From positions 1 through 64,000 of the forward strand of contig NZ_JASHIU010000008.1 in the NCBI RefSeq assembly GCF_030733545.1: a stretch of DNA of 64,000 bases, read 5' to 3'. Of the stretch, positions 1-64,000 are shown piece after piece. The position numbers and the translations under genes were made by a program. The notes beneath the pieces are model-generated. The model was not told the DNA's origin, did no database searches, and saw only the letters and a list, made by a program, of their open reading frames with translations. Origin of the DNA: Oceanicaulis sp. MMSF_3324 (GTDB taxonomy: Bacteria > Pseudomonadota > Alphaproteobacteria > Caulobacterales > Maricaulaceae). Positions within the stretch are counted from its first letter, which is position 1. Each line of letters begins with the position of its first letter.

Positions 1-73
1 GAAGCTGCGCTTCGCCATCCGTGAAGGCGGCCGGACCGTCGGCGCGGGCGTTGTGTCCAAGATCACCGAGTAA
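1..73 (+). CDS. tuf: Elongation factor Tu, C-terminal end only
   Basis: The first 73 bases encode the last 23 residues of EF-Tu (KLRFAIREGGRTVGAGVVSK then ITE), ending in TAA at 71-73. The frame starts at base 2. EF-Tu is the GTPase that delivers aminoacyl-tRNA to the ribosome. The FAIREGGRTVGAGVV stretch is the strongly conserved end of its third domain. Its position just before rpsJ is the usual str-S10 order. The start lies outside the window. Confidence 0.95.
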   Translation, partial: KLRFAIREGGRTVGAGVVSKITE

Positions 74-107
74 GCGTTCGCTTCACTCGACGGCAATCGC
101 CAGAATT

Positions 108-136
108 AGCCCCGGAGCCTCGCTCCGGGGCTTTTT
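108..136 (+). terminator. Intrinsic terminator after tuf
   Basis: A perfect 11-bp stem (AGCCCCGGAGC at 108-118, GCTCCGGGGCT at 122-132) with a 3-nt loop runs into five T residues. It lies 35 bp after the tuf stop and should separate tuf transcription from the S10 operon. Confidence 0.9.
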
Positions 137-287
137 CGTGCGCGGTGATTCTGTTGGCTTGCGGGTGAGCGTTCCCCGAGACGCAGATTGATCTGCTGAG
201 ATCTGTTGTTTAACCGCGGGCGAACAGGTACACAGACCTTGTCAGCGCCGAGTCACTCGTCGCGCCAGACGCCGAGGCGTCGTTTAA

Positions 288-298
288 GCTCTTTGACA
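288..298 (+). promoter_or_regulatory. boxA-like antitermination motif (or a -35 element)
   Basis: GCTCTTTGACA at 288-298 closely resembles the rRNA antitermination boxA (TGCTCTTTAACA in E. coli) and the related motif often seen before alphaproteobacterial 16S genes. boxA RNA is bound by NusB with NusE, and NusE is ribosomal protein S10, the product of the first gene downstream. The same bases contain TTGACA and could be a -35 box, but no good -10 lies 16-18 bp later. Confidence 0.4.
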
Positions 299-392
299 GC
301 CCGACAGGGCGATCAATTCCCCGTCTATGCGCGATGCGCACCTGGCGAAGAGTTTAAACTGCCGAAGTGGTGGTGAATCTTGTGGCAGGGTG

Positions 393-421
393 TTGACGGG
401 GAGGGGCGGAGCGCGTATTGC
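393..421 (+). promoter_or_regulatory. Candidate promoter for rpsJ operon
   Basis: TTGACG (393-398) and TATTGC (416-421) are separated by 17 bp, an ideal sigma-70 spacing. The -10 match is only partial. Transcription from here would give a leader of roughly 125 nt that includes the 492-532 hairpin. Confidence 0.4.
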
Positions 422-491
422 ACGGTCCCTCTGATGAGCTGGCAGTGCCGACAGGCAAACGCAGTTCTTCGAAGCGAAAAAATTTGGATTG

Positions 492-532
492 CAAGAGCTG
501 CCGGGGCGATCGTTCCCTTTGCGCGGCTCTTG
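492..532 (+). promoter_or_regulatory. Leader hairpin upstream of rpsJ
   Basis: CAAGAGCTGC (492-501) pairs with GCGGCTCTTG (523-532) over 10 bp with one G-T wobble, leaving a 21-nt loop. It ends 20 nt before the rpsJ start codon. In E. coli the S10 leader is the target of L4 autoregulation. This hairpin is a candidate for a similar role, which is inference only. Confidence 0.45.
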
Positions 533-552
533 TGCATGTTGGGACCGGACCG

Positions 553-867
553 ATGGCGCAACAAAACATCAGAATCCGCCTGAAGGCGTTCGACCACCGC
601 GTGCTCGACACTTCGGCGCGTGAGATCGTTTCTACCGCAAAGCGCACCGGCGCGAACGTGCGTGGACCGATTCCGCTGCCGACGCGGCTGGAGAAATTCA
701 CTGTTCTGCGCGGTCCGCACGTCGACAAAAAGTCGCGCGAGCAGTTCGAAATCCGCACGCACAAGCGGATGCTGGACATCGTAGACCCCACTCCTCAGAC
801 CGTGGACGCGCTCATGAAGCTCGACCTGTCTGCTGGCGTGGACGTCGAGATCAAGCTGGGAGCGTAA
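553..867 (+). CDS. rpsJ: 30S ribosomal protein S10 (NusE)
   Basis: This 104-residue protein starts [19 protein letters not shown] and carries the typical S10 stretches [20 protein letters not shown] and [10 protein letters not shown]10 sits in the 30S head and also acts as NusE in transcription antitermination with NusB. The frame stays open further upstream, but the ATG at 553 matches family length. It is first in the S10 operon, 4 bp before rplC. Confidence 0.97.
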
Positions 868-871
868 GGCC

Positions 872-1630
872 ATGAAGCAGGCTGCATCCATGCGCACGGG
901 CCTTCTGGCCAAGAAGCTGGGCATGACCCGCATCTTCACCGAAGATGGCGATCATGTGCCGGTGACCGTGCTGTCCCTGGACGGGCTCCAGGTGGTCGCA
1001 CAGCGCACCTCCGAAACCGATGGCTACACCGCGGTCCAGCTGGGCGCGGGCAAGGCCAAGGCCAAGCGCACCTCCAAGGCGCTGCGCGGCCACTTCGCAA
1101 AGGCTTCTGTGGAGCCCAAGCGCAAGCTGGTTGAATTCCGCGTGCCGGAAGACGCACTGATCGAAGCGGGCGCTGAGCTTTCCGCCGAGCACTTTGTGGT
1201 CGGTCAGAAAGTGGACGTGTCCGGCACCTCGATCGGTAAGGGTTTTGCTGGCGGCATGAAGCGTTGGAACTTTGGTGGTCTGCGCGCCTCGCACGGCGTG
1301 TCGATCTCTCACCGTTCCCACGGTTCGACCGGTCAGTGTCAGGACCCGGGCAAGGTCTTCAAGGGCAAGAAGATGGCCGGTCATCTGGGCGCCGAGCGGG
1401 TCACCGTTCAGAGCCTTGAGATCGTGCGCGTCGACGCCGAGCGCGGCCTTGTGCTCGTAAAGGGCGCCGTGCCGGGCTCCAATGAGGGCTGGGTCGAGAT
1501 CCGCGACGCCGTCAAGGGCGTTGGCGCTTCGGACCTGCCGTACCCGGCCAAGCTGATCGAAAAAGCCGAACCGGCTCCGGCCGAGGCTCCGGCTGAGGCT
1601 CAAGAAGCCCAGGACGAAGGGGCTAACTGA
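872..1630 (+). CDS. rplC: 50S ribosomal protein L3
   Basis: L3 is an early assembly protein of the 50S subunit near the peptidyl transferase centre. The 252-residue product has the N-terminal [15 protein letters not shown] motif and the [12 protein letters not shown] loop typical of the family. TAAGG lies just before ATG 872. An in-frame ATG at 890 would give the more usual MRTG start. The C-terminus has an Ala/Pro/Glu-rich extension after about residue 228. The stop overlaps the rplD start by one base. Confidence 0.96.
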
Positions 1631-2268
1631 TGAAACTCGATGTTGTGACGCTCGACGCCGGCAAGGCCGGCTCGATTGATCTCTCCGATGCCGTGTTCGG
1701 CATTGAAGAGGTCCGCGCGGACATCCTCCAGCGCGCCGTCAAGTGGCAGCTGTCGCGCCGTCAGGCCGGCACCCACCGGACGAAAGAGCGCGGTGAGATT
1801 GCCCGCACCAAGAAAAAGTTTGGTCGCCAGAAAGGCGGCGGTGGCGCCCGTCACGGTTCGCGCAACGCCCCGATCTTCGTGGGCGGCGGCGTGGCCCATG
1901 GCCCGCGCGTTCGCTCCCACGCGACCGAGCTGCCGAAGAAAGTGCGCGCCCTGGCGCTCAAGCACGCCCTGTCCACCAAAGCCGGCGCCAAGCAGCTGGT
2001 GATCCTGGACGAGGCGCGTCTTGATGAAGCCAAGACCAAGGCCCTGACCGAGAAGTTCTCCAAGCTGGGCTGGTCGAACGCGCTGATCATTGATGGCGAT
2101 ACGCTGGACGAGAACTTCGCCCGCGCCGCCCGCAACATCCCGCTGATCGACGTTCTGCCGGCGCAAGGCCTGAACGTTTACGACGTGCTGCGTCGTGACG
2201 TGCTGGTCCTGACCAAGGCGGCTGTCGAGAAGATCAACGAGCGGCTTGCGCCGCAGGAGGCTGCGTAA
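1630..2268 (+). CDS. rplD: 50S ribosomal protein L4
   Basis: L4 binds 23S rRNA and lines the exit tunnel. In enteric bacteria it also represses the S10 operon. The 212-residue product shows the L4 core [19 protein letters not shown] around residues 58-76, which forms the long tunnel loop, followed by the Rossmann-like C-terminal half. Start and rplC stop overlap as TGATG, suggesting translational coupling, with AAGGGG upstream. Confidence 0.96.
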
Positions 2269-2269
2269 C

Positions 2270-2563
2270 ATGCCCGCTGCTCGCCATTACGACACCATTC
2301 TGTCGCCGGTGATCACCGAGAAGGCGACCATTCTCTCTGAAGAGAACAAGGTCGTCTTCCGCGTGCCGCTGTCTGCGAACAAGAAAGACATCGCCGAAGC
2401 GATCGAAGAGCTGTTCAAGGTCAAAGTGAAGGCCGTGAACACCATCGTTCAAAAAGGCAAAACCAAACGTTTCCGCGGCATTGCGGGCAAACGTGATGAC
2501 GTCAAAAAGGCGGTTGTGACCCTGGAAGAGGGCCACTCCATCGACGTCAGCACCGGCCTGTAA
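2270..2563 (+). CDS. rplW: 50S ribosomal protein L23
   Basis: L23 sits at the tunnel exit and docks trigger factor and SRP. The 97-residue product begins [20 protein letters not shown] and has the [19 protein letters not shown] segment typical of L23. The ATG at 2270 was chosen over upstream frame extension because AGGAGG lies at the end of rplD at proper spacing and the length fits the family. Confidence 0.96.
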
Positions 2564-2584
2564 GCGCGCAGAGGAGAGAGACCC

Positions 2585-3421
2585 ATGGCTCTGAAGACTT
2601 TCAAGCCGACCTCGCCTGGCCGCCGCGCTCTCGTGCTGGTGGACAAGTCCGAGCTGCACTCCGGTCGTCCGGAAAAGACCCTCGTTGAAGGTCTGACCAA
2701 ATCCGGCGGTCGCAACAATACCGGCCGCGTGACGTCTCGTCGTCGCGGCGGCGGCGCCAAGAAGCTGTACCGCGTCATCGACTTCAAACGTCGCAAGTTT
2801 GACGTGCCGGCGACTGTTGAGCGTCTGGAATACGACCCGAACCGCACCGCTTTCATCGCACTTGTTAAGTACGAAGACGGCGAGCTGGCCTATATCCTGG
2901 CTCCGCAGCGTCTGTCTGCTGGCGACACCGTCGTCGCAGGTGAGCGCGTGGACGTTAAGCCGGGCAACGCCATGCCGCTCAAGGCGATGCCGGTCGGCAC
3001 CATCATCCATAATGTTGAGCTCAAGCCGCTCAAGGGTGGGCAGATCGCCCGTTCCGCCGGCGCTTACGCTCAGCTGGTGGGCCGCGACGCCGGTTACGCT
3101 CAGGTTCGCCTGATGTCTGGCGAGCTGCGTATGGTGCACCAGGACTGCATGGCGACCGTTGGCGCGGTTTCCAACGCAGACCACCTGAACACGAACCTGG
3201 GTAAAGCTGGTCGCAAGCGTCACATGGGCAAGCGCCCGGCGGTTCGCGGCGTGGCCATGAACCCGGTGGATCACCCGCATGGTGGTGGTGAAGGCCGCAC
3301 CTCGGGCGGTCGTCACCCGGTCACCCCGTGGGGCAAGCCGACCAAGGGCCGCAAGACCCGGTCGAACAAAGCCACTGACAAATTCATCATTCGCTCGCGC
3401 CACGAGCGCAAGAAACGCTAA
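2585..3421 (+). CDS. rplB: 50S ribosomal protein L2
   Basis: L2 is a core 23S rRNA-binding protein needed for subunit association and peptidyl transfer. The 278-residue protein has the family landmarks [19 protein letters not shown] and, near the C-terminus, [19 protein letters not shown], including the conserved histidine of the PHGGGEG loop. An AGGAG ribosome-binding site precedes the start. Full length. Confidence 0.97.
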
Positions 3422-3435
3422 GGGACGGCTGCGCC

Positions 3436-3714
3436 ATGCCTCGTTCTGTCTGGAAAGGTCCGTTTGTCGACGGATACCTCCTGAAGAAAGCCGAAGCTGC
3501 TCATGACGGCGGCCGCAAGCATGCGATCAAAACCTGGTCGCGCCGCTCGACGATCATGCCGCAGTTTGTGGGTCTGACCTTCCAGGTCCACAACGGCAAC
3601 AAGTTCATTCCGGTTCTCGTCTCCGAAGAGATGGTCGGTCACAAGTTGGGCGAATTCGCTCCGACCCGGACCTATTACGGCCACGCGGCGGACAAGAAAG
3701 CCAAGAGGAAGTAA
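3436..3714 (+). CDS. rpsS: 30S ribosomal protein S19
   Basis: S19 forms part of the 30S head and contacts S13 and the A-site region. The 92-residue product begins [20 protein letters not shown] and has the [15 protein letters not shown] and [13 protein letters not shown] motifs of the family. It lies 14 bp after rplB and 3 bp before rplV. Confidence 0.97.
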
Positions 3715-3717
3715 GCG

Positions 3718-4098
3718 ATGGGCAAGGCTGCAAATCCCCGCCGCGTCGCGGATAACGAAGCGCGCGCAAAGCTGCGGATGCTCCGTATCAGCCCGCAGAA
3801 GCTCAACCTCATTGCCCAGCTTATCCGGGGCAAAAAGGTCGAGCGTGCTCTGGCTGACCTGGAATTCTCGCGCAAGCGCCATTCCGCCGACGTCAAGAAG
3901 GTGCTCGAGAGCGCCATCGCCAACGCGGAAAACAACCACGGTCTGGACATCGACTCCCTGGTCGTTTCCGAGGCCTATGTGGGCAAAAACCTGGTCATGA
4001 AACGCTTCCGCGCCCGTGCGCGTGGTCGCGGCGCCAAGATCCTGAAGCCGTTTTCTGAGCTGACGATCGTCGTGCGTGAAGTTGAGGAGGCCGCCTAA
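3718..4098 (+). CDS. rplV: 50S ribosomal protein L22
   Basis: L22 lines the nascent-chain tunnel with L4; its long hairpin is a site of macrolide resistance changes. The 126-residue product has the [20 protein letters not shown] and [10 protein letters not shown] segments, the latter being the hairpin tip region. The stop overlaps the rpsC start by one base (TAATG). Confidence 0.96.
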
Positions 4099-4802
4099 TG
4101 GGTCAGAAGGTTAATCCGATCGGCCTGCGCGTCGGCATCAACCGCACCTGGGAATCGCGTTGGTTCGCCAAGGGCGAAGAGTACGCCGACCTGCTGCACG
4201 AAGACCTGCGCATTCGCGAGTACCTGAAAAAGGAACTCAAGAACGCGTCCGTGTCGCGCATCATCATCGAGCGCCCGCACAAGAAATGCCGCATCACCAT
4301 TCACACGGCGCGTCCGGGTGTCGTGATCGGCAAGAAGGGTGCGGACATCGAAAAGCTGCGCCGCAAGGTCTCGAAGATGGTTGAGGGCGAAGTGTTCCTG
4401 AACCTCGTCGAAGTGCGCAAGCCGGAAGTCGACGCGACCCTGGTCGCCGAGAGCGTGGCTCAGCAGCTCGAGCGTCGCGTGGCGTTCCGCCGCGCCATGA
4501 AGCGCTCGCTGCAGACCGCCATGCGCATGGGCGCCCTGGGCTGCAAGATCATGTGCGGCGGCCGTCTGGGCGGCGCAGAGATCGCACGCGTCGAGAAGTA
4601 TTCGGAAGGTTCGGTTCCGCTGCACACCCTGCGTGCGGACATCGACTATGGTTTCGCTGAAGCCAAGACCGCGATGGGCATCATTGGCATCAAGGTCTGG
4701 ATCTACAAAGGCGAGATCCTGGAACATGACCCGATGGCGCAAGAGCGTCGCATGCTCGACTCTGGCGAGCAGCGCACCCGCTCTGGCCGTCAGGCAGCGT
4801 AA
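4098..4802 (+). CDS. rpsC: 30S ribosomal protein S3
   Basis: S3 lies at the mRNA entry pore and has helicase-related function with S4 and S5. The 234-residue protein starts [20 protein letters not shown]. It has a KH domain with [13 protein letters not shown] (GxxG loop) near residues 75-90 and the C-terminal [20 protein letters not shown] region. GAGGAGG precedes the start inside rplV. Confidence 0.97.
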
Positions 4803-4823
4803 GCGGAACGAGGGAGTAGCATC

Positions 4824-5237
4824 ATGCTTCAGCCGAAGCGCACCAAATTCCGCAAGGCGCACAAAGGCCGCATCCACGGTCAGGCCAAAGGCGGCTTTAC
4901 GCTGAACTTTGGCTCCTATGGCCTGAAAGCGGTCGAGCCTGAGCGGATCACCGCCCGCCAGATCGAGGCGACCCGTCGTGCGATTACCCGTCACATGAAA
5001 CGGGCCGGTCGCGTGTGGATCCGGGTGTTCCCGGATCTGCCGGTGTCCAAGAAGCCGACCGAAGTCCGGATGGGTAAAGGTAAGGGCTCGCCGGAATACT
5101 GGGTGGCCAAAGTCAAGCCGGGCCGGATCATCTTCGAGATCGACGGTGTTCCGGATGATGTGGCACGCGAAGCGCTGCGCCTGGGCGCCGCCAAGCTGCC
5201 GATCAAAACCAAGGTCGTCACCCGTCCGGGTGAGTAA
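4824..5237 (+). CDS. rplP: 50S ribosomal protein L16
   Basis: L16 is a late-assembly protein near the A-site. The 137-residue product begins [16 protein letters not shown] and contains [17 protein letters not shown] and the basic loop [19 protein letters not shown]. An arginine in this loop is hydroxylated in some bacteria. Typical length and location between rpsC and rpmC. Confidence 0.97.
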
Positions 5238-5249
5238 GAGGAGGGAAGA

Positions 5250-5444
5250 ATGAAAGCCGAAGACGTCCGCGCATTCAGCGACGATCAGCTTCAGGACGAA
5301 CTCCTCAAGCTGAAAAAAGAACAGTTCAACCTGCGTTTCCAACAGGCCACCGGCCAGCTGGAAAACACTGCGCGCTTTAAGCAGATCCGCCGGGACATCG
5401 CCCGGGTCAAAACGGATCAGCGCCGCCGCGCGCTTGAAAATTAA
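5250..5444 (+). CDS. rpmC: 50S ribosomal protein L29
   Basis: L29 is a small helical protein next to L23 at the tunnel exit. The 64-residue product is a two-helix protein with [20 protein letters not shown] and the family motif [24 protein letters not shown] lies directly upstream. Confidence 0.96.
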
Positions 5445-5458
5445 GGGGGCTTGGGTCC

Positions 5459-5695
5459 ATGCCGAAGCGCATCCTTCAAGGCGTCGTGGTGAGCGACAAG
5501 CAGGCTAAAACCGTGATCGTGCGTGTTGAGCGCACCTTCCTGCACCCCCTGCTGCGCAAAACTGTGCGCCGTACGAAGAAATATCACGCCCACGACGAGT
5601 CGGGCGCGATCAAAGTTGGCGAGCGTGTCCAAATCCAGGAATGCTCTCCGAAATCGAAGCTGAAGCGGTGGGAGGTCGTCTCCGAGCAGGCGTAA
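5459..5695 (+). CDS. rpsQ: 30S ribosomal protein S17
   Basis: S17 is an OB-fold primary binder of 16S rRNA. The 78-residue product begins [19 protein letters not shown] and contains the family signature [19 protein letters not shown] 39-bp gap to rplN follows, slightly wider than most gaps in this operon. Confidence 0.96.
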
Positions 5696-5734
5696 GCCGG
5701 TTCGTGGATGATCCACTGATAACGGAGGATCGCG

Positions 5735-6103
5735 ATGATCCAGATGCAAACCAATCTGGACGTGGCCGACAATTCCGGGGCCCGCCGCGTGCAGTGCATC
5801 AAAGTGCTGGGCGGCGCCAAGCGCCGCTACGCCGGCGTCGGCGACATCATTGTCGTCTCGGTCAAGGAAGCCACGCCCAAAGGCCGCGTTAAGAAGGGCG
5901 ACGTTCGTAAGGCCGTCGTCGTGCGCACCGCTCGCGACATCAAGCGTCGCGACGGCAGCGTCATCCGTTTCGACGGCAACGCGGCTGTTATCCTGAACAA
6001 CAACAACGAGCCGGTCGGCACCCGGATCTTTGGCCCGGTTCCCCGTGAACTGCGCGCCAAGAACCACATGAAGATCGTCTCGCTCGCGCCGGAGGTCCTG
6101 TAA
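5735..6103 (+). CDS. rplN: 50S ribosomal protein L14
   Basis: L14 sits on the subunit interface and contacts 16S rRNA helix 14; it is the binding site of RsfS. The 122-residue product begins [18 protein letters not shown] and includes the [18 protein letters not shown] segment and the [19 protein letters not shown] end. CGGAGG precedes the start. Confidence 0.97.
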
Positions 6104-6105
6104 CC

Positions 6106-6420
6106 ATGGCTGCGAAGATCAAAAAGGGCGACAAGGTCATCGTTCTGACCGGTCGCGACAAAGGTAAGACCGGCGAGGTCACCCAGGTTCTTCCCAAGGA
6201 AGATCGCGTGGTGGTTTCGGGCGTGAACGTGGTCAAGCGCCACCAGCGTCCGTCCCAGACGACCCCGGGCGGTATTGTTGAGAAAAACGCGTCCATCCAC
6301 GTCTCCAACGTGGCTCTGGCCGATCCGAAAACCGGCGAAGCCACCCGTGTGGGCTTCAAGGTCGAAGACGGCAAGAAAGTGCGCGTGGCCAAGAAATCCG
6401 GTGAGGTGATCGATGGCTGA
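6106..6420 (+). CDS. rplX: 50S ribosomal protein L24
   Basis: L24 starts 50S assembly by binding the 5' end of 23S rRNA. The 104-residue product has an N-terminal KOW motif ([19 protein letters not shown]) and the [16 protein letters not shown] segment. Its end overlaps the rplE start by 8 bases, implying coupled translation. Confidence 0.96.
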
Positions 6421-6973
6421 CGTTGCTGAATACGAACCGCGCCTGAAGACGAAATACCGCGAGGAAATCCGCGCGCGTCTGAAGGAAAAGTTCGGTTATG
6501 CGAACGAGATGATGATCCCGCGCCTGGACAAGGTCGTGATCAACATGGGCGTTGGCGAAGCGGCTCAGGATTCCAAGAAAATCCGCGGCGCGCTTGCTGA
6601 TCTGGAAGCCATCTCCGGCCAGAAGCCGGTTGGCACTGTCGCCAAGAAATCCATCGCCGGCTTCAAGCTGCGCGAGGAACAGGTGATCGGCGCCAAGGTG
6701 ACCCTGCGCAAGGATCGTATGTTCGAATTCCTTGATCGCCTGGTGACCATTGCTCTGCCGCGCGTCCGCGACTTCCGCGGTCTGAACGGCAAGAGCTTCG
6801 ATGGCCGGGGCAACTATGCGATGGGCCTTAAAGAGCACATCGTGTTCCCCGAGATCGACTACGACAAGGTTGAGAAGATCCGCGGTATGGACATCGTCGT
6901 CTGCACCACGGCCCGCACCAACGAAGAAGCGAAGGCCCTGCTGGCCGAGTTCGACTTTCCGTTCTCGAACTAA
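6413..6973 (+). CDS. rplE: 50S ribosomal protein L5
   Basis: L5 binds 5S rRNA and contacts the P-site tRNA and S13. The 186-residue protein includes [17 protein letters not shown], the [17 protein letters not shown] segment and the C-terminal [18 protein letters not shown] end. A GGTGAGGTG run inside the rplX end serves as ribosome-binding site. A weak hairpin lies in the 51-bp gap to rpsN. Confidence 0.97.
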
Positions 6974-7024
6974 CGCAGCAGGAGAGCGGGACCGTGAGGG
7001 TCTCGCACGCGAGGAGAAAACTGA

Positions 7025-7330
7025 ATGGCTAAGAAGAGTGCAGTCGAACGCAATCTCAAGCGCCAACGCCTGGCTCAGCGTTTCGCCGCCAAGCGTGAAG
7101 CATTGAAAGCGATCGCACGCGACACGGACAAGCCGGTTGAAGAGCGCTTTGCTGCGCAACTGAAACTGGCCTCGCTGCCGCGCAACTCGGCGCCGACCCG
7201 CATCCGTAACCGATGCCAGGTGACCGGTCGCCCGCGCGCGTATTACCGCAAGCTGAAGATGTCGCGTATTGCGCTGCGTCAGCTGGCCAGCCACGGGTTG
7301 ATCCCGGGCATGGTCAAGTCGAGCTGGTAG
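7025..7330 (+). CDS. rpsN: 30S ribosomal protein S14 (zinc-independent form)
   Basis: S14 is in the 30S head near S3 and S10. The 101-residue product has the signature [20 protein letters not shown]. No CxxC pairs are present (a single cysteine), so this is the longer zinc-free type. CGAGGAG precedes the ATG. Confidence 0.97.
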
Positions 7331-7341
7331 GAGGGATTTAG

Positions 7342-7740
7342 ATGTCCGTGAACGATCCTCTCGGCGATATGCTGACCCGTATCCGCAACGCGCTGATGCG
7401 CAAGCGGAACAACGTGGTGACCCCGTCCTCCAAGCTTCGCGGCCGCGTGCTCGAAGTGCTTCTGGAAGAGGGCTTCATCCGCGGTTACACCGAGACCACC
7501 GACGCCAAGGGCTTCAAGCAGTTCGAGATCGAACTGAAGTACCATGAAGGCCAGCCGGTGATCTCCGACATCAAACGCGTGTCCAAGCCGGGCCGTCGCG
7601 AATACCGCAAGGTGCGCGATCTGCCGCTCGTCATGAACGGCCTGGGCATCGCCATCATTTCGACCCCGCAAGGCGTTATGAGCGACGCAGCCGCGCGCTC
7701 CAACAATGTCGGCGGCGAAATCCTTTGCCACGTCAGCTAG
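7342..7740 (+). CDS. rpsH: 30S ribosomal protein S8
   Basis: S8 is a primary 16S rRNA binder; in E. coli it also represses the spc operon. The 132-residue product begins [17 protein letters not shown] and ends with [20 protein letters not shown], the conserved S8 RNA-binding end, then [17 protein letters not shown] precedes the start. Confidence 0.97.
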
Positions 7741-7759
7741 AGACAGGGAGGCCAGAACT

Positions 7760-8293
7760 ATGTCGCGTCTAGGCAAACTGCCTGTCGAAATCCCCAACGG
7801 TGTGACGGCCAACGTCACCGGGACACAGGTGTCGGTCAAAGGTCCGAAAGGCGAACTCAGCTTCGAAGCGCCCGCATGCGTGCGCCTCAAGCAAGAGGAC
7901 AACGCCATCTCGGTCGAAATGGCTGAAAATTCCAAATTTGCGAAAGCCATGTATGGCACCGCACGCGCCCGCATCAAAAACATGGTGCACGGCGTGACCG
8001 AGGGCTTCAAGAAAGACCTCGAGCTGATCGGTGTCGGTTATCGCGCACAAATGCAGGGCACGGACCTCAAGCTGTCGCTCGGTTTCTCCCATGACGTTGT
8101 CTACACCCCGCGTGCGGGCGTGAAGATCGCAACGCCGAAGCCGACCGAGATCTCCATTGAAGGTCCCGATGCTCAGACCGTGGGTCAGACCGCGGCGGAA
8201 ATTCGTGAATTCCGTCCGCCGGAGCCTTACAAAGGCAAAGGCGTGAAGTATTCGAACGAATATGTCCGCCGTAAGGAAGGCAAGAAGAAGTAA
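7760..8293 (+). CDS. rplF: 50S ribosomal protein L6
   Basis: L6 sits near the GTPase-associated centre. The 177-residue protein starts [15 protein letters not shown] and ends with the family signature [20 protein letters not shown]. The open frame extends into rpsH, but ATG 7760, with CAGGGAGG upstream, gives normal length. Confidence 0.96.
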
Positions 8294-8304
8294 GGGGCCA
8301 GGCG

Positions 8305-8658
8305 ATGAAAAATGCTGCAGAAACCATGCGGCGCCGCGCTCAGCGCACGCGCACCCGGCTCCGCAAAATGGGCAACGGCCGTCCGCGACTGTCGGTCTTC
8401 CGTTCGTCCAAGAACATCTACGCCCAGATCATCGACGATGCGAACGGCGTGACCCTGGTGTCGGCCTCCACCATGGAGAAAGACAACAAGATCACGACCA
8501 GCGGCGTCGAGGCCGCTGCCGAGGTTGGCAAGCGCGTCGCCGAACGGGCGAAGGAAAAAGGTTTGACCGAAGTGGTGTTCGACCGCGGCGGTTACATCTT
8601 CCACGGGCGTGTGAAAGCGCTCGCTGACGCCGCTCGCGAGGGCGGTCTGAACTTCTAA
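8305..8658 (+). CDS. rplR: 50S ribosomal protein L18
   Basis: L18 binds 5S rRNA with L5 and L25. The 117-residue protein includes [20 protein letters not shown] and the C-terminal [20 protein letters not shown] segment. AAGGGG precedes the start, and the gene lies 11 bp before rpsE. Confidence 0.96.
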
Positions 8659-8669
8659 GGAGCGAACGC

Positions 8670-9251
8670 ATGGCACGAGAAGACAATCGCGGCCGCGATC
8701 GCCGCCGCCGGGACGACGACAACGCCGAACCGGAACTGGTCGACAAGCTGGTCCAGATCAACCGTGTCGCCAAAACCGTGAAAGGCGGCCGGAACTTCCA
8801 GTTCGCCGCACTCGCGGTGGTCGGCGATCAGAAGGGCCGTGTCGGCTTCGGACAGGGCAAGGCGCGTGAAGTGCCGGAAGCCATCCGCAAGGCGACCGAA
8901 GAAGCCAAGAAGATGATGGTGCGCGTGCCGCTGCGTGAAGGCCGCACCCTGCACCATGATGCAAAAGGCCGTTGGGGCGCCGGCAAGGTGATCCTGCGTT
9001 CCGCACCTCCGGGCACCGGTGTTATCGCCGGCGGTCCGATGCGTGCGGTGCTGGAATCGCTCGGCGTTCAGGACGTGGTCGCGAAATCGACCGGTTCGTC
9101 CAACCCGTACAACATGGTTCGCGCCACGTTCGAGGCTCTGAAGGCCCAGAACAGCCCGCGCACCGTGGCCGCCAAGCGTGGCATCAAGGTCGCGGATCTG
9201 GTCGAGCGTCGCCAAGATGGCGCCAGCTCGCCGGAAGCCATCGAATCCTAG
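8670..9251 (+). CDS. rpsE: 30S ribosomal protein S5
   Basis: S5 works in decoding fidelity and mRNA entry. The 193-residue product has a charged N-terminus, the double-stranded-RNA-binding-like region with [15 protein letters not shown], and [20 protein letters not shown]. The C-terminal domain contains [23 protein letters not shown] site precedes ATG. Confidence 0.97.
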
Positions 9252-9260
9252 GAGGGACGC

Positions 9261-9455
9261 ATGGCTGACATGAAAACCCTGGTGGTGCGCCAAACCGGTA
9301 GCCCCATCCGTCGTCCGAAGGACCAAGGCGCAACCCTGAAGGGTCTGGGCCTCGGCCGTATCGGCCGCGAGCGCGAGCTTGAGGACACCCCGTCCGTGCG
9401 GGGCATGATCCGCAAGGTCGCCCACATGGTTGAGATCGTGGAGGAGCGCGGTTAA
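9261..9455 (+). CDS. rpmD: 50S ribosomal protein L30
   Basis: This 64-residue protein has the L30 core [20 protein letters not shown] and ends in [12 protein letters not shown], as in bacterial L30. It lies between rpsE and rplO with AGGAGGG directly upstream. Confidence 0.96.
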
Positions 9456-9484
9456 TCCGCGTCCTCTCACCAAGGAGACAAACG

Positions 9485-9967
9485 ATGCGCTTGAATGAAC
9501 TGCGCGATAACGACGGCGCGACGAAGTCGCGTATGCGTGTCGGCCGTGGCATCGGCTCTGGCAAGGGCAAAACCGGCGGACGCGGCGTTAAAGGCCAGAA
9601 GTCTCGCTCGGGTGTCGCCATCAAGGGCTTTGAGGGCGGTCAAATGCCGCTCTATCAACGTCTGCCCAAGCGCGGCTTTAACAAGCCGAACCGCCTGGCT
9701 TTCGCTGAAGTGACCCTGGCCCGACTGCAAGCCGCTGTGGACGCTGGCAAGCTCGACGCGAAAGCGCCGGTCGATGCTGACGCCCTCATCAAGGCTGGCG
9801 TCATACGCCGCGCCAAGGACGGCGTGCGCGTGATTGGCGGCGGTGAGCTGAAAGCGAAACTTGAGCTGACGGTGGCCGGCGGCTCCAAGCCGGCGATCGA
9901 AGCAGTGGAAAAAGCAGGCGGTAAAGTCACCGTCCTCGCCAAATCCACCAACGATCAGTCCGAATAA
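9485..9967 (+). CDS. rplO: 50S ribosomal protein L15
   Basis: L15 is a late-binding 23S rRNA protein. The 160-residue product begins [20 protein letters not shown], with the Gly/Lys-rich extension [20 protein letters not shown] and the [18 protein letters not shown] motif. It is followed by a strong hairpin before secY. Confidence 0.97.
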
Positions 9968-9981
9968 GCTAGCGTTGAGAT

Positions 9982-10008
9982 GGACCGCTTCCTAACTGGA
10001 AGCGGTCC
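9982..10008 (+). promoter_or_regulatory. Perfect hairpin between rplO and secY
   Basis: GGACCGCTTCC (9982-9992) and GGAAGCGGTCC (9998-10008) form a perfect 11-bp stem with a 5-nt loop. No T run follows, so it is not a classical terminator. It may be an RNA-processing or stability element that sets secY expression below that of the ribosomal genes. Confidence 0.6.
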
Positions 10009-10049
10009 CTCCGCGCTTTGAGGGCTTTCTCAGGGAGCATCCGACCGAT

Positions 10050-11393
10050 ATGGCGTCAGCCGCTGAACAGCTCGCCCAGAACATGAATTTCGGGGCGTTC
10101 GCCCAAGCGAAGGAGCTGCAGAAGCGCATTCTGTTCACGCTCCTGGTCCTGGTCATTTATCGTATTGGCACCTTCGTGCCTGTGCCGGGCATCGACCCTT
10201 CGCAATTTGCGCTTGCCTTCGAGCAGCAAAGCCAGGGCGTGCTGGGCATGTTCAATATGATGTCCGGCGGCGCCGTTGAGCGTATGGCGATCTTCGCGCT
10301 GAATGTGATGCCCTACATCTCGGCTTCCATCATCATGCAGCTCATGGCGGCGACGATCCCGTCTCTTGAGCGCCTGAAGAAAGATGGCGGCGAGCAAGGT
10401 CGCAAACAGATCAACCAGTACACCCGGTATCTGACCGTGGTTCTGGCCGGCGCCCAGGCGTTCGCCATCGCCATCGGCATGCAGACGGTTACTGACGGGG
10501 CATCCATCGCCATCAATCCGGGACCGTTCTTCCTGATCACGACTGTCACCACGCTTGTGGGCGGCACCATGTTTCTGCTGTGGCTGGGTGAGCAGATCAC
10601 CGCCCGCGGCGTGGGCAATGGCGTATCCCTGATCATCTTTGCCGGCATTGTGGCCGAGCTTCCGCGCGCGCTCGTCAATGCGCTGCAGGCGGGCGCCTCG
10701 GGCAGCATTGCCGGTCCCGTGATCATCGCCATGCTGGTCGGGATCATCGTCGTGCTGGCCTTCGTGGTCTTCATGGAACGCAGCCAGCGTCGTCTGCTGA
10801 TCCAGTATCCCAAGCGTCAGGTGGGCAACCGCATGATGGGCGGTGAATCAAGCTTCCTACCGCTCAAGCTGAACACGGCGGGCGTGATCCCGGCGATCTT
10901 CGCCTCGTCACTGCTGCTGCTGCCGGCCACCATTCAGGGCTTCTCTCAGGCAGGGCCCGAGTGGCTGGGCAATATCGTGGCCATGCTTGGCCCGGGGCAG
11001 CCGCTGTTTCTGGCCTTCTACGCGGCCATGATCATCTTCTTCACCTTCTTCTACACGTCCCTTGTCTTCAATCCGGAAGAAACCGCGGACAATCTGAAGA
11101 AGTATGGCGGTTTCCTGCCGGGCATCCGTCCTGGCAAGCGTACGGCCGAGTACCTGGACTATGTGCTCACGCGACTGACCGTTATCGGCGCTGCGTATCT
11201 GACTTTGGTCTGTGTTCTCCCCGAGTTCCTGAAGGCGCAAGTTTCGGGCATCCCGTTCTACATTGGCGGCACCTCGCTGCTGATCGTGGTGTCGGTGACG
11301 CTCGATACGGTTGGTCAGATCCAGTCCCATCTGCTGGCCCACCAGTATGAAGGCCTGATCAAGAAGACCAAACTGAAGGGGCGCAAGCGATGA
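10050..11393 (+). CDS. secY: Preprotein translocase subunit SecY
   Basis: SecY is the channel of the Sec translocon, working with SecE, SecG and SecA. The 447-residue polytopic protein has about ten hydrophobic segments and family motifs YRIGTFVPVPGID near residue 40, GQITARGVGNGVSLIIFAG-type sequence mid-protein (seen as EQITARGVGNGVSLIIFAGI), and NPEETADNLKKYGGFLPGIR near residue 340. Start ATG has CAGGGAG upstream. Its end overlaps adk by 4 bases. Confidence 0.97.
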   Translation: MASAAEQLAQNMNFGAFAQAKELQKRILFTLLVLVIYRIGTFVPVPGIDPSQFALAFEQQSQGVLGMFNMMSGGAVERMAIFALNVMPYISASIIMQLMAATIPSLERLKKDGGEQGRKQINQYTRYLTVVLAGAQAFAIAIGMQTVTDGASIAINPGPFFLITTVTTLVGGTMFLLWLGEQITARGVGNGVSLIIFAGIVAELPRALVNALQAGASGSIAGPVIIAMLVGIIVVLAFVVFMERSQRRLLIQYPKRQVGNRMMGGESSFLPLKLNTAGVIPAIFASSLLLLPATIQGFSQAGPEWLGNIVAMLGPGQPLFLAFYAAMIIFFTFFYTSLVFNPEETADNLKKYGGFLPGIRPGKRTAEYLDYVLTRLTVIGAAYLTLVCVLPEFLKAQVSGIPFYIGGTSLLIVVSVTLDTVGQIQSHLLAHQYEGLIKKTKLKGRKR

Positions 11394-11953
11394 ACCTGGT
11401 CATGTTCGGCCCGCCGGGGGCGGGGAAGGGCACCCAAGCCAAGCGTCTTGTTGCGGACTATGGATGGCTTCAGCTGTCCACTGGCGACATGCTCCGCGCC
11501 GCGATTGCGGCCGGCAATGAACTCGGCCGCAAGGTCAAGGACATCATGGACCGTGGCGATCTGGTTTCCGACGAGATCGTCATCGCCCTGATCGAGGAAC
11601 GCCTGCCGGAGGCTGAAATCGCCGGCGGCGCCATATTCGACGGTTTCCCGCGCACCGTGGCCCAGGCCCAAGCGCTGGACGAACTTCTGGCCTCACGCGG
11701 CTCGCAGATCGACAAGGTCGTGCGGCTCGTGGTTGACCAGGACGAGCTGGTGACGCGTATGGAAAAGCGCGCCGCCCAGGAAGGCCGCGCCGATGACACC
11801 GTCGAGGCGTTCAAGGTTCGGCTCGAGAATTACAACGCCCAGACCGCGCCGCTGATTCCCTATTACGAGGGGCAGGGCAAACTGTTTGACGTGGACGGCA
11901 TGGGTGAGATGGACGAGGTTGCTGCACGCATTGCAGCTGCACTCGACCAATAA
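11390..11953 (+). CDS. adk: Adenylate kinase (short form)
   Basis: Adenylate kinase interconverts ATP plus AMP and two ADP. The 187-residue protein has the P-loop GPPGAGKGT at residues 7-15, the AMP-binding STGDMLR and the FDGFPRT motif. The LID is short and lacks the four zinc-binding cysteines, as is common in alphaproteobacteria. ATGA overlap with secY suggests translational coupling. Confidence 0.96.
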   Translation: MNLVMFGPPGAGKGTQAKRLVADYGWLQLSTGDMLRAAIAAGNELGRKVKDIMDRGDLVSDEIVIALIEERLPEAEIAGGAIFDGFPRTVAQAQALDELLASRGSQIDKVVRLVVDQDELVTRMEKRAAQEGRADDTVEAFKVRLENYNAQTAPLIPYYEGQGKLFDVDGMGEMDEVAARIAAALDQ

Positions 11954-12012
11954 AGAGCAGCTTCCAGATCAGTCTGGTCTGGAAAAACAGGACGGGTGGC
12001 TTCCCATCGCGG

Positions 12013-12039
12013 TTGACGCGACAGGTGAGCGCCTATAAT
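12013..12039 (+). promoter_or_regulatory. Candidate promoter for rpsM-rpsK-rpoA-rplQ
   Basis: TTGACG at 12013-12018 and a perfect TATAAT at 12034-12039 lie in the 192-bp gap after adk. The 15-bp spacing is short, so -35 use is uncertain. The position suggests the alpha operon can be transcribed independently of the upstream ribosomal genes. Confidence 0.55.
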
Positions 12040-12145
12040 AAGCGCCCTTCGCTCGCAGGGGCAGACGTTGAGATAAGCGCCGCCAAATCGGTTGCGCTCT
12101 TTCAGCGTCTTCTGCTGCGAAGGCTGATGAGACAAGGAGAGCGTC

Positions 12146-12514
12146 GTGGCACGTATCGCCGGCGTCAACATTCCGACTAACAAGCGCGTCACGATCGCGC
12201 TGCGCTATATCCACGGCATCGGCCCGGCTATGGCGGCGGAAATTTGTGAAAAGGTGGGTATTCCCGCCGAGAAGCGTGTGAGCCAGCTCACCGACGCTGA
12301 AATTCTGCAGATCCGTGAAGCTATCGACGCGGGTTACACCGTGGAAGGCGATCTTCGCCGTGAAGTCGCGGTGAACGTGAAGCGTCTGATGGATCTGGGC
12401 TGCTATCGTGGTCTGCGTCACCGTCGCGGCCTTCCGGTCCGCGGTCAGCGCACGCACACCAATGCGCGCACCCGTAAAGGCCCGGCCAAGCCGATCGCCG
12501 GCAAGAAGAAGTAA
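12146..12514 (+). CDS. rpsM: 30S ribosomal protein S13
   Basis: S13 contacts P-site tRNA and bridges to L5. The 122-residue product starts [20 protein letters not shown] after a GTG initiator with AAGGAGAG at good spacing. It has the helix-two-turn-helix region and the end [19 protein letters not shown]. First gene of the alpha operon. Confidence 0.97.
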
Positions 12515-12526
12515 GGAACGAGGGTA

Positions 12527-12916
12527 ATGGCAAAAGAACCGTCCCGCGTCCGCCGCCGCGAGCGCAAGAATATCACGGCTGGCGTCGCGCACGTGAACGC
12601 CAGCTTCAACAACACCATGATCACCATCACCGATGCCCAGGGGAACGCGATTTCCTGGTCGTCGGCTGGCGCCATGGGGTTCAAGGGCTCGCGTAAATCC
12701 ACGCCGTATGCTGCGCAGGTGGCTGCTGAAGATGCAGGCCGCAAGGCGCAAGAGCACGGCGTCAAGACGCTTGAAGTCAAGGTCTCCGGCCCGGGTTCGG
12801 GGCGTGAGTCCGCACTTCGTGCGCTGCAGTCTGTCGGTTTCACCATCACGACGATCCACGACGTGACCTCGATTCCGCACAATGGCTGCCGCCCGCCGAA
12901 GCGCCGCCGCGTCTAA
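12527..12916 (+). CDS. rpsK: 30S ribosomal protein S11
   Basis: S11 forms part of the 30S platform near the E site. The 129-residue protein contains [20 protein letters not shown], the [14 protein letters not shown] segment and ends with [16 protein letters not shown], all family signatures. It lies 12 bp after rpsM. Confidence 0.97.
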
Positions 12917-12957
12917 ATTCTTTCAGCGTTTGAGGCGCTGATTGACGACTTTGGTCC

Positions 12958-12984
12958 GGCGCGCAGCCTTCTGGCTGTCGCGCC
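12958..12984 (+). promoter_or_regulatory. Hairpin between rpsK and rpoA
   Basis: GGCGCGCAGCC (12958-12968), loop TTCT, and GGCTG-T-CGCGCC (12973-12984) form an 11-bp stem with one bulged T. It lies 17 nt before the chosen rpoA ATG and supports starting rpoA at 13002 rather than at the earlier in-frame codon. It may tune RNA polymerase alpha output relative to ribosomal proteins. Confidence 0.55.
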
Positions 12985-13001
12985 GCACGCCTGAAGGGGT
13001 G

Positions 13002-14027
13002 ATGTCCGTGATTGAAAAGAACTGGCAGGAACTGATCCGCCCGATGAAGCCGGAAATCCAACCTGGCTTTGATCCGGTGCGCCAAGCCAAGATCATTGCT
13101 GAGCCGCTCGAGCGCGGCTTCGGCATGACGCTGGGCAATGCGCTGCGCCGCATTCTGCTGTCCTCTCTGCAGGGCGCGTCGATCACGGCGGTGCAGATTG
13201 ATTCCGTTCTGCACGAGTTTTCGTCCATCAAGGGCGTGCGGGAAGATGTCACCGACATCATCCTGAACCTCAAGCAGGTCGCTCTGCGCATGCACGGCGA
13301 AGGTCCCAAGCGCCTGACCTTGAAAAAGCAGGGCCCGGGCGAAGTGACCGCCGGCGACATCGAAGAGACCGCTGACGTCGAGATCATCAACAAGGATCAC
13401 GTCATCTGCACCCTCGACGAGGATGCGGATGTGCGCATGGTCCTGACCGTGAACACCGGCAAGGGCTATGTCCCGGCTGACCGCAACCGCCCAGAAGACG
13501 CCCCGATCGGCCTCATCGGCGTGGACGCGCTCTACAGCCCGGTCAAGCGCGTCGCCTATCGCGTGGAAAACACCCGTGAAGGCCAGGTGCTGGACTATGA
13601 CAAGCTGATCCTGGAAGTCGAAACCAACGGTGCTGTGACCCCAGAGGACGCAGTGGCCTATGCGGCTCGCATCCTGCAGGACCAGTTCCAGATCTTCGTG
13701 AACTTCGAAGAGCCCTCCGAAGCCCGTGCGGCCGAGGACGACAAGCCGGAGCTGGACTTCAACCCGGCCCTGCTCAAAAAAGTCGACGAGCTGGAACTGT
13801 CTGTGCGTTCGGCGAACTGCCTGAAGAACGACAACATCGTCTATATCGGCGACCTCATTCAGAAGTCCGAGGCGGAAATGCTCCGCACCCCGAACTTCGG
13901 TCGCAAATCGCTCAACGAGATCAAGGAAGTTCTCGCACAGATGGGTCTGCATCTGGGCATGGACGCGCCGAACTGGCCGCCGGAGAACATCGAAGATCTC
14001 GCCAAGAAATATGAGGATCAAATCTAG
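13002..14027 (+). CDS. rpoA: DNA-directed RNA polymerase subunit alpha
   Basis: The alpha subunit dimerises to nucleate RNA polymerase, and its C-terminal domain binds UP elements and activators. The 341-residue product begins [20 protein letters not shown]. It has [20 protein letters not shown] in the N-terminal domain and the C-terminal helix-hairpin [28 protein letters not shown] precedes ATG 13002. An earlier in-frame start at 12942 would add a 20-residue extension across a hairpin and is disfavoured. Confidence 0.95.
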
Positions 14028-14074
14028 GAGGCGCGCCGCGAGGCGTCCCTAACCGGGATTGAAGGAGAAAACCG

Positions 14075-14494
14075 ATGCGTCATGGCGTCGCCCACCGCAA
14101 GCTTAACCGCACCTCGACTCACCGTCGCGCCATGTTCGCCAACATGGCCGCATCGCTGATCGAGCACGAACAAATCGTCACCACCCTGCCGAAGGCCAAA
14201 GAGCTCAAGCCGATCATGGACAAGCTCATCACCCTGGCCAAACGCGGTGATCTGCATGCTCGCCGTCAGGCGATCTCCAAGATCCGCAACAAGGATCAGG
14301 TGGCCAAGCTGTTTGAAACCCTCGGCCCGCGCTATGAAGACCGCCAGGGTGGCTACACCCGCGTTCTCAAAGCCGGCTTCCGTCATGGCGACAACGCCCC
14401 GATGGCTGTGATCGAGCTGGTTGACCGCGATCCCGAAGCCAAAGGCGCCGCCGACCGTGCGCGTGAAGAGGCTGTCGAGGGCGCTGAAGACTAA
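14075..14494 (+). CDS. rplQ: 50S ribosomal protein L17
   Basis: L17 lies near the tunnel exit. The 139-residue protein begins [20 protein letters not shown] and includes [20 protein letters not shown] and the [20 protein letters not shown] core. The C-terminus has an acidic tail. AAGGAG precedes the start. It is the last gene of the alpha operon, followed by a strong terminator. Confidence 0.97.
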
Positions 14495-14518
14495 GGTCTT
14501 CACCTCATCGAACATGAA

Positions 14519-14548
14519 AAGCCCCGCTCATCTGAGCGGGGCTTTTTT
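14519..14548. terminator. Bidirectional terminator between rplQ and the YkvA-like gene
   Basis: GCCCCGCTC (14521-14529) and GAGCGGGGC (14534-14542) form a perfect stem, extended by AA/TT pairs, with six T residues on the plus strand and four on the minus strand. It serves rplQ and probably also the convergent minus-strand gene ending at 14554. Confidence 0.9.
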
Positions 14549-14553
14549 GTATC

Positions 14554-15084
14554 TCAGTCCGGCTGCTCTGGGGGCAGGGGCGGCAGTCCCAGCGCCTGGC
14601 GCGCCTTGCTCCGATGGTCATCGGTGATCGCGCCCCCAACTTGCAGGATGATCGTGGTGAGCACCGTGCCGTCATCGGCATAGCCGATCAGCCCGAGGAA
14701 GTCGGGAATGATGTCGAAGATCCACAGGAAGTACAGCAATCCCAGGGCGAGGGCGGCCCGGACCTTCAGAGGCGCGTTCGGGTCACGCATGGCGTAATAG
14801 GCGGCGACGAGGTCTTCCAGAAAGGGGATCTGACGCGCGACGCGCTGGACTTTGGGCCAGAAATTGGCTTCCACCTTGGCTTCATCGCGCTCGAATTCGG
14901 CCTCTGTCCGTGTGGACGCTTCCTCGACCCGCTGCCTGGCCAGCTCTTCCGCCCGGTCAAGCGCCTTGGTGCGGCCCTCCTTGTAGAGCGGCGCATACGC
15001 CTTTTCGGCGCGCGACTGGATATTCTCAAGGGCCTTGTCACCCTTGCCGCGTCTGAAGATGAAAGTCTCGATCCGGTTGCGCAT
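14554..15084 (-). CDS. YkvA-family (DUF1232) membrane protein
   Basis: The 176-residue protein has a charged, probably helical N-terminal half (residues 15-80, rich in Arg and Glu) and then the DUF1232 core: DPNAPLKVRAALALGLLYFL and the motif DIIPDFLGLIGYADD, which contains the conserved D-IPD-GY-DD pattern and a membrane segment. The function of the family is not settled. It is convergent with rplQ and divergent from the Deg protease gene. Confidence 0.8.
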   Translation of the reverse strand: MRNRIETFIFRRGKGDKALENIQSRAEKAYAPLYKEGRTKALDRAEELARQRVEEASTRTEAEFERDEAKVEANFWPKVQRVARQIPFLEDLVAAYYAMRDPNAPLKVRAALALGLLYFLWIFDIIPDFLGLIGYADDGTVLTTIILQVGGAITDDHRSKARQALGLPPLPPEQPD

Positions 15085-15245
15085 GATGCATCCCCCTTGG
15101 GGCAGTATACCCTGTTTGAAACCAAGCGCTGCGACGATCTTGCGAAACCGTAATTGCTCAGCCTCTGTTCAGGCCGCTTGTGTGATCCTAAATCGGCCTA
15201 TCAATTGCTTACAGACTTGCAGGCTTACCCTGAGGAGATGGCTCC

Positions 15246-16634
15246 ATGTTTCGATCCCTGTCGCTCGCGCTGCTGACCAGTGCAGCCCTTGTCGCCCCCG
15301 CAGCGGCTCAGGAGCGCGTGGTTCCCGATACGCAGGCTCAGGTTCAGCTCTCTTTCGCTCCGGTGGTGCGCCAGGCGGCGCCGGCCGTGGTGAACGTGTA
15401 TTCCCGCCGTGTCATTGCGCAACGCACGCCGTTCGCAGGCGATCCCTTCTTTGAACGCTTTTTCGGACCGCAAGTGCGTGAGCGTGAGGTGAACTCGCTG
15501 GGGTCTGGCGTCATCGTGGATCCCACCGGTGTGATCGTCACCAACAACCATGTGGTCCAGGGCGCTCAGGATTTGCGGGTCGTCCTGTCTGACCGCCGGG
15601 AATATGAGGCGGAATTGCTGCTGGCGGATGAGCGCACCGATCTGGCGGTTCTGAAGATCAATACCGAGGAGCCGCTGCCGGTTCTGCCATTTGATGAGAT
15701 CGGCGACAGCGAAGTGGGCGATCTGGTTCTCGCGATCGGCAATCCGTTCGGCGTGGGCCAGACGGTGACCAGCGGGATCGTCTCGGCGCTGGCGCGCACG
15801 GATGTCGGCATTTCCGACTATGCCTTCTTCATTCAGACCGATGCGGCAGTGAACCCCGGCAATTCCGGCGGCGCCCTCGTGGATATGGAGGGCCAGCTGA
15901 TCGGGGTGAATACGGCGATCTTCTCGCGCTCTGGCGGGTCGAACGGCATCGGCTTCGCGATTCCGTCTGAAATGGTGCGCACGGTCGTGGATGCGGCTCT
16001 GGAGGATGGTGAAATCATCCGACCCTGGCTGGGCGCGCGCTTGCAGCCGGTCACTCAGGATCTGGCGAGCTCATTGGGGCTGGAGCGCCCGCGCGGCGCC
16101 ATCGTTGCCGATATCTGGGAAGGCGGCGCCGCAGACCGCGCCGGGCTTGAGCAAGGCGATGTCGTGATCGCAGTGGATGGCGTCGAGGTCAATGACGAGG
16201 TGGGCGCGCGCTTCCGGTTCGCGACACGCATGATCGGCGACAGCGCCGAGCTGACCGTGCTGCGAGATGGCCGAGAGCAGGTGTTGCGTGTGGATGCCGA
16301 GCCAGCGCCGGGCGCGATCGAGGGCGCGCGGATGGAGATCACGGGTGAAAATCCGCTGCACGGTGCGGAACTGGTCCAGCTGAGTCCGGCCTTCAATGAA
16401 GAAAACGGGATCGATCCCTTCATGGACGGGGTCCTGGTGTCGTCGGTCGCCCGACGGTCCGCCGCCGCCTATTTCGGCTTTCAGCCGGGCGATCGCATCC
16501 TCTCGGTCCAGGATGAGCGCGTGGACAATCTGGTCGATCTGAACCGGATCCTGCGCGAGAAGGATGGGGCGAATGACTGGCCTGTGGAGATCGAGCGTCG
16601 CGGCGAGCGGTTCTCCCGCAACCTGTCGCTCTAG
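15246..16634 (+). CDS. Periplasmic serine protease of the DegP/DegQ (Do) family
   Basis: This is an exported HtrA-type protease for misfolded envelope proteins. The 462-residue product has a signal peptide (residues 1-21, ending PAAAQ), a trypsin-like domain with His102 in VTNNHVV, Asp132 in ERTDLAVL and Ser207 in NPGNSGGAL, then two PDZ domains (about 270-360 and 390-455). All catalytic residues are intact. GAGGAG lies upstream. Which Deg paralogue it is cannot be decided from sequence alone. Confidence 0.92.
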   Translation: MFRSLSLALLTSAALVAPAAAQERVVPDTQAQVQLSFAPVVRQAAPAVVNVYSRRVIAQRTPFAGDPFFERFFGPQVREREVNSLGSGVIVDPTGVIVTNNHVVQGAQDLRVVLSDRREYEAELLLADERTDLAVLKINTEEPLPVLPFDEIGDSEVGDLVLAIGNPFGVGQTVTSGIVSALARTDVGISDYAFFIQTDAAVNPGNSGGALVDMEGQLIGVNTAIFSRSGGSNGIGFAIPSEMVRTVVDAALEDGEIIRPWLGARLQPVTQDLASSLGLERPRGAIVADIWEGGAADRAGLEQGDVVIAVDGVEVNDEVGARFRFATRMIGDSAELTVLRDGREQVLRVDAEPAPGAIEGARMEITGENPLHGAELVQLSPAFNEENGIDPFMDGVLVSSVARRSAAAYFGFQPGDRILSVQDERVDNLVDLNRILREKDGANDWPVEIERRGERFSRNLSL

Positions 16635-17026
16635 TCCGACCCAGAGCGATTTGCGATGACGAGGTCCCAGTCCAGCCAGGACCGGGCCTCGTCCTCATCT
16701 CTGAATTGAGCGATCAGGCGATGGTGCAGGCTGATCGTAGTGTCGATCAGGGTGTATTCCAGTTCCTGACGCTCTGAACCGGGATCATAGACCACAGCGA
16801 TGCGGCCGCTGCCTCCGCTGAGGATGGCGGACAGGGTGCGACCGTATTCAATGGCCTCGGCCTCGCTGAGCCGGGATGTGGAGGCTCCCGGGATAACGAG
16901 CAAGCGAATATCATCAGTACAGGGGCAAGCGTGCAGGAACCTCAGGAAAGCGCGCGCATCCTGGGATGTGAACGCCTCGTCCAGATCCAGCCGGACTCTG
17001 CCATGGCCATACTCGGTTATACGCAT
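16631..17026 (-). CDS. SpoIIAA/STAS-like small protein
   Basis: The protein has 131 residues if it starts at the second ATG (17026) and 133 from 17032. Its alternating beta/alpha pattern, GRIAVVYDPGSERQE strand-loop and FRDEDEARSWLDWDL ending resemble the SpoIIAA-like family, which often modulates or binds membrane partners. The fold assignment is by pattern and moderately sure. It lies 70 bp downstream of the GNAT gene on the same strand. Its start codon lies inside an unusual set of alternative inverted repeats. Confidence 0.55.
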   Translation of the reverse strand: MRITEYGHGRVRLDLDEAFTSQDARAFLRFLHACPCTDDIRLLVIPGASTSRLSEAEAIEYGRTLSAILSGGSGRIAVVYDPGSERQELEYTLIDTTISLHHRLIAQFRDEDEARSWLDWDLVIANRSGSD

Positions 17027-17057
17027 GATCATCCGTAAGTTATATGCGTATAACTTA
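17016..17057 (-). promoter_or_regulatory. Overlapping inverted repeats at the start of the SpoIIAA-like gene
   Basis: Two mutually exclusive structures are possible. TAAGTTATA (17036-17044) and TATAACTTA (17049-17057) are perfect 9-bp arms around TGCG. Also, GTTATACGCAT (17016-17026) and ATGCGTATAAC (17044-17054) are a perfect 11-bp inverted repeat, and on the minus strand its second arm contains the start codon ATG. They share one arm. This could be an operator or an RNA switch. Confidence 0.55.
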
Positions 17058-17095
17058 AAGTTAGACCGTCCGGCGCTCGGGGCAAGGGCGCTCCG

Positions 17096-17611
17096 CTAGC
17101 GCCAGAGCTCGGCCTGTCGCCAGGGGGCGGGCGGCTCAAGCACGCCTGCGGCCGGACCCTGCACCTGCAATGTGCGCATTCGCCAGGCCTCGGCCCATTC
17201 AGGTTTGAGCGGGTAAGGCGCTTCGACTGGGCTGACGGCGTCAAAACCCATTCGGCCATAATACTCAGGATCGCCCAGAACCAGAATGGCGCGGATCTCC
17301 GCTTCAGCCAGCCGGTCGGCGCCCGTCTCTATCAGTTGGCGCCCGACACCCTGATGCTGGGCCTGGGGCGCCACGCACAGCGGGCCGAGCAAAGCCACGG
17401 GATGATCCGATCCGGACACCCCGCACAGGCTCAACAGCGCATGACCGACCACCTGACCGGCCAGGCGCGCCGTCAGGGACATGACATCCCCATGGGCCAA
17501 AAGCGCGCGGACGAGGGCGGTGAGGTCCTCTTCGGGAAAGGCCTCCGGATACAGAGCGACCAGCGCTTCGTGCTCATCAGGCAGGCTGGCCGTGATCTGA
17601 AGATCCGCCAT
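17096..17611 (-). CDS. GNAT-family N-acetyltransferase
   Basis: The 171-residue protein shows the GNAT acetyl-CoA site as LCVAPQAQHQGVGRQLIETG (Q-x-x-G-x-G pattern) and the later LGDPEYYGRMGFDAVSP motif typical of the YhbS-like group. The substrate is unknown. It follows purD on the same strand with a 5-bp gap, so the two are probably co-transcribed. Confidence 0.88.
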   Translation of the reverse strand: MADLQITASLPDEHEALVALYPEAFPEEDLTALVRALLAHGDVMSLTARLAGQVVGHALLSLCGVSGSDHPVALLGPLCVAPQAQHQGVGRQLIETGADRLAEAEIRAILVLGDPEYYGRMGFDAVSPVEAPYPLKPEWAEAWRMRTLQVQGPAAGVLEPPAPWRQAELWR

Positions 17612-17616
17612 GCGCT

Positions 17617-18909
17617 CTAATCGCGCGAGAGGGCGCGCCAGCCGATGTCGCGACGATGGACGCCCTCAGGCCAGTCAATCGCGTCCACGGCCTTGTAGCA
17701 GCGCTCGACGGCCTGTTTGAGGTCATCGCCCACCGCCGTCACATTCAGCACCCGGCCGCCATTGGCGACCAGGTCGCCGGCCTCATTCGTTCCGGTGCCG
17801 GCGTGGAAGATGGTGACGCCGTCGATCTCACCGGCGGCCTTCACATTCTTGATGACCGAGCCCTTCTTGTAGGCGCCGGGATAGCCTTCGGTGGCCAGAA
17901 CGACCGTCGCCGCCGGGCGCGCCTGGTCGATCGTGGGCAGCAATTGCTGGAAGTCCCGTTCAGGCATGCCGCCCGTGGCGCAGGCCAGCAGCGCCGGCAC
18001 GATGTCGTCCAGCATGGACGCCATCAGCACCTGGCATTCGGGATCGCCGAACCGGACATTGAATTCAACGACCTTGGGCCCCTCGGCGGTGATCATCAGG
18101 CCGATATACAGGACGCCCTGGTAAGGATGGCCGGCCTCGTTCAGCCCGTCGATCATGGGCGCGGCGATCTTCTCATCCACTTCGGCCATCAACTCGGGCG
18201 TCATCACCGGAGCCGGGCAATAGGCGCCCATGCCGCCCGTATTGGGGCCTTCGTCATTGTCCAGCAGCCGCTTGTGATCCTGACAGGCGGGCAGGGTGAT
18301 CCGGTTCACACCATCACTGAGCACGAAGACGCTGGCTTCCTCGCCATGCATGAACTCTTCAATGACAAGCTCGGCCGAAGCGTCGCCGAACTTGCCCGAC
18401 AGCATTTCTTCAGCTTCCGCCTTGGCGTCATCGAGCGTGGGCGCGATGACAACCCCCTTGCCAGCCGCCAGGCCATCCGCCTTGAGCACGAAGGGCGCCT
18501 GCAGGGTATCCAGAAACGCCTTGGCGCTCTCCGCTTCGGTGAAGCGTCCATACCGGGCCGTGGGCACGCCGAGCTTGGCCATCAGATCCTTGGAGAACCC
18601 CTTGGAGGCCTCAAGCTGGGCCGGTTCCTTGTTGGGGCCGAACACGTCAAACCCGCGCGCGCGCAGACGGTCCGCCGCGCCAAGCGCCAGCGGGACTTCC
18701 GGACCGATGACGATCAGGTCCGGCTCGATCTGAAGCACCAGCTGCTCCATCTTCTCGATGTCATCGGGTAGAACGTCAAAACACGGACCCAGCTGGTCCA
18801 GCGCCGGGCTGCCGGGGGCGGACCAGATGGTGTCCACGAGCGGGCTCTGGGCGATCTTCCAGGCGAGGGCATGCTCGCGGCCGCCCGATCCGATGATGAG
18901 AATGTTCAT
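17617..18909 (-). CDS. purD: Phosphoribosylamine-glycine ligase
   Basis: PurD makes glycinamide ribonucleotide from phosphoribosylamine, glycine and ATP in purine synthesis. The 430-residue product starts MNILIIGSGGREHALAWKIA and has the ATP-grasp region with VLKADGLAAGKGVVIAP and the NVRFGDPECQVLM motif. The frame is open upstream, but ATG 18909 gives family length. It is divergent from xseA. Confidence 0.96.
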   Translation of the reverse strand: MNILIIGSGGREHALAWKIAQSPLVDTIWSAPGSPALDQLGPCFDVLPDDIEKMEQLVLQIEPDLIVIGPEVPLALGAADRLRARGFDVFGPNKEPAQLEASKGFSKDLMAKLGVPTARYGRFTEAESAKAFLDTLQAPFVLKADGLAAGKGVVIAPTLDDAKAEAEEMLSGKFGDASAELVIEEFMHGEEASVFVLSDGVNRITLPACQDHKRLLDNDEGPNTGGMGAYCPAPVMTPELMAEVDEKIAAPMIDGLNEAGHPYQGVLYIGLMITAEGPKVVEFNVRFGDPECQVLMASMLDDIVPALLACATGGMPERDFQQLLPTIDQARPAATVVLATEGYPGAYKKGSVIKNVKAAGEIDGVTIFHAGTGTNEAGDLVANGGRVLNVTAVGDDLKQAVERCYKAVDAIDWPEGVHRRDIGWRALSRD

Positions 18910-19039
18910 GTCCGCCCTTGCCGTCTTGCTGGTGAGTGGGGTGTTGGTGGTCTTCAGCAGGTGAATGGCCCCGACCGGCGCGCAGGTCAACGGCGCCAGA
19001 GCGGTACACGCGATCCGAATCCGCGGTTAGGGTGAGATC

Positions 19040-20497
19040 ATGACTGATGCGACCGCCTCCAACACCCCCGAATATACGGTTTCCGAGCTCTCCAATGCGC
19101 TCAAGCGCACGGTCGAGCAGGCCTATGACCATGTCCGCGTCCGCGGCGAGCTGGGGCGGGTGACCGTGGCCAAGTCCGGCCATGTCTATCTCGACATGAA
19201 GGACGACAAGGCCGTCATCGACGGGGTGATGTGGAAGGGCGTCGCGGCGCATCTCAATTTCCGGCCCGAAGAGGGGCTTGAGGTGATCGCGGAGGGGCGT
19301 CTGTCGACATTCCCCGGGCGGTCGAAATATCAGATGATCATCGAGCGGATGGAGCCGGCTGGCGAGGGCGCCCTAATGGCGCTTCTGGAAGCACGCAAGA
19401 AAGCGCTCGCCGCCGAAGGCCTGTTCTCCCCCGATCGCAAGCGCGCCTTGCCGTTCCTGCCCCGCGTGATCGGGGTGGTGACGTCTCCGACCGGCGCGGT
19501 GATCCGGGATATTCTGCATCGGCTGGATGACCGCTTCCCGACCCATGTGCTGCTTTGGCCGGTGCTGGTGCAGGGCGACAAGGCGGCTGACCAGGTCGCG
19601 CATGCGATTGAAGGCTTCAACGCTCTCGAGCCCGGCGGCGCCGTGCCTGTTCCCGATGTGTTGATCGTGGCGCGCGGCGGCGGGTCCATCGAGGATTTAT
19701 GGTGCTTCAATGAGGAGCGCGTTGTCCGCGCCGCCGCCGCTTCGCGTATCCCGCTCATTTCGGCCGTCGGGCATGAAACCGACACGACGCTGATCGATTA
19801 CGCTTCGGACCGCCGCGCGCCCACGCCGACCGGCGCCGCGGAAATCGCGGTGCCCGTCCGCCGCGAGCTGGTGGAGCGCATTTCCACAACGTCGGCTCGT
19901 TTGATGAGCGCGCTGGTGCGCGGGCTCGATCGCAAGGCGGCGGATCTCAAATCCGCGTCCCGCGGATTGCCGACGCCCCGGGCCATGCTCAATGAGAACG
20001 GTCAGAAGCTCGATTTCATCGCCAGTCGCCTCAATGGCGCCGCCCAGGCCGGGCTTGAACGCAAGCAGACCCGTTTGCAGGCTGCTGCGCTTCAGATGCG
20101 GCCGACAGCGCTCAGGCGGGATCTGGCGATCAAGACCGATCGCTTCGAGCAATCGCGCAATCGTCTGGACCAGGCGTTCCGGCGCGAGCTCAATGACCAG
20201 TCTCGGGCCCTGACCTCGCTGGGCGCGCGCCTGGAAGCGCTCTCGCACAAATCCGTCCTCAAGCGGGGCTTTGCCCTGGTGAAGGATGACACGGGCGCCC
20301 TGGTGCGTCAGGGCGCAGCCTTGCAGGCAGGACAGTCGGTCAGCCTGGTCTTTGATGATGCAACGCGCCAGGCCGTGATCGATGGCGTAGACGCGGGGAC
20401 GCCGCCACCTGCGCCTGCTCAGCCCGTCGCGCGGCCCAAGTCGGCCCCGAAGGCGAAGAAGCGTCCTTCTAATCCGGATCAGGGCAGCCTGTTCTAG
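19040..20497 (+). CDS. xseA: Exodeoxyribonuclease VII large subunit
   Basis: XseA with XseB degrades single-stranded DNA. The 485-residue protein has an N-terminal OB fold ([20 protein letters not shown]), a catalytic domain with [34 protein letters not shown] and [14 protein letters not shown], then a long helical region and a Pro/Lys-rich tail after about residue 455. xseB is not in the window. Its stop overlaps the convergent chemoreceptor gene by 4 bp. Confidence 0.95.
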
Positions 20498-21897
20498 GCC
20501 GCGTTCAGCTTGTCTAGAAATTGCGTCATGTCAGCCTGGAGCTGATGCGCCAGCTGGCCCAGAGAATCCGACGCCTGCACCACCGTGTGGGCCGCGGTGC
20601 TGGTTTCCTCCGCACCGGACTGGACCAGCAGGATTTCCTCGGACACCGAGCCGGCGCTTTTGGCGGTCTGGCCTGTGGTGCGGCTGATCTCTGCGGTGGC
20701 GGCGCTTTGCTCTTCCACAGCGCTCGAGATGGTGACGCTGACCGTGTTGACCTGGTGAATGGATCGGGTCACCGACTGGATGGCGGTGACCGCTTTCGCC
20801 ACGACGCTTTGAATATGTGAGATCTGCTGCGAGATCTGCTCAGTCGCCTTGGCGGTCTGACTGGCGAGCGCCTTGACCTCGCTGGCCACGACCGCAAAGC
20901 CCTTGCCGGCTTCACCTGCGCGAGCGGCTTCGATGGTGGCGTTGAGCGCCAGCAGATTGGTCTGGTCCGCCACCGTTTCGATCAGGGAGATGATCTCGCC
21001 GATGGTGTCGGCGGCGGCGCTCAGCTGGGACATGGTCTCGCTGGTCTGCTCCGCTTCGACATGGGCGCCGCTGGCGGTTTCAGAGGACAGGGCCACATTC
21101 TGGGCGATCATCCGGATGGCGCCATCCAGCTCGGCGGCCGACTGGGCGACCATCTGGGCGGTGACGTTCGCTTCTTCGGCGGCAGCTGCGACGGTTTCGG
21201 AACGGGAGGAAGCCGAGTGCGCCGTCTGGGACATGGAGCGTGCGGTTTGTGAAAGCTCTGATGCTGCAGCCGACACGGTTTGCACGATGGTGGAGACTGA
21301 ACGCTCGAAATCCTCCGCCAGACGGCGGCGTTCGATGGTCCGGCGGTGGCGCATATCCGCTTCAATCGTGCTCAGGCACAGATCCATGTCCAGAAACGCC
21401 GCCTTGGTCAGTGCCTCGATGTCCTGGTCAAGCTGGGTGATGAGCTTGCGCTTCATCAGGCCCGCTTCCTTCAGGCGCAGACGGTTGAGAGCGCAGATCA
21501 CGCCGCTGATCACCTTCTGATACGCGGCGAAGTACCAACGTTGCTCAAGCTCCAGACGGGCATGGGTCATGCCGATACGGGCGACAGAGGTGATGTAGTC
21601 ATCCCCGAACTGGGCGCTGCAAATCTGCATCCAGTGCTCGAACTGCTTGGCCTGGGCGTGCTGGCGGATGGCGTCGGTGGGGAAGAAGGCGGCTGTGGCG
21701 GGCGTTTTCAGGACATCGGTGTAGAACTGGTCCAGAACGCCGGGCAGAACTGTTTCGATGAAGGGCTTCAGCCGCTGTAGCGCGTCCCTGTCAGCCTGGG
21801 TCAGGTCCAGAAAGTCCAGCCGGGAGGCCAACTCCGAGCGGATGCGGTCGGATGCTGTGATGATATCTGCTGAAAAGGAGTCTGCCGCCGTATTCAT
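20494..21897 (-). CDS. Globin-coupled chemoreceptor (HemAT-like), copy 1
   Basis: The 467-residue protein has an N-terminal protoglobin domain (about residues 20-175) and a C-terminal MCP signalling domain. Candidate proximal haem ligand is His88 in QFEHWM. The MCP tip is [20 protein letters not shown] followed by [15 protein letters not shown]. No membrane segment is seen, so it should be a soluble haem oxygen sensor feeding a CheA/CheW pathway. It is the downstream partner of a paralogue starting at 23364. Confidence 0.9.
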
Positions 21898-21939
21898 ATA
21901 TGAAGTACCCGATACCAGTTGCGCCGCGAAAAACCAGAA

Positions 21940-21964
21940 ATATTGTTATAAAAAACAACAATAT
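21940..21964. repeat. AT-rich inverted repeat upstream of globin-coupled receptor copy 1
   Basis: ATATTGTT (21940-21947) and AACAATAT (21957-21964) are perfect 8-bp arms around a 9-nt A-rich spacer. It lies 43 bp upstream of the copy-1 start in a very AT-rich patch for this genome and could be an operator or promoter element. Confidence 0.45.
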
Positions 21965-22005
21965 AGCAATGGTTTCTCATTGGCGTTCTTCATACGCGGG
22001 CGGGC

Positions 22006-23364
22006 TTAAGCGGCTCTTAAACGCTCTAGGAACTCCGCCACATCCTTGCGCAGTTTCGACGCTTGCTGGCCGAGTTCATCAGAAGACTGGACAAGTCCCT
22101 TGGCCGAATTCGCCGTGCTTTGAACGCTGTTCAGGACGCCGGAAATGGTCTGGGACACCGAGCCTGAGCTTTGGGCGGTCTGTTCGGTGTTCCGGCTGAT
22201 CTCGGCGGTGGCGGCGTTCTGTTCTTCGACAGCGGCGGAGATGGAGGTGGAGACGCCATTGACGCGCTCGACCGAGCGGGCCACGTCTTCGATCGCTTCC
22301 ACCGCGCTTTTCACAACCGTCTGTATGTTATTGATCTGCTGTGAAATTTCATCGGTCGCCTTGGCGGTTTGACCGGCCAGGGATTTCACTTCGCTGGCCA
22401 CGACCGCAAAGCCCTTGCCGGCATCGCCGGCGCGGGCGGCCTCGATGGTGGCGTTGAGCGCCAACAGATTGGTCTGTTCGGCCACCCCTTCGATCAGGGT
22501 GATGATTTCACCGATCTTCTGGGCCGCTTCATCCAGCACATTCATGGTTTCGCGGGTGCGTTCGGCCTGTTGCGCCGCCTGGGAGGACCCGGACGCGGCT
22601 TCCCCGGCGCTGGCGGAGATTTCCTGAATGGCCTTGGTCAGCTCAGAGGAGGCGCCGGCCACACTCTGCGCCGTCGCCGTGGCTTCCTCGGCTGCGGCGG
22701 CGACGGTGGAGGCTTGCTGGGATGACATTTCAGCGTCGCGCGCCATGGTGCGGGCGCTTTCCGCAAGGGTCGTCGAGGTCTTGGCGAGGGTGTCTGAGAT
22801 GGCGCCGATCTGGCCTTCCATTTCAGTGGCCAGCTCATCAAAGATAGCTAGGCGCTCCTGGTTCTGGCGTTCGTAGATCACCGTGAGCACCAGTTCCATG
22901 TCGAGCATGACGGCTTTGACAAGCACCGAGACGCGTTTGCGCGCGGATTCCGAATGCCGCTTCCAGTTGATCGGAGAGCCTTTCTTGCGCTGATCGTTCA
23001 GCACGGCTTCGATCAGGCCCATCATCAGGAAGTTATAGGCGCCGAAATACCATTGCGGCTGGAGTTTCAGCCGGGCGTGCGCATCGCCAATGGCGGTGAC
23101 GGACCGGGTATAATCATCGTCAAACTTGGCGTCAGCGATCTTCATCCAGTGCTCGAGCTGACGGTCGCGCGCGTGCTTGACGCCGGCATCGCCACCGAAC
23201 ATGCCGTAAATGTCCGGCCAGCCCTTCAGATGCTCGTAAAAATCATCCAGCGTTGCCGGAAATTCCCGGGCGATCACGGGTTTGAGTTCTCGAAGCAGTT
23301 CGCGTTCCTGCTCCTTGATTTTCATGAAAGCGATGCGCGTTTGGTAATCAATCGAGAACGTCAT
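22006..23364 (-). CDS. Globin-coupled chemoreceptor (HemAT-like), copy 2
   Basis: This 452-residue paralogue has the same layout: protoglobin (about residues 5-165, candidate proximal His72 in QLEHWM) and MCP signalling domain with [23 protein letters not shown] 23364 was chosen over an upstream in-frame codon because GCAGG precedes it and the protein then begins at the globin helix region. It lies 108 bp upstream of copy 1 on the same strand. Confidence 0.9.
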
Positions 23365-23467
23365 GGTAACCTGCGAGATGAGAGTGAATCGCAGCGAAGT
23401 TGCGTGCGCCCACACACTCGATCCGGGCTGGTTAACAGCACATTTCTCTTATGCGGCGATCCCGGCC

Positions 23468-24049
23468 TCAACGCCTGAATGCGGCTTGCACATAAGGCCC
23501 GGCGGACCAGATCGTCAGCAGAGCCAGGAACCAGACCGCCCCGATCCAGTAGTGATACCAGAGCGCAGGGTCGGTCAGACCGATAATGACGAGCACGAAG
23601 GGCGCGGCGGTGATGATCATTTGCAGCGCCGTTTTCATCTTGGCCGCTGGCGTGACCGTCAGTGCGCCCTTGGACGGCCGGATGAAACGCAAGGCTGTGA
23701 TGGCGATATCCCGGCCCAGGATGACCAGAACCGGCAGAACGAGATAGATGTCAAAGCCGCTGATGAAGCAGTACGCCACCAGATAACCGCCAACCAGGAA
23801 CTTGTCGGCGATGGGGTCGAGAAGGGCGCCCAGTGCGCTTTCCGCGCCCATCGTGCGCGCCGCCCAGCCATCCAGCCAGTCGGTCAGAGCGGCGACCACG
23901 AAAACCAGCCCCGAGATCAGTCCCAACCGGACCGCGTCCGATTCCACCAGCGCGAGCGAGCTCTGGACCAGGAGCCAGCCGCCAATGGGGCCGGCCAGCG
24001 CACGGCCGACGGTCAAGGCGTTGGGCAACTGGCGCAAAAGGCTATTCAT
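23468..24049 (-). CDS. pgsA: CDP-alcohol phosphatidyltransferase (phosphatidylglycerophosphate synthase)
   Basis: PgsA condenses CDP-diacylglycerol with glycerol-3-phosphate in phosphatidylglycerol synthesis. The 193-residue membrane protein starts [20 protein letters not shown] and contains the CDP-alcohol transferase pattern seen as [31 protein letters not shown] (D-G-A-R-G-D-D family). The start overlaps the uvrC stop by 8 bases, showing coupling. Confidence 0.93.
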
Positions 24050-25952
24050 GAAAATGCTCATAGATCTTGCGGGCCAGCGCCTTGGAGACGCCCTCAACCG
24101 CTTCAAGGTCGGCAAGATTGGCGCGTGACACCGCCTTGGCCGAACCGAAATGCTTCAACAGGGCGCTCTTGCGCGAGGCGCCGACACCAGCAATCTCATC
24201 GAGTGGGTTGTCCCGCATCTGTTTGGCGCGCTTGGCCCGGTGGCCGGTAATGGCGAAGCGGTGCGCTTCGTCCCGGATACGTTGCAGGTAATACAGCACG
24301 GGGTCGTTCATGGGCATCCGGATAGGCGGCTTGCCGGGCATGTAGAAGACTTCTCGGCCCGCATCCCGGTCAGGGCCCTTGGCAACCGCGGCGACCGCCA
24401 CGTCATCCACGCCCAATTCCTCCATGACCTCCATCACCGAGGAAAGCTGGCCCTTGCCGCCGTCAATCAGGATGAGGTCCGGAACCGGCGCGCCATCCTC
24501 GCGCTCTTTTTGCAGCCGGGTGAACCGGCGGCGCAGCATGGCCTGCATCATGGCGAAATCGTCATTGGTGGCGGCGTCATCGCCCTTCATGTTGAAACGG
24601 CGATAACTCTGCTTCTCAAAGCCCTCCGGCCCCGCGACGATCATGGCGCCCAGCGCGTTCGTGCCCTGGATGTGCGAGTTGTCATAGACCTCGATGCGGG
24701 AGGGGCGCTCCTCAAGGTCAAACACCCGCGCGACGCCATCCAGCAGTTGCGCCTGTGAACGGCTTTCCGCAAGCGTCCGGCCCAAAGCTTCCTTGGCATT
24801 GCGTTCGGCGGCTTCGACCAGCGCTTTCTTGGAGCCGCGCTTGGGAGTCTTGATCTCGACCGGGTGGCCCGCGCGCAAGCTCAGCGCTTCCGCCAGCAGG
24901 TCGGCCTGTTCGGGATCGGAGCTTGTGAGGATCAGGCGCGGCGCGGGCTTGTCATCATAGAACTGGGCGATGAAGGCGGAGAGAATTTCATCCGGCGCCG
25001 CGTCCTGCTCATGCTTGGGATAAAGCGCGCGATTGCCCCAGTTCTGACCGGCGCGGAAGAAGAAGATCTGCACGCAGGTCTTCCCCCCTTCCTGGTGCAG
25101 GGCGATGACGTCCGCGTCCTCCACGCCATCGGGATTGACGTCCTGTTGGCTCGTGACGGCGGCGATGGCCCGGATGCGATCGCGCAGCTTGGCGGCGGTC
25201 TCGAAGTCGAGCTCCTCCGATGCCGCGGCCATCTCGTCCTGAAGCCGCTGACGCAGGCTGTTCGAACGCCCCGACAGGAAATCCTTCGCCTCGCGCACCA
25301 GCTCGTCATAGTCGGACGGGCTGACGAGATCGACGCACGGGCCGGCGCAGCGCTTGATCTGATAGAGCATGCACGGACGGGTCCGGCCTTCATACACGCT
25401 GTCGGTGCAGGTTCTTATGCCGAACGCCTTTTGCAGCGTGTTCAGGGTGTTGTTGACCGCGCTGGGGCTGGCGAAGGGACCGAAATAATCACCCTTGGCC
25501 TTGCGGGCGCCGCGATGCTTGGTCAGCTGCGCGCTCTCATGATCGCGCCGGATCAGGATGTAGGGAAAGCTCTTGTCATCACGCAGCAGGATGTTGAAGC
25601 GGGGCTTCAGGCGCTTGATGAGATTGGCTTCCAGCAGCAGCGCTTCGGTCTCGGTGCGGGTGAGCACAAACTCCATCGACCGCGTCAACGAGATCATCAG
25701 GGCGATGCGGTTGGTGTGCCCGCCGGATTTGGCGTAGTTCGACACCCGGTTCTTGAGCTTCTTGGCCTTGCCCACATACAGGACTTCGCCATCTTCGCCA
25801 TACATGCGGTAGACGCCCGGCCCCTGGGACAGGTTCTTCACATAATCGGCGATGATCTCCGGCCCGGTGCGATACTCCTTGGGCGCCGGCTTGGGACCAG
25901 CGTCTGAAGCTTTGTCGAGCGGGGGCGCGTCGGGGCGATTGGCTTTGACCAT
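24042..25952 (-). CDS. uvrC: Excinuclease ABC subunit C
   Basis: UvrC makes the two incisions of nucleotide excision repair. The 636-residue product has a GIY-YIG domain ([20 protein letters not shown] at about 44-63), the cysteine cluster region [15 protein letters not shown], a UVR motif ([18 protein letters not shown]), the RNase H-like endonuclease with [17 protein letters not shown], and a C-terminal helix-hairpin-helix pair. A 30-residue basic/proline N-terminal extension is present. Confidence 0.96.
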
Positions 25953-25991
25953 GAGCCCAAGATAGGTCTGATCAGACGAGTCGTCAGCCGC

Positions 25992-26348
25992 CTACATCTC
26001 TACAGATGCATAGAGTTCATCGCACTCCAGCACGGAGGGGATCTTGCGGATGCGCACCTTGACGGTGTTCACATGCGTCAGGGTCTTGAGGCGTTCGGCT
26101 ACCTCGATCGCCATGCGTTCGATCAGATCGAAATGCTTGGAGGTCGCCACCTCGCGGGCGGCTGCGGCGACTTCGTCATAATTCGCTGTCGCGCTGATGT
26201 CGTCATCCTGGGGCAAGCTGCGCAAGGCGATGGTGATGTCCATGCGCACTTGTTGCTTGCGGGCACGTTCCTCGTCATAGATCCCCAACGAGACCATCTG
26301 ATGGACACCGGCAAGCTCGATCTCTATTTTAGGCACGCTGCGCCCCAT
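25992..26348 (-). CDS. folB: Dihydroneopterin aldolase
   Basis: FolB converts dihydroneopterin to hydroxymethyl-dihydropterin in folate synthesis. The 118-residue protein has VSLGIYDEERARKQQVRMDI, the NYDEVAAAAREV segment and VKVRIRKIPSV with the expected lysine. It precedes uvrC and pgsA on the minus strand and is divergent from the 26422 gene. Confidence 0.88.
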   Translation of the reverse strand: MGRSVPKIEIELAGVHQMVSLGIYDEERARKQQVRMDITIALRSLPQDDDISATANYDEVAAAAREVATSKHFDLIERMAIEVAERLKTLTHVNTVKVRIRKIPSVLECDELYASVEM

Positions 26349-26421
26349 CCAAGTTCATCAATAATCCACATCGCTTACAGGAGGCCCTTCAGGCTTCCAA
26401 GCAGAAAGGTGAGTCTGTCAA

Positions 26422-27171
26422 ATGATTGATTCCGAGCGATTGGTCTATTTGCCGCCATGGGCCAGATTTCTGGCGCTGGGCACCTTGATGGCCGGGCTGG
26501 CGGTCTCGCTTTTCGTCGCACTTCGATTTGTCGGTGAGCCTGATCGCGCGGACTGGATCCTGATGGCCATGTCGGTCTCCCAGGTGTCCCTAACGGCCCT
26601 GGTGGTGCTCTTCGTCGTATTGTTTTCGGAGAAGGACGCCTCGCTCGACACGCTCGACAAGAAGGCGGACCAGTTCGTGCGCGAATACGTTCCGCGCTTT
26701 CTCGAACGCATTTCCCTTGAGACCGGCGAGAAGGCCCAATGCGTGGTACGCGACAAGGAGGCCGACCGGGATCTGTTCGGGCGCGTGGTCACCTTGGACT
26801 TCAATGACGATGTCAGCCTGAAGATCTGGGTCGGCCTGAATGTCAGCCGCATCTTCGCCATCTATTTCGTAAAGTCCCGCGGCGATGACCCCGCCGATAT
26901 CGAGGCGATCAAGGATGTGTTCCGGTTCACCTTCGGCGGCGCTGAATCTCTGGGCTATGACATCTATTACGAGCAGAGCGAGGTTGAGGGCGAACGCTTC
27001 GTGTCTATCTGGACCACCGTCAGCGCCGATGACGACATGATCGTCGATCCCAAGCGCAAGCTGTTCTGGGCGCAGGATGTCGCCATGATGACGCAATCCT
27101 TTCTGCGTACAGCCTTGCGTCGGTCGGACGTCATTGATCTGTCCCTGCCGTTTGATCCGCGCCCGTTATAA
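26422..27171 (+). CDS. Uncharacterised two-pass membrane protein
   Basis: The 249-residue protein has two hydrophobic segments near the N-terminus (about 15-36 and 45-68), a short charged linker (EKDASLDTLDKKADQFVREY) and a soluble domain of about 180 residues that I do not recognise. The domain alternates strands and helices and is acidic. It lies 14 bp upstream of the FolM-like reductase and is divergent from folB. No function is proposed. Confidence 0.7.
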   Translation: MIDSERLVYLPPWARFLALGTLMAGLAVSLFVALRFVGEPDRADWILMAMSVSQVSLTALVVLFVVLFSEKDASLDTLDKKADQFVREYVPRFLERISLETGEKAQCVVRDKEADRDLFGRVVTLDFNDDVSLKIWVGLNVSRIFAIYFVKSRGDDPADIEAIKDVFRFTFGGAESLGYDIYYEQSEVEGERFVSIWTTVSADDDMIVDPKRKLFWAQDVAMMTQSFLRTALRRSDVIDLSLPFDPRPL

Positions 27172-27185
27172 GTCTGGAAGCTGCC

Positions 27186-27947
27186 ATGACCGATCACACT
27201 TCCCCCCAAGGCGCAGCGCTGGTCACCGGCGGCGCCAAGCGACTGGGTCGCGCCTTTATCGAGGCGCTGGCCGCAGACGGGCGCGATGTGATCATCCATT
27301 ACAATCGCTCTTCCAATGAAGCCGAGGCGCTGGCGAAAGAGCTCAAAGGCGTGCGCGCCATCGCGCTGGGCGCTGATCTCAGCAAGCCCGAAGAAGCCGC
27401 GGGCTTGATCAAGCGCGCCAACCAAGCGCTGGGGTCGGTGGGGGTGCTGGTCAATTCCGCCTCGGTGTTTGAACAGGACCAGCTTGAGAGTGTGGGCGAG
27501 GATAGTTTTCATCGTCACATGACGGCGAACACCCTCGCGCCGGCGCTTCTGACCAAGGCGCTGGCCGGGCAGGGGCTGGAGCGCGCCTGCGTGGTCAATG
27601 TGCTCGACTACAAGCTCTTCAATCTCAATGCCGATTATTTCTCCTACACGCTCAGCAAAGCCGCTTTGAAAACGATGACGGAGATGCTGGCGAAGTCACT
27701 CGCGCCGAACGTGCGGGTCAACGCCATCGCCCCCGGCCTGACCTTGCCCAGCGCGCATCACTCTGAAGCAGAGTTCGAGCGGATCCATGACGACAATCCG
27801 CTCAAGCGCGGCGCGAACCCGGAAGACCTCGTGGCGGCGCTGCGCTTCTTCGTGAACACGCCTTCGGTTTCAGGTCAGATCGTGTGCGTGGATGGCGGCC
27901 AACATTTCGACCCCCGGCTCAGCCAGGACGTGTTCGAGGCGCTTTAA
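27186..27947 (+). CDS. SDR-family reductase, FolM/pteridine-reductase-like
   Basis: This is a short-chain dehydrogenase of 253 residues. It has the NADP-binding TGGAKRLGR at residues 14-22, NSAS at 90-93 and the catalytic pair Tyr154/Lys158 in YFSYTLSKAALK. The arginine-containing glycine loop and NVLDYK motif resemble FolM/pteridine reductases, and folB nearby supports a pterin substrate. The substrate assignment is inference. Confidence 0.8.
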   Translation: MTDHTSPQGAALVTGGAKRLGRAFIEALAADGRDVIIHYNRSSNEAEALAKELKGVRAIALGADLSKPEEAAGLIKRANQALGSVGVLVNSASVFEQDQLESVGEDSFHRHMTANTLAPALLTKALAGQGLERACVVNVLDYKLFNLNADYFSYTLSKAALKTMTEMLAKSLAPNVRVNAIAPGLTLPSAHHSEAEFERIHDDNPLKRGANPEDLVAALRFFVNTPSVSGQIVCVDGGQHFDPRLSQDVFEAL

Positions 27948-28085
27948 CTTAGGTCACGCCCGTTCAGGGTTTTAAAGCTGCGGGCGGCCTTTGGCCTTGC
28001 GAACCCTGTGGGTTCGGTCTCTCCAACATGAATTCTCGGGAGAGCTTGGCCCTGGGCTGGGCTTTTAGGTAAGGAACACATGTCA

Positions 28086-28106
28086 TTCGCCGGTTTATCC
28101 GGCGAA
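28086..28106. repeat. Extragenic hairpin
   Basis: TTCGCCGG (28086-28093) and CCGGCGAA (28099-28106) form a perfect 8-bp stem with loop TTTAT. It lies in non-coding DNA and looks like a dispersed extragenic palindrome. Confidence 0.6.
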
Positions 28107-28187
28107 CCCATACCGTGACCTGACATCGGAGCAACCGGCATGGATCGGCCGGACAAGCCGTCCGATGACAGCGAGAAAGCTAAGTGA

Positions 28188-28225
28188 CCGTCATCCTGAC
28201 GAAAGTCAGGACCAGGGGATGACGG
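28188..28225. repeat. Nested extragenic palindrome
   Basis: An inner stem TCCTGAC/GTCAGGA (28194-28200, 28205-28211) closes on a GAAA loop, and an outer stem CCGTCATC/GATGACGG (28188-28195, 28218-28225) is possible. The outer arms resemble those of the repeats at 36490-36586 and 36651-36682. Confidence 0.6.
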
Positions 28226-28284
28226 GGCTCCTATTGGGCCCGGATCAAGTCAGGGAGGACGAGATATGTGAGGAGGTGAACGGG

Positions 28285-28659
28285 CTAGCCCCGACGCACC
28301 ACGGCCTTCTCGCCACAGCTCGGGCGGCGGATTTCCACCGCGGTCAGGCCAGGCAATGTCTTCTCGAGCCGTTCAAACACCCAATAGGCGATGGCTTCGA
28401 GCGAGGGGTGTTCCAGCCCTTCCACATCATTGAGAAGGCGGTGATCGAGTTGCTCGCGGATCTTGTTGATCTCGGCCTCGATTTCCCAGAAATCCTTGAC
28501 CATGCCGCTCTCGGCCGCACGCGGACCGGTCAGCGTCACCGTGCCGGCAAAGGAGTGCCCGTGCATCCGCGAGAACGGATGATTGGCGTCCTTGTGCTCG
28601 AAATGGTGAGCCGCGTCGAAGGTGAAGTCCTTCGAGATTTCCAGGTGCAGATCGGTCAT
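28285..28659 (-). CDS. 6-pyruvoyl-tetrahydropterin synthase/QueD-family protein
   Basis: The 124-residue protein has the zinc-binding histidines in FDAAHHFEH and MHGHSF and the C-terminal IRRPSCGE segment of the PTPS/QueD family, which makes carboxy-tetrahydropterin for queuosine or related pterins. The catalytic cysteine expected just before the HGH motif (KCGRLHGH in E. coli QueD) is replaced: here the sequence is PFSRMHGH. ATG 28659 was chosen; a TTG at 28683 in frame is possible. Its exact reaction is uncertain. Confidence 0.75.
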   Translation of the reverse strand: MTDLHLEISKDFTFDAAHHFEHKDANHPFSRMHGHSFAGTVTLTGPRAAESGMVKDFWEIEAEINKIREQLDHRLLNDVEGLEHPSLEAIAYWVFERLEKTLPGLTAVEIRRPSCGEKAVVRRG

Positions 28660-28763
28660 GGTCAGGGTTTCATGCTCAGGCAAGGCGCGCCATATACAGG
28701 CAAAGCGTCCAAAAGAGAACCGTTCCCGGCTGTTTGTCGCAGTCCGGACCAGAGAGAAGCCCG

Positions 28764-28967
28764 ATGACCGAACCCGCCGCTCGCCCGCCGCTCACCAAAC
28801 TCACCCTTCTGCTCTGGGCCTTGCCAGTGCTTGCGGGCGTGCTTGTGCTGATCCTCAGCCTTGCGCTCCATTGGGAGCCCTGGTTCGGCTATGCCAGCAT
28901 TATTGCAGGCGGTCTTATGACCGTCATGCTCATAGGCAATCATTACAATGTCGGGCCGGACGCCTGA
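28764..28967 (+). CDS. Small two-pass membrane protein
   Basis: The 67-residue product begins MTEPAARPPLTKLTLLLWAL and has two hydrophobic helices (about 13-30 and 37-58) with a WEPWFGYAS linker. AGAGAG precedes the ATG. I do not recognise a family. It is convergent with the VOC gene, the two stops lying side by side. Confidence 0.6.
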   Translation: MTEPAARPPLTKLTLLLWALPVLAGVLVLILSLALHWEPWFGYASIIAGGLMTVMLIGNHYNVGPDA

Positions 28968-29384
28968 TCAGGCCTGGGCCTTCATCGTCACCAGCGACCA
29001 GACATGGCCATAGGGGTCGCGCACCTTGCCGTGCCGGCCGAAGAACTCTTCGGTGACATCACGGATCGAGGTGCAGCCGGCCTCGACCGCGCGGGCATGC
29101 CAGGCGTCCGCGTCGTCCACCTGCAGGCTGATCGTGAAGGTCGTGCGATCGCCCAGCGTGGGCGGCGCCACATTGCCGGTCATGGCTTCGTGTTCAGGAA
29201 ACTCGTCCGCCATGAAGATCACCCCGCCATTGATGCGCAGAGCCGCATGGCCCAGCTTGCCCTCGAACTCATAGCGTTCAGCCTCTTCCGCGCCGAAAGC
29301 CTGTTCGTAAAAGGTGATGGCCTCGATGCCGTTGCGCACGCTCAGATAGGGCACGACCGGGCTGGGTTTGGGCGTCTCACTCAT
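28968..29384 (-). CDS. VOC-superfamily (glyoxalase/PhnB-like) protein
   Basis: The 138-residue protein has the VOC pattern with VPYLSVRNGIEAITFYEQAF at the start and KVRDPYGHVWSLVT at the end, as in PhnB-like proteins. Such proteins are metal-dependent lyases, dioxygenases or resistance proteins, and the substrate here is unknown. It is divergent from rarA. Confidence 0.82.
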   Translation of the reverse strand: MSETPKPSPVVPYLSVRNGIEAITFYEQAFGAEEAERYEFEGKLGHAALRINGGVIFMADEFPEHEAMTGNVAPPTLGDRTTFTISLQVDDADAWHARAVEAGCTSIRDVTEEFFGRHGKVRDPYGHVWSLVTMKAQA

Positions 29385-29446
29385 GTCTGCGCTCCGCTGG
29401 GGTGAACATTTGCGAACACCGGCCAGCTTAGCCCATAGTCCCGGCC

Positions 29447-30763
29447 ATGAGCGATCTGTTTTCTTCCGCCGGTCTTGAGACCGAAGCGCCGCGCCCGCTG
29501 GCCGACCGTTTGCGTCCGCAAGCCCTCGAAGAGGTGGTGGGCCAGGACCATGTGCTGGGCCCGGAGGGACCGCTGGGGCGCATGCTCGCGCAGGGGCGTC
29601 TGTCGTCCCTGATCCTGTGGGGGCCGCCGGGGGTGGGCAAGACCACCATTGCGCGCCTCCTGGCTGAAAAGGCGGGGCTCGAGTTTGACGCCATCTCGGC
29701 GGTGTTCTCCGGCGTCGCCGATCTCAAGAAGGCGTTTGATCGCGCCCGCGCCCGGCGTCAGGCGGGACGAGGCACGCTGTTGTTCGTGGACGAGATCCAC
29801 CGCTTCAACCGCGCCCAGCAGGATGGCTTTTTGCCGGTCGCGGAGGAGGGGATCATCACCCTTGTGGGCGCCACCACGGAAAACCCCAGTTTCGAGCTGA
29901 ACGCCGCTTTGCTGTCGCGCTGTCAGGTGATGGTGCTCAAACGGCTCGACGCCGAGGCGTTGGAGAAACTCCTCAAGCGCGCCGAGGCCGAGGAGGGCGC
30001 GTCACTGCCGCTCACCGAAGAGGCGCGCGAAGGCCTGATCGCCATGGCCGATGGCGATGGCCGCTATATGCTCAATCTGGCTGAAGAGCTGATTGCGCTG
30101 AAGCCCGAGACGCCGCTCGACCTCAAGGACCTCTCCTCGGTGTTGCAAAAGCGCGCCCCGGTCTACGACAAGGACCGCGAGGAGCATTACAACCTCATCT
30201 CCGCATTGCATAAATCGGTGCGCGGTTCGGATCCGGATGCGGCGCTTTACTGGCTGGCGCGCATGCTGAGCGCGGGCGAGGACCCGCTCTATCTGGCGCG
30301 CCGCATCGTGCGCATGGCGAATGAGGAGATCGGCCTGGCTGATCCCGGCGCCGTGCATGCCGCGCTGGCGGCCAAGGATGTCTATGAGTTTCTGGGCAGT
30401 CCGGAAGGCGATCTGGCGCTGGCCCAGGCCGTGGTCCACATCGCTTGCGCACCCAAATCCAACGCGGTCTACACCGCCTGGAAAGCCGCCCTGCGCACCG
30501 CCAAGGGCACAGGCTCCTTGATGCCGCCCGCCCATATCCTCAACGCCCCCACCAAGCTCATGAAAGAGGTGGGCTATGGCAAGGGATATGAGTATGACCA
30601 CGATGTGGAAGGCGGTGTCTCGGGCCAGAACTATTTCCCTACCGAGATGGGCAAGCCGCCGACTTTCTACGAGCCCAAAACCCAGGGCCGCGAAGCGGCG
30701 CTCTTGGAACGGCTGGAACGATTTCGCGCGGTGAGGGCGGATCGGGCCAAGCGCGGGGATTGA
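29447..30763 (+). CDS. rarA: Replication-associated recombination protein A (AAA+ ATPase)
   Basis: RarA (MgsA) acts at stalled replication forks. The 438-residue protein has Walker [10 protein letters not shown] at 59-67, Walker [11 protein letters not shown] at 111-120, sensor [12 protein letters not shown] and the C-terminal tetramerisation domain with [17 protein letters not shown]. Full length. Confidence 0.95.
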
Positions 30764-30843
30764 CGCTTTTCTCACCCTCGCAAGCCATCCCCACCGCCTG
30801 ATCCTCTTGCGCCTTCGCGCTTGCGCGCCTAACCCTGCAGCCG

Positions 30844-31230
30844 ATGCAACATGTGCTTCTCATAGCGCTGGGCGGCGCGCTGGGCGCGGTGTCCCGGCAT
30901 TTCGTCAATCAGGCGGGCCTCAGGCTCATCGGGCCCGAATGGCCGTACGGCACGTTCACGGTGAATGTGCTGGGCTGTCTGATGATGGGGCTTCTGGTGG
31001 GCTGGCTGGCCAGTGCGGGCCGGCCTGATGCTACCGAGCTGCGCTATGCGCTGGGCGTCGGGTTTCTGGGCGCGTTCACGACCATGAGCGCCTTTTCCCT
31101 CGACGTCATGGTGATGGTGGAGCGCAAGACTTATGTGATGGCCGCGATCTATGCCGGCGGCACGCTGATGGCCTCCATGGCCGCCGTGCTGGCCGGTCTG
31201 ATCCTGGCGCGAAAGGTGTTTGCCGCATGA
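30844..31230 (+). CDS. crcB: Fluoride channel CrcB/Fluc
   Basis: This 128-residue protein has four membrane segments and the Fluc motifs GGALGAVSRHFVNQ, GTFTVNVLGC and GFLGAFTTMSAFSLD. It exports fluoride as an antiparallel dimer. No fluoride riboswitch is visible in the 80 bp upstream. Its stop overlaps rluC by ATGA, the first of three such overlaps in this operon. Confidence 0.94.
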   Translation: MQHVLLIALGGALGAVSRHFVNQAGLRLIGPEWPYGTFTVNVLGCLMMGLLVGWLASAGRPDATELRYALGVGFLGAFTTMSAFSLDVMVMVERKTYVMAAIYAGGTLMASMAAVLAGLILARKVFAA

Positions 31231-32204
31231 GCGGAGTTCAGACCAAGGAAGTCACCCGCGATGAAGACGAGATGCGCGTCGATCGCTGGTTCAAGAAGCA
31301 TTTCCCCCATGTCAGCCATGGCATGATCGAGAAATTGCTGCGCAAGGGCCAGATCCGCGTGGATGGCGGCCGGGCCAAGGGCAATCAGCGCCTGAGCGCA
31401 GGCCAGGCCGTGCGCGTGCCGCCCATGCCTGACGCCAGCGACAAGCCCGATGAGGGCTCGATCTCGCGTCAGGATGCGCAGTTCGTGCGCTCGCTGGTGA
31501 TCTATGAAGACAAGCAGATGATCGCGCTGAACAAGCCGCCGGGACTGGCGGTGCAGGGCGGCTCGAAGGTGACGATGCACCTTGATCATTTGCTGCAGGC
31601 GTTCGGCAAGGGCGATCAGAAACCCAAGCTGGTGCACCGGCTCGACAAGGACACCTCCGGTGTTCTGGTGGTGGCCAAGACGGCGCAGAGTGCGAAGAAG
31701 TTGTCACGCCTGTTCCAGACCCGCGATGTGAAGAAGACCTATTGGGCGATCTGCCTGGGTCTGCCGGCGCCGCGGGCGGGCGAGATCAAGGGCTTCATGA
31801 AAAAGGCCATGGAAGGCGATCGCGAGCTGATGGTCGGCGCCCGCCATGGCGAGGACGGCGCCCAGCACGCGCTGACCCGCTATGCCGTGGCCGACAATGC
31901 CGGCGCGCGGGCGAGCTGGGTCGTGCTGCGGCCCGAGACCGGACGTACCCACCAGCTGCGCGTGCACATGCAGGCCATGGGGCATTCCATCTATGGCGAC
32001 GGCAAATACACCTGCGACTATCCCGACCCCGAGGGCCTGTCGCGCAAGCTGCACCTGCATGCGCGCAAGATCGAGATCCCGCGCGAGGGCCAGAAGCCCC
32101 TGGTGATCGAGGCGGACCTGCCCAAGCACATGGCCGACAGTTTTGACGCGCTGGGATTCAACCCCTCCGACAATCTGATGCTGGTCGAGGAGGCGCTGGA
32201 ATGA
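31227..32204 (+). CDS. rluC: RluC/RluD-family 23S rRNA pseudouridine synthase
   Basis: The 325-residue protein has an N-terminal S4 RNA-binding domain (VDRWFKKHFPHVSHGMIEKL) and the catalytic KLVHRLDKDTSGVLVV motif with the essential aspartate. The RPETGRTHQLRVHMQAMGH motif is also present. It modifies uridines of 23S rRNA. The choice of RluC over RluD rests on general similarity. Overlaps both neighbours by 4 bases. Confidence 0.88.
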   Translation: MSGVQTKEVTRDEDEMRVDRWFKKHFPHVSHGMIEKLLRKGQIRVDGGRAKGNQRLSAGQAVRVPPMPDASDKPDEGSISRQDAQFVRSLVIYEDKQMIALNKPPGLAVQGGSKVTMHLDHLLQAFGKGDQKPKLVHRLDKDTSGVLVVAKTAQSAKKLSRLFQTRDVKKTYWAICLGLPAPRAGEIKGFMKKAMEGDRELMVGARHGEDGAQHALTRYAVADNAGARASWVVLRPETGRTHQLRVHMQAMGHSIYGDGKYTCDYPDPEGLSRKLHLHARKIEIPREGQKPLVIEADLPKHMADSFDALGFNPSDNLMLVEEALE

Positions 32205-32890
32205 GCGAACTCAAGCTCGCCGTCTTTGATGTGGACGGCACGCTGGTCGATAGCCGCGAGGTGATCCACCGCGCCATGACCCGCGCCTTTGATCGCGCCG
32301 GTCTGGGCGAGATCGCCTATGACAAGGTGCGCATGATTGTCGGGCTGGAGCTGACCGAGGCCGTTCTGCGTCTGGCGCCGCCGGACTATCCGGCCGAGCG
32401 GATCCCCGAGCTGGCCAATTTCTACAAGCAGGCCTTTGTGGAGATGCGCGCCCAGGACGGGTTCTCCGAGCCGCTTTATGATGGCGCGCGCGAAACCGTG
32501 GAGCGGCTGGCCGATGAAGGCTGGCTTCTGGGCGTGGCGACCGGCAAGGCGCGGCGCGGGCTCGACATCGTGTTCGAGCATCATGATCTGCACAAATACT
32601 TCCAGACCTTCCAGACCGTGGATGGCGGGGCGGGCAAGCCCGATCCGCGCATGGTGCTCGACGCCATGAAGGAGACCGGCGTGGACGCCCATCGCACCGT
32701 CATGATCGGCGACACCAGCTGGGACATGCTGATGGCGCGGGCGGCCAACACCCATGCGCTGGGGGTGAGCTGGGGCTTCCATACGCCTGAGGAAATCGCC
32801 GAGGGCGGGGCCCATTCCATCCACGATGAATTTGACTGCCTGAATACGGCGCTCGACGCCTTTGGCGAAAACGGAGTGAGCGCCGCATGA
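32201..32890 (+). CDS. HAD-superfamily hydrolase (phosphoglycolate-phosphatase-like)
   Basis: The 229-residue protein shows HAD motif I FDVDGTLVDS at 8-17, motif II ATGKARRG and motif III/IV KPDPRMVLDA with IGDTSWDM. A helical cap lies between. It is probably a phosphatase of the Gph type, but the substrate is unknown. Coupled by ATGA overlaps to rluC and the ATP12 gene. Confidence 0.88.
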   Translation: MSELKLAVFDVDGTLVDSREVIHRAMTRAFDRAGLGEIAYDKVRMIVGLELTEAVLRLAPPDYPAERIPELANFYKQAFVEMRAQDGFSEPLYDGARETVERLADEGWLLGVATGKARRGLDIVFEHHDLHKYFQTFQTVDGGAGKPDPRMVLDAMKETGVDAHRTVMIGDTSWDMLMARAANTHALGVSWGFHTPEEIAEGGAHSIHDEFDCLNTALDAFGENGVSAA

Positions 32891-33627
32891 GCATGTCCAA
32901 GGCGAAAGCCGAAAACCGTGAACTGCCCAAACGCTTCTACAAAGAGGTGAGCCTGCAGCCAGGCGAGGGCGGCTGGTCCGTGCTGCTCGATGGCCGACCG
33001 GTGAAGACCCCGGCCAAGCGGGCCCTGCAGGTGCCGTCTGAAACCCTGGCGACCGCGCTGGCCGCTGAATGGGCGGCGCAGGAGACGGTGATTGATCCGT
33101 TCACCATGCCGATCACCCGCATTCTGCATGTGGCGCTCGACCGGATGGAAGCGGTGCGTGAAGGCGCCGCCGAGGAAGTGGCGAATTTCGGTCGCACGGA
33201 CCTTTTGAGCCATCGCGCGGATGACAGCCAGCTGGCCGCCCGCCAGGCCGAGCTGTGGGACCCGTATCTGGACTGGGCGAAGACCGCGCTTGATGCGCCG
33301 CTCAACGCCGCCGCGACCGTGCTGGCGCTGGAACAGCCTGAAAGCTCTATTGACGCATTGAAAGCCCGCGCGCTGGCCCAGGATGATCTGCGCCTGACGG
33401 CGCTGGTCAGCGTGACGCCCATTCTGGGCTCGGCGATCCTGGCGTTTGCGCTGCTTGAAGGCGAGGCGGATGCAGACGCTGTCTGGAAAGCTGCGCGGGT
33501 GGATGACGACTATCAGACCGAGCGCTGGGGTGAGGATGCGGAAGCGGCGGAAGCCGCCGCCAATCGCAAACGCGACCTCAAGGCGTGTGAAACCGTGATG
33601 CGGGCGCTGGATGATGCCGGGGTGTAA
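32887..33627 (+). CDS. ATP12-family F1-ATPase assembly chaperone
   Basis: The 246-residue product matches the ATP12 family: RFYKEVSLQPGEGGWSVLLD, DGRPVKTPAKRALQVPS and AAEWAAQETVIDPFTMPITR. In mitochondria ATP12 helps the F1 alpha subunit assemble. Its presence is typical of alphaproteobacteria. Last gene in the crcB-rluC-HAD operon. Confidence 0.92.
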   Translation: MSMSKAKAENRELPKRFYKEVSLQPGEGGWSVLLDGRPVKTPAKRALQVPSETLATALAAEWAAQETVIDPFTMPITRILHVALDRMEAVREGAAEEVANFGRTDLLSHRADDSQLAARQAELWDPYLDWAKTALDAPLNAAATVLALEQPESSIDALKARALAQDDLRLTALVSVTPILGSAILAFALLEGEADADAVWKAARVDDDYQTERWGEDAEAAEAAANRKRDLKACETVMRALDDAGV

Positions 33628-33720
33628 GCTGGATGCTCTGGCCTCATCCACAATTTGCCCCCATCACCAAACCGGTGCTAGCAAGCTCATAACGAACAAA
33701 AATCTTGGGAGTGAAGGCTG

Positions 33721-35253
33721 ATGAAAGCCGTCCTGGAACAGCTCGACGCGAAACGTGAAGCGGCCCGCATGGGCGGGGGTGAAGCCCGCATCAAGGCCCA
33801 GCATGAAAAGGGCAAGCTGAGCGCGCGCGAGCGTCTGGACGTGCTGCTGGACGCGGGCAGCTTTGAAGAAATCGACATGTTCGTCGAGCACGACTGCACC
33901 GAGTTCGGCATGGCCGACAAGAAGATTCCCGGCGACGGGGTGGTGACCGGTTCGGGCACGATCAATGGTCGCCTCGTCTACGTCTTCGCCAAGGATTTCA
34001 CCGTGTTCGGCGGATCGCTGTCCGCCGCCCATGCCCGCAAGATCTGCAAGGTGCAGGATGCGGCCCTGAAGAACGGCGCGCCGATCATCGGCCTGTTTGA
34101 CGCCGGTGGCGCCCGCATCCAGGAAGGCGTGGATGCGCTGGGCGGCTATGCCGAGATCTTCCAGCGCAACACGCTGGCTTCGGGCGTGATCCCGCAGATC
34201 TCCGTCATCATGGGCCCGTGCGCGGGCGGCGACGTCTACTCGCCCGCCATCACCGACTTCATCTTCATGGTGAAGGACACCTCCTACATGTATGTGACGG
34301 GGCCGGACGTGGTGAAAACCGTCACCAACGAGGTCGTCACCCATGAAGAGCTGGGCGGGGCATCCGTCCACGCCAAGAAGTCCGGCGTCGCCGAGGGCGC
34401 GTTCGAGAACGATATCGAGGCGCTGGTCCAGGTGCGTCGCCTGATCGACTTCCTGCCAGCCTCCAACCGTGAGAAGCCGCCGCTCCGTGAAGTCTTCGAT
34501 GCGCCGGACCGCGCCGAGCCGAGCCTTGATACGCTGGTCCCGCCGAACCCGAACAAGCCCTATGATATCAAGGAATTGATCGAGAAGGTGGCCGATGAGG
34601 GCGATTTCTATGAAATCGCACCCGATTACGCGACCAATATCGTGGTGGGCTTTGGCCGGCTGGAAGGCCAGACCGTGGGCTTCGTCGCCAACCAGCCGCT
34701 CTCGCTGGCGGGCGTGCTCGACATTGACGCGTCGAAGAAGGCCGCGCGTTTCGTGCGCTTCTGCGACGCCTTTGAAATTCCGCTGATCACCTTTGTGGAC
34801 GTGCCGGGCTTCCTTCCGGGCACCAAGCAGGAATATGGCGGGCTGATCAAGCATGGCGCGAAACTGCTGTTCGCCTATGCCGAAGCCACTGTGCCCAAGC
34901 TCACCGTCATCACCCGCAAGGCCTATGGCGGCGCCTATGACGTGATGGCGTCCAAGCATTTGCGCGGCGATATCAATTATGCCTGGCCGAGCGCGGAGAT
35001 CGCGGTGATGGGCGCCAAGGGCGCCGCGGAAATCATCCACCGCAAGGATCTGGGCGATGAGGCCAAGATGGCCGAACACACCAAGGCCTATGAAGACCGC
35101 TTTGCGAACCCGTTCGTGGCGGCCTCACGCGGCTTCCTCGATGATGTGATCCAGCCCCACAACACCCGCCATCGCCTGATCAAGGCCCTGCGCACCCTGC
35201 GCAACAAGGAACTCACCAATCCCTGGAAGAAGCACGACAATATTCCGCTTTAG
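33721..35253 (+). CDS. pccB: Propionyl-CoA carboxylase beta chain
   Basis: The 510-residue carboxyltransferase subunit moves CO2 from biotin to propionyl-CoA. Family motifs include [40 protein letters not shown] and [14 protein letters not shown] followed by [15 protein letters not shown]. The biotin-bearing alpha chain is not in the window. The next gene, 9 bp on, is compositionally foreign. Confidence 0.93.
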
Positions 35254-35262
35254 GGGGATGAA

Positions 35263-36051
35263 ATGAGCGTTCCGTCCGCTGATAAACAGTCATTTACTTG
35301 CCCCCATTGCGGAGCACTAGCTCATCAAACTTGGTTTGATTGCTTCGCTGCAAGTCGTCCTAAAGGAGAAGAGGGGCTTCCTGTTTTCTATGACTTAGAA
35401 AAGGTGGAGAAGGCCATTTCTGAGATTAAAGAAGGGGAAATGAGTGAAGCTGATCTTGCTAGCTTTGGCCTTGCCAAGCTTGCTGCTCAAGGTGATGTGG
35501 TATTGTGGAATCGTGGAGCCAATTTATACGCCCGTGAGGTAAAAAACCTAAATATTTCACAGTGCTTTAGCTGCGATAAGTTTGTCGTTTGGGTCAACGC
35601 AAAACAATATTGGCCACACCCTGAATATGAAATACCTCCCGCCTCTAACATGCCGACAACGGTATTAGATAATTATAGTGAAGCTAGGCTAATTTATAAA
35701 GATTCTCCGCGAGCGGCATGTGCATTACTACGCTCTGCGATTGAGTGCCTATGCAACGAAATAAATGGCAAAAACCAGAGTGTTTTTGAGGGTATCGGTC
35801 AGCTCGTAAAAGCTGGCTTAGATTCTAAAATTCAAAAAGCATTAGATGTAGTTCGAGTAACAGGAAATAATGCCATTCATCCTGGTACTATGAGTTCTGA
35901 AGATAGTTTAGATACTGCGATCAGGCTCTTTAAGTTGGTTAATATAATTGTTGAAAAGCTCATTAATGAGCCAGTTGAGATCGATAGCCTCTTCGAGGGT
36001 TTAGGTGATGGTCAGAAAGAGGCTATCGCGAGGCGTGACAACCGAGAGTGA
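35263..36051 (+). CDS. DUF4145-domain protein, AT-rich, probably acquired
   Basis: The 262-residue protein has two CxxC pairs (Cys13/16 in TCPHC, Cys101/104 in CFSCD) that could form a zinc ribbon, then a DUF4145-like helical domain (about 140-235: ARLIYKDSPRAACALLRSAI, then RVTGNNAIHPG). DUF4145 also occurs at the end of some restriction subunits, but alone its role is unknown. Codons such as TTA, ATA and AAA are frequent, unlike neighbours, suggesting transfer. GGGGGA precedes the start. Confidence 0.78.
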   Translation: MSVPSADKQSFTCPHCGALAHQTWFDCFAASRPKGEEGLPVFYDLEKVEKAISEIKEGEMSEADLASFGLAKLAAQGDVVLWNRGANLYAREVKNLNISQCFSCDKFVVWVNAKQYWPHPEYEIPPASNMPTTVLDNYSEARLIYKDSPRAACALLRSAIECLCNEINGKNQSVFEGIGQLVKAGLDSKIQKALDVVRVTGNNAIHPGTMSSEDSLDTAIRLFKLVNIIVEKLINEPVEIDSLFEGLGDGQKEAIARRDNRE

Positions 36052-36348
36052 ATCCGACTTATCCTCCCCCACCCAAACCACGGCTATCCTGCAGCTCTCC
36101 CCGGTGAGAGGGCGGATCGCGACCGCTGGTGTTGGACGGGGAGCGGCGGTGCAGGCCGTCGGTGACGCCTTGAGTGTGACAGGGCTTCGCCAGCGTCGGG
36201 AAGGCCGGTTCGCGCTTACCCTTTGCTTTTAACACACACTCCGAGCCGGTTTTCCCGCGTTCGCCCCCTCAGCCCTTTAGGCGTGAGGCGTTTTGGCGTG
36301 TGTGGATGCCGTGACTTTAGATGTATGGCGCTAATGCGGGTGCGCGTC

Positions 36349-36373
36349 CCTCTCCCATCTTTGAGGGGAGAGG
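36349..36373. repeat. Extragenic palindrome, CT/GA-rich type, copy 1
   Basis: CCTCTCCC (36349-36356) and GGGAGAGG (36366-36373) form an 8-bp stem. The flanking GGTGAGGGG matches, in inverse order, the CCCCTCACC beside copy 2, showing that the copies belong to one family in inverted orientation. Confidence 0.65.
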
Positions 36374-36442
36374 ACAGGTGAGGGGTGTACTGCGTTTCAG
36401 TTTTCACGGGTTGAGCGGATTGAGGCGGACCCCCTCACCCAA

Positions 36443-36470
36443 CCTCTCCCCCTTGATCAAGGGGGAGAGG
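36443..36470. repeat. Extragenic palindrome, CT/GA-rich type, copy 2
   Basis: A 28-bp perfect palindrome with arms CCTCTCCCCCTTGA and TCAAGGGGGAGAGG. It is preceded by CCCCTCACC. The pair of copies is typical of small dispersed repeats in proteobacteria. Confidence 0.8.
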
Positions 36471-36489
36471 GGCTTTGCGTTTGCGCAAT

Positions 36490-36586
36490 GTCATCCCGGA
36501 CGCGAAGCGAGCCGGGATCTACTGGAATCGCTTTGTTCTGATTACAGAGACGCTGTCACCAGATCCCGGATCAGGTCCGGGATGAC
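36490..36586. repeat. Paired inverted repeats of the GTCATCCCGG family
   Basis: Two hairpins in opposite orientation (ATCCCGG/CCGGGAT at 36493-36518 and ATCCCGGA/TCCGGGAT at 36563-36583) bracket about 45 bp. The outer ends GTCATCCCGGA and TCCGGGATGAC are inverted copies, so the whole 97-bp unit has terminal inverted repeats. Confidence 0.75.
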
Positions 36587-36627
36587 GATGAAGGGGCGGG
36601 AGCAGCGAAAACTATAGGCCCTCGACA

Positions 36628-36648
36628 TGGCAAGGCTTGTCCTTGCCA
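36628..36648. repeat. Extragenic hairpin
   Basis: TGGCAAGG (36628-36635) and CCTTGCCA (36641-36648) form a perfect 8-bp stem with loop CTTGT. It directly precedes another GATGACGGGG-type repeat. Confidence 0.6.
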
Positions 36649-36650
36649 TC

Positions 36651-36682
36651 TGATCCCAAGATCAGGCCCTGGGATGACGGGG
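36651..36682. repeat. Diverged GGGATGAC repeat
   Basis: TGATCCCAAGATCAGGCC then CTGGGATGACGGGG resembles the repeat halves at 36561-36586 and 28188-28227. It ends close to the rnd stop codon. Confidence 0.5.
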
Positions 36683-36691
36683 CGGAAACCG

Positions 36692-37846
36692 CTATTCCAG
36701 CTCGACGGCTTCGACCTTGCCGTTTTCCAGCACCAAAGCCAGTTCGCCGCGCTTGAGGCGCAGGGCTTCGGCGCCGAAGACGTCCCGACGCCAGCCCTTG
36801 AGGGCGGGGATGTCGGCCTCGTCGTCGGCGGCGAGTTTCTCAAGATCGGGCATGGTGGCGATCAGGCGGCTGGCGACGCCTTCCTGGTCGGAGACGACCT
36901 TGAGGAAGACTTTCAGCATTTCGATGATGGGGCCGAGATTGGGCGGGCTCGGTTCGGGCTTCTCCACCTTGGGCGCATAGGCCTTGGGGTCTTCGAGCGC
37001 TTCGGTCATCAATGCGATCAGGCGCTCGGCCGGCTTGGAGCGTTCAAAGCCCTTGGGCACCGCGCGCAGGCCCTTGAGATCCTCCAGCGAGGTGGGCGAA
37101 GCGTGCGCCAGCTCGTACAGGCCATCATCCTTTATGATGCGCGAGCGGGGAATGTCGCGGGTCTGCGCTTCGGTCTCGCGCCAGAAGGCGGCGGCCTTGA
37201 GACCCGCCAGCCATTTCGCGGTGGTCTTGCGCAGCTTCAGGCGCTTCCAGGCGTCCTCGGGATGCATTTCATAGGTGGCCGGATCGGTGAGGGTCTTCAT
37301 CTCCTCGGCCAGCCAGGCTTCACGCCCGACCTTGGCGAGTTTCTCGCGCAGGATCGGGAAGAGGTCGCGCAGATGGGTCACATCGGCGAGGGCGTAGACT
37401 TTCTGCTTGTCCGACAAGGGGCGGCGCGACCAGTCGGTGAAGCGCGAGCCCTTGTCCAGATTCACCTTCACCAGCGCGCGCACCAAATTGTCATAGGAGA
37501 TGGAGTCGCCCAGCCCCACGGCCATGGCCGCGATCTGGCTGTCAAACAGGGGTTTGGGGATGATCCCGCCGCCCTCGTGGAAGAAAATCTCCAGATCCTG
37601 GCGGCAGGCGTGAAACACCTTGATGACGCTCTGATCGGTCAGAAGGTCGTAGAAGGGTTGAAGATCAATCCCTTCGGCCAGCGGGTCGATCAGCACCTCT
37701 GTGTCATCGCCTGCGGCCTGTATCAGGCACAGCTGCGGCCAGAAGGTGCTTTCGCGCATAAACTCGGTGTCTACGGCGACGAATTCAGCCTGGCGCAGCT
37801 TGGCGCACGCCTGGGCGAGGGACTCAGTATCGGCGATCCATTCCAT
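36692..37846 (-). CDS. rnd: Ribonuclease D
   Basis: RNase D is a 3'-5' exonuclease trimming tRNA and other stable RNA. The 384-residue product starts MEWIADTESLAQACAKL. DEDD-type residues are seen in FVAVDTEFMRE, HACRQDLEIF and the YALADVTHLRDL region, followed by an HRDC domain. ATG 37846 was preferred over the open frame further upstream because it starts just before the first strand. It lies 46 bp after the MFS gene. Confidence 0.92.
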   Translation of the reverse strand: MEWIADTESLAQACAKLRQAEFVAVDTEFMRESTFWPQLCLIQAAGDDTEVLIDPLAEGIDLQPFYDLLTDQSVIKVFHACRQDLEIFFHEGGGIIPKPLFDSQIAAMAVGLGDSISYDNLVRALVKVNLDKGSRFTDWSRRPLSDKQKVYALADVTHLRDLFPILREKLAKVGREAWLAEEMKTLTDPATYEMHPEDAWKRLKLRKTTAKWLAGLKAAAFWRETEAQTRDIPRSRIIKDDGLYELAHASPTSLEDLKGLRAVPKGFERSKPAERLIALMTEALEDPKAYAPKVEKPEPSPPNLGPIIEMLKVFLKVVSDQEGVASRLIATMPDLEKLAADDEADIPALKGWRRDVFGAEALRLKRGELALVLENGKVEAVELE

Positions 37847-37892
37847 GGCCCGCTCGAATATACCGAACTTCGCCCTTTGGCGAGCGTTCTGC

Positions 37893-39200
37893 TCACTGAG
37901 CGCTTTTTCGTCGCGCCAGCATGCGCGATGCAATGAATAGCGCCGCGCCCACAGAGCCTAGTGCGACAAAGCCATAGGCCGCCTGCAGGGGCAAAGCGCT
38001 GGCTCCGATCACCAGCAGCACCAGAGGCCCCAAAGTGCCGCCCAGGCCGTTCAGAACGCCGGAGGCGGCCAGAAGGCGCCCGCGCAATTCTTCCTTGGCC
38101 CGGCGCTGCGCCATGGCTTGGAGCGGCACCAGGAACAGCCCGCCGCCCACTGCAGACAGGGCGAGATCGATCAGGATGCGCCAGTTGGCGCTGTCTGACA
38201 GGAAGGCGCCGGCGGTGACCAGCTCTGCGCCCGGCGCCCGGTTCAGCGTATAAAGCGCGATGTCGGCGGGGAAGATCGCCAGCATGATCGCCCCGATCAG
38301 GGAAAAGCGCAGGGCGTCGCCCGATTTGGACAAGGCGCCGCAGATCACGGCGCCCAGAGCCGCGCCGATGGTGAAGATCAGCTGGAAGACAGCCACGACG
38401 CCTTCATCTGCGCCCAGAACGTCGCGAGTGAACAGCGGCAATACGGTGATGACCGCCGCGGCCAGCATCCAGAACCAGGCCACGCCCAGCAACGGGCGCA
38501 ACACGTCCGGCGCCCGGATCGCGAAGCCCAGCATGCGCGGGGTCTCCCAGACAATGCCCAGAATGCCCCAGCGAACCTTCAGGGACGGGTTGCCGCCCGG
38601 CGCCGGCGTTTGCTGGCGCATGGCGATCCAGCCCAGAACCGCCATCAGGACAAGCAGGATGCTGATCAGCGTGACGCCCCAGTCGGGTCCGATCAGCAAG
38701 GTGCCGCCAATGGCGCCTATGAGAATGGCCACATTGATCGCGCCGGACAGTGCGGCGTTGGCGGGCACCAGCTCGGCAGGCTGCATCAGCGAAGGCAGGG
38801 CGGAATTGCGCGCGGGCAGGAAGAAGGTGGACTGCATGCCCATGGCGAACAGGGTGACCAGAAGCGCCAGCGGCAGCTTGAACAGAAAGCCGATCGCGGC
38901 GGTGATCATCAGGATGATCTCGGCGAACTTGGCGATGCGCATGATCTTTGTGCGGTCGTAGCGGTCCGCCACCTGACCCGCGATGGCGGAGAAGGCGAAG
39001 ATCGGCACGGTGAAGGCGGTGGCCGCCAGCGGCACCATGATCTGGTTGTCCAGGCCAAACACCGTCCAGCCCTGATAGGTGGCGAGCGCCACCAGGGCAT
39101 AGCGGAACAGATTGTCGTTGAAGGCCCCCAGGGTCTGGGCGACCCAGAGCGGCAGGAAGCGGCGCTGGGTCATCAGCGCAGAGACGATCTTCAGGCTCAT
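37893..39200 (-). CDS. MFS transporter, LplT-like (lysophospholipid transporter family)
   Basis: The 435-residue protein has about twelve hydrophobic segments, with GAFNDNLFRYALVALATYQG near the start and the motif-A-like DRYDRTKIMR. This pattern and the neighbouring acyltransferase recall LplT, which flips lysophospholipids inward for re-acylation. The start overlaps the plsC end by 4 bases. The substrate is inferred from context. Confidence 0.8.
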   Translation of the reverse strand: MSLKIVSALMTQRRFLPLWVAQTLGAFNDNLFRYALVALATYQGWTVFGLDNQIMVPLAATAFTVPIFAFSAIAGQVADRYDRTKIMRIAKFAEIILMITAAIGFLFKLPLALLVTLFAMGMQSTFFLPARNSALPSLMQPAELVPANAALSGAINVAILIGAIGGTLLIGPDWGVTLISILLVLMAVLGWIAMRQQTPAPGGNPSLKVRWGILGIVWETPRMLGFAIRAPDVLRPLLGVAWFWMLAAAVITVLPLFTRDVLGADEGVVAVFQLIFTIGAALGAVICGALSKSGDALRFSLIGAIMLAIFPADIALYTLNRAPGAELVTAGAFLSDSANWRILIDLALSAVGGGLFLVPLQAMAQRRAKEELRGRLLAASGVLNGLGGTLGPLVLLVIGASALPLQAAYGFVALGSVGAALFIASRMLARRKSAQ

Positions 39201-39910
39201 GTCAGCCCCTCTTTCACCAGTGCGTCGGTGCGCGCTTCGATCACGGCCTCCAGCCGTTCCATGAACGCGTCCTTGTCGAGACCGGGCTCGATCGGGTCGA
39301 GAAACTCGACGATGGCGCGGCCCGGCGTCTTCCTGAACTCTTGCTGGTTCCAGGCGAGGCCCAGATTGGTGGCGACCGGGACGCAGGGGCGGTTGAGATC
39401 AGCGTAGAGGTGCCACACGCCCTTGCGATAGGGGTGTTTTTCGCCCGGCGCGGCCAGATGGCCTTCCGGATAGATCAGCACGTCACGGCCTTCATGGCGC
39501 AGCATGTCGAGGCTCTCATTCATCCGGGCGCGCGCTTCGTCCCCGCCGCCATTGGACAACACGATCACGCCGAGTTTCTTGAGGATGCGGCCCACCAGCG
39601 GGAAGCGATAAAGGTGATCGCCCGCCACGAAGGATAGATTGGCCAGTTCGGAGATCATCACGAAGCCGTCGCCCCAGCTTTGGTGCTTGGCGGCGATCAC
39701 GCTGGGCTGGGGTGGCAGACGGTCGCGTCCGCGCACGTCGATGCTGACGCCGGCGATGAAGTACAGCGCCACCCGCTGGGCCGAGCCATAAAGCTGGATG
39801 CCATAGGCGAGGGGTTTGCGACCTGGCGCCAGGGCCAGCAGTGAACAGACCAGCGCGAAAACCGCAGTGATCAGCCAATAGGCGATGAAATAGGCGGCGG
39901 AGCGGATCAT
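39197..39910 (-). CDS. plsC: 1-acylglycerol-3-phosphate acyltransferase (PlsC family), copy 1
   Basis: The 237-residue protein has an N-terminal membrane segment, the catalytic H-x4-D motif in AAKHQSWGDGF and the IYPEGHL substrate motif. It transfers acyl chains to lysophosphatidic acid or lysophospholipid. It sits between a TetR gene (38 bp upstream) and an LplT-like transporter (overlap), suggesting phospholipid repair or remodelling. Confidence 0.88.
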   Translation of the reverse strand: MIRSAAYFIAYWLITAVFALVCSLLALAPGRKPLAYGIQLYGSAQRVALYFIAGVSIDVRGRDRLPPQPSVIAAKHQSWGDGFVMISELANLSFVAGDHLYRFPLVGRILKKLGVIVLSNGGGDEARARMNESLDMLRHEGRDVLIYPEGHLAAPGEKHPYRKGVWHLYADLNRPCVPVATNLGLAWNQQEFRKTPGRAIVEFLDPIEPGLDKDAFMERLEAVIEARTDALVKEGLT

Positions 39911-39948
39911 GGGACTCCTCCTTTTGCCGTCGAGAAGAAGGGAATGGC

Positions 39949-40563
39949 TCAGGCCGTCAAGAGCGCAGCGAGCGCGGCGCGCGCCAGCTCAGATGTCCGG
40001 GCCGTCATTTGCCCCTGGATGCGCCCCGCCATGCGGTGCGCTGCAGGCTGCAGCACGACACCCAGAGCCGTGGCCGCCTTCAGCTCGGGATCGCCCTGGG
40101 GGCAATCGCCGCTCTCCATGGCGCGTGCGATGGCCTGGGCGATCAGGCTGACCGGGTCGGGACGGCCTTCTCGGTCCGTGCGGCCAAAGCGGAACATGTG
40201 GATGAGGTGGTATTCAAACAGCGCCGGGTCTTCATCCGCCGCCTCGCAATAGACGCCCACGACGCGCGTTACGGCGTCTTCAAAGTTGTCTGCGTCTTCG
40301 AGTGCGGTCTCCACCAGATCGAACAGGCGCGAATGGATGGCCTCGAACAGGGCTTCGGCCAGCACTTCCTTGCTCTTGAAATGGCGGTAGATCGAGCCCT
40401 CAGCCACTTGAGCGGCGCCCGCGATTTCGCGGGTCGACACGGCGTCGACGCCGTTTTGCGAAAACAGCACCAGCGCTGCGCGTTCGATCCGCGCTTTTGC
40501 GGTGCCGTCAACGGCCGTCACGCCGCGGGGGTCGGGGGCGCCGGGAAGTGCGTCATGGGCCAT
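39949..40563 (-). CDS. TetR-family transcriptional regulator
   Basis: The 204-residue protein has an N-terminal helix-turn-helix (VSTREIAGAAQVAEGSIYRH, about residues 44-63) and an all-helical ligand domain. ATG 40563 is preceded by GGAGAG. It leads a probable operon with plsC and the MFS gene. Two palindromic operator-like sites flank its promoter, so it probably represses itself and the lipid genes. The ligand is unknown; fatty acyl compounds are plausible. Confidence 0.88.
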   Translation of the reverse strand: MAHDALPGAPDPRGVTAVDGTAKARIERAALVLFSQNGVDAVSTREIAGAAQVAEGSIYRHFKSKEVLAEALFEAIHSRLFDLVETALEDADNFEDAVTRVVGVYCEAADEDPALFEYHLIHMFRFGRTDREGRPDPVSLIAQAIARAMESGDCPQGDPELKAATALGVVLQPAAHRMAGRIQGQMTARTSELARAALAALLTA

Positions 40564-40615
40564 TTGGGTCTCTCCAAGGCAAAGCCCGCAGAACTGCGAG
40601 CGGCGGCTATCGAAG

Positions 40616-40631
40616 GAGTGAGCGTTCACTC
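40616..40631. promoter_or_regulatory. Operator-like palindrome O1 for the TetR regulator
   Basis: GAGTGA-GCGT-TCACTC at 40616-40631, a typical TetR-type half-site pair. It lies just downstream of the -10 element on the minus strand, where bound repressor would block initiation. Confidence 0.7.
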
Positions 40632-40642
40632 ACTGTGCCGCC

Positions 40643-40671
40643 ACTATGCCTCTCAAATGTGACCGTGTCAA
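40643..40671 (-). promoter_or_regulatory. Promoter of the tetR-plsC-MFS operon
   Basis: On the minus strand TTGACA (40671-40666) and CATAGT (40648-40643) are separated by 17 bp. The -35 is perfect consensus. The two operators lie on either side. Confidence 0.75.
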
Positions 40672-40674
40672 CGA

Positions 40675-40692
40675 TGAGTGAGTGTTCACTCA
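40675..40692. promoter_or_regulatory. Operator-like palindrome O2 for the TetR regulator
   Basis: TGAGTGA-GTGT-TCACTCA at 40675-40692, perfect 7-bp arms. It ends 3 bp upstream of the -35 on the minus strand and is 60 bp centre-to-centre from O1. Confidence 0.75.
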
Positions 40693-40760
40693 CAATGTGG
40701 GCGCCGGATCATTTCAGGCGTTGGGAGATTGAGGCGTTTGTAGCGTCAGGCTGGAAGCGC

Positions 40761-41486
40761 TTAGTCGGTGCTGCGCAAGGTCAGGGCTTCCGCCTCCAGC
40801 TCCCGCGTGCGGCCCTCCACACGCACCTGTAGGGCTGTCATGAAGCTGCGGCTGTCCGTGTCTGCGCTCATGGGCGGCAGGAACTCGACCACTGCCTTGC
40901 CAGGATAGAGAACAGGCTCCTGCTCAGGCCAGAAACAGCCCAGATTGGTGGCGACCGGGATGACGGGGCGATCAAGCACCTGCGCCAGACGATGCACGCC
41001 CTTTCGGAACCGGCGCCCGCCGCCGACGGGCGTCAGACCACCCTCGGGAAAGATCAGGGCCGACCGGCTGTCTCGCGCCAGACGCGCCACGCCTTCATCC
41101 AGTGCGCCATTGGCGCGCCGGCCGGCGTCATTGTCCACGACCACCGCCTGGGCGCGTTTGAGATATAGCCCGACGAGCGGAAACCGCAGCATATGATCGC
41201 CGATGACATAGGCGAGGGCGGGGTCGCGCGCGATATGGCACAGGCCGTCGCCATAGGATTGATGCTTGGCGGCGAGGATGACGGGCTGATCAGCGGGGAG
41301 ATGCTCGAGGCCGCGATATTCGACGTGGACGCCGCAAATGCGCAGCCAGCGACGAAAGAGTTTCGCAAACGCGCCGATGGACATCGTCGCCGGTCCCGGA
41401 CCGGGCCATAACAGGAGCGGGGAGCATAGAATCGCCAGCGTTCCCGCCAGCGCCCAGAAGCCGGTATGGAAAATCTTGGCGCGCAT
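40761..41486 (-). CDS. 1-acylglycerol-3-phosphate acyltransferase (PlsC family), copy 2
   Basis: The 241-residue protein has an N-terminal membrane segment (GFWALAGTLAILCSPLLLW), the H-x4-D motif in AAKHQSYGDGL and the IFPEGGL motif. It resembles the 39197 acyltransferase and is probably a paralogue. An in-frame GTG at 41519 would add 11 residues; ATG 41486 was chosen. It is divergent from aspS and lies upstream of the TetR promoter. Confidence 0.85.
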   Translation of the reverse strand: MRAKIFHTGFWALAGTLAILCSPLLLWPGPGPATMSIGAFAKLFRRWLRICGVHVEYRGLEHLPADQPVILAAKHQSYGDGLCHIARDPALAYVIGDHMLRFPLVGLYLKRAQAVVVDNDAGRRANGALDEGVARLARDSRSALIFPEGGLTPVGGGRRFRKGVHRLAQVLDRPVIPVATNLGCFWPEQEPVLYPGKAVVEFLPPMSADTDSRSFMTALQVRVEGRTRELEAEALTLRSTD

Positions 41487-41635
41487 CCGAGCAAAATTGC
41501 TGTGTTCGGCCCGCCTCACAAGCAGGCTGTGTGCAGCATTACGGGCTTAACTCTGTTGCATGGCTTGACAGAAAGCCTGCAAACGTTCCTTTTCCAACCG
41601 CTTCTCGACCGCCCAATTGAAACGGACGATTTTCC

Positions 41636-43453
41636 ATGCACGCCTATCGTACCCATACCTGCGGACAGCTGCGTAAAGCCCAGGTGGGCGAAACCGCGCG
41701 TCTTTCCGGCTGGATCCACCGTAAACGCGACCATGGCGGTCTGCTGTTCGTGGACCTGCGCGACCATTACGGTCTCACCCAATGCGTGCTGGAACCTGAC
41801 AATCCCAATTTCGAGACGCTTGAGCGCATGCGTGCGGAAAGCGTCGTCACCGTGACCGGCAAGGTCGTGGCGCGCAGCGCGGACACCATCAACGAGAACC
41901 TGCCCACGGGTGAGGTCGAGCTGCTGGTCGAGGATCTCGTGGTCCAGTCCGCCGCCGAGGAATTGCCGCTGCCCGTGTTCGGCGAGCCGGACTGGTCTGA
42001 AGAGGTGCGTCTGAAGCACCGCTATATCGACCTGCGCCGCGAGAGCCTGCACAAGCGCATCGTGCTGCGCTCGAAAATCATCGACTCCCTGCGTCGCCGC
42101 ATGGTCGATGAAGGCTTCACCGAATACCAGACCCCGATCCTGACGGCGTCCTCGCCGGAAGGCGCGCGGGACTTCCTGGTGCCGTCCCGTCTGCATCCGG
42201 GCCAGTTCTATGCGCTGCCCCAGGCGCCGCAGCAGTTCAAGCAGCTGATCATGGTCTCGGGCTTTGACCGCTACTTCCAGATCGCGCCGTGCTTCCGTGA
42301 CGAAGATGCGCGCGCCGACCGCGCGCCGGGCGAGTTCTATCAGCTCGATATGGAAATGAGCTTTGTCAGCCAGGATGAAGTCTTCGGCGTGATCGAGCCG
42401 GTTCTGGCGGGCGTGTTCAACGAATTCGCCGAAGGCCGTGAAGTGCCTGAAGGCGCTTTCCCGCGCATTCCGTATGCCGAAGCCATGCGCAAATACGGCT
42501 CGGACAAGCCTGACCTGCGCAACCCGATCGAGATGGAAGCTGTGACCGAGCACTTCGCTGGCTCCGGCTTCAAGGTCTTTGCGGGCATGATCGAGAAGAA
42601 CCCGAAAGTGGAAGTCTGGGCGATCCCGGCTCCCAAGGGTGGCAGCCGCGCCTTCTGTGACCGGATGAACTCCTGGGCGCAGAAACAGGGGCAGCCGGGC
42701 CTGGGTTACATTTTCTGGCGTGAAGAAGAGGGCGTACTCGCCGGAGCCGGCCCGATCGCCAAGAATATCGGCCCTGAGCGGACCGAAGCCATCCGCACCC
42801 AGCTGGGTCTCGAAGCTGGCGACGCGGTGTTCTTTGCGGCCGGTGAACCGTCCGCCTTCGCCAGCTTCGCGGGCAAGGCGCGGGATGTGGTCGGCCGTGA
42901 GCTCGACCTGTTCGAGAAGAATGTCTTCCGCTTCTGCTGGATCGTCGACTTCCCGATGTACGAATGGGATGACGAGAACAAGAAGGTGGAGTTCTCCCAC
43001 AACCCGTTCTCCATGCCGCAAATGGACCCCGATGATTTCATGGCCCTGAGCAAGGACGACCATGAAACGCTTCTGGGCCTGAAAGCCTGGCAGTATGACA
43101 TTGTCTGCAACGGTATCGAGCTGTCCTCGGGCGCCATCCGGAACCACCGTCCGGACGTGATGTTGAAGGCGTTCGAATTCGCCGGTTATGGCGAGGAGGT
43201 CGTGGAAGAAGCCTTTGGCGGCATGCTGAACGCCTTCCGCTATGGCGCTCCGCCGCACGGCGGCATCGCGCCGGGCGTGGACCGTATCGTCATGATGCTG
43301 GCCGATCAGGAGAACCTGCGCGAAGTCGTGATGTTCCCGAAAGACCAGCAGGCCCGCGACTTGATGATGAACGCGCCGGCTCCCGCCGAGATGCGCCAGC
43401 TGCGTGAACTGCACCTGCGCACGGTAGTGCCCGACGCCAAGAAGGACGGCTAG
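41636..43453 (+). CDS. aspS: Aspartyl-tRNA synthetase
   Basis: This class II synthetase charges tRNA-Asp. The 605-residue bacterial-type protein has the N-terminal OB fold ([20 protein letters not shown]), motif 2 [20 protein letters not shown], a GAD insertion domain, and motif 3 [15 protein letters not shown]. It may be the non-discriminating type that also charges tRNA-Asn, which needs gatCAB to be known. A terminator follows. Confidence 0.97.
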
Positions 43454-43477
43454 GGGGCAGCCTCAGCCAGACACGAA

Positions 43478-43505
43478 AACGGCGGGTCGATGACCCGCCG
43501 TTTTT
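43478..43505. terminator. Bidirectional terminator after aspS
   Basis: AACGGCGGGTC (43478-43488) and GACCCGCCGTT (43492-43502) form a perfect 11-bp stem with a GAT loop; T residues follow on the plus strand and the opposite strand also ends in TTTT. It is shared with the convergent pentapeptide gene ending at 43516. Confidence 0.9.
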
Positions 43506-43515
43506 GTATTCCGTG

Positions 43516-44994
43516 TCAGCCTTCGTTTTGAGGCGGCCGCGGCGGCGCAGGCGGTCGCGTGTCATCGCGCTCTTGTTCTCGCTGGCGCCGCTCTTCAGCG
43601 CGCTGGGCGGCCTCTTGCTGCCGACGCTCACGCTCGGCTTCGCGTTCAGCCCGCCGGGCCTCGATCTGCTCGAGCTCCGCCTGCATGCGCGGCGTAGGCT
43701 GCTTGGGTGGAAACGCAGGGGCGGGAACGGGATCTGACGGCGTTTCTACGACAGGTTTGGGCGCCGGAGCCGCCTGTTGAAGGATTGTGCGGATATGCTC
43801 GCCCAGCTCCGTCGGATGAATGTCGAAATCCCAGTCCATGTCTTCAAGCACGACAGTGGTTCCGGCCTCTGAATGGGCTTCGGCGTAGGCTTCCGCATGG
43901 GCTTCGGCGAGCGCATGCGCGGCGACGCGCAGGGAATCGCGCACGGCTGCAGCTGTGGCCTGTTCGATCGCCAGCTCCACGCCGTCCTGGTTTTCAGATT
44001 CATTGATCCGCACGGTGATGTCCTGCGCCGCATGGCGCAGCTCGGCGACCGCTTCGCGCAGGGCGGCGGCCATTTCACGCTCCCGGACACGACTGGCCAT
44101 ACCGTTTTCAGCCAAGGCTGCTTCGAGCTCAGCACTGGCGCGTTCCAGTTCTTCGCGTTGCGTCTCAAGGCTGGGCGCGGGCAGAGCGGCCACAGCTTCT
44201 GACGAGCGGCGCAGGGTGAACACCAGCGCGCCGTCTTCCGAGCACCGGGTCAGGGTGTAGTCAAAGGGCAGGCGGGTGTTCTCGTCACCGCACACATGGT
44301 GGAAATTGTCAGCCGTCAGCCCGTCTGCATCGCGCAGGTCCGTGGAGGACAGATTCACCGCAATAAAGCGGGAATTGGAGAACTCGGTGTCGCGCAGGTC
44401 GGCATAGCTGAGATCGGTGTTCTCGAAGATCACGTTTTCAAACAGGCTGCCCCGTGCATCCACGCCGCGCAGCCTCGCGCCATAAAAATGCGCGCTCCGC
44501 AGGTTGGAGCCACGCAGATTGGCATGGCTGAAATCGGCTTGGCGGAATACGGAATCGGGCAGATTGGTGTCGCGCATGTTTGCGCCGGTGAAGTCTGACA
44601 GCAGAAACACGCCGCCCTGCAGATCTGAATCTTCAAGATCTGAACCGCGCAGGCTCACCTGGTGCGCCCTTAGGCGCTGCAGCAGTGCGTCCTGAAGGTT
44701 CGCGCCGTCCAGCGTCACATTCGACAGGCGCGCTTCGGTCAGTGTCGCGCTTTCAAAGTTCGCCCCGGTCAGGTCGAGATCAACCAATTGGGCGCCGAGC
44801 ATCTGGGCGTCGGAAAAATTCGAGGCTGTCAGATCGCCGCCGACGATCTGGGCGCCTGCGAGATTGCCGTCGGTGAAGACGCAAGACCGGCAATCACCGC
44901 CGATATACAGACGGCGATGCGGTTCTCCAGCCTGTCCGGGGGCGGACAAACCTGCGCTCAGCGCCAGAGCCAGTATGACGGTACGATAAGGCAT
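43516..44994 (-). CDS. Exported pentapeptide-repeat protein with coiled-coil and proline-rich tail
   Basis: The 492-residue protein has a signal peptide (residues 1-22, ending GQA), a CxxC cap (Cys35/38), then about 38 pentapeptides of the A(D/N)LxG type (about 40-230), for example LTGANFESATLTEARL, which should fold as a right-handed beta-helix. A cap CGDENTRLP with Cys235 and Cys251 follows. Residues 265-390 look helical and Ala/Glu-rich, and the end is Pro/Arg/Glu-rich. Partner and function are unknown. Confidence 0.85.
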   Translation of the reverse strand: MPYRTVILALALSAGLSAPGQAGEPHRRLYIGGDCRSCVFTDGNLAGAQIVGGDLTASNFSDAQMLGAQLVDLDLTGANFESATLTEARLSNVTLDGANLQDALLQRLRAHQVSLRGSDLEDSDLQGGVFLLSDFTGANMRDTNLPDSVFRQADFSHANLRGSNLRSAHFYGARLRGVDARGSLFENVIFENTDLSYADLRDTEFSNSRFIAVNLSSTDLRDADGLTADNFHHVCGDENTRLPFDYTLTRCSEDGALVFTLRRSSEAVAALPAPSLETQREELERASAELEAALAENGMASRVREREMAAALREAVAELRHAAQDITVRINESENQDGVELAIEQATAAAVRDSLRVAAHALAEAHAEAYAEAHSEAGTTVVLEDMDWDFDIHPTELGEHIRTILQQAAPAPKPVVETPSDPVPAPAFPPKQPTPRMQAELEQIEARRAEREAERERRQQEAAQRAEERRQREQERDDTRPPAPPRPPQNEG

Positions 44995-45060
44995 GCCCTA
45001 GATGTAGTCCGCCTGTCGGCTATGAGCGACTTAAATCGTAGTAAGTTGCAGTGAACCCGT

Positions 45061-45552
45061 TTAGCGGCAACGCGGAATCGTCAGCCCGGCAGGCAGTTGC
45101 GTACTTTCATCGCCGCAAGCGAGATTCAGTTGGGACTGGGTGAGCCCCCGTGCCGTGGCCATCTCGGCGCCGGACAGATTCGCGCCTTCCAGACGGGCGC
45201 CGGTCATATCGGCGCTGCCGAAATAGGCGCCGACAGCCGTAGAGCGGCTCAGATCGGCGTGGACGAAGCTCGCGGACGTGAAGCGGGCGCCGAACAGGTT
45301 TGCGATCGACAGGTTGGTGCGCGTGAAATTCGCCCGGTTCATGGTGGCGAGGCTGAGATCCGCTTGCCGCAGCCGGGCGCCCGAAACATCGATGTCCGGC
45401 AAGTCCAGATAGCTCAGATCCGCCTGGAAGAGATTGCAACCCGGGCAAGACTGGCCCGCTCGAACGCGCTCGATCTCGCTGGCGTTCTGGGCAAAAGCGG
45501 GACCGCCAAGCATCAGAGCCAGGACCAGAAGGGCCGAAACCTGTTTCAACAT
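45061..45552 (-). CDS. Exported pentapeptide-repeat protein, short
   Basis: The 163-residue protein has a signal peptide (1-22, ending AFAQ), CxxC (Cys36/39 in SCPGC), about 19 pentapeptides (residues 40-133) and a cap CGDESTQLP with Cys146 and Cys162, spaced exactly as in the 43516 protein. ATG 45552 is preceded by AAGG. It lies 66 bp upstream of its larger relative and 48 bp downstream of the ribonucleotide-reductase-like gene. Confidence 0.85.
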   Translation of the reverse strand: MLKQVSALLVLALMLGGPAFAQNASEIERVRAGQSCPGCNLFQADLSYLDLPDIDVSGARLRQADLSLATMNRANFTRTNLSIANLFGARFTSASFVHADLSRSTAVGAYFGSADMTGARLEGANLSGAEMATARGLTQSQLNLACGDESTQLPAGLTIPRCR

Positions 45553-45600
45553 GGTGCACACCTTGTCTGTTAGCGGTCTGCACTGCGCAAGTTTCAGGCC

Positions 45601-48204
45601 TTAGACCTTGCCCGCCCAGCCGCAGGCGTCACATCCCAGAAGCCCGGCGTTCTCGATCACGGTAAAATGGCCGCATTCCGGGCAGGGATCGCCGTGGTAA
45701 TTGACCACATGCTCTTCCAGACGCTCCACATTGGCGCCGCCTGAGCTGCCCGATCCGCTCGACTGAGGTTTGGGGTCAAACTCGAATCCGCTGCCTTCTG
45801 CAGCATCCTCAGGCTTTCCCGGCTTGGGACGGCTCCCCAGCATGACCACATTGTCGGGCAGCTGGCCGCGCGAGAAGCCCTTTGAAATCAGGCTCGCAGG
45901 ATCGGCCTCGCGCACCAGCTTCTCTTGCTCGACGCCTTTGCCCAATCCGCCCGGATCGTAATTGTGCGGATCGGTCTGGGCGAGATCCTCCCGCCCGAGA
46001 TAGCTCACTGCCAGCTCGCGAAAAATGTAATCGAGGATCGAACTGGCGTGCTTGATGGAGTCATTGCCATCCACATCGCCCGCCGGTTCGAACCGGGTGA
46101 ACAGATAGGCGTCCACATACTCTTCCAGCGGCACGCCGTATTGCAGGCCGATGGAAATGGAGATCGCGAAATTGTTCATCAGCGAGCGGAAGGCGGCGCC
46201 TTCCTTGTGCATGTCGATGAAGATCTCGCCCAGCTCGCCATCTTCGAACTCGCCGGTATGCAGATAGACCTTGTGACCGCCCACGGTGGATTTCTGGATA
46301 TAGCCCTTGCGGCGGTCGGGCAGCTTGCGGCGCTCTGTGGCGCGCTCGACATATTTCTCCACCACGCGTTCGACCACGCGTTCTTCGGCGATTACGGATC
46401 GGCGCACCGAGTCGCCCGTCTCGTATTCAATGGTATTGAGAAGGTCATAGAGCGCATCGCCTTCACGCCGGATCGCAAGGCCGGTCAGCCCGCGCCGTGC
46501 GCTGGAGGCAATCAGCGCGCCCAGTTCCTCAATCGAGCTTGATCCGGGCAGCGCCAGTTCCAGGCTGGCGGTGCTTTCCAGAACGTCTTCGCAGGCTTCA
46601 GCCATGGCCAGACGGGCTTCCGGCGTGGGATCGGCGAAGACGGCCCGCAGCTCCGGGCTAAGGACTTCGCAATCATCCAGCCGGCCTGCGCCATGGACAT
46701 AGCGTTCGGCGGCGATGACTTCGAGCGGATCCACGCCCAGCTTTTCCAGAAGGCGCGGGCCAGCTTCGTCAAAGTGTTCCGGGCTCAGCCCGCAACGACG
46801 CGCCACCTCGGGGCCCAGGCTCCAGCGGTTGATCGCGAAACGCAGCGGGACGCCATCGCTCAGAGCCGCATCGATCCGGGCGAAACCGGCCTGATCGACG
46901 CCCGCATTTTCCAGTTGGGTGATCCAGGTGGCGGAGTGACCAGCCAATGCGCCAGCGCCCAGGGCATGGCGGCGCGCGATGGCTTCTTCATCCGCGGTCA
47001 GCGAGCCCAGGGCAGCGCTGACACAGCTCGCAAAGCTCCGCCCGCCCGGTGCATCAAGCGCAGCGGGAGGATGAACGCCAACCGATTCTGCGCCGATCAG
47101 ACCCGCCGTCAGAGGATCAGGACGCTCCAGGCTTACGGGAGCGGGAGATTCGTTACGCACGATCTGCACGATGTGCTGGGCGCGTTCGCGCGCCTCTTCA
47201 CTGTCATAGGGCAGGGCAAGCGCGGTCAGAGCGGCGCCCAGACCCGACAGACCCAATGCGCCGGACTGGCGGGACGCCACATCGCCCCACAAGCGCGAGG
47301 CATGGGCCAGACCGTCTTCATCAAGCGCACGGTCGCTGACGAAACGCGCAAGATTGATCACGACCGCCACGGCGGTCCGGGCTTGAGGCTCGGTGAAGTG
47401 CAGCGCCGGACGCCCATGGGTCCAGACCGCTTCGGACAAGCGGTTCATGACGGCGCGCGCACTCTGACCATCGGCCAGCGGGGCATCGGTCTCGACCGCT
47501 TCAAAGAAAGCCGGGTCGAGTTGGACGTCGGGCAGCTCTGGCGTGGATGGCGTGGAGAACAAGCCTTGTTCGGGTGTGATCAGGCCCTGCCGGGCGCGCG
47601 CAATGGCGCGTTCGATCATGGCGTCCGGCGCACCATCCCGGCGGGCCGACCGCACGGCGCGCGCCAGCGCCCGGTTGCGACGCGGGTCAAAGCATTCATC
47701 GTCCGCGCCGTCGCAGTTCACACAGGCAAGCGCCACAGCTTCCAACCGCTCGGCCAGCACGCGGGCGCCCACATTGGCGGCGGCCTGGCCCATTTCAGCG
47801 GCATTGAGCGCGTTGATCGCCTCTGTAAGGCCTTCCGCACCGATGAGCGGGCGGGTGTCGGGGGCGGTCAGCCCTTCATGACGCCAGATCGAGGCGACGG
47901 GGCCGGCCTCGCGATGCAGCAGACTCGCGAGAAGCTCATCGCGTTCGATGTCACTGTCCTGTGACAGCGATTCAGCCAGTTCGCTCAGGACATGGCCGGC
48001 ATGGAGCTGGTCGCCGGGGTGGGCATCGCTCAAGGCCACAAGCGCGGCGATATTGCGGGCGTCCCAGCCTTCCGGGGCCAAGAGCTCGATCTCGGCCTCG
48101 CCAGCCACGGCGTCAGGATCAGGGCTGTCCGCCTGACGGCTGAGAAAGGCGAAATCATCCAGCGGTGAAACGCCGTTACGGGACAGGCGGCGGTTGTGGC
48201 TCAT
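45601..48204 (-). CDS. Class II ribonucleotide reductase-like protein with eroded catalytic core
   Basis: The 867-residue protein ends like B12-dependent NrdJ: KLPDRRKGYIQKSTVGGHKV from residue 627, a TSCPD-type domain with EGAAFRSLMNNFAISISIGL, and a zinc ribbon with CPEC and CDAC (841-862). Residues 255-345 (WTHGRPALHF, NLARF, LGAALTALALPYDSEEARER) and 455-464 (RFAINRWSLG) echo NrdJ order. The usual active-site NPCSE loop and the PTAS-type finger motif are not seen, and HFTE runs almost directly into VVINLARF. Probably a pseudoenzyme or regulator. ATG 48204 has AGGAG upstream. Confidence 0.75.
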   Translation of the reverse strand: MSHNRRLSRNGVSPLDDFAFLSRQADSPDPDAVAGEAEIELLAPEGWDARNIAALVALSDAHPGDQLHAGHVLSELAESLSQDSDIERDELLASLLHREAGPVASIWRHEGLTAPDTRPLIGAEGLTEAINALNAAEMGQAAANVGARVLAERLEAVALACVNCDGADDECFDPRRNRALARAVRSARRDGAPDAMIERAIARARQGLITPEQGLFSTPSTPELPDVQLDPAFFEAVETDAPLADGQSARAVMNRLSEAVWTHGRPALHFTEPQARTAVAVVINLARFVSDRALDEDGLAHASRLWGDVASRQSGALGLSGLGAALTALALPYDSEEARERAQHIVQIVRNESPAPVSLERPDPLTAGLIGAESVGVHPPAALDAPGGRSFASCVSAALGSLTADEEAIARRHALGAGALAGHSATWITQLENAGVDQAGFARIDAALSDGVPLRFAINRWSLGPEVARRCGLSPEHFDEAGPRLLEKLGVDPLEVIAAERYVHGAGRLDDCEVLSPELRAVFADPTPEARLAMAEACEDVLESTASLELALPGSSSIEELGALIASSARRGLTGLAIRREGDALYDLLNTIEYETGDSVRRSVIAEERVVERVVEKYVERATERRKLPDRRKGYIQKSTVGGHKVYLHTGEFEDGELGEIFIDMHKEGAAFRSLMNNFAISISIGLQYGVPLEEYVDAYLFTRFEPAGDVDGNDSIKHASSILDYIFRELAVSYLGREDLAQTDPHNYDPGGLGKGVEQEKLVREADPASLISKGFSRGQLPDNVVMLGSRPKPGKPEDAAEGSGFEFDPKPQSSGSGSSGGANVERLEEHVVNYHGDPCPECGHFTVIENAGLLGCDACGWAGKV

Positions 48205-48310
48205 GACGGCTCCTACCAATCGGGCGCGCGAATCACCCTCATGGTACCGGAGGCGTGGGCTTGGAGTCGAAGTCTGAACAGGATGGTCTTAACCTGAGCG
48301 TGGAAAACTG

Positions 48311-48328
48311 ATGGTCCACAGCGACCAT
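48311..48328. promoter_or_regulatory. Dyad in the divergent region before NDUFA12
   Basis: ATGGTC (48311-48316) and GACCAT (48323-48328) are 6-bp arms around CACAGC in the 243-bp region between the reductase-like gene and the NDUFA12 gene. It may be an operator. No NrdR-box-like or cobalamin riboswitch sequence was recognised here. Confidence 0.3.
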
Positions 48329-48447
48329 AGGGTCACGCTGCGCGATTGAAAGCAGGGTTTTGGCGCCCAAATGAGGGTGCATGACTGGACCCGACGCATG
48401 CGCAGGGGCATATAGCGGTCACGAGTATTAGTTCGAAGGAGCACGCC

Positions 48448-48861
48448 ATGCTTGGCCTGCTGTCAAAAGCTTTCACCTGGTGGAATGGCGCATCCGCGGG
48501 CGCTGTCTGGACGATCTGGCGCTCGGGAGAGCTCGTCGGCGAAGACGAGTTCGGCAACAAATACTACCAGGAACGCAAGGGCGGCACCGGTGCGGACGGA
48601 AAAGTTCGCCGCTGGGTCGTCTATAACGGCTATGCCGATGGCTCTCGCGTGCCGTCTGACTGGCATGGCTGGATGCACCACACCTTCGATGAAGCGCCGG
48701 CCAGCACCCCCTTGCCCCGCAAGGACTGGGAGCAGGAGCATCAGCCCAACATGACCGGCACGCTGCACGCCTATCGTCCCACGGGTTCGCTGACCGCCGG
48801 TTCGGCCCGTCAGCGCCAGTCGACAGCGGCAGACTACGAAGCCTGGACCCCGGGGGATTAA
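48448..48861 (+). CDS. NDUFA12-family complex I accessory subunit
   Basis: The 137-residue protein matches the NDUFA12/B17.2 family: GELVGEDEFGNKYYQERKGG, RRWVVYNGYADGSRVPSDWH and the GWMHHTFDEAP motif. It is an accessory subunit of alphaproteobacterial and mitochondrial NADH-quinone oxidoreductase. GAAGGAG precedes the ATG. The core nuo genes are not in the window. Confidence 0.93.
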   Translation: MLGLLSKAFTWWNGASAGAVWTIWRSGELVGEDEFGNKYYQERKGGTGADGKVRRWVVYNGYADGSRVPSDWHGWMHHTFDEAPASTPLPRKDWEQEHQPNMTGTLHAYRPTGSLTAGSARQRQSTAADYEAWTPGD

Positions 48862-48865
48862 GCCC

Positions 48866-49339
48866 ATGCGTGGCGGCGCCATTCTTGAGACCGTTCTCGG
48901 CCTGATCGTCCTGCTCGCGGCAGGCGCTTTCTTCCTCTATGCCCAGGGGCAGGTGGATGATGGCTCGGGCGCCGACGGTTACAAGCTGACCGCCCGTTTC
49001 TCCTCGGTCGGTGACCTCACGCGCGGCGCGGATGTCCGTGTCGCCGGCGTGCCCGTAGGTACGGTCACGGCGGTTCGCCTGGATCAGGAAACCTATTTCG
49101 CCGAAGCCGAGCTTGAATTGAGCGGCGCGATCGAAATTCCTACCGATTCCACGGCCAAGATCGCCACGGCCGGGCTGCTCGGCGGGTCTTTTGTCGAGAT
49201 CGAACCGGGCGGCGATATGGATGTGCTGTCCGAGGGCGATGAAATCTCATACACGCAGGGCGCTGTGGACATGTTCGACCTGATCGGTCAGGCGGTGATG
49301 AATCGCGGCTCTTCATCGTCGGAAAGCGAAGGGTCTTGA
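48866..49339 (+). CDS. mlaD: MlaD-family phospholipid-binding protein
   Basis: The 157-residue protein has one N-terminal membrane anchor (ETVLGLIVLLAAGAFFLYAQ) and one MCE domain with LTARFSSVGDLTRGADVRVA and AGLLGGSFVEIEPGG. MlaD forms the periplasmic hexamer of the MlaFEDB transporter that keeps outer-membrane lipid asymmetry. The other Mla genes are not adjacent here. It is 4 bp after NDUFA12. Confidence 0.88.
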   Translation: MRGGAILETVLGLIVLLAAGAFFLYAQGQVDDGSGADGYKLTARFSSVGDLTRGADVRVAGVPVGTVTAVRLDQETYFAEAELELSGAIEIPTDSTAKIATAGLLGGSFVEIEPGGDMDVLSEGDEISYTQGAVDMFDLIGQAVMNRGSSSSESEGS

Positions 49340-49381
49340 GGCCGAAACGCCTTGGTCTCGCCCCAAACGCCTGACAGAGTG

Positions 49382-49867
49382 ATGACCATGACCCGATTGC
49401 TGCTTCTCACCTCTGCCGTCTCTGCCCTTCTTGTGTTCGGCGCGGCGCCGCTGTTCGCCCAGGGCATGCAGGACCCGTCTTCTGACGATCCGGCGCTTGA
49501 ACAAGAGTCTCCCCAGCCGGTGGAAGACCCTGAGGCGCCTGAGCTGACGTCAGAGCCGGGCTCGATCGCGGTTTTGCGCGGTCTGGACAAGGTGACGGCC
49601 CGCACACGCGATTTCGAGGCCCCTGTGGGCGAAGAGGTGCGCTTTGGCGCGCTGTCGATCACCGTCCCGTATTGCCGCAAGCGTCCGCCGGAAGAGCCGC
49701 CGGAAGTCTATGCGTTTCTTGAGATCGAGGATCGTCGGACTGACGGGTTTGGCGTTCAGGCTGAAGGCGAGTTGATGTTCTCGGGCTGGATGTTTGCGTC
49801 CAACCCCGCGCTCAACGCGCTGGAGCATCCCGTCTACGACGTCTGGGTGATCGATTGCAGAAGCTGA
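49382..49867 (+). CDS. DUF2155-domain exported protein
   Basis: The 161-residue protein has a signal peptide (to about FAQG, residue 27), an acidic Pro-rich linker, then the DUF2155 domain: LDKVTARTRDFEAPVGEEVR, VPYCRKRPPEEPPE and FSGWMFASNPALNALEHPVY ending VWVIDC. The two conserved cysteines may pair. Function unknown. A second ATG lies two codons later. Its end overlaps the convergent aat gene by 34 bp. Confidence 0.85.
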   Translation: MTMTRLLLLTSAVSALLVFGAAPLFAQGMQDPSSDDPALEQESPQPVEDPEAPELTSEPGSIAVLRGLDKVTARTRDFEAPVGEEVRFGALSITVPYCRKRPPEEPPEVYAFLEIEDRRTDGFGVQAEGELMFSGWMFASNPALNALEHPVYDVWVIDCRS

Positions 49868-50484
49868 TCGCCGCTCACCCCTTCAGGCAGGGCGAAGAAG
49901 TCTGACGGCTCGGCAAGCGCCGCATCCAGATAATTGCGATAGGTCGACTGGGCGATCGTCTCGGTTCCGAACCGCTTGAGATGCTCTGTGTTAAACTGGG
50001 TATCGAGCAGGCGATAGCCGCCGGTTTTCAAACGGGCGATCAAGGCCACCAGCGCCGCCTTGGAGGCGTCGGTTTCACGCGAGAACATGCTTTCCCCGAA
50101 AAAGGCCGCGCCCAGCGAAACGCCATAGAGCCCGCCTGCCAGCTTGCCCTCTTTCCAGGCTTCGATGGAATGAGCATGGCCTTCGGCATGCATGTCCAGG
50201 TACAGCATCAGGATCTGATCGTTGATCCAGCTGTCTTCCCGACCGGGGGCCGGCGCAGCGCAGCTGCGCACGACAGTCTCGAAGCACCGGTTCACCGTGA
50301 AGGTGAAGGCGTCGCGACGGATGGTCTTCTTCAGGGATTTGGGAATGTGGAACTTGTCGAGCGGAAGCACGCCGCGCTCATCGGGTTCCAGCAGATAGAC
50401 ACGGGTGTCACTGCGCGACTCCGCCATCGGGAAAACGCCGCGGGCATAACATGCCAGCAATTCCTCAACACCGAAGCCGCGCAT
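49834..50484 (-). CDS. aat: Leucyl/phenylalanyl-tRNA-protein transferase
   Basis: Aat adds Leu or Phe to proteins with N-terminal Arg or Lys, marking them for ClpS-ClpAP. The 216-residue product starts MRGFGVEELLACYARGVFPM and includes the motifs GREDSWINDQILMLYLDMH, AHSIEAWKEGKLAGGLYGVS and FGESMFSRETDASKAALVAL. It is 16 bp downstream of accC. Confidence 0.95.
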   Translation of the reverse strand: MRGFGVEELLACYARGVFPMAESRSDTRVYLLEPDERGVLPLDKFHIPKSLKKTIRRDAFTFTVNRCFETVVRSCAAPAPGREDSWINDQILMLYLDMHAEGHAHSIEAWKEGKLAGGLYGVSLGAAFFGESMFSRETDASKAALVALIARLKTGGYRLLDTQFNTEHLKRFGTETIAQSTYRNYLDAALAEPSDFFALPEGVSGDQLLQSITQTS

Positions 50485-50500
50485 GACTCGTCTCCGCGGA

Positions 50501-51850
50501 CTATGAGCCCTGACGCTCGGCCAGCCAGCTTTCCAGCCAGCGGATATGATAGTCCCCGCTCAGGAAGGCGGGCTCGTCCAGGAGCGCCAGATGCAGCGGA
50601 ATGGTGGTCTCCACCCCGCTCACGACCATTTCGGACAGGGCGCGTCTGAGGCGCAGCAGGGCCTCTTCACGGTCCCGGCCATGCACGATTAGCTTGCCGA
50701 TCATGGAGTCGTAATAGGGCGGTATGCGATAGCCCGAATACAGCGCGCTATCGAGCCTGACGCCCAGGCCGCCAGGCGCATGGAACTCGGTCACCGTGCC
50801 CGGTGAGGGCGAGAAGGTTTCCGGGTTCTCCGCATTGATGCGGCATTCGATGGACCAGCCCTCGAACTTGATGTCGTCCTGGGTGATGTCGAGCTTGTGG
50901 CCCGCGGCGACGCGGATCTGCTCGCGCACCAGGTCGATGCGGGTGATCGCTTCGGTGACCGGGTGCTCCACCTGGAGACGGGTGTTCATTTCGATGAAAT
51001 AGAACTCGCCGTTCTCATACAGGAACTCGACCGTGCCGGCGCCGCGATAGCCGATGGCTTTTACGGCGTCGGTCACGACCTTGCCGATCTTGGCGCGGGC
51101 TTCACTGTCGAGCGCCACCGACGGCGCTTCCTCGAGCACCTTCTGGTGGCGACGCTGCAGCGAGCAATCGCGTTCGCCCAGATGGACGACATTGCCATGC
51201 TGGTCAGCGAGCACCTGGATCTCGATATGGCGCGGCTGACCGAGATATTTCTCGATATACACAGCGCCGTCGCCAAACGCCGCCTGGGCTTCGGATGAGG
51301 CCGTCTGCAGCGCGCTTTCGAGCTTGTCTTCGCTTTCAGCCACCTTCATGCCGCGACCGCCGCCGCCGGAGGCGGCCTTGATCAGCACCGGGAAGCCGAT
51401 GTCGAGCGCGACCTTGCGGGCCTCGTTCATGTCGGTAATGGCGCCGTCCGAGCCGGGCACGACCGGAATGCCGGCGTCCATGGCGGCCTGCTTGGCGGTG
51501 ATCTTGTCGCCCATCAGGCGGATGGTGTCCGCGGTCGGGCCGATGAAGGTCAGGCCATGCGCTTCCACGATTTCGGCGAAGCGGGCGTTCTCGGACAGAA
51601 AGCCATAGCCGGGATGGATCGCCTGGGCGCCGGTGATTTCGGCGGCGGCCATGATGGCGGGCACGTTGAGATAGGAACGACCGGCAGGCGGCGGACCAAT
51701 GCAGACGCTTTCATCGGCCAGCTTCACATGCATGGCGTTGGCGTCGGCTTCGGAGTGCACGGCGACGGTCTTGATGCCCATTTCCTTGCAGGCCCGGTGG
51801 ACCCGCAAGGCGATCTCGCCGCGATTGGCGATAAGGACTTTATCAAACAT
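50501..51850 (-). CDS. accC: Biotin carboxylase subunit of acetyl-CoA carboxylase
   Basis: AccC carboxylates the biotin on AccB using ATP and bicarbonate, the first step of fatty-acid synthesis. The 449-residue protein begins [20 protein letters not shown], with [36 protein letters not shown] and [17 protein letters not shown] 51850 fits family length. It follows accB by 10 bp. Confidence 0.96.
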
Positions 51851-51860
51851 GAGCGACCGC

Positions 51861-52364
51861 CTAGCTGATGATGAACAGGGCTTCGCCGTATTCGACCGGC
51901 TGGGCGTCATCCACCAGCAGCTCGGTCAGAGTGCCCGATTTGGTTGCGGTGATCGGGTTGAAGGTCTTCATGGCCTCGACCAGCAAGATGGTCTCGCCTT
52001 CCTTCACGCTGTCGCCGACCTTCTTGAACTGCTCCGCCTCCGGGGAGGGGCGCAGATACACCGTGCCGACCATGGGCGAGGTCACGGCGCCGGGATGGCT
52101 CTTGGCGTCAGCGGCGCCGCTCGAGGCCGGGGTTTCAGGGGCGGACGCGGGCGCCGGAGCCGGAGCCGGTGCGGGCGCAGCAGCCGGCGCGCTCATGGGC
52201 TGGCTGGCGTAAATGGCGGGCGCAGCGGTGACTTCGCGCGCAACGCGGATACGCAGTTCGCCCTTTTCGACCTCGATCTCGGTGAGTTCGGTGTCGTTGA
52301 GAATATCGGCCAGCTCGCGCACGAGCTTGGAATCGACCTGCGGGTTCGACGTGGTGGACGCCAT
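51861..52364 (-). CDS. accB: Biotin carboxyl carrier protein of acetyl-CoA carboxylase
   Basis: The 167-residue carrier has an N-terminal helical part, an Ala/Pro linker (residues 48-85) and the biotinyl domain with Lys133 in [11 protein letters not shown] 52364 has AAAGGG at good spacing; an in-frame ATG eight codons earlier is less likely. It lies between aroQ and accC, the usual alphaproteobacterial order. Confidence 0.95.
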
Positions 52365-52387
52365 AGGTTTACTACCCTTTCTAGTCA

Positions 52388-52843
52388 TTATTTAGCACGC
52401 GCCTGCGCCAGTTGCACAGCGGCTCTCATCCCCAGCTCATAGCCGCGCGCGCCTAAACCGCTGATCGTGCCAGCGGCGGCAAGTGACACATAAGAGACCG
52501 CACGAAAGGCCTCTCGCGCAACAGGCTGGGACAGATGCACCTCTATTGCAGGCACGTCTACCCCTTTGATTGCGTCAAGCAGCGCAATCGATGTGTGCGT
52601 GTAGGCGGCGGGATTGATCACGATCGCCGAGCCCTTGGCGCCGGCGGTGTGGATGAGCTCGACCAGCTCGCCCTCATGATTGGTCTGCTCGAAGACGATG
52701 GAAGCGCCGAGCGACTCAGCGGTTTGCCGGCACAAGGCCTCGATATCCTTGAGGGTGGTCGTGCCGTATATTTCAGGCTCGCGGGTCCCAAGAAGGTTGA
52801 GATTGGGGCCGTTCAGCACAAAAACGGGTTTCAGGGTCGACAC
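52388..52843 (-). CDS. aroQ: Type II 3-dehydroquinate dehydratase
   Basis: AroQ dehydrates 3-dehydroquinate in the shikimate pathway. The 151-residue product has VFVLNGPNLNLLGTREPEIY, INPAAYTHTSIALLDAI and AIEVHLSQPVAREAFR with the active histidine. The usual HLSN is HLSQ here. The start is GTG at 52843, as no other start fits. It precedes accB by 23 bp. Confidence 0.94.
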   Translation of the reverse strand: MSTLKPVFVLNGPNLNLLGTREPEIYGTTTLKDIEALCRQTAESLGASIVFEQTNHEGELVELIHTAGAKGSAIVINPAAYTHTSIALLDAIKGVDVPAIEVHLSQPVAREAFRAVSYVSLAAAGTISGLGARGYELGMRAAVQLAQARAK

Positions 52844-52954
52844 GTTTGCTCACTCCGGTCCGGCTGAAGGGCGCCCGCGCGCCTTGACTGCCAGCCTCGG
52901 TTCTACGACCTGATGAGAGTGTGAACAAGCAAACCCGTGCGTGGGACGCAGGTC

Positions 52955-53164
52955 ATGACCGAGATTGATGTCGAGTTGAACGGGGAAACCCGCCAGATCC
53001 CGTCCAGCCTGACCCTGAAAGGGTTGCTGGAGCATTTGGAGCTGGACCCCCGCAAGGTCGCCGTGGAGCGTAATCTCGAGATTGCGCCGCGCGACGGCTA
53101 TGATTCGATTCGCATCGAAGCGGGCGACCGGCTCGAAATCGTGCATTTTGTCGGAGGAGGGTGA
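52955..53164 (+). CDS. thiS: Sulfur carrier protein ThiS
   Basis: ThiS carries the sulfur for the thiazole of thiamine as a C-terminal thiocarboxylate. The 69-residue product begins MTEIDVELNGETRQIPSSLT and ends VHFVGGG, with the required Gly-Gly end. The ATG at 52955 was chosen over one six codons earlier. thiG follows after 3 bp. No TPP riboswitch was recognised upstream. Confidence 0.92.
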   Translation: MTEIDVELNGETRQIPSSLTLKGLLEHLELDPRKVAVERNLEIAPRDGYDSIRIEAGDRLEIVHFVGGG

Positions 53165-53167
53165 GCC

Positions 53168-53956
53168 ATGACCGCTCAGACCCAGGACGACGCCCCGCTG
53201 GTCGTGGCGGGACGCAGCTTCAACTCGCGCCTGATCATCGGCACGGGCAAGTATGAAACCTATGAGCAGAATGCGCGCGCGCTTGAAGCCTCGGGCGCTG
53301 AGATGATCACCGTCGCGGTGCGTCGGGTAAATCTCTCAGACCCCAGCCAGCCGCGGCTTGTCGATTTCATCGATCCCAAGCAATACACCTTCCTGCCCAA
53401 TACGGCGGGCTGCTTTACCGGCGAGGACGCGGTGCGCACCCTGCGCCTGGCGCGCGAAGCGGGCGGCTGGGATCTGGTGAAGCTTGAAGTGCTGTCAGAT
53501 CCCAAGCACCTCTATCCGGATATGGCCGAAACCCTTCGGGCCTGCGAGATGCTGGTCAAGGAGGGCTTTGAGGTCATGGTCTATTGCTCGGACGATCCGG
53601 TTTACGCCAAGCGGCTGGAAGAGGCGGGCGCCTGCGCGATCATGCCGCTTGGGGCGCCGATCGGCTCGGGGCTCGGCATCCAGAATCCGGTCAATATCCG
53701 CCTCATCATCGAGGAGGCGAAGGTGCCGGTGATCGTGGATGCGGGTGTCGGCACGGCGTCAGACGCCGCTGTGGGCATGGAGCTCGGTTGTGACGGCATC
53801 CTGATGAACACCGCCATCGCCGAGGCCAAGGACCCGGTGCGCATGGCCAAGGCCATGAAGCACGCCGTCATTGGCGGACGTGAGGCGTATCTGGCGGGAC
53901 GCATGCCCAAGAAGCGCTATGCCGATCCGTCGAGCCCGCTGGCGGGGCTGATTTAG
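53168..53956 (+). CDS. thiG: Thiazole synthase
   Basis: ThiG forms the thiazole phosphate ring from DXP, dehydroglycine and ThiS thiocarboxylate. The 262-residue barrel protein has [20 protein letters not shown], the WDLVKLEVL strand with the Schiff-base lysine, and [20 protein letters not shown]. It is convergent with the lipoprotein gene, 8 bp away. Other thi genes are not in the window. Confidence 0.96.
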
Positions 53957-53964
53957 GTCAAAGC

Positions 53965-54876
53965 CTAGCGGGAGCGTCTTAGCGCTTCCGCTCCGACCGG
54001 CAGGTCATCCACGACTTCTGAACAGACAGGACGCGAGACCCGTTCGCCTCGCATCAGGAGGCGATGCTCATATTCGCGCATCGCTGTGCCGCCCAGGCAG
54101 GGCAGGACGTGGGTGATCTCGATCATCTCCCGTTGCGCCATGGTGCGCATCACGGCCGCGGCGAGGGCGTCGCTGACGAGCGCATTGACCTGCCAGGCCC
54201 GCTCGGCGCCCGACCGGGCGCCATAGGCGCGTCCTGACGGACCCACCATCAGCGCATTGTCCGTCTCGCGCATGCGAATAGGGACGAGCGGCAGCCATTC
54301 CGGCCCGGAATAGGGCGGGTAGGTGGTGTCCCAGCGGGCGCCGACGCTGAACCAGGGACTGTCAAAGAAGAAGGGCAGGATGTTCAGCACGCTATAGACG
54401 CCGCCATCGGCCCAATCGGCTTCATCAATGCCGGGCCAGTAGGCTTCGCGGTGCGCGCTGACGGGCTCGTCGAGCACAACGCGCCCGGTCATGCGATCGG
54501 TGATCCAGACCCGGCCCAGCAGGGCCGCGTCCATGTGCGAGCCGAAATCAGGCCCGTCCACATGGTCAAAATCCATTGAGATGACATAGCGCGCCTGATC
54601 CCGGTTCGGCGCGGCGAGTCCGGCCTGTTCCAGCGCGGCTTCAAAGCGGGGCCGCAGGATCGTGCGATTGGGTTCGGGCAGGAACCAGGAGAACTGAGAT
54701 GTCCCGGTAACCGGGCCAAGCGCCATCTGGTGGTAGAAGGGGCTGGCGGCATCCACCCGCACGCTTTGCGTGATGAGCGGTTGCGGCGCTTGCCGCGCCG
54801 AAATGGCGTCACGGCTGGCGCAAGCGGTGACGGTAAGCGCCGCACAGGCGGCCAGTACGAGTTTGAAAGACGTCAT
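53965..54876 (-). CDS. Putative lipoprotein of unknown function
   Basis: The 303-residue protein starts MTSFKLVLAACAALTVTACA, a lipoprotein signal with Cys near residue 19. The mature part has alternating hydrophobic stretches, an NILPFFFDSPWFS segment and several cysteines near the C-terminus, with no family I recognise. GGAGGGG precedes two adjacent ATG codons (54879 and 54876). Confidence 0.65.
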   Translation of the reverse strand: MTSFKLVLAACAALTVTACASRDAISARQAPQPLITQSVRVDAASPFYHQMALGPVTGTSQFSWFLPEPNRTILRPRFEAALEQAGLAAPNRDQARYVISMDFDHVDGPDFGSHMDAALLGRVWITDRMTGRVVLDEPVSAHREAYWPGIDEADWADGGVYSVLNILPFFFDSPWFSVGARWDTTYPPYSGPEWLPLVPIRMRETDNALMVGPSGRAYGARSGAERAWQVNALVSDALAAAVMRTMAQREMIEITHVLPCLGGTAMREYEHRLLMRGERVSRPVCSEVVDDLPVGAEALRRSR

Positions 54877-54930
54877 CATCCCCTCCAGATCGCGGGGATG
54901 ATTAACCACAAGCGGGAAACAAGCTGTAAA

Positions 54931-54956
54931 CGGCGCCGGGAAATGACCCGGCGCCG
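54931..54956 (-). terminator. Hairpin terminator after the DsbA-like gene
   Basis: CGGCGCCGGG (54931-54940) and CCCGGCGCCG (54947-54956) form a perfect 10-bp stem. On the minus strand it lies 14 bp after the stop and is followed by TTTAC, a short U run. The same CGGCGCCGG core recurs after rne. Confidence 0.65.
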
Positions 54957-54969
54957 CTGACAATCGTGA

Positions 54970-55698
54970 TTAATTGGCGAGCGCTTCGTTCACGGCGCGC
55001 TCCAGCCCCTCAATGTCCGCACCGGGAATGACCGTGTCGCCGACAATGAAGAAGGGCGTGCCGGTAATGCCGATGGACTGGGCCAGCTGGCGAACATCGG
55101 CGAGCTGACGGGTGATCTCTTCGGACTCCATTTCCGCGCGCATGGCGTCCACATCCACCCCGGCGGTGACGGCAAAGGCGTCGATCCGGTCATCGGGCAG
55201 GGGGCCGCTGGCGTTCATGAGGGCGTTGTGAAACGCCTCATAGCTGTCCGGCGCAATGCGCCAGACGGCGAGAGACGCGCGCGCGGCGTTGGTCGATTGC
55301 TCGCCACGGATCGGAAATTCCTTGTAGATGAAGCGGACCTGGTCGCCATGGTCTTCCAGGGTGGACTGGATCCATTCATTGGAGACGGTGCAATACGGGC
55401 AGCGATAGTCAAAGAACTCGATGACGGTGATCACTGGATCCTCAGCGCCGACTTGCGGATCACGTGAGTCCCCGAAGAGCTGGTCCTCGCTGGAAGTCAC
55501 AGCGCCCAAAAGGGCGTCCTGTTCACGCTGACGAGCCCGGCGCTGCAGCTCGATCAGCGCTTCCTCGATGATTTCGGGATTTTGCAGAATGTACTCACGG
55601 ACAATCTGTTCGATCTCTTCGCGATTGGCCGGTTCTTGCGCCGGCGCGCAGGCGGTCATGCCCAGAGTGAAAGCAAGGGCGAGCAGCAAGGTGCGCAT
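54970..55698 (-). CDS. DsbA-family thiol oxidoreductase (ScsC/BdbD-like)
   Basis: The 242-residue exported protein has a lipobox-like signal (LGMTACAP, Cys17), a helical N-terminal stalk (NREEIEQIVREYILQNPEII) like the oligomerising region of ScsC, then a thioredoxin fold with Cys100-Pro-Tyr-Cys103 in FFDYRCPYC and cis-proline in TGTPFFIVG. It probably forms or repairs disulfides in periplasmic proteins. Confidence 0.9.
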   Translation of the reverse strand: MRTLLLALAFTLGMTACAPAQEPANREEIEQIVREYILQNPEIIEEALIELQRRARQREQDALLGAVTSSEDQLFGDSRDPQVGAEDPVITVIEFFDYRCPYCTVSNEWIQSTLEDHGDQVRFIYKEFPIRGEQSTNAARASLAVWRIAPDSYEAFHNALMNASGPLPDDRIDAFAVTAGVDVDAMRAEMESEEITRQLADVRQLAQSIGITGTPFFIVGDTVIPGADIEGLERAVNEALAN

Positions 55699-55777
55699 GA
55701 AAGCTCCAGTCAGATATCAGGTCTTGGTCGCCCCGCCTTTAGCGCGTTTGCAACCGCGGGCACAATCACAAGCCCGT

Positions 55778-57202
55778 TTAAGGCTGTAACAGCGTGTGCC
55801 GGTCCAGGGTCTGGAAATTGGGACGCCGGTCTCGCTCGCGCCGATTCCACTCGCGCATTTCACGGGTGTCGGGTCGGGTCACGGCGAGGATTTCAGTCGC
55901 ACGCACCCAGGCTTCGGTGCCGCGTTCGAGCTCTTCCTGCGCGCGCGTGGCGAAAATGTGAGCCTGCATCTCGTCGCCAACGGCGTATGCACGTTCTGCC
56001 GTCGCGAGTTCAGCCTCCGCCGTCTCTCCCAATTGCTGGTGCGCCAGCGAGCGCTGGAACCAGGCGAATGGATTTTGAGGTTCGCTCACAAGCGCGATTC
56101 TGAGTTGGCTCAGAGCTTCGCGCGCATTGGCGTCATCATTGGTCGCGACCAATGCAGAGGCATAGCCAATCCGCAGGAGCGGCGCATCGGGCATGATCTC
56201 GACGGCGCGGCGATAAGGTTCGATCGAGCGCTCGATGAACCCGCTTTCATAGAGCATCTGGCCCTTGAGCTCGAAGAAGTATGGGTTCTCCGGCTCCAGT
56301 TCGAGCAACTCATTGACAGCCTGTTCGGCGTTATCGGTCAGGCCCTGCTTGTAATACGCCACGGCGCGGGCATAGCGCGCCGGAATGGAGGTATCGGTTT
56401 CAGGGTAGCGCGAAAAGGTTTGCGCGGGCGGCGCCATGAAGCCGATGATCTTCGCCTTCAGCCGATCGAGTTCGGCCAGTTCCTCGGCGCTGTCAGTGAC
56501 ATCGGAATAGGGCGAAGCCTCCACGTTTCGACGCAGGGCGGCGACCCGGTCTGCCGATAGCGGGTGAGACCGGAAGTATTCCCACCGGCGCTGGAAGGAA
56601 ATGCGCTCTTGATAGGCCAGCCGTTCGAAGGTCGCGACAAGGCCTCGGCCAGACTGCTCGGTTTCAGTGAGAAAGCGGACAGCCGCTTGGTCAGCCGAGG
56701 CCTCTTGAGCACGCGTATAGGTAAGCATGTTCAGCTGACCGAATTGCGGTGCTGAGGCGATGATGGCAGCGCCAGCGTCCGGAGCCCCGGCCAGGGCGGC
56801 GATTAGGCCGACCCCCAAGGAGGCGGCCATGGTGGCGAGCCCAGCCCGGCTGGCTTCGCCGCGGCGAATGATGTGGGCGCCTTCGATGTGTCCGATTTCG
56901 TGGGCAATAACGCCCTTGATTTCGTTGGGCGTCTCGGCGCGGATAATCGTGCCGGTATTGAGGAAGATATTCTGACCGCCCGCAACAAAAGCGTTAAATT
57001 CCATGTCGCCGACCAGATAGAAATCCACGGCATCGACATCGAGGCCGGCCGCTTCCAGCAGCGGGTCGGTGTATTCGCGCATGGCGCGCTCGGTTTCAGT
57101 ATCCCGGATCAAGCCCTGAGCGTGCGCACCGGAGAGGCTGGCGAACGCCAGCCCTGCTGCTGCTGCCAGATGGACAATGCCGCTCCGCATGGATTTGAGC
57201 AT
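55778..57202 (-). CDS. M48-family metalloprotease with TPR-like C-terminus (BepA-like)
   Basis: The 474-residue protein has a signal peptide (to about AHAQ, residue 29) and the zinc site HEIGH at 101-105 in GVIAHEIGHIEGAH, with the downstream EASADQAAVRF glutamate. Residues 270-440 form tetratricopeptide-like helices (QAVNELLELEPENPYFFELK). This architecture matches BepA/YfgC, which polices outer-membrane protein assembly. Confidence 0.9.
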   Translation of the reverse strand: MLKSMRSGIVHLAAAAGLAFASLSGAHAQGLIRDTETERAMREYTDPLLEAAGLDVDAVDFYLVGDMEFNAFVAGGQNIFLNTGTIIRAETPNEIKGVIAHEIGHIEGAHIIRRGEASRAGLATMAASLGVGLIAALAGAPDAGAAIIASAPQFGQLNMLTYTRAQEASADQAAVRFLTETEQSGRGLVATFERLAYQERISFQRRWEYFRSHPLSADRVAALRRNVEASPYSDVTDSAEELAELDRLKAKIIGFMAPPAQTFSRYPETDTSIPARYARAVAYYKQGLTDNAEQAVNELLELEPENPYFFELKGQMLYESGFIERSIEPYRRAVEIMPDAPLLRIGYASALVATNDDANAREALSQLRIALVSEPQNPFAWFQRSLAHQQLGETAEAELATAERAYAVGDEMQAHIFATRAQEELERGTEAWVRATEILAVTRPDTREMREWNRRERDRRPNFQTLDRHTLLQP

Positions 57203-57289
57203 TCAGAACGCCTTCTTCAGTGTCAGTCGACCCAGCCTGAGGCGATGAGCCTATCGCGTTGACCGTGTAGACGCCAGAGAAGGTGAGAA

Positions 57290-57318
57290 CGGCGCCGGAA
57301 GTGTGACATCCGGCGCCG
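57290..57318 (-). terminator. Hairpin terminator after rne
   Basis: CGGCGCCGGA (57290-57299) and TCCGGCGCCG (57309-57318) form a perfect 10-bp stem, 9 bp after the rne stop on the minus strand. The T run is weak (TTCTC). The arms closely match the hairpin at 54931-54956. Confidence 0.6.
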
Positions 57319-57327
57319 CTCGTTGAT

Positions 57328-60012
57328 CTAGCCCAGTCCCAGGAACTTGGAGGATTTCTGCCACCAGCCGCGTTTGGCGGGGCGGGCCTCTTCATTGCCG
57401 TCATTGCCTGAGTCGCTCTCTGCCGCGGCTTCGTCCGATGCATCAGAGGCTTCAGATTGAGGCTTATCAGAGGGCGTTGGGGCTGCGACAGGCGCAGGCT
57501 GAGCATCGTTTCCACCTGAATCGGCTGGCGTGCCGGACTGCTCCATGGCTTCACGCGCAACTGCGTCTGTATTGTCCGGCTCGGCCTTCTTGCGGCGGGT
57601 GCGCCGCTTGGGTTTTTCCGTTTCGGCGTTCTCGGAGTCAGCCTTGGACGGTTCCGTCTCGGCGCCGGTATCCGCAGCCGGCTCGGCCTTTTTGCGACGG
57701 GTCCGACGCTTGGGCTTTGCGGGAGGCTCATCTTCCGTACTGGCTTCAGCGGCGGTGTCATCACCCTGGGCTTCGGTCTGCGCCTCGGCCTCTTCCGTCA
57801 CTTTCTTCCGGCGGGTACGGCGTTTGGGCTTGGCTGGCGCTTCCTCAACGGCTGACGAGGACGCCTCTGTGGCAGGGGCTGCATCAGCCTCGGCAGATGG
57901 CGCCTCATCGGTCGAAGCGGCGTCTTCATTGGCCGTTTCGATCCGGTCTGTCGCCTTGCGGCGGCGGCGGCTGGGACGCTTGCGACGGGGCGCGGCGTCC
58001 TCTTCGGTCTCGCTGGCGCCGATCGGATCTGATTCTGACGGCTCAATCACTTGCAGGCCGGCGACCTCGTCCTTGTCTTCGGTTGAGGCGGTTTCGTCGC
58101 GGGATTCATCTTGCGTATTGTCCAGAACGGCCTGGGCGTCATCCTGCGAGCCGGCCTCCTCATTGCGCTTGCGACGGTTTCGGCCGCCGCGACGTCCACG
58201 ACGCCGACGCTTCTTGGAGCCGTCTTCATTGGTCTCCTCAGAGGCCGTGCGAGACGGGCGAGACTCGCGTTCGCTCGCCTCGTCGCTGTCCTCTTGCGTG
58301 TCCGCTTCCGCGATGGCGTCCACTTCGACGGCGTCCGCACTGGTGAGCGGCGTCTCGGCGCGCGCCGCTTCGGCCACAGCCCGTGCGGCTTCGCGACGAC
58401 TCTCCAGGCGCTCGAGCTGGCAATCAGGACGGATCAGGCTGTCATCGGCGGTCACCGTGACGCTGATCTCGTACCGCGCCTCGATAGCGGTCAAGTGATC
58501 GCGCTTCTCATTGAGAATATAGAGCGCCACTTCGGGCGAGCAGCGCAGGCGCGCCTTGGCGGTGCGACCGCGCACGCCTTCTTCCTCGAGCGCCCGCAGG
58601 GCCACGAGAGCACTCGATTCAATCGAGCGGATATAGCCCGAACCACGGCAATGCGGGCAGGTGTCGGTTGACCCTTCCACAAGCGAGGTGCGGCGGCGCT
58701 GACGGCTCATCTCCATCAGGCCGAACTGTGAGATGCGACCCACCTGCAGGCGGGCGCGGTCGCGCTTGAGGGAGTCCTTCATCTTCTTCTCGACGGCGCG
58801 AACATTCTTGTTCTCGTCCATGTCGATGAAGTCGATGACCAGCAGACCGGCGAGGTCGCGAAGACGCATCTGGCGCGCCGCTTCCTCAGCCGCCTCCATA
58901 TTGGTCTTGAGCGCGGTCTGCTCGATATTGCGTTCCTTGGTCGCCTTGCCCGAGTTCACGTCGATGGAAACCAACGCTTCGGTCGGGTTGATGACGATAT
59001 AGCCGCCCGATTTCAGCTGTGCGATGGGCGAATGGATCGCCTCAAGCTGGCTTTCCACCTGATGACGCAGGAAGAGCGGGGTGGCGTCGCGGTAATTCTG
59101 GACCTTCTTGGCGTGGCTGGGCATGAGCATGCGCATGAAGGCCTTGGCCTCCTTGTAGGCATCCTCGCCGTCGACCAGCACCTCGTCGATTTCCTTGTCA
59201 TAGAGGTCGCGGATCACGCGTTTGACGAGATTGCCTTCCTCATAGATCAGCTTGGGCGCGCTCGATTCCAGCGTTGTGGTGCGAATGGTCTCCCAAAGCC
59301 GGATTAGATAATCATAATCGCGCTTGATCTCGACCTTGGTCCGTGCTGCGCCCGCCGTACGGATGATCAGGCCCATGCCCTGAGGCACAGACAGCTCAGA
59401 CACGGCCGATTTCAGGCGCTTGCGGTCTGACGCATTGGTGATCTTGCGCGAAATGCCGCCGCCGCGCGCAGTGTTGGGCATCAGCACGCAATACCGGCCG
59501 GCCAGCGACAGATAGGTGGTCAGGGCGGCGCCCTTGTTGCCGCGCTCTTCCTTGGCGACCTGCACCAGCAGCACCTGACGGCGCTTGATGACTTCCTGGA
59601 TCTTGTACTTGCGCAGGAAGGAGCGACGACGCCGCGCCGCTTCGTCAATCAGATCGTCCTCGTCGGGCGCGGGCGCGTCCTCGTTTTCGTCCTCGGGAGC
59701 AGCCTCGTCATTGAGGTCGGCCGTGGCTTCGGCTTCAGCCTCGCGCAGGGCGGCGCGATCCTCATGCGGGATCTGGTAGTAATCGGGATGGATCTCGTTG
59801 AAGGCGAGGAAGCCGTGCTTGTTGCCGCCATACTCGACGAAGGCCGCCTGAAGCGAAGGCTCTACGCGGGTGACCTTGGCGAGATAGATGTTGCCCCGAA
59901 TGGGTTTCTTCGAGGCGGATTCGAAGTCGAATTCCTCAACCCGATTGTTGTCGACAATCACCACCCGGGTCTCTTCCGGGTGGGCGGCGTCGATCAGCAT
60001 TTTGCGTGACAT
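57328..60012 (-). CDS. rne: Ribonuclease E
   Basis: RNase E is the main mRNA endonuclease and degradosome scaffold. The 894-residue protein has an S1 domain with an acidic insertion (about 88-125), DNase-like catalytic residues Asp351 (VSIDVNSGKA) and Asp394 (LVIDFIDMDEN), and the zinc link CPHC at 452-455. After about residue 530 it is disordered, with acidic blocks alternating with Arg-rich blocks, three of them KPKRRTRRKK. It ends KRGWWQKSSKFLGLG; a GWW motif binds PNPase in Caulobacter. ATG 60012 has GGAGCG upstream. Confidence 0.95.
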   Translation of the reverse strand: MSRKMLIDAAHPEETRVVIVDNNRVEEFDFESASKKPIRGNIYLAKVTRVEPSLQAAFVEYGGNKHGFLAFNEIHPDYYQIPHEDRAALREAEAEATADLNDEAAPEDENEDAPAPDEDDLIDEAARRRRSFLRKYKIQEVIKRRQVLLVQVAKEERGNKGAALTTYLSLAGRYCVLMPNTARGGGISRKITNASDRKRLKSAVSELSVPQGMGLIIRTAGAARTKVEIKRDYDYLIRLWETIRTTTLESSAPKLIYEEGNLVKRVIRDLYDKEIDEVLVDGEDAYKEAKAFMRMLMPSHAKKVQNYRDATPLFLRHQVESQLEAIHSPIAQLKSGGYIVINPTEALVSIDVNSGKATKERNIEQTALKTNMEAAEEAARQMRLRDLAGLLVIDFIDMDENKNVRAVEKKMKDSLKRDRARLQVGRISQFGLMEMSRQRRRTSLVEGSTDTCPHCRGSGYIRSIESSALVALRALEEEGVRGRTAKARLRCSPEVALYILNEKRDHLTAIEARYEISVTVTADDSLIRPDCQLERLESRREAARAVAEAARAETPLTSADAVEVDAIAEADTQEDSDEASERESRPSRTASEETNEDGSKKRRRRGRRGGRNRRKRNEEAGSQDDAQAVLDNTQDESRDETASTEDKDEVAGLQVIEPSESDPIGASETEEDAAPRRKRPSRRRRKATDRIETANEDAASTDEAPSAEADAAPATEASSSAVEEAPAKPKRRTRRKKVTEEAEAQTEAQGDDTAAEASTEDEPPAKPKRRTRRKKAEPAADTGAETEPSKADSENAETEKPKRRTRRKKAEPDNTDAVAREAMEQSGTPADSGGNDAQPAPVAAPTPSDKPQSEASDASDEAAAESDSGNDGNEEARPAKRGWWQKSSKFLGLG

Positions 60013-60535
60013 AAAAAAACGCTCCATACCGCACGTCGACCGCCGCGCTCTCCAGGGAGGCGGCGTCAGACATGCAGCGATTGTGGATGGAACGCGCTCG
60101 GCGGCGATCTGTTCTTAGAAAAGATGATCTCGCGGCGGGAGCGCGCATCATGGTTCTGTCCTTAACCGGGCAGGGGCGGTTCTGATTCGAACGGTCACCC
60201 GTGCGCCAGTTGTTCTGGCTTGTGGCGCCGGCGGCGGGCTTTCGGCCCTCCCGCGTCGTCCAAAAATCTGTTGGCTCTGAAGATTTGCGCCGAAGCGCGG
60301 ATCTTCAAGGGCGTTCGAGGCAGGCGGCGCGCGGACGCGTCCGAACCTGACTATCGAACATAGTCACATTGCACGATAATGTCGCCAATGAAAAGCGAGC
60401 TTCGCCGTGTTAGAGTCTCGTAAAGGACTCGCTAACCGAATCTCAAGGCGTGTCGTTTTACCTTGTCGCTGAATGGAGTTTTGCGCGCCTCACAATGACG
60501 CAGAACCCGCTTGGGACCTCGGGATGGTGGTGGTC
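60013..60535. other. Divergent non-coding region between rne and the amidase gene
   Basis: This 520-bp stretch should contain the long 5' leader of rne and the promoter of the amidase gene. RNase E controls its own mRNA through the leader in enteric bacteria, so a long leader is expected. A dyad at 60348-60366 is listed separately. No credible gene is present; a 71-residue minus-strand frame overlapping the rne start looks spurious. Confidence 0.6.
60348..60366. promoter_or_regulatory. Operator-like dyad between rne and the amidase gene
   Basis: TGACTAT (60348-60354) and ATAGTCA (60360-60366) are perfect 7-bp arms around CGAAC. It lies near the middle of the divergent region and may be a transcription-factor site. 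Confidence 0.4.
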
Positions 60536-61759
60536 ATGTTGCGATTGATGGCGAGTCTGGTCGCGTGCGCGCTGACGGTGGCAACCGGCACGGCGTTCGC
60601 ATCCGATATTACGAAAGTCCGGTTTGGCGCCTACGAAACGCACACCCGGATCGTCATCGAAAGCGAAACACCGCTTGATTCCCGCGCCTTCACCCTGGCC
60701 GAACCCGTTTCCCGCCTTGTTGTTTCCTTTGACCAGGCAGGCTGGGACGTGCGCGAACTGCCGAATCGCCAGGGCGAAGGGGATGGCCTTGTGGGGCGCT
60801 TCCAGTTTGACGGTCAGGCGGGCGCGCCGCGTCTGGTGTTCGCGTTGAACGAACCCTCCACGGTGGATCACCATTTCTCGCTGGACCCGGACGGGGGCGG
60901 CTATCGCACGGTGGTCGACCTGGTGCCGGTGGGCTCCTCTACGTTCCAGCAGGTTTCGGGCTTCCCCGCCGAGTCGACGAACATGGCGCAGTTTCTCGTC
61001 GAGAATGCGGTCGTGTCCGCTGCGCCGCCTGCCTGTGAAGCGGTGCGCGTGGTAATCGATCCTGGTCATGGCGGCCGGGACCCGGGCGCGCTGGCGCGCT
61101 TTGGCGGCGGTGACGAGGCGGATGTGAACCTGGCCGCTGGCCTCGTACTGCGCGACATCCTGAACGCGACCGGGCGTTATGAAGTGATCATGACACGTGA
61201 CCGCGATGTGTATGTGGATCTGTATGACCGTGTGGAGATCGCCCGTCAGGCCGAGGCCGACCTCTTCATCTCGCTGCATGCGGATTCCGCAGGGACGTCC
61301 ACCACGCCTGAGGGGGCGACCGTGTATTCCATGAATCACCGGGCCGTGGACCGGGCGCGTTCGCGCGCCATCAGCCAGGGCGACTGGGTGGATTCCAACC
61401 GTCCGGAAGAAGTGTCGCGCATCCTTGTGGAAATGTCGCTGACCAACAAGGAAAGCCAGTCCGAACGCTTCGCCGATGCCCTGCGTACCGAAGTGGGGCG
61501 GGTGAATCCGTTGTTCCGTGATACGCCGATGCGCGCCAACTTCGCCGTGCTGATTGACGCCGAAGTGCCAGCGGTTCTGTTCGAAATGGGCTTTTTGACC
61601 AACCGGACCGATGCGCGTCGTTTGAACAGCGCCACGGATCGGCGCCGGTTGATGCAATCGGCGGCGGCGGCGATTGATGCGCATTTCGCCCATTGCCAGG
61701 GCGCTGAGAGCGAGCGTTACATCGCCCAGAACGCGGCATCGGCGTCCAGCACCCGCTGA
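60536..61759 (+). CDS. N-acetylmuramoyl-L-alanine amidase (AmiC-like)
   Basis: The 407-residue exported protein has a signal peptide (1-22, ending TAFA), an AMIN domain (about 25-140) that targets the septum or peptidoglycan, and an Amidase_3 domain with zinc ligands in VVIDPGHGGRDPGA, GGDEADVNLA and LFISLHADS plus the catalytic glutamate in LFEMGFLTN. It cleaves septal peptidoglycan in cell separation. Several in-frame ATGs exist (60473, 60524, 60536); 60536 gives a clean signal peptide. The PBP1A gene follows. Confidence 0.92.
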   Translation: MLRLMASLVACALTVATGTAFASDITKVRFGAYETHTRIVIESETPLDSRAFTLAEPVSRLVVSFDQAGWDVRELPNRQGEGDGLVGRFQFDGQAGAPRLVFALNEPSTVDHHFSLDPDGGGYRTVVDLVPVGSSTFQQVSGFPAESTNMAQFLVENAVVSAAPPACEAVRVVIDPGHGGRDPGALARFGGGDEADVNLAAGLVLRDILNATGRYEVIMTRDRDVYVDLYDRVEIARQAEADLFISLHADSAGTSTTPEGATVYSMNHRAVDRARSRAISQGDWVDSNRPEEVSRILVEMSLTNKESQSERFADALRTEVGRVNPLFRDTPMRANFAVLIDAEVPAVLFEMGFLTNRTDARRLNSATDRRRLMQSAAAAIDAHFAHCQGAESERYIAQNAASASSTR

Positions 61760-61877
61760 TCGGGCCTCTCATCTGCATCTCTGATTGGGTTGACGGCCAA
61801 CTCACGTCATAATGACGCCATCTACGGGCGTAATAAGGCGGGGCGGGCAGGCCTTGCGCGCCGTCTATGAGGGCAAG

Positions 61878-64000
61878 ATGAAGCTGTTGAGTTGGAAAAA
61901 CGCGTTGCGCGCCCTGATCTGGGGCGCCAGTGCGGCGGTGGTTCTGGGCGTGATCGCGGTTATCGCCGGCGCCGTCTACGTCGTTCGGGTGACCGAAGAC
62001 CTGCCGGACTATCAACAGCTGGCGGAATATGAGCCGCCTATCATGAGCCGCGTGCATGCCGGCGATGGCCGCCTGATCCAGGAATACGCCATCGAGCACC
62101 GCGTCTTCGTGCCGATCGAGAATATTCCGCCGCTGGTCATCGACGCCTATCTGTCCGCCGAGGACAAGAATTTCTACAGCCATGGCGGCGTGGATTACCT
62201 GGGCATGGTCCGGGGCGGTATCCGCTCCATCCTGGCGCGCATGCGCAATCCCAATGCGGCGTTGCAGTCGGGCTCAACCATCACCCAACAGGTGGCGAAG
62301 AACTTCCTGTTCAGTTCCGACCAGCGCATTGATCGCAAGATTCGCGAGATCGTCATTGCGCGCCGGATGGAGCGCGCTTTCACCAAGGATCAGATCCTCG
62401 AGCTGTATCTCAACGAGATCTACCTGGGTAATCGCGCTTACGGAATCGCTGCAGCAGCGCTGAACTATTTCGACAAATCCCTCGACGAGCTGGAATTGCA
62501 CGAGGCCGCCTATCTCGCCGCTTTGCCCAAGGGGCCCAGCAATTACCATCCCACCCGCAATACCGAAGCCGCGATCGGACGCCGCAACTGGGTGCTTTCG
62601 CGCATGATCGCCAATGGCGTGATCACCCGCGAAGCGGGCGAGGCGGCGATGGAGATGCCGCTGGAAACCGCTGAGCGCCTCGACGGGGATGAGTATCTGG
62701 CGGCCGAGTATTTCGTGGAGCAGGTTCGCCGCGAGGTCTTCAACCGCTATGGCCAGGATCAGCTTTACGAAGGCGGGCTGTCGATCCGCACCACGCTGGA
62801 TACCCGCATGCAGCTGGCTGCGCGCCGCGCGCTTCGCGATGGTCTTGAAGCCTATGACCGGCGCCATGGCTATCGCGGCCCGGTGACGACGCTTGAATCC
62901 TTTGACGCCTGGCCCGAACAGCTGTCCGAGATCGAACCGCCTGCCGATATGGATTCAGGCTGGCGGCTCGCCGTCGTGCTTGAGCTGACCGATACGGACG
63001 CCTTGATCGGCTTTGCCGATCGCAGCCGTGGTCGCATTCCGCTTTACGCGCTGGCCTGGGCGCGCGAGCCGCGGCGGGACGAGGACGGCTTCCCTCGGAC
63101 CGGCAGCGCCATTCGACAGCCGTCTGACGTGTTCGAGCTGGGCGATGTGGTCATCGTCGAGGATCTGGTGGCCGAAGACGCGCCGGATGAAACCGTGGAA
63201 GACGACCATTACGGCCTGCGCCAGATGCCGGCGGTCAATGGCGGGATCGTCGCCATCGACCCGTTCACGGGCCGGGTGCTGTCCATGGTGGGCGGCTATT
63301 CCTTCCAGCACAGCCAATTCAATCGCGCCGTTCAGGCCCGCCGCCAGCCCGGCTCGTCCTTCAAGCCGTTTGTCTATGCCGCGGCCTTGGAAAACGAATA
63401 CACGCCGGTCTCCATTATTCTGGACGCGCCCTTTGTGGCGTCCGGTGATGCGGAAATGCGATTCTATCGTCCGCAGAACTATTCCGAAGTGTTCTATGGT
63501 CCCTCGACTCTGCGTCGGGGTCTTGAGCTGTCCCGGAACGTCATGACCGTGCGCCTGGCGCAGGACATGGGCATGGCGCCGATCGTGGATATGGGCGAAC
63601 GCACCGGCATTTATGACGACCTCCAGCCCACCCTGGCCATGTCGCTGGGGGCGGGGGAGACCACGCTGATGCGGCTCATCGGCGCCTACGGCGCCCTGGT
63701 CAATGGCGGACGCCTGATCGAACCGGCGCTGATCGACCGGGTTCAGGACCGTTCGGGTGATACCATCTACATCCACGACGAACGTGAATGCGTCGGCTGC
63801 GACGTGCCCGAAGGATATGATCCTTCCCTGCACGAACCACGCCTGCCTGAACTGGGTGAGCAGGTCATCGACCCTGTGACCTCCTACCAGATCGTGCATA
63901 TGCTCGAAGGCGCCGTGGAGCGGGGCACTGCCACCGCACTGCGCTCGCTGGGCCGTCCGCTGGGCGGCAAGACTGGCACCACTAATGACTTCCACGATGC
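61878..64000 (+). CDS. mrcA: Penicillin-binding protein 1A (bifunctional), cut by the window end
   Basis: About 707 codons are present without a stop. A membrane anchor (about 15-38) is followed by the glycosyltransferase domain with SAEDKNFYSHGGVDYLG, SGSTITQQVAKNFLF and ILELYLNEIYLG. A beta-rich OB-like insertion comes next, then the transpeptidase with the SxxK motif in RRQPGSSFKPF and KTGTT near the end. GAGGG precedes ATG 61878; an in-frame ATG at 61812 would add 22 residues. It synthesises and cross-links peptidoglycan, next to an amidase. Confidence 0.94.
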   Translation, partial: MKLLSWKNALRALIWGASAAVVLGVIAVIAGAVYVVRVTEDLPDYQQLAEYEPPIMSRVHAGDGRLIQEYAIEHRVFVPIENIPPLVIDAYLSAEDKNFYSHGGVDYLGMVRGGIRSILARMRNPNAALQSGSTITQQVAKNFLFSSDQRIDRKIREIVIARRMERAFTKDQILELYLNEIYLGNRAYGIAAAALNYFDKSLDELELHEAAYLAALPKGPSNYHPTRNTEAAIGRRNWVLSRMIANGVITREAGEAAMEMPLETAERLDGDEYLAAEYFVEQVRREVFNRYGQDQLYEGGLSIRTTLDTRMQLAARRALRDGLEAYDRRHGYRGPVTTLESFDAWPEQLSEIEPPADMDSGWRLAVVLELTDTDALIGFADRSRGRIPLYALAWAREPRRDEDGFPRTGSAIRQPSDVFELGDVVIVEDLVAEDAPDETVEDDHYGLRQMPAVNGGIVAIDPFTGRVLSMVGGYSFQHSQFNRAVQARRQPGSSFKPFVYAAALENEYTPVSIILDAPFVASGDAEMRFYRPQNYSEVFYGPSTLRRGLELSRNVMTVRLAQDMGMAPIVDMGERTGIYDDLQPTLAMSLGAGETTLMRLIGAYGALVNGGRLIEPALIDRVQDRSGDTIYIHDERECVGCDVPEGYDPSLHEPRLPELGEQVIDPVTSYQIVHMLEGAVERGTATALRSLGRPLGGKTGTTNDFHD

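Follow-up and report, generated by a model that had tools for sequence, protein, structure and literature searches.

The pseudo-NrdJ gene described here lies in the window, the whole 64,000-nucleotide stretch of Oceanicaulis sp. MMSF_3324 DNA that was analysed. The favored reading, with a probability of roughly 0.7, is that a class II ribonucleotide reductase (RNR), NrdJ, degenerated in place to a pseudoenzyme that would be kept because its C-terminal TSCPD domain and zinc ribbon do a non-catalytic job. Loss of the catalytic and relay cysteines, retention of the zinc ligands, constraint on the TSCPD domain, purifying selection, and a locus shared with complete NrdJ genes together point to a maintained non-catalytic pseudoenzyme. 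The C-terminal domain would bind a conserved partner and serve as a scaffold, with the RNR-like body as its carrier. A preliminary description of this DNA had proposed an RNR homologue that lacks its active site and is nevertheless maintained; the absence of the catalytic cysteines in the alignment, the profile match to NrdJ, and the low dN/dS bear this out. The features of the gene and its locus are collected in Table 1.

Table 1. Coordinates of the pseudo-NrdJ gene, the parts of its product, and neighboring features in the window
Feature	Position	Strand	Basis or remark
pseudo-NrdJ gene	45601..48204	minus	867 aa; stop included in coordinates
N-terminal remnant, aa 1-135	47800..48204	minus	alignment
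retained NrdJ insert, aa 136-212, weakly YebC-like	47569..47799	minus	Pfam below cut-off
barrel remnant, aa 213-395	47020..47568	minus	
deletion site of NPCSE radical-Cys loop and second redox Cys, aa 268-288	47341..47403	minus	alignment
eroded PTGT loop, aa 357-379	47068..47136	minus	alignment
C-terminal lobe of RNR core, aa 396-600	46405..47019	minus	
TSCPD domain, aa 625-745	45970..46332	minus	Pfam, alignment
linear motif ISKGFSRGxxPDN, aa 773-785	45850..45888	minus	in low-confidence linker
zinc ribbon, aa 836-865	45610..45699	minus	zinc Cys 841, 844, 858, 861; without relay pair
intergenic upstream region	48205..48447		
NDUFA12, divergent neighbor	48448..48861	plus	synteny marker
pentapeptide-repeat protein 1	45061..45561	minus	downstream neighbor
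pentapeptide-repeat protein 2	43516..44994	minus	downstream neighbor
aspS	41636..43453	plus	synteny marker

Descent from NrdJ and loss of catalytic residues

The reading frame is intact and starts with an ATG at 48204 that has AGGAG 5 bases 5' of it, in agreement with the long frame and good ribosome-binding site noted in the preliminary description, which did not remark on the minus strand. Against the NCBIfam NrdJ model NF005736 the gene scores 398.7 bits (E 4.8e-119) and does not reach the cut-off of 1737. Pfam detects TSCPD in the window protein at 35.1 bits, above the cut-off of 22.8, and an RNR barrel match that stays under the threshold of that model; the TSCPD-type domain and the CPEC...CDAC zinc ribbon were both found as stated earlier. 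An hhalign comparison of 11 degenerate with 12 complete NrdJ sequences gives a homology probability of 100% (E 1e-138) over 720 columns, and the catalytic cysteines are missing at the aligned positions, the point on which the preliminary description had suggested such an alignment. The top solved structure by sequence search is Rhodobacter sphaeroides NrdJ (7b9q/7b9p). The predicted structure contains an RNR barrel fold, which may be imposed because 35 of the 40 rows used to build the model are complete NrdJ. The insert at aa 136-212 scores 23.6 bits against the YebC/TACO1 N-terminal domain (cut-off 36; E 7.4e-5), which is a resemblance only. Judged by profile homology and shared locus, the window gene descends from class II RNR.

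Residues were counted in an alignment that set 18 complete NrdJ sequences from the order against 24 degenerate proteins, consisting of 20 syntenic proteins, the window protein included, and four named ones; three of the 21 complete loci (L062, L071, and L072) were left out of the counts. The radical cysteine of the NPCSE loop, the active-site redox cysteines at both positions (PHACF, TACNLAS), and the C-terminal relay pair C3/C6 are each present in 18/18 complete and 0/24 degenerate proteins. The absence of NPCSE and the abrupt passage from LHFTE to VVINLARF had been noticed and are real, TACNLAS and PTGT are absent as well, and the loss of the relay pair had been overlooked. Near its end, the N-terminal remnant lacks the segment with the first redox cysteine and the specificity loops. 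All six cysteines of the C-terminal tail are found in each of the 21 complete loci, and the zinc cysteines C1, C2, C4, and C5 persist in all 24 degenerate proteins. A motif search of 20 further degenerate proteins found NPCSE, CNLA, HACF, and PTGT absent and four tail cysteines present in every one, bringing the catalytic losses to 44 of the 44 degenerate proteins inspected. The linear motif ISKGFSRGxxPDN follows the TSCPD domain in 24/24 degenerate proteins, its strict form occurs in 5/18 complete proteins, and a slightly looser pattern occurs in 18/20 of the further degenerate set.

Named relatives show the same division. Among the best 80 of at least 587 named loci, a sample that is no census, 76 are complete and four are degenerate, the latter from Marinicauda pacifica, Maricaulis salignorans, Maricaulis maris, and a Hyphomonas MAG. 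NPCSE and PTGT are present in all 76 complete proteins and CNLAS in 75; the tail has six cysteines in 75 of them and seven in the remaining protein. PTGT is absent in all four named degenerate proteins and eroded in the window protein. Loss of the active site would exclude nucleotide reduction by the known mechanism, and loss of the relay pair makes electron delivery as in NrdJ unlikely as a retained role. According to the accessible text of PMC5704485, the relay pair and the zinc ligands were assigned in S. nassauensis NrdJ by modelling, cysteine mutants, and zinc content.

Distribution, locus and history

The 150 genomes of the order divide into 35 with a complete NrdJ, 106 with a degenerate form, and nine with neither, the last containing weak matches only, attributable to other RNRs. 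Complete proteins are defined by 1622 bits or more against NF005736, 29 of the 35 lying over the model's cut-off and six under; the 106 degenerate ones were classed by their scores of 194-407 bits together with the range aligned and the length of the frame, and 35 of them are among the 44 inspected proteins. Across the class, the TSCPD domain is present in at least 193 of 289 genomes. Among the class matches listed, most TSCPD domains belong to frames no shorter than about 1200 aa. The window's genome and two more genomes from its order clearly depart from this; five further short frames of 325-1062 aa are also listed (G338, G435, G356, G416, and G361). In one genome (G024:C44), a frameshift or an assembly error divides an NrdJ of the complete type into two frames, with the break inside TSCPD.

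Each of the 35 complete-NrdJ genomes has one TSCPD gene, and both forms occur together in none of them. The window's own genome likewise has one TSCPD gene, and no second, complete NrdJ was found in it, which argues against the earlier suggestion that the protein is a partner of a true NrdJ. A search with PF02867 identified an NrdA-like frame in 40 of 40 genomes of the order and, in the window's own genome, this frame only; the remaining RNR there would be class I, judging solely from frame length and Pfam architecture. A further, unclassified RNR alpha frame of 582-902 aa occurs in 8/40 genomes (G020, G037, G038, G042, G053, G054, G058, and G015), which bears on a split RNR, in which the C-terminal domain is supplied in trans to a separate catalytic chain. 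Such an arrangement would resemble that of Pseudomonas NrdJb, which has the same domain (PMC5704485, PMC9669993; accessible text). It is highly improbable for the window protein, which lacks the relay pair on which electron delivery depends and whose genome has, besides the NrdA-type frame, no other class II chain.

The gene adjoins NDUFA12 in 19/19 degenerate and 13/21 complete loci fetched, and the window's locus is arranged alike. The other eight complete loci, some of them cut by contig ends, comprise five with a pentapeptide-repeat neighbor and three without any marker. One or two pentapeptide-repeat proteins are encoded 3' of the gene in 17/19 degenerate loci fetched. The genomes carry family codes f1 to f5, with dead forms in four families, f1 to f4; the window is in f1, and f3 is inferred to be Caulobacteraceae. 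In three genomes of f3 (g21), the gene has been lost between intact neighbors and two pentapeptide-repeat proteins remain; the gene is thus dispensable there. In three genomes of f1 (g8) that lack the gene, aat alone was found in the stretch and the context has changed.

An organism tree of five neighbor proteins, with 20 dead and 11 complete rows, requires three changes and rejects a single dead clade (log-likelihood 101.8 lower, AU p 4.9e-5); counting its starred branches alone, one change would suffice. We read the degeneration as repeated loss in place, on the grounds of these trees and the shared locus. A rather unlikely alternative, which concerns history and not function, is that the degenerate allele has one origin and reached the other lineages through gene replacement. 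The tree of the TSCPD stretch alone is compatible with one dead clade, which it does not reject (p 0.56), and in each of the four families the dead forms have lost about the same segment N-terminal to the YebC-like insert. Both observations favor replacement, but the neighbor-gene tree rejects one clade, and the same locus would need to have been hit repeatedly. A return of complete NrdJ into the order from elsewhere was rejected, since 20 complete sequences of the order group on one side, apart from 13 others, with support 100.

The distribution extends to Caulobacter. The C. vibrioides gene is above the cut-off for TSCPD and below that for complete NrdJ, which 6/35 complete genes also fail to reach. 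This gene, CCNA_01966, is labelled NrdJ in PMC6538847 (figure legend) and vitamin B12-dependent RNR in PMC5869019 (table). What is annotated as 'NrdJ' in Caulobacter is thus probably a pseudoenzyme of this kind, its scores being a pointer and not proof. The accessible parts of the literature searched, supplements aside, contain no mention of whether the Caulobacter gene is essential.

Constraint and possible functions

Between families, the TSCPD domain shows an identity of 0.85 in dead-dead, complete-complete, and dead-complete comparisons alike. Elsewhere, identity among dead forms is below that among complete forms: 0.21 vs 0.81 for NPCSE-NLAS, 0.19 vs 0.90 for PTGT, 0.26 vs 0.54 for the C-terminal lobe, 0.32 vs 0.41 for the YebC-like insert, and 0.36 vs 0.71 for the whole zinc ribbon. 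Because TSCPD is as conserved in dead as in complete forms, the domain would do something besides catalysis, which suggests a second job beyond serving it.

The dN/dS values, another check proposed in the preliminary description, indicate purifying selection. In the three closest pairs they are 0.067, 0.122, and 0.112 for the whole gene, 0.109-0.162 for the barrel remnant, 0.009-0.047 for TSCPD, and 0.010-0.022 for the YebC-like insert, a tight constraint despite lost catalysis; dN of the zinc ribbon is 0. Four more distant pairs (dS 0.77-1.34) lie above these: their whole-gene values are 0.18-0.35 and those of TSCPD 0.04-0.13, and the N-terminus and the zinc ribbon reach as much as 0.58 and 0.45, respectively. 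A decaying pseudogene without function would account for the eroded core barrel, the nine of 150 genomes without the gene, and, within the 150-genome listing, one frame interrupted by a stop (G120) and two of reduced length (G109, 344 aa; G123, 574 aa). The low dN/dS of the closest pairs, the dN of 0 in their zinc ribbon, and the zinc cysteines retained in every aligned and every further protein rule this explanation out, and its probability is next to nil. As a separate observation, dS of the TSCPD codons in the three closest pairs is about 0.3-0.4 of the whole-gene dS (e.g. 0.39 vs 0.97). Codon bias with many two-fold codons is the likely cause, and a second constraint on the codons is possible.

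A role as regulator or nucleotide sensor is possible for the window protein. We favor, with low confidence, a scaffold or regulator whose job may concern dNTP supply, for instance dATP- or dGTP-responsive control of the NrdA-type RNR, which in this genome has no ATP-cone. The narrower proposal, a dNTP-responsive trans regulator of the ATP-cone-less NrdA-type RNR with a TSCPD function that predates enzyme death, is unlikely. In complete NrdJ, the region with TSCPD drives dATP/dGTP-dependent oligomerisation (PMC5704485, accessible text). The NrdA of the window's own genome (L002, G000:C5) lacks an ATP-cone and has a tandem NrdR-like box upstream, a match that is no independent control because the box consensus was refined on nrdA upstream regions. 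The single ATP-cone of this genome is in a 162-aa frame taken for NrdR by its size.

NrdR-like tandem boxes precede 5/20 degenerate genes, namely 4/4 in f3 and 1/3 in f4 (0/1000 shuffles each). None was found before the degenerate genes of f1 (0/11) or f2 (0/2), nor in the intergenic region upstream of the window gene; among 21 complete genes three boxes are clear (0-3/1000 shuffles) and one is weak (44/1000). Since the f1 genes have no box, a dNTP link is not supported for the window's lineage. At gathering score, neither a cobalamin riboswitch nor any other Rfam element was found, both in the window and in eight complete-NrdJ loci.

The missing box in the window's family also favors an old moonlighting job unrelated to dNTPs and older than the loss of catalysis, such as nucleic-acid or ribosome binding, which would act through the zinc ribbon and the YebC-like insert. 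This possibility, put forward tentatively, differs from the favored reading in the nature of the job alone. TSCPD conservation that is equal before and after the loss of catalysis is in keeping with it, as are the weak YebC resemblance of the insert, its strong constraint in close pairs, and a zinc site modelled on a tRNA-modifying enzyme in the accessible text of PMC5704485.

Under the favored reading of a maintained pseudoenzyme, these proteins are naturally occurring dead enzymes in which precisely the TSCPD-region domain is kept, and so they separate its own function from catalysis. The set makes the function of the domain testable, probably in Caulobacter crescentus. The label 'vitamin B12-dependent ribonucleotide reductase' may be wrong for genes of the order, and one such label underlies a B12-dependent pathway drawn in the accessible part of PMC6538847.

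Comparison with known systems

Alphaproteobacterial NrdJ (NF005736; 7b9p/7b9q) is homologous to the window protein over aa 134-855, shares the TSCPD domain and zinc ribbon, and occupies the same locus in those 13 of the 21 complete loci fetched. In contrast, the window protein lacks the catalytic and relay cysteines, NPCSE, PTGT, and the specificity segment, and is ∼350 aa shorter.

The cytomegalovirus RNR large-subunit homologues UL45 and M45 are of class I RNR origin. They are described as inactive and as acting in a different role (PMC5469499, accessible text). Unlike the window protein, they are viral and have a host-signalling role. No report of an inactive NrdJ in these bacteria was found in the mainly open literature, including the accessible parts of PMC9669993 and PMC4390871.

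S. nassauensis NrdJ has the four zinc cysteines and the upstream domain in common with the window protein, in which the proposed redox pair, C933 and C945, is missing (PMC5704485, accessible text). The C-terminal domain modelled by itself has a mean pLDDT of 62, and this low-confidence model did not recover the IscU fold and gave no Foldseek match at E 0.001. The role of the IscU-like domain in class II RNRs was stated as not reported in the accessible text of PMC9669993 (2022). The C-terminal domain of the window protein has the same position before the zinc finger as that IscU-like domain, and here it is kept without catalysis.
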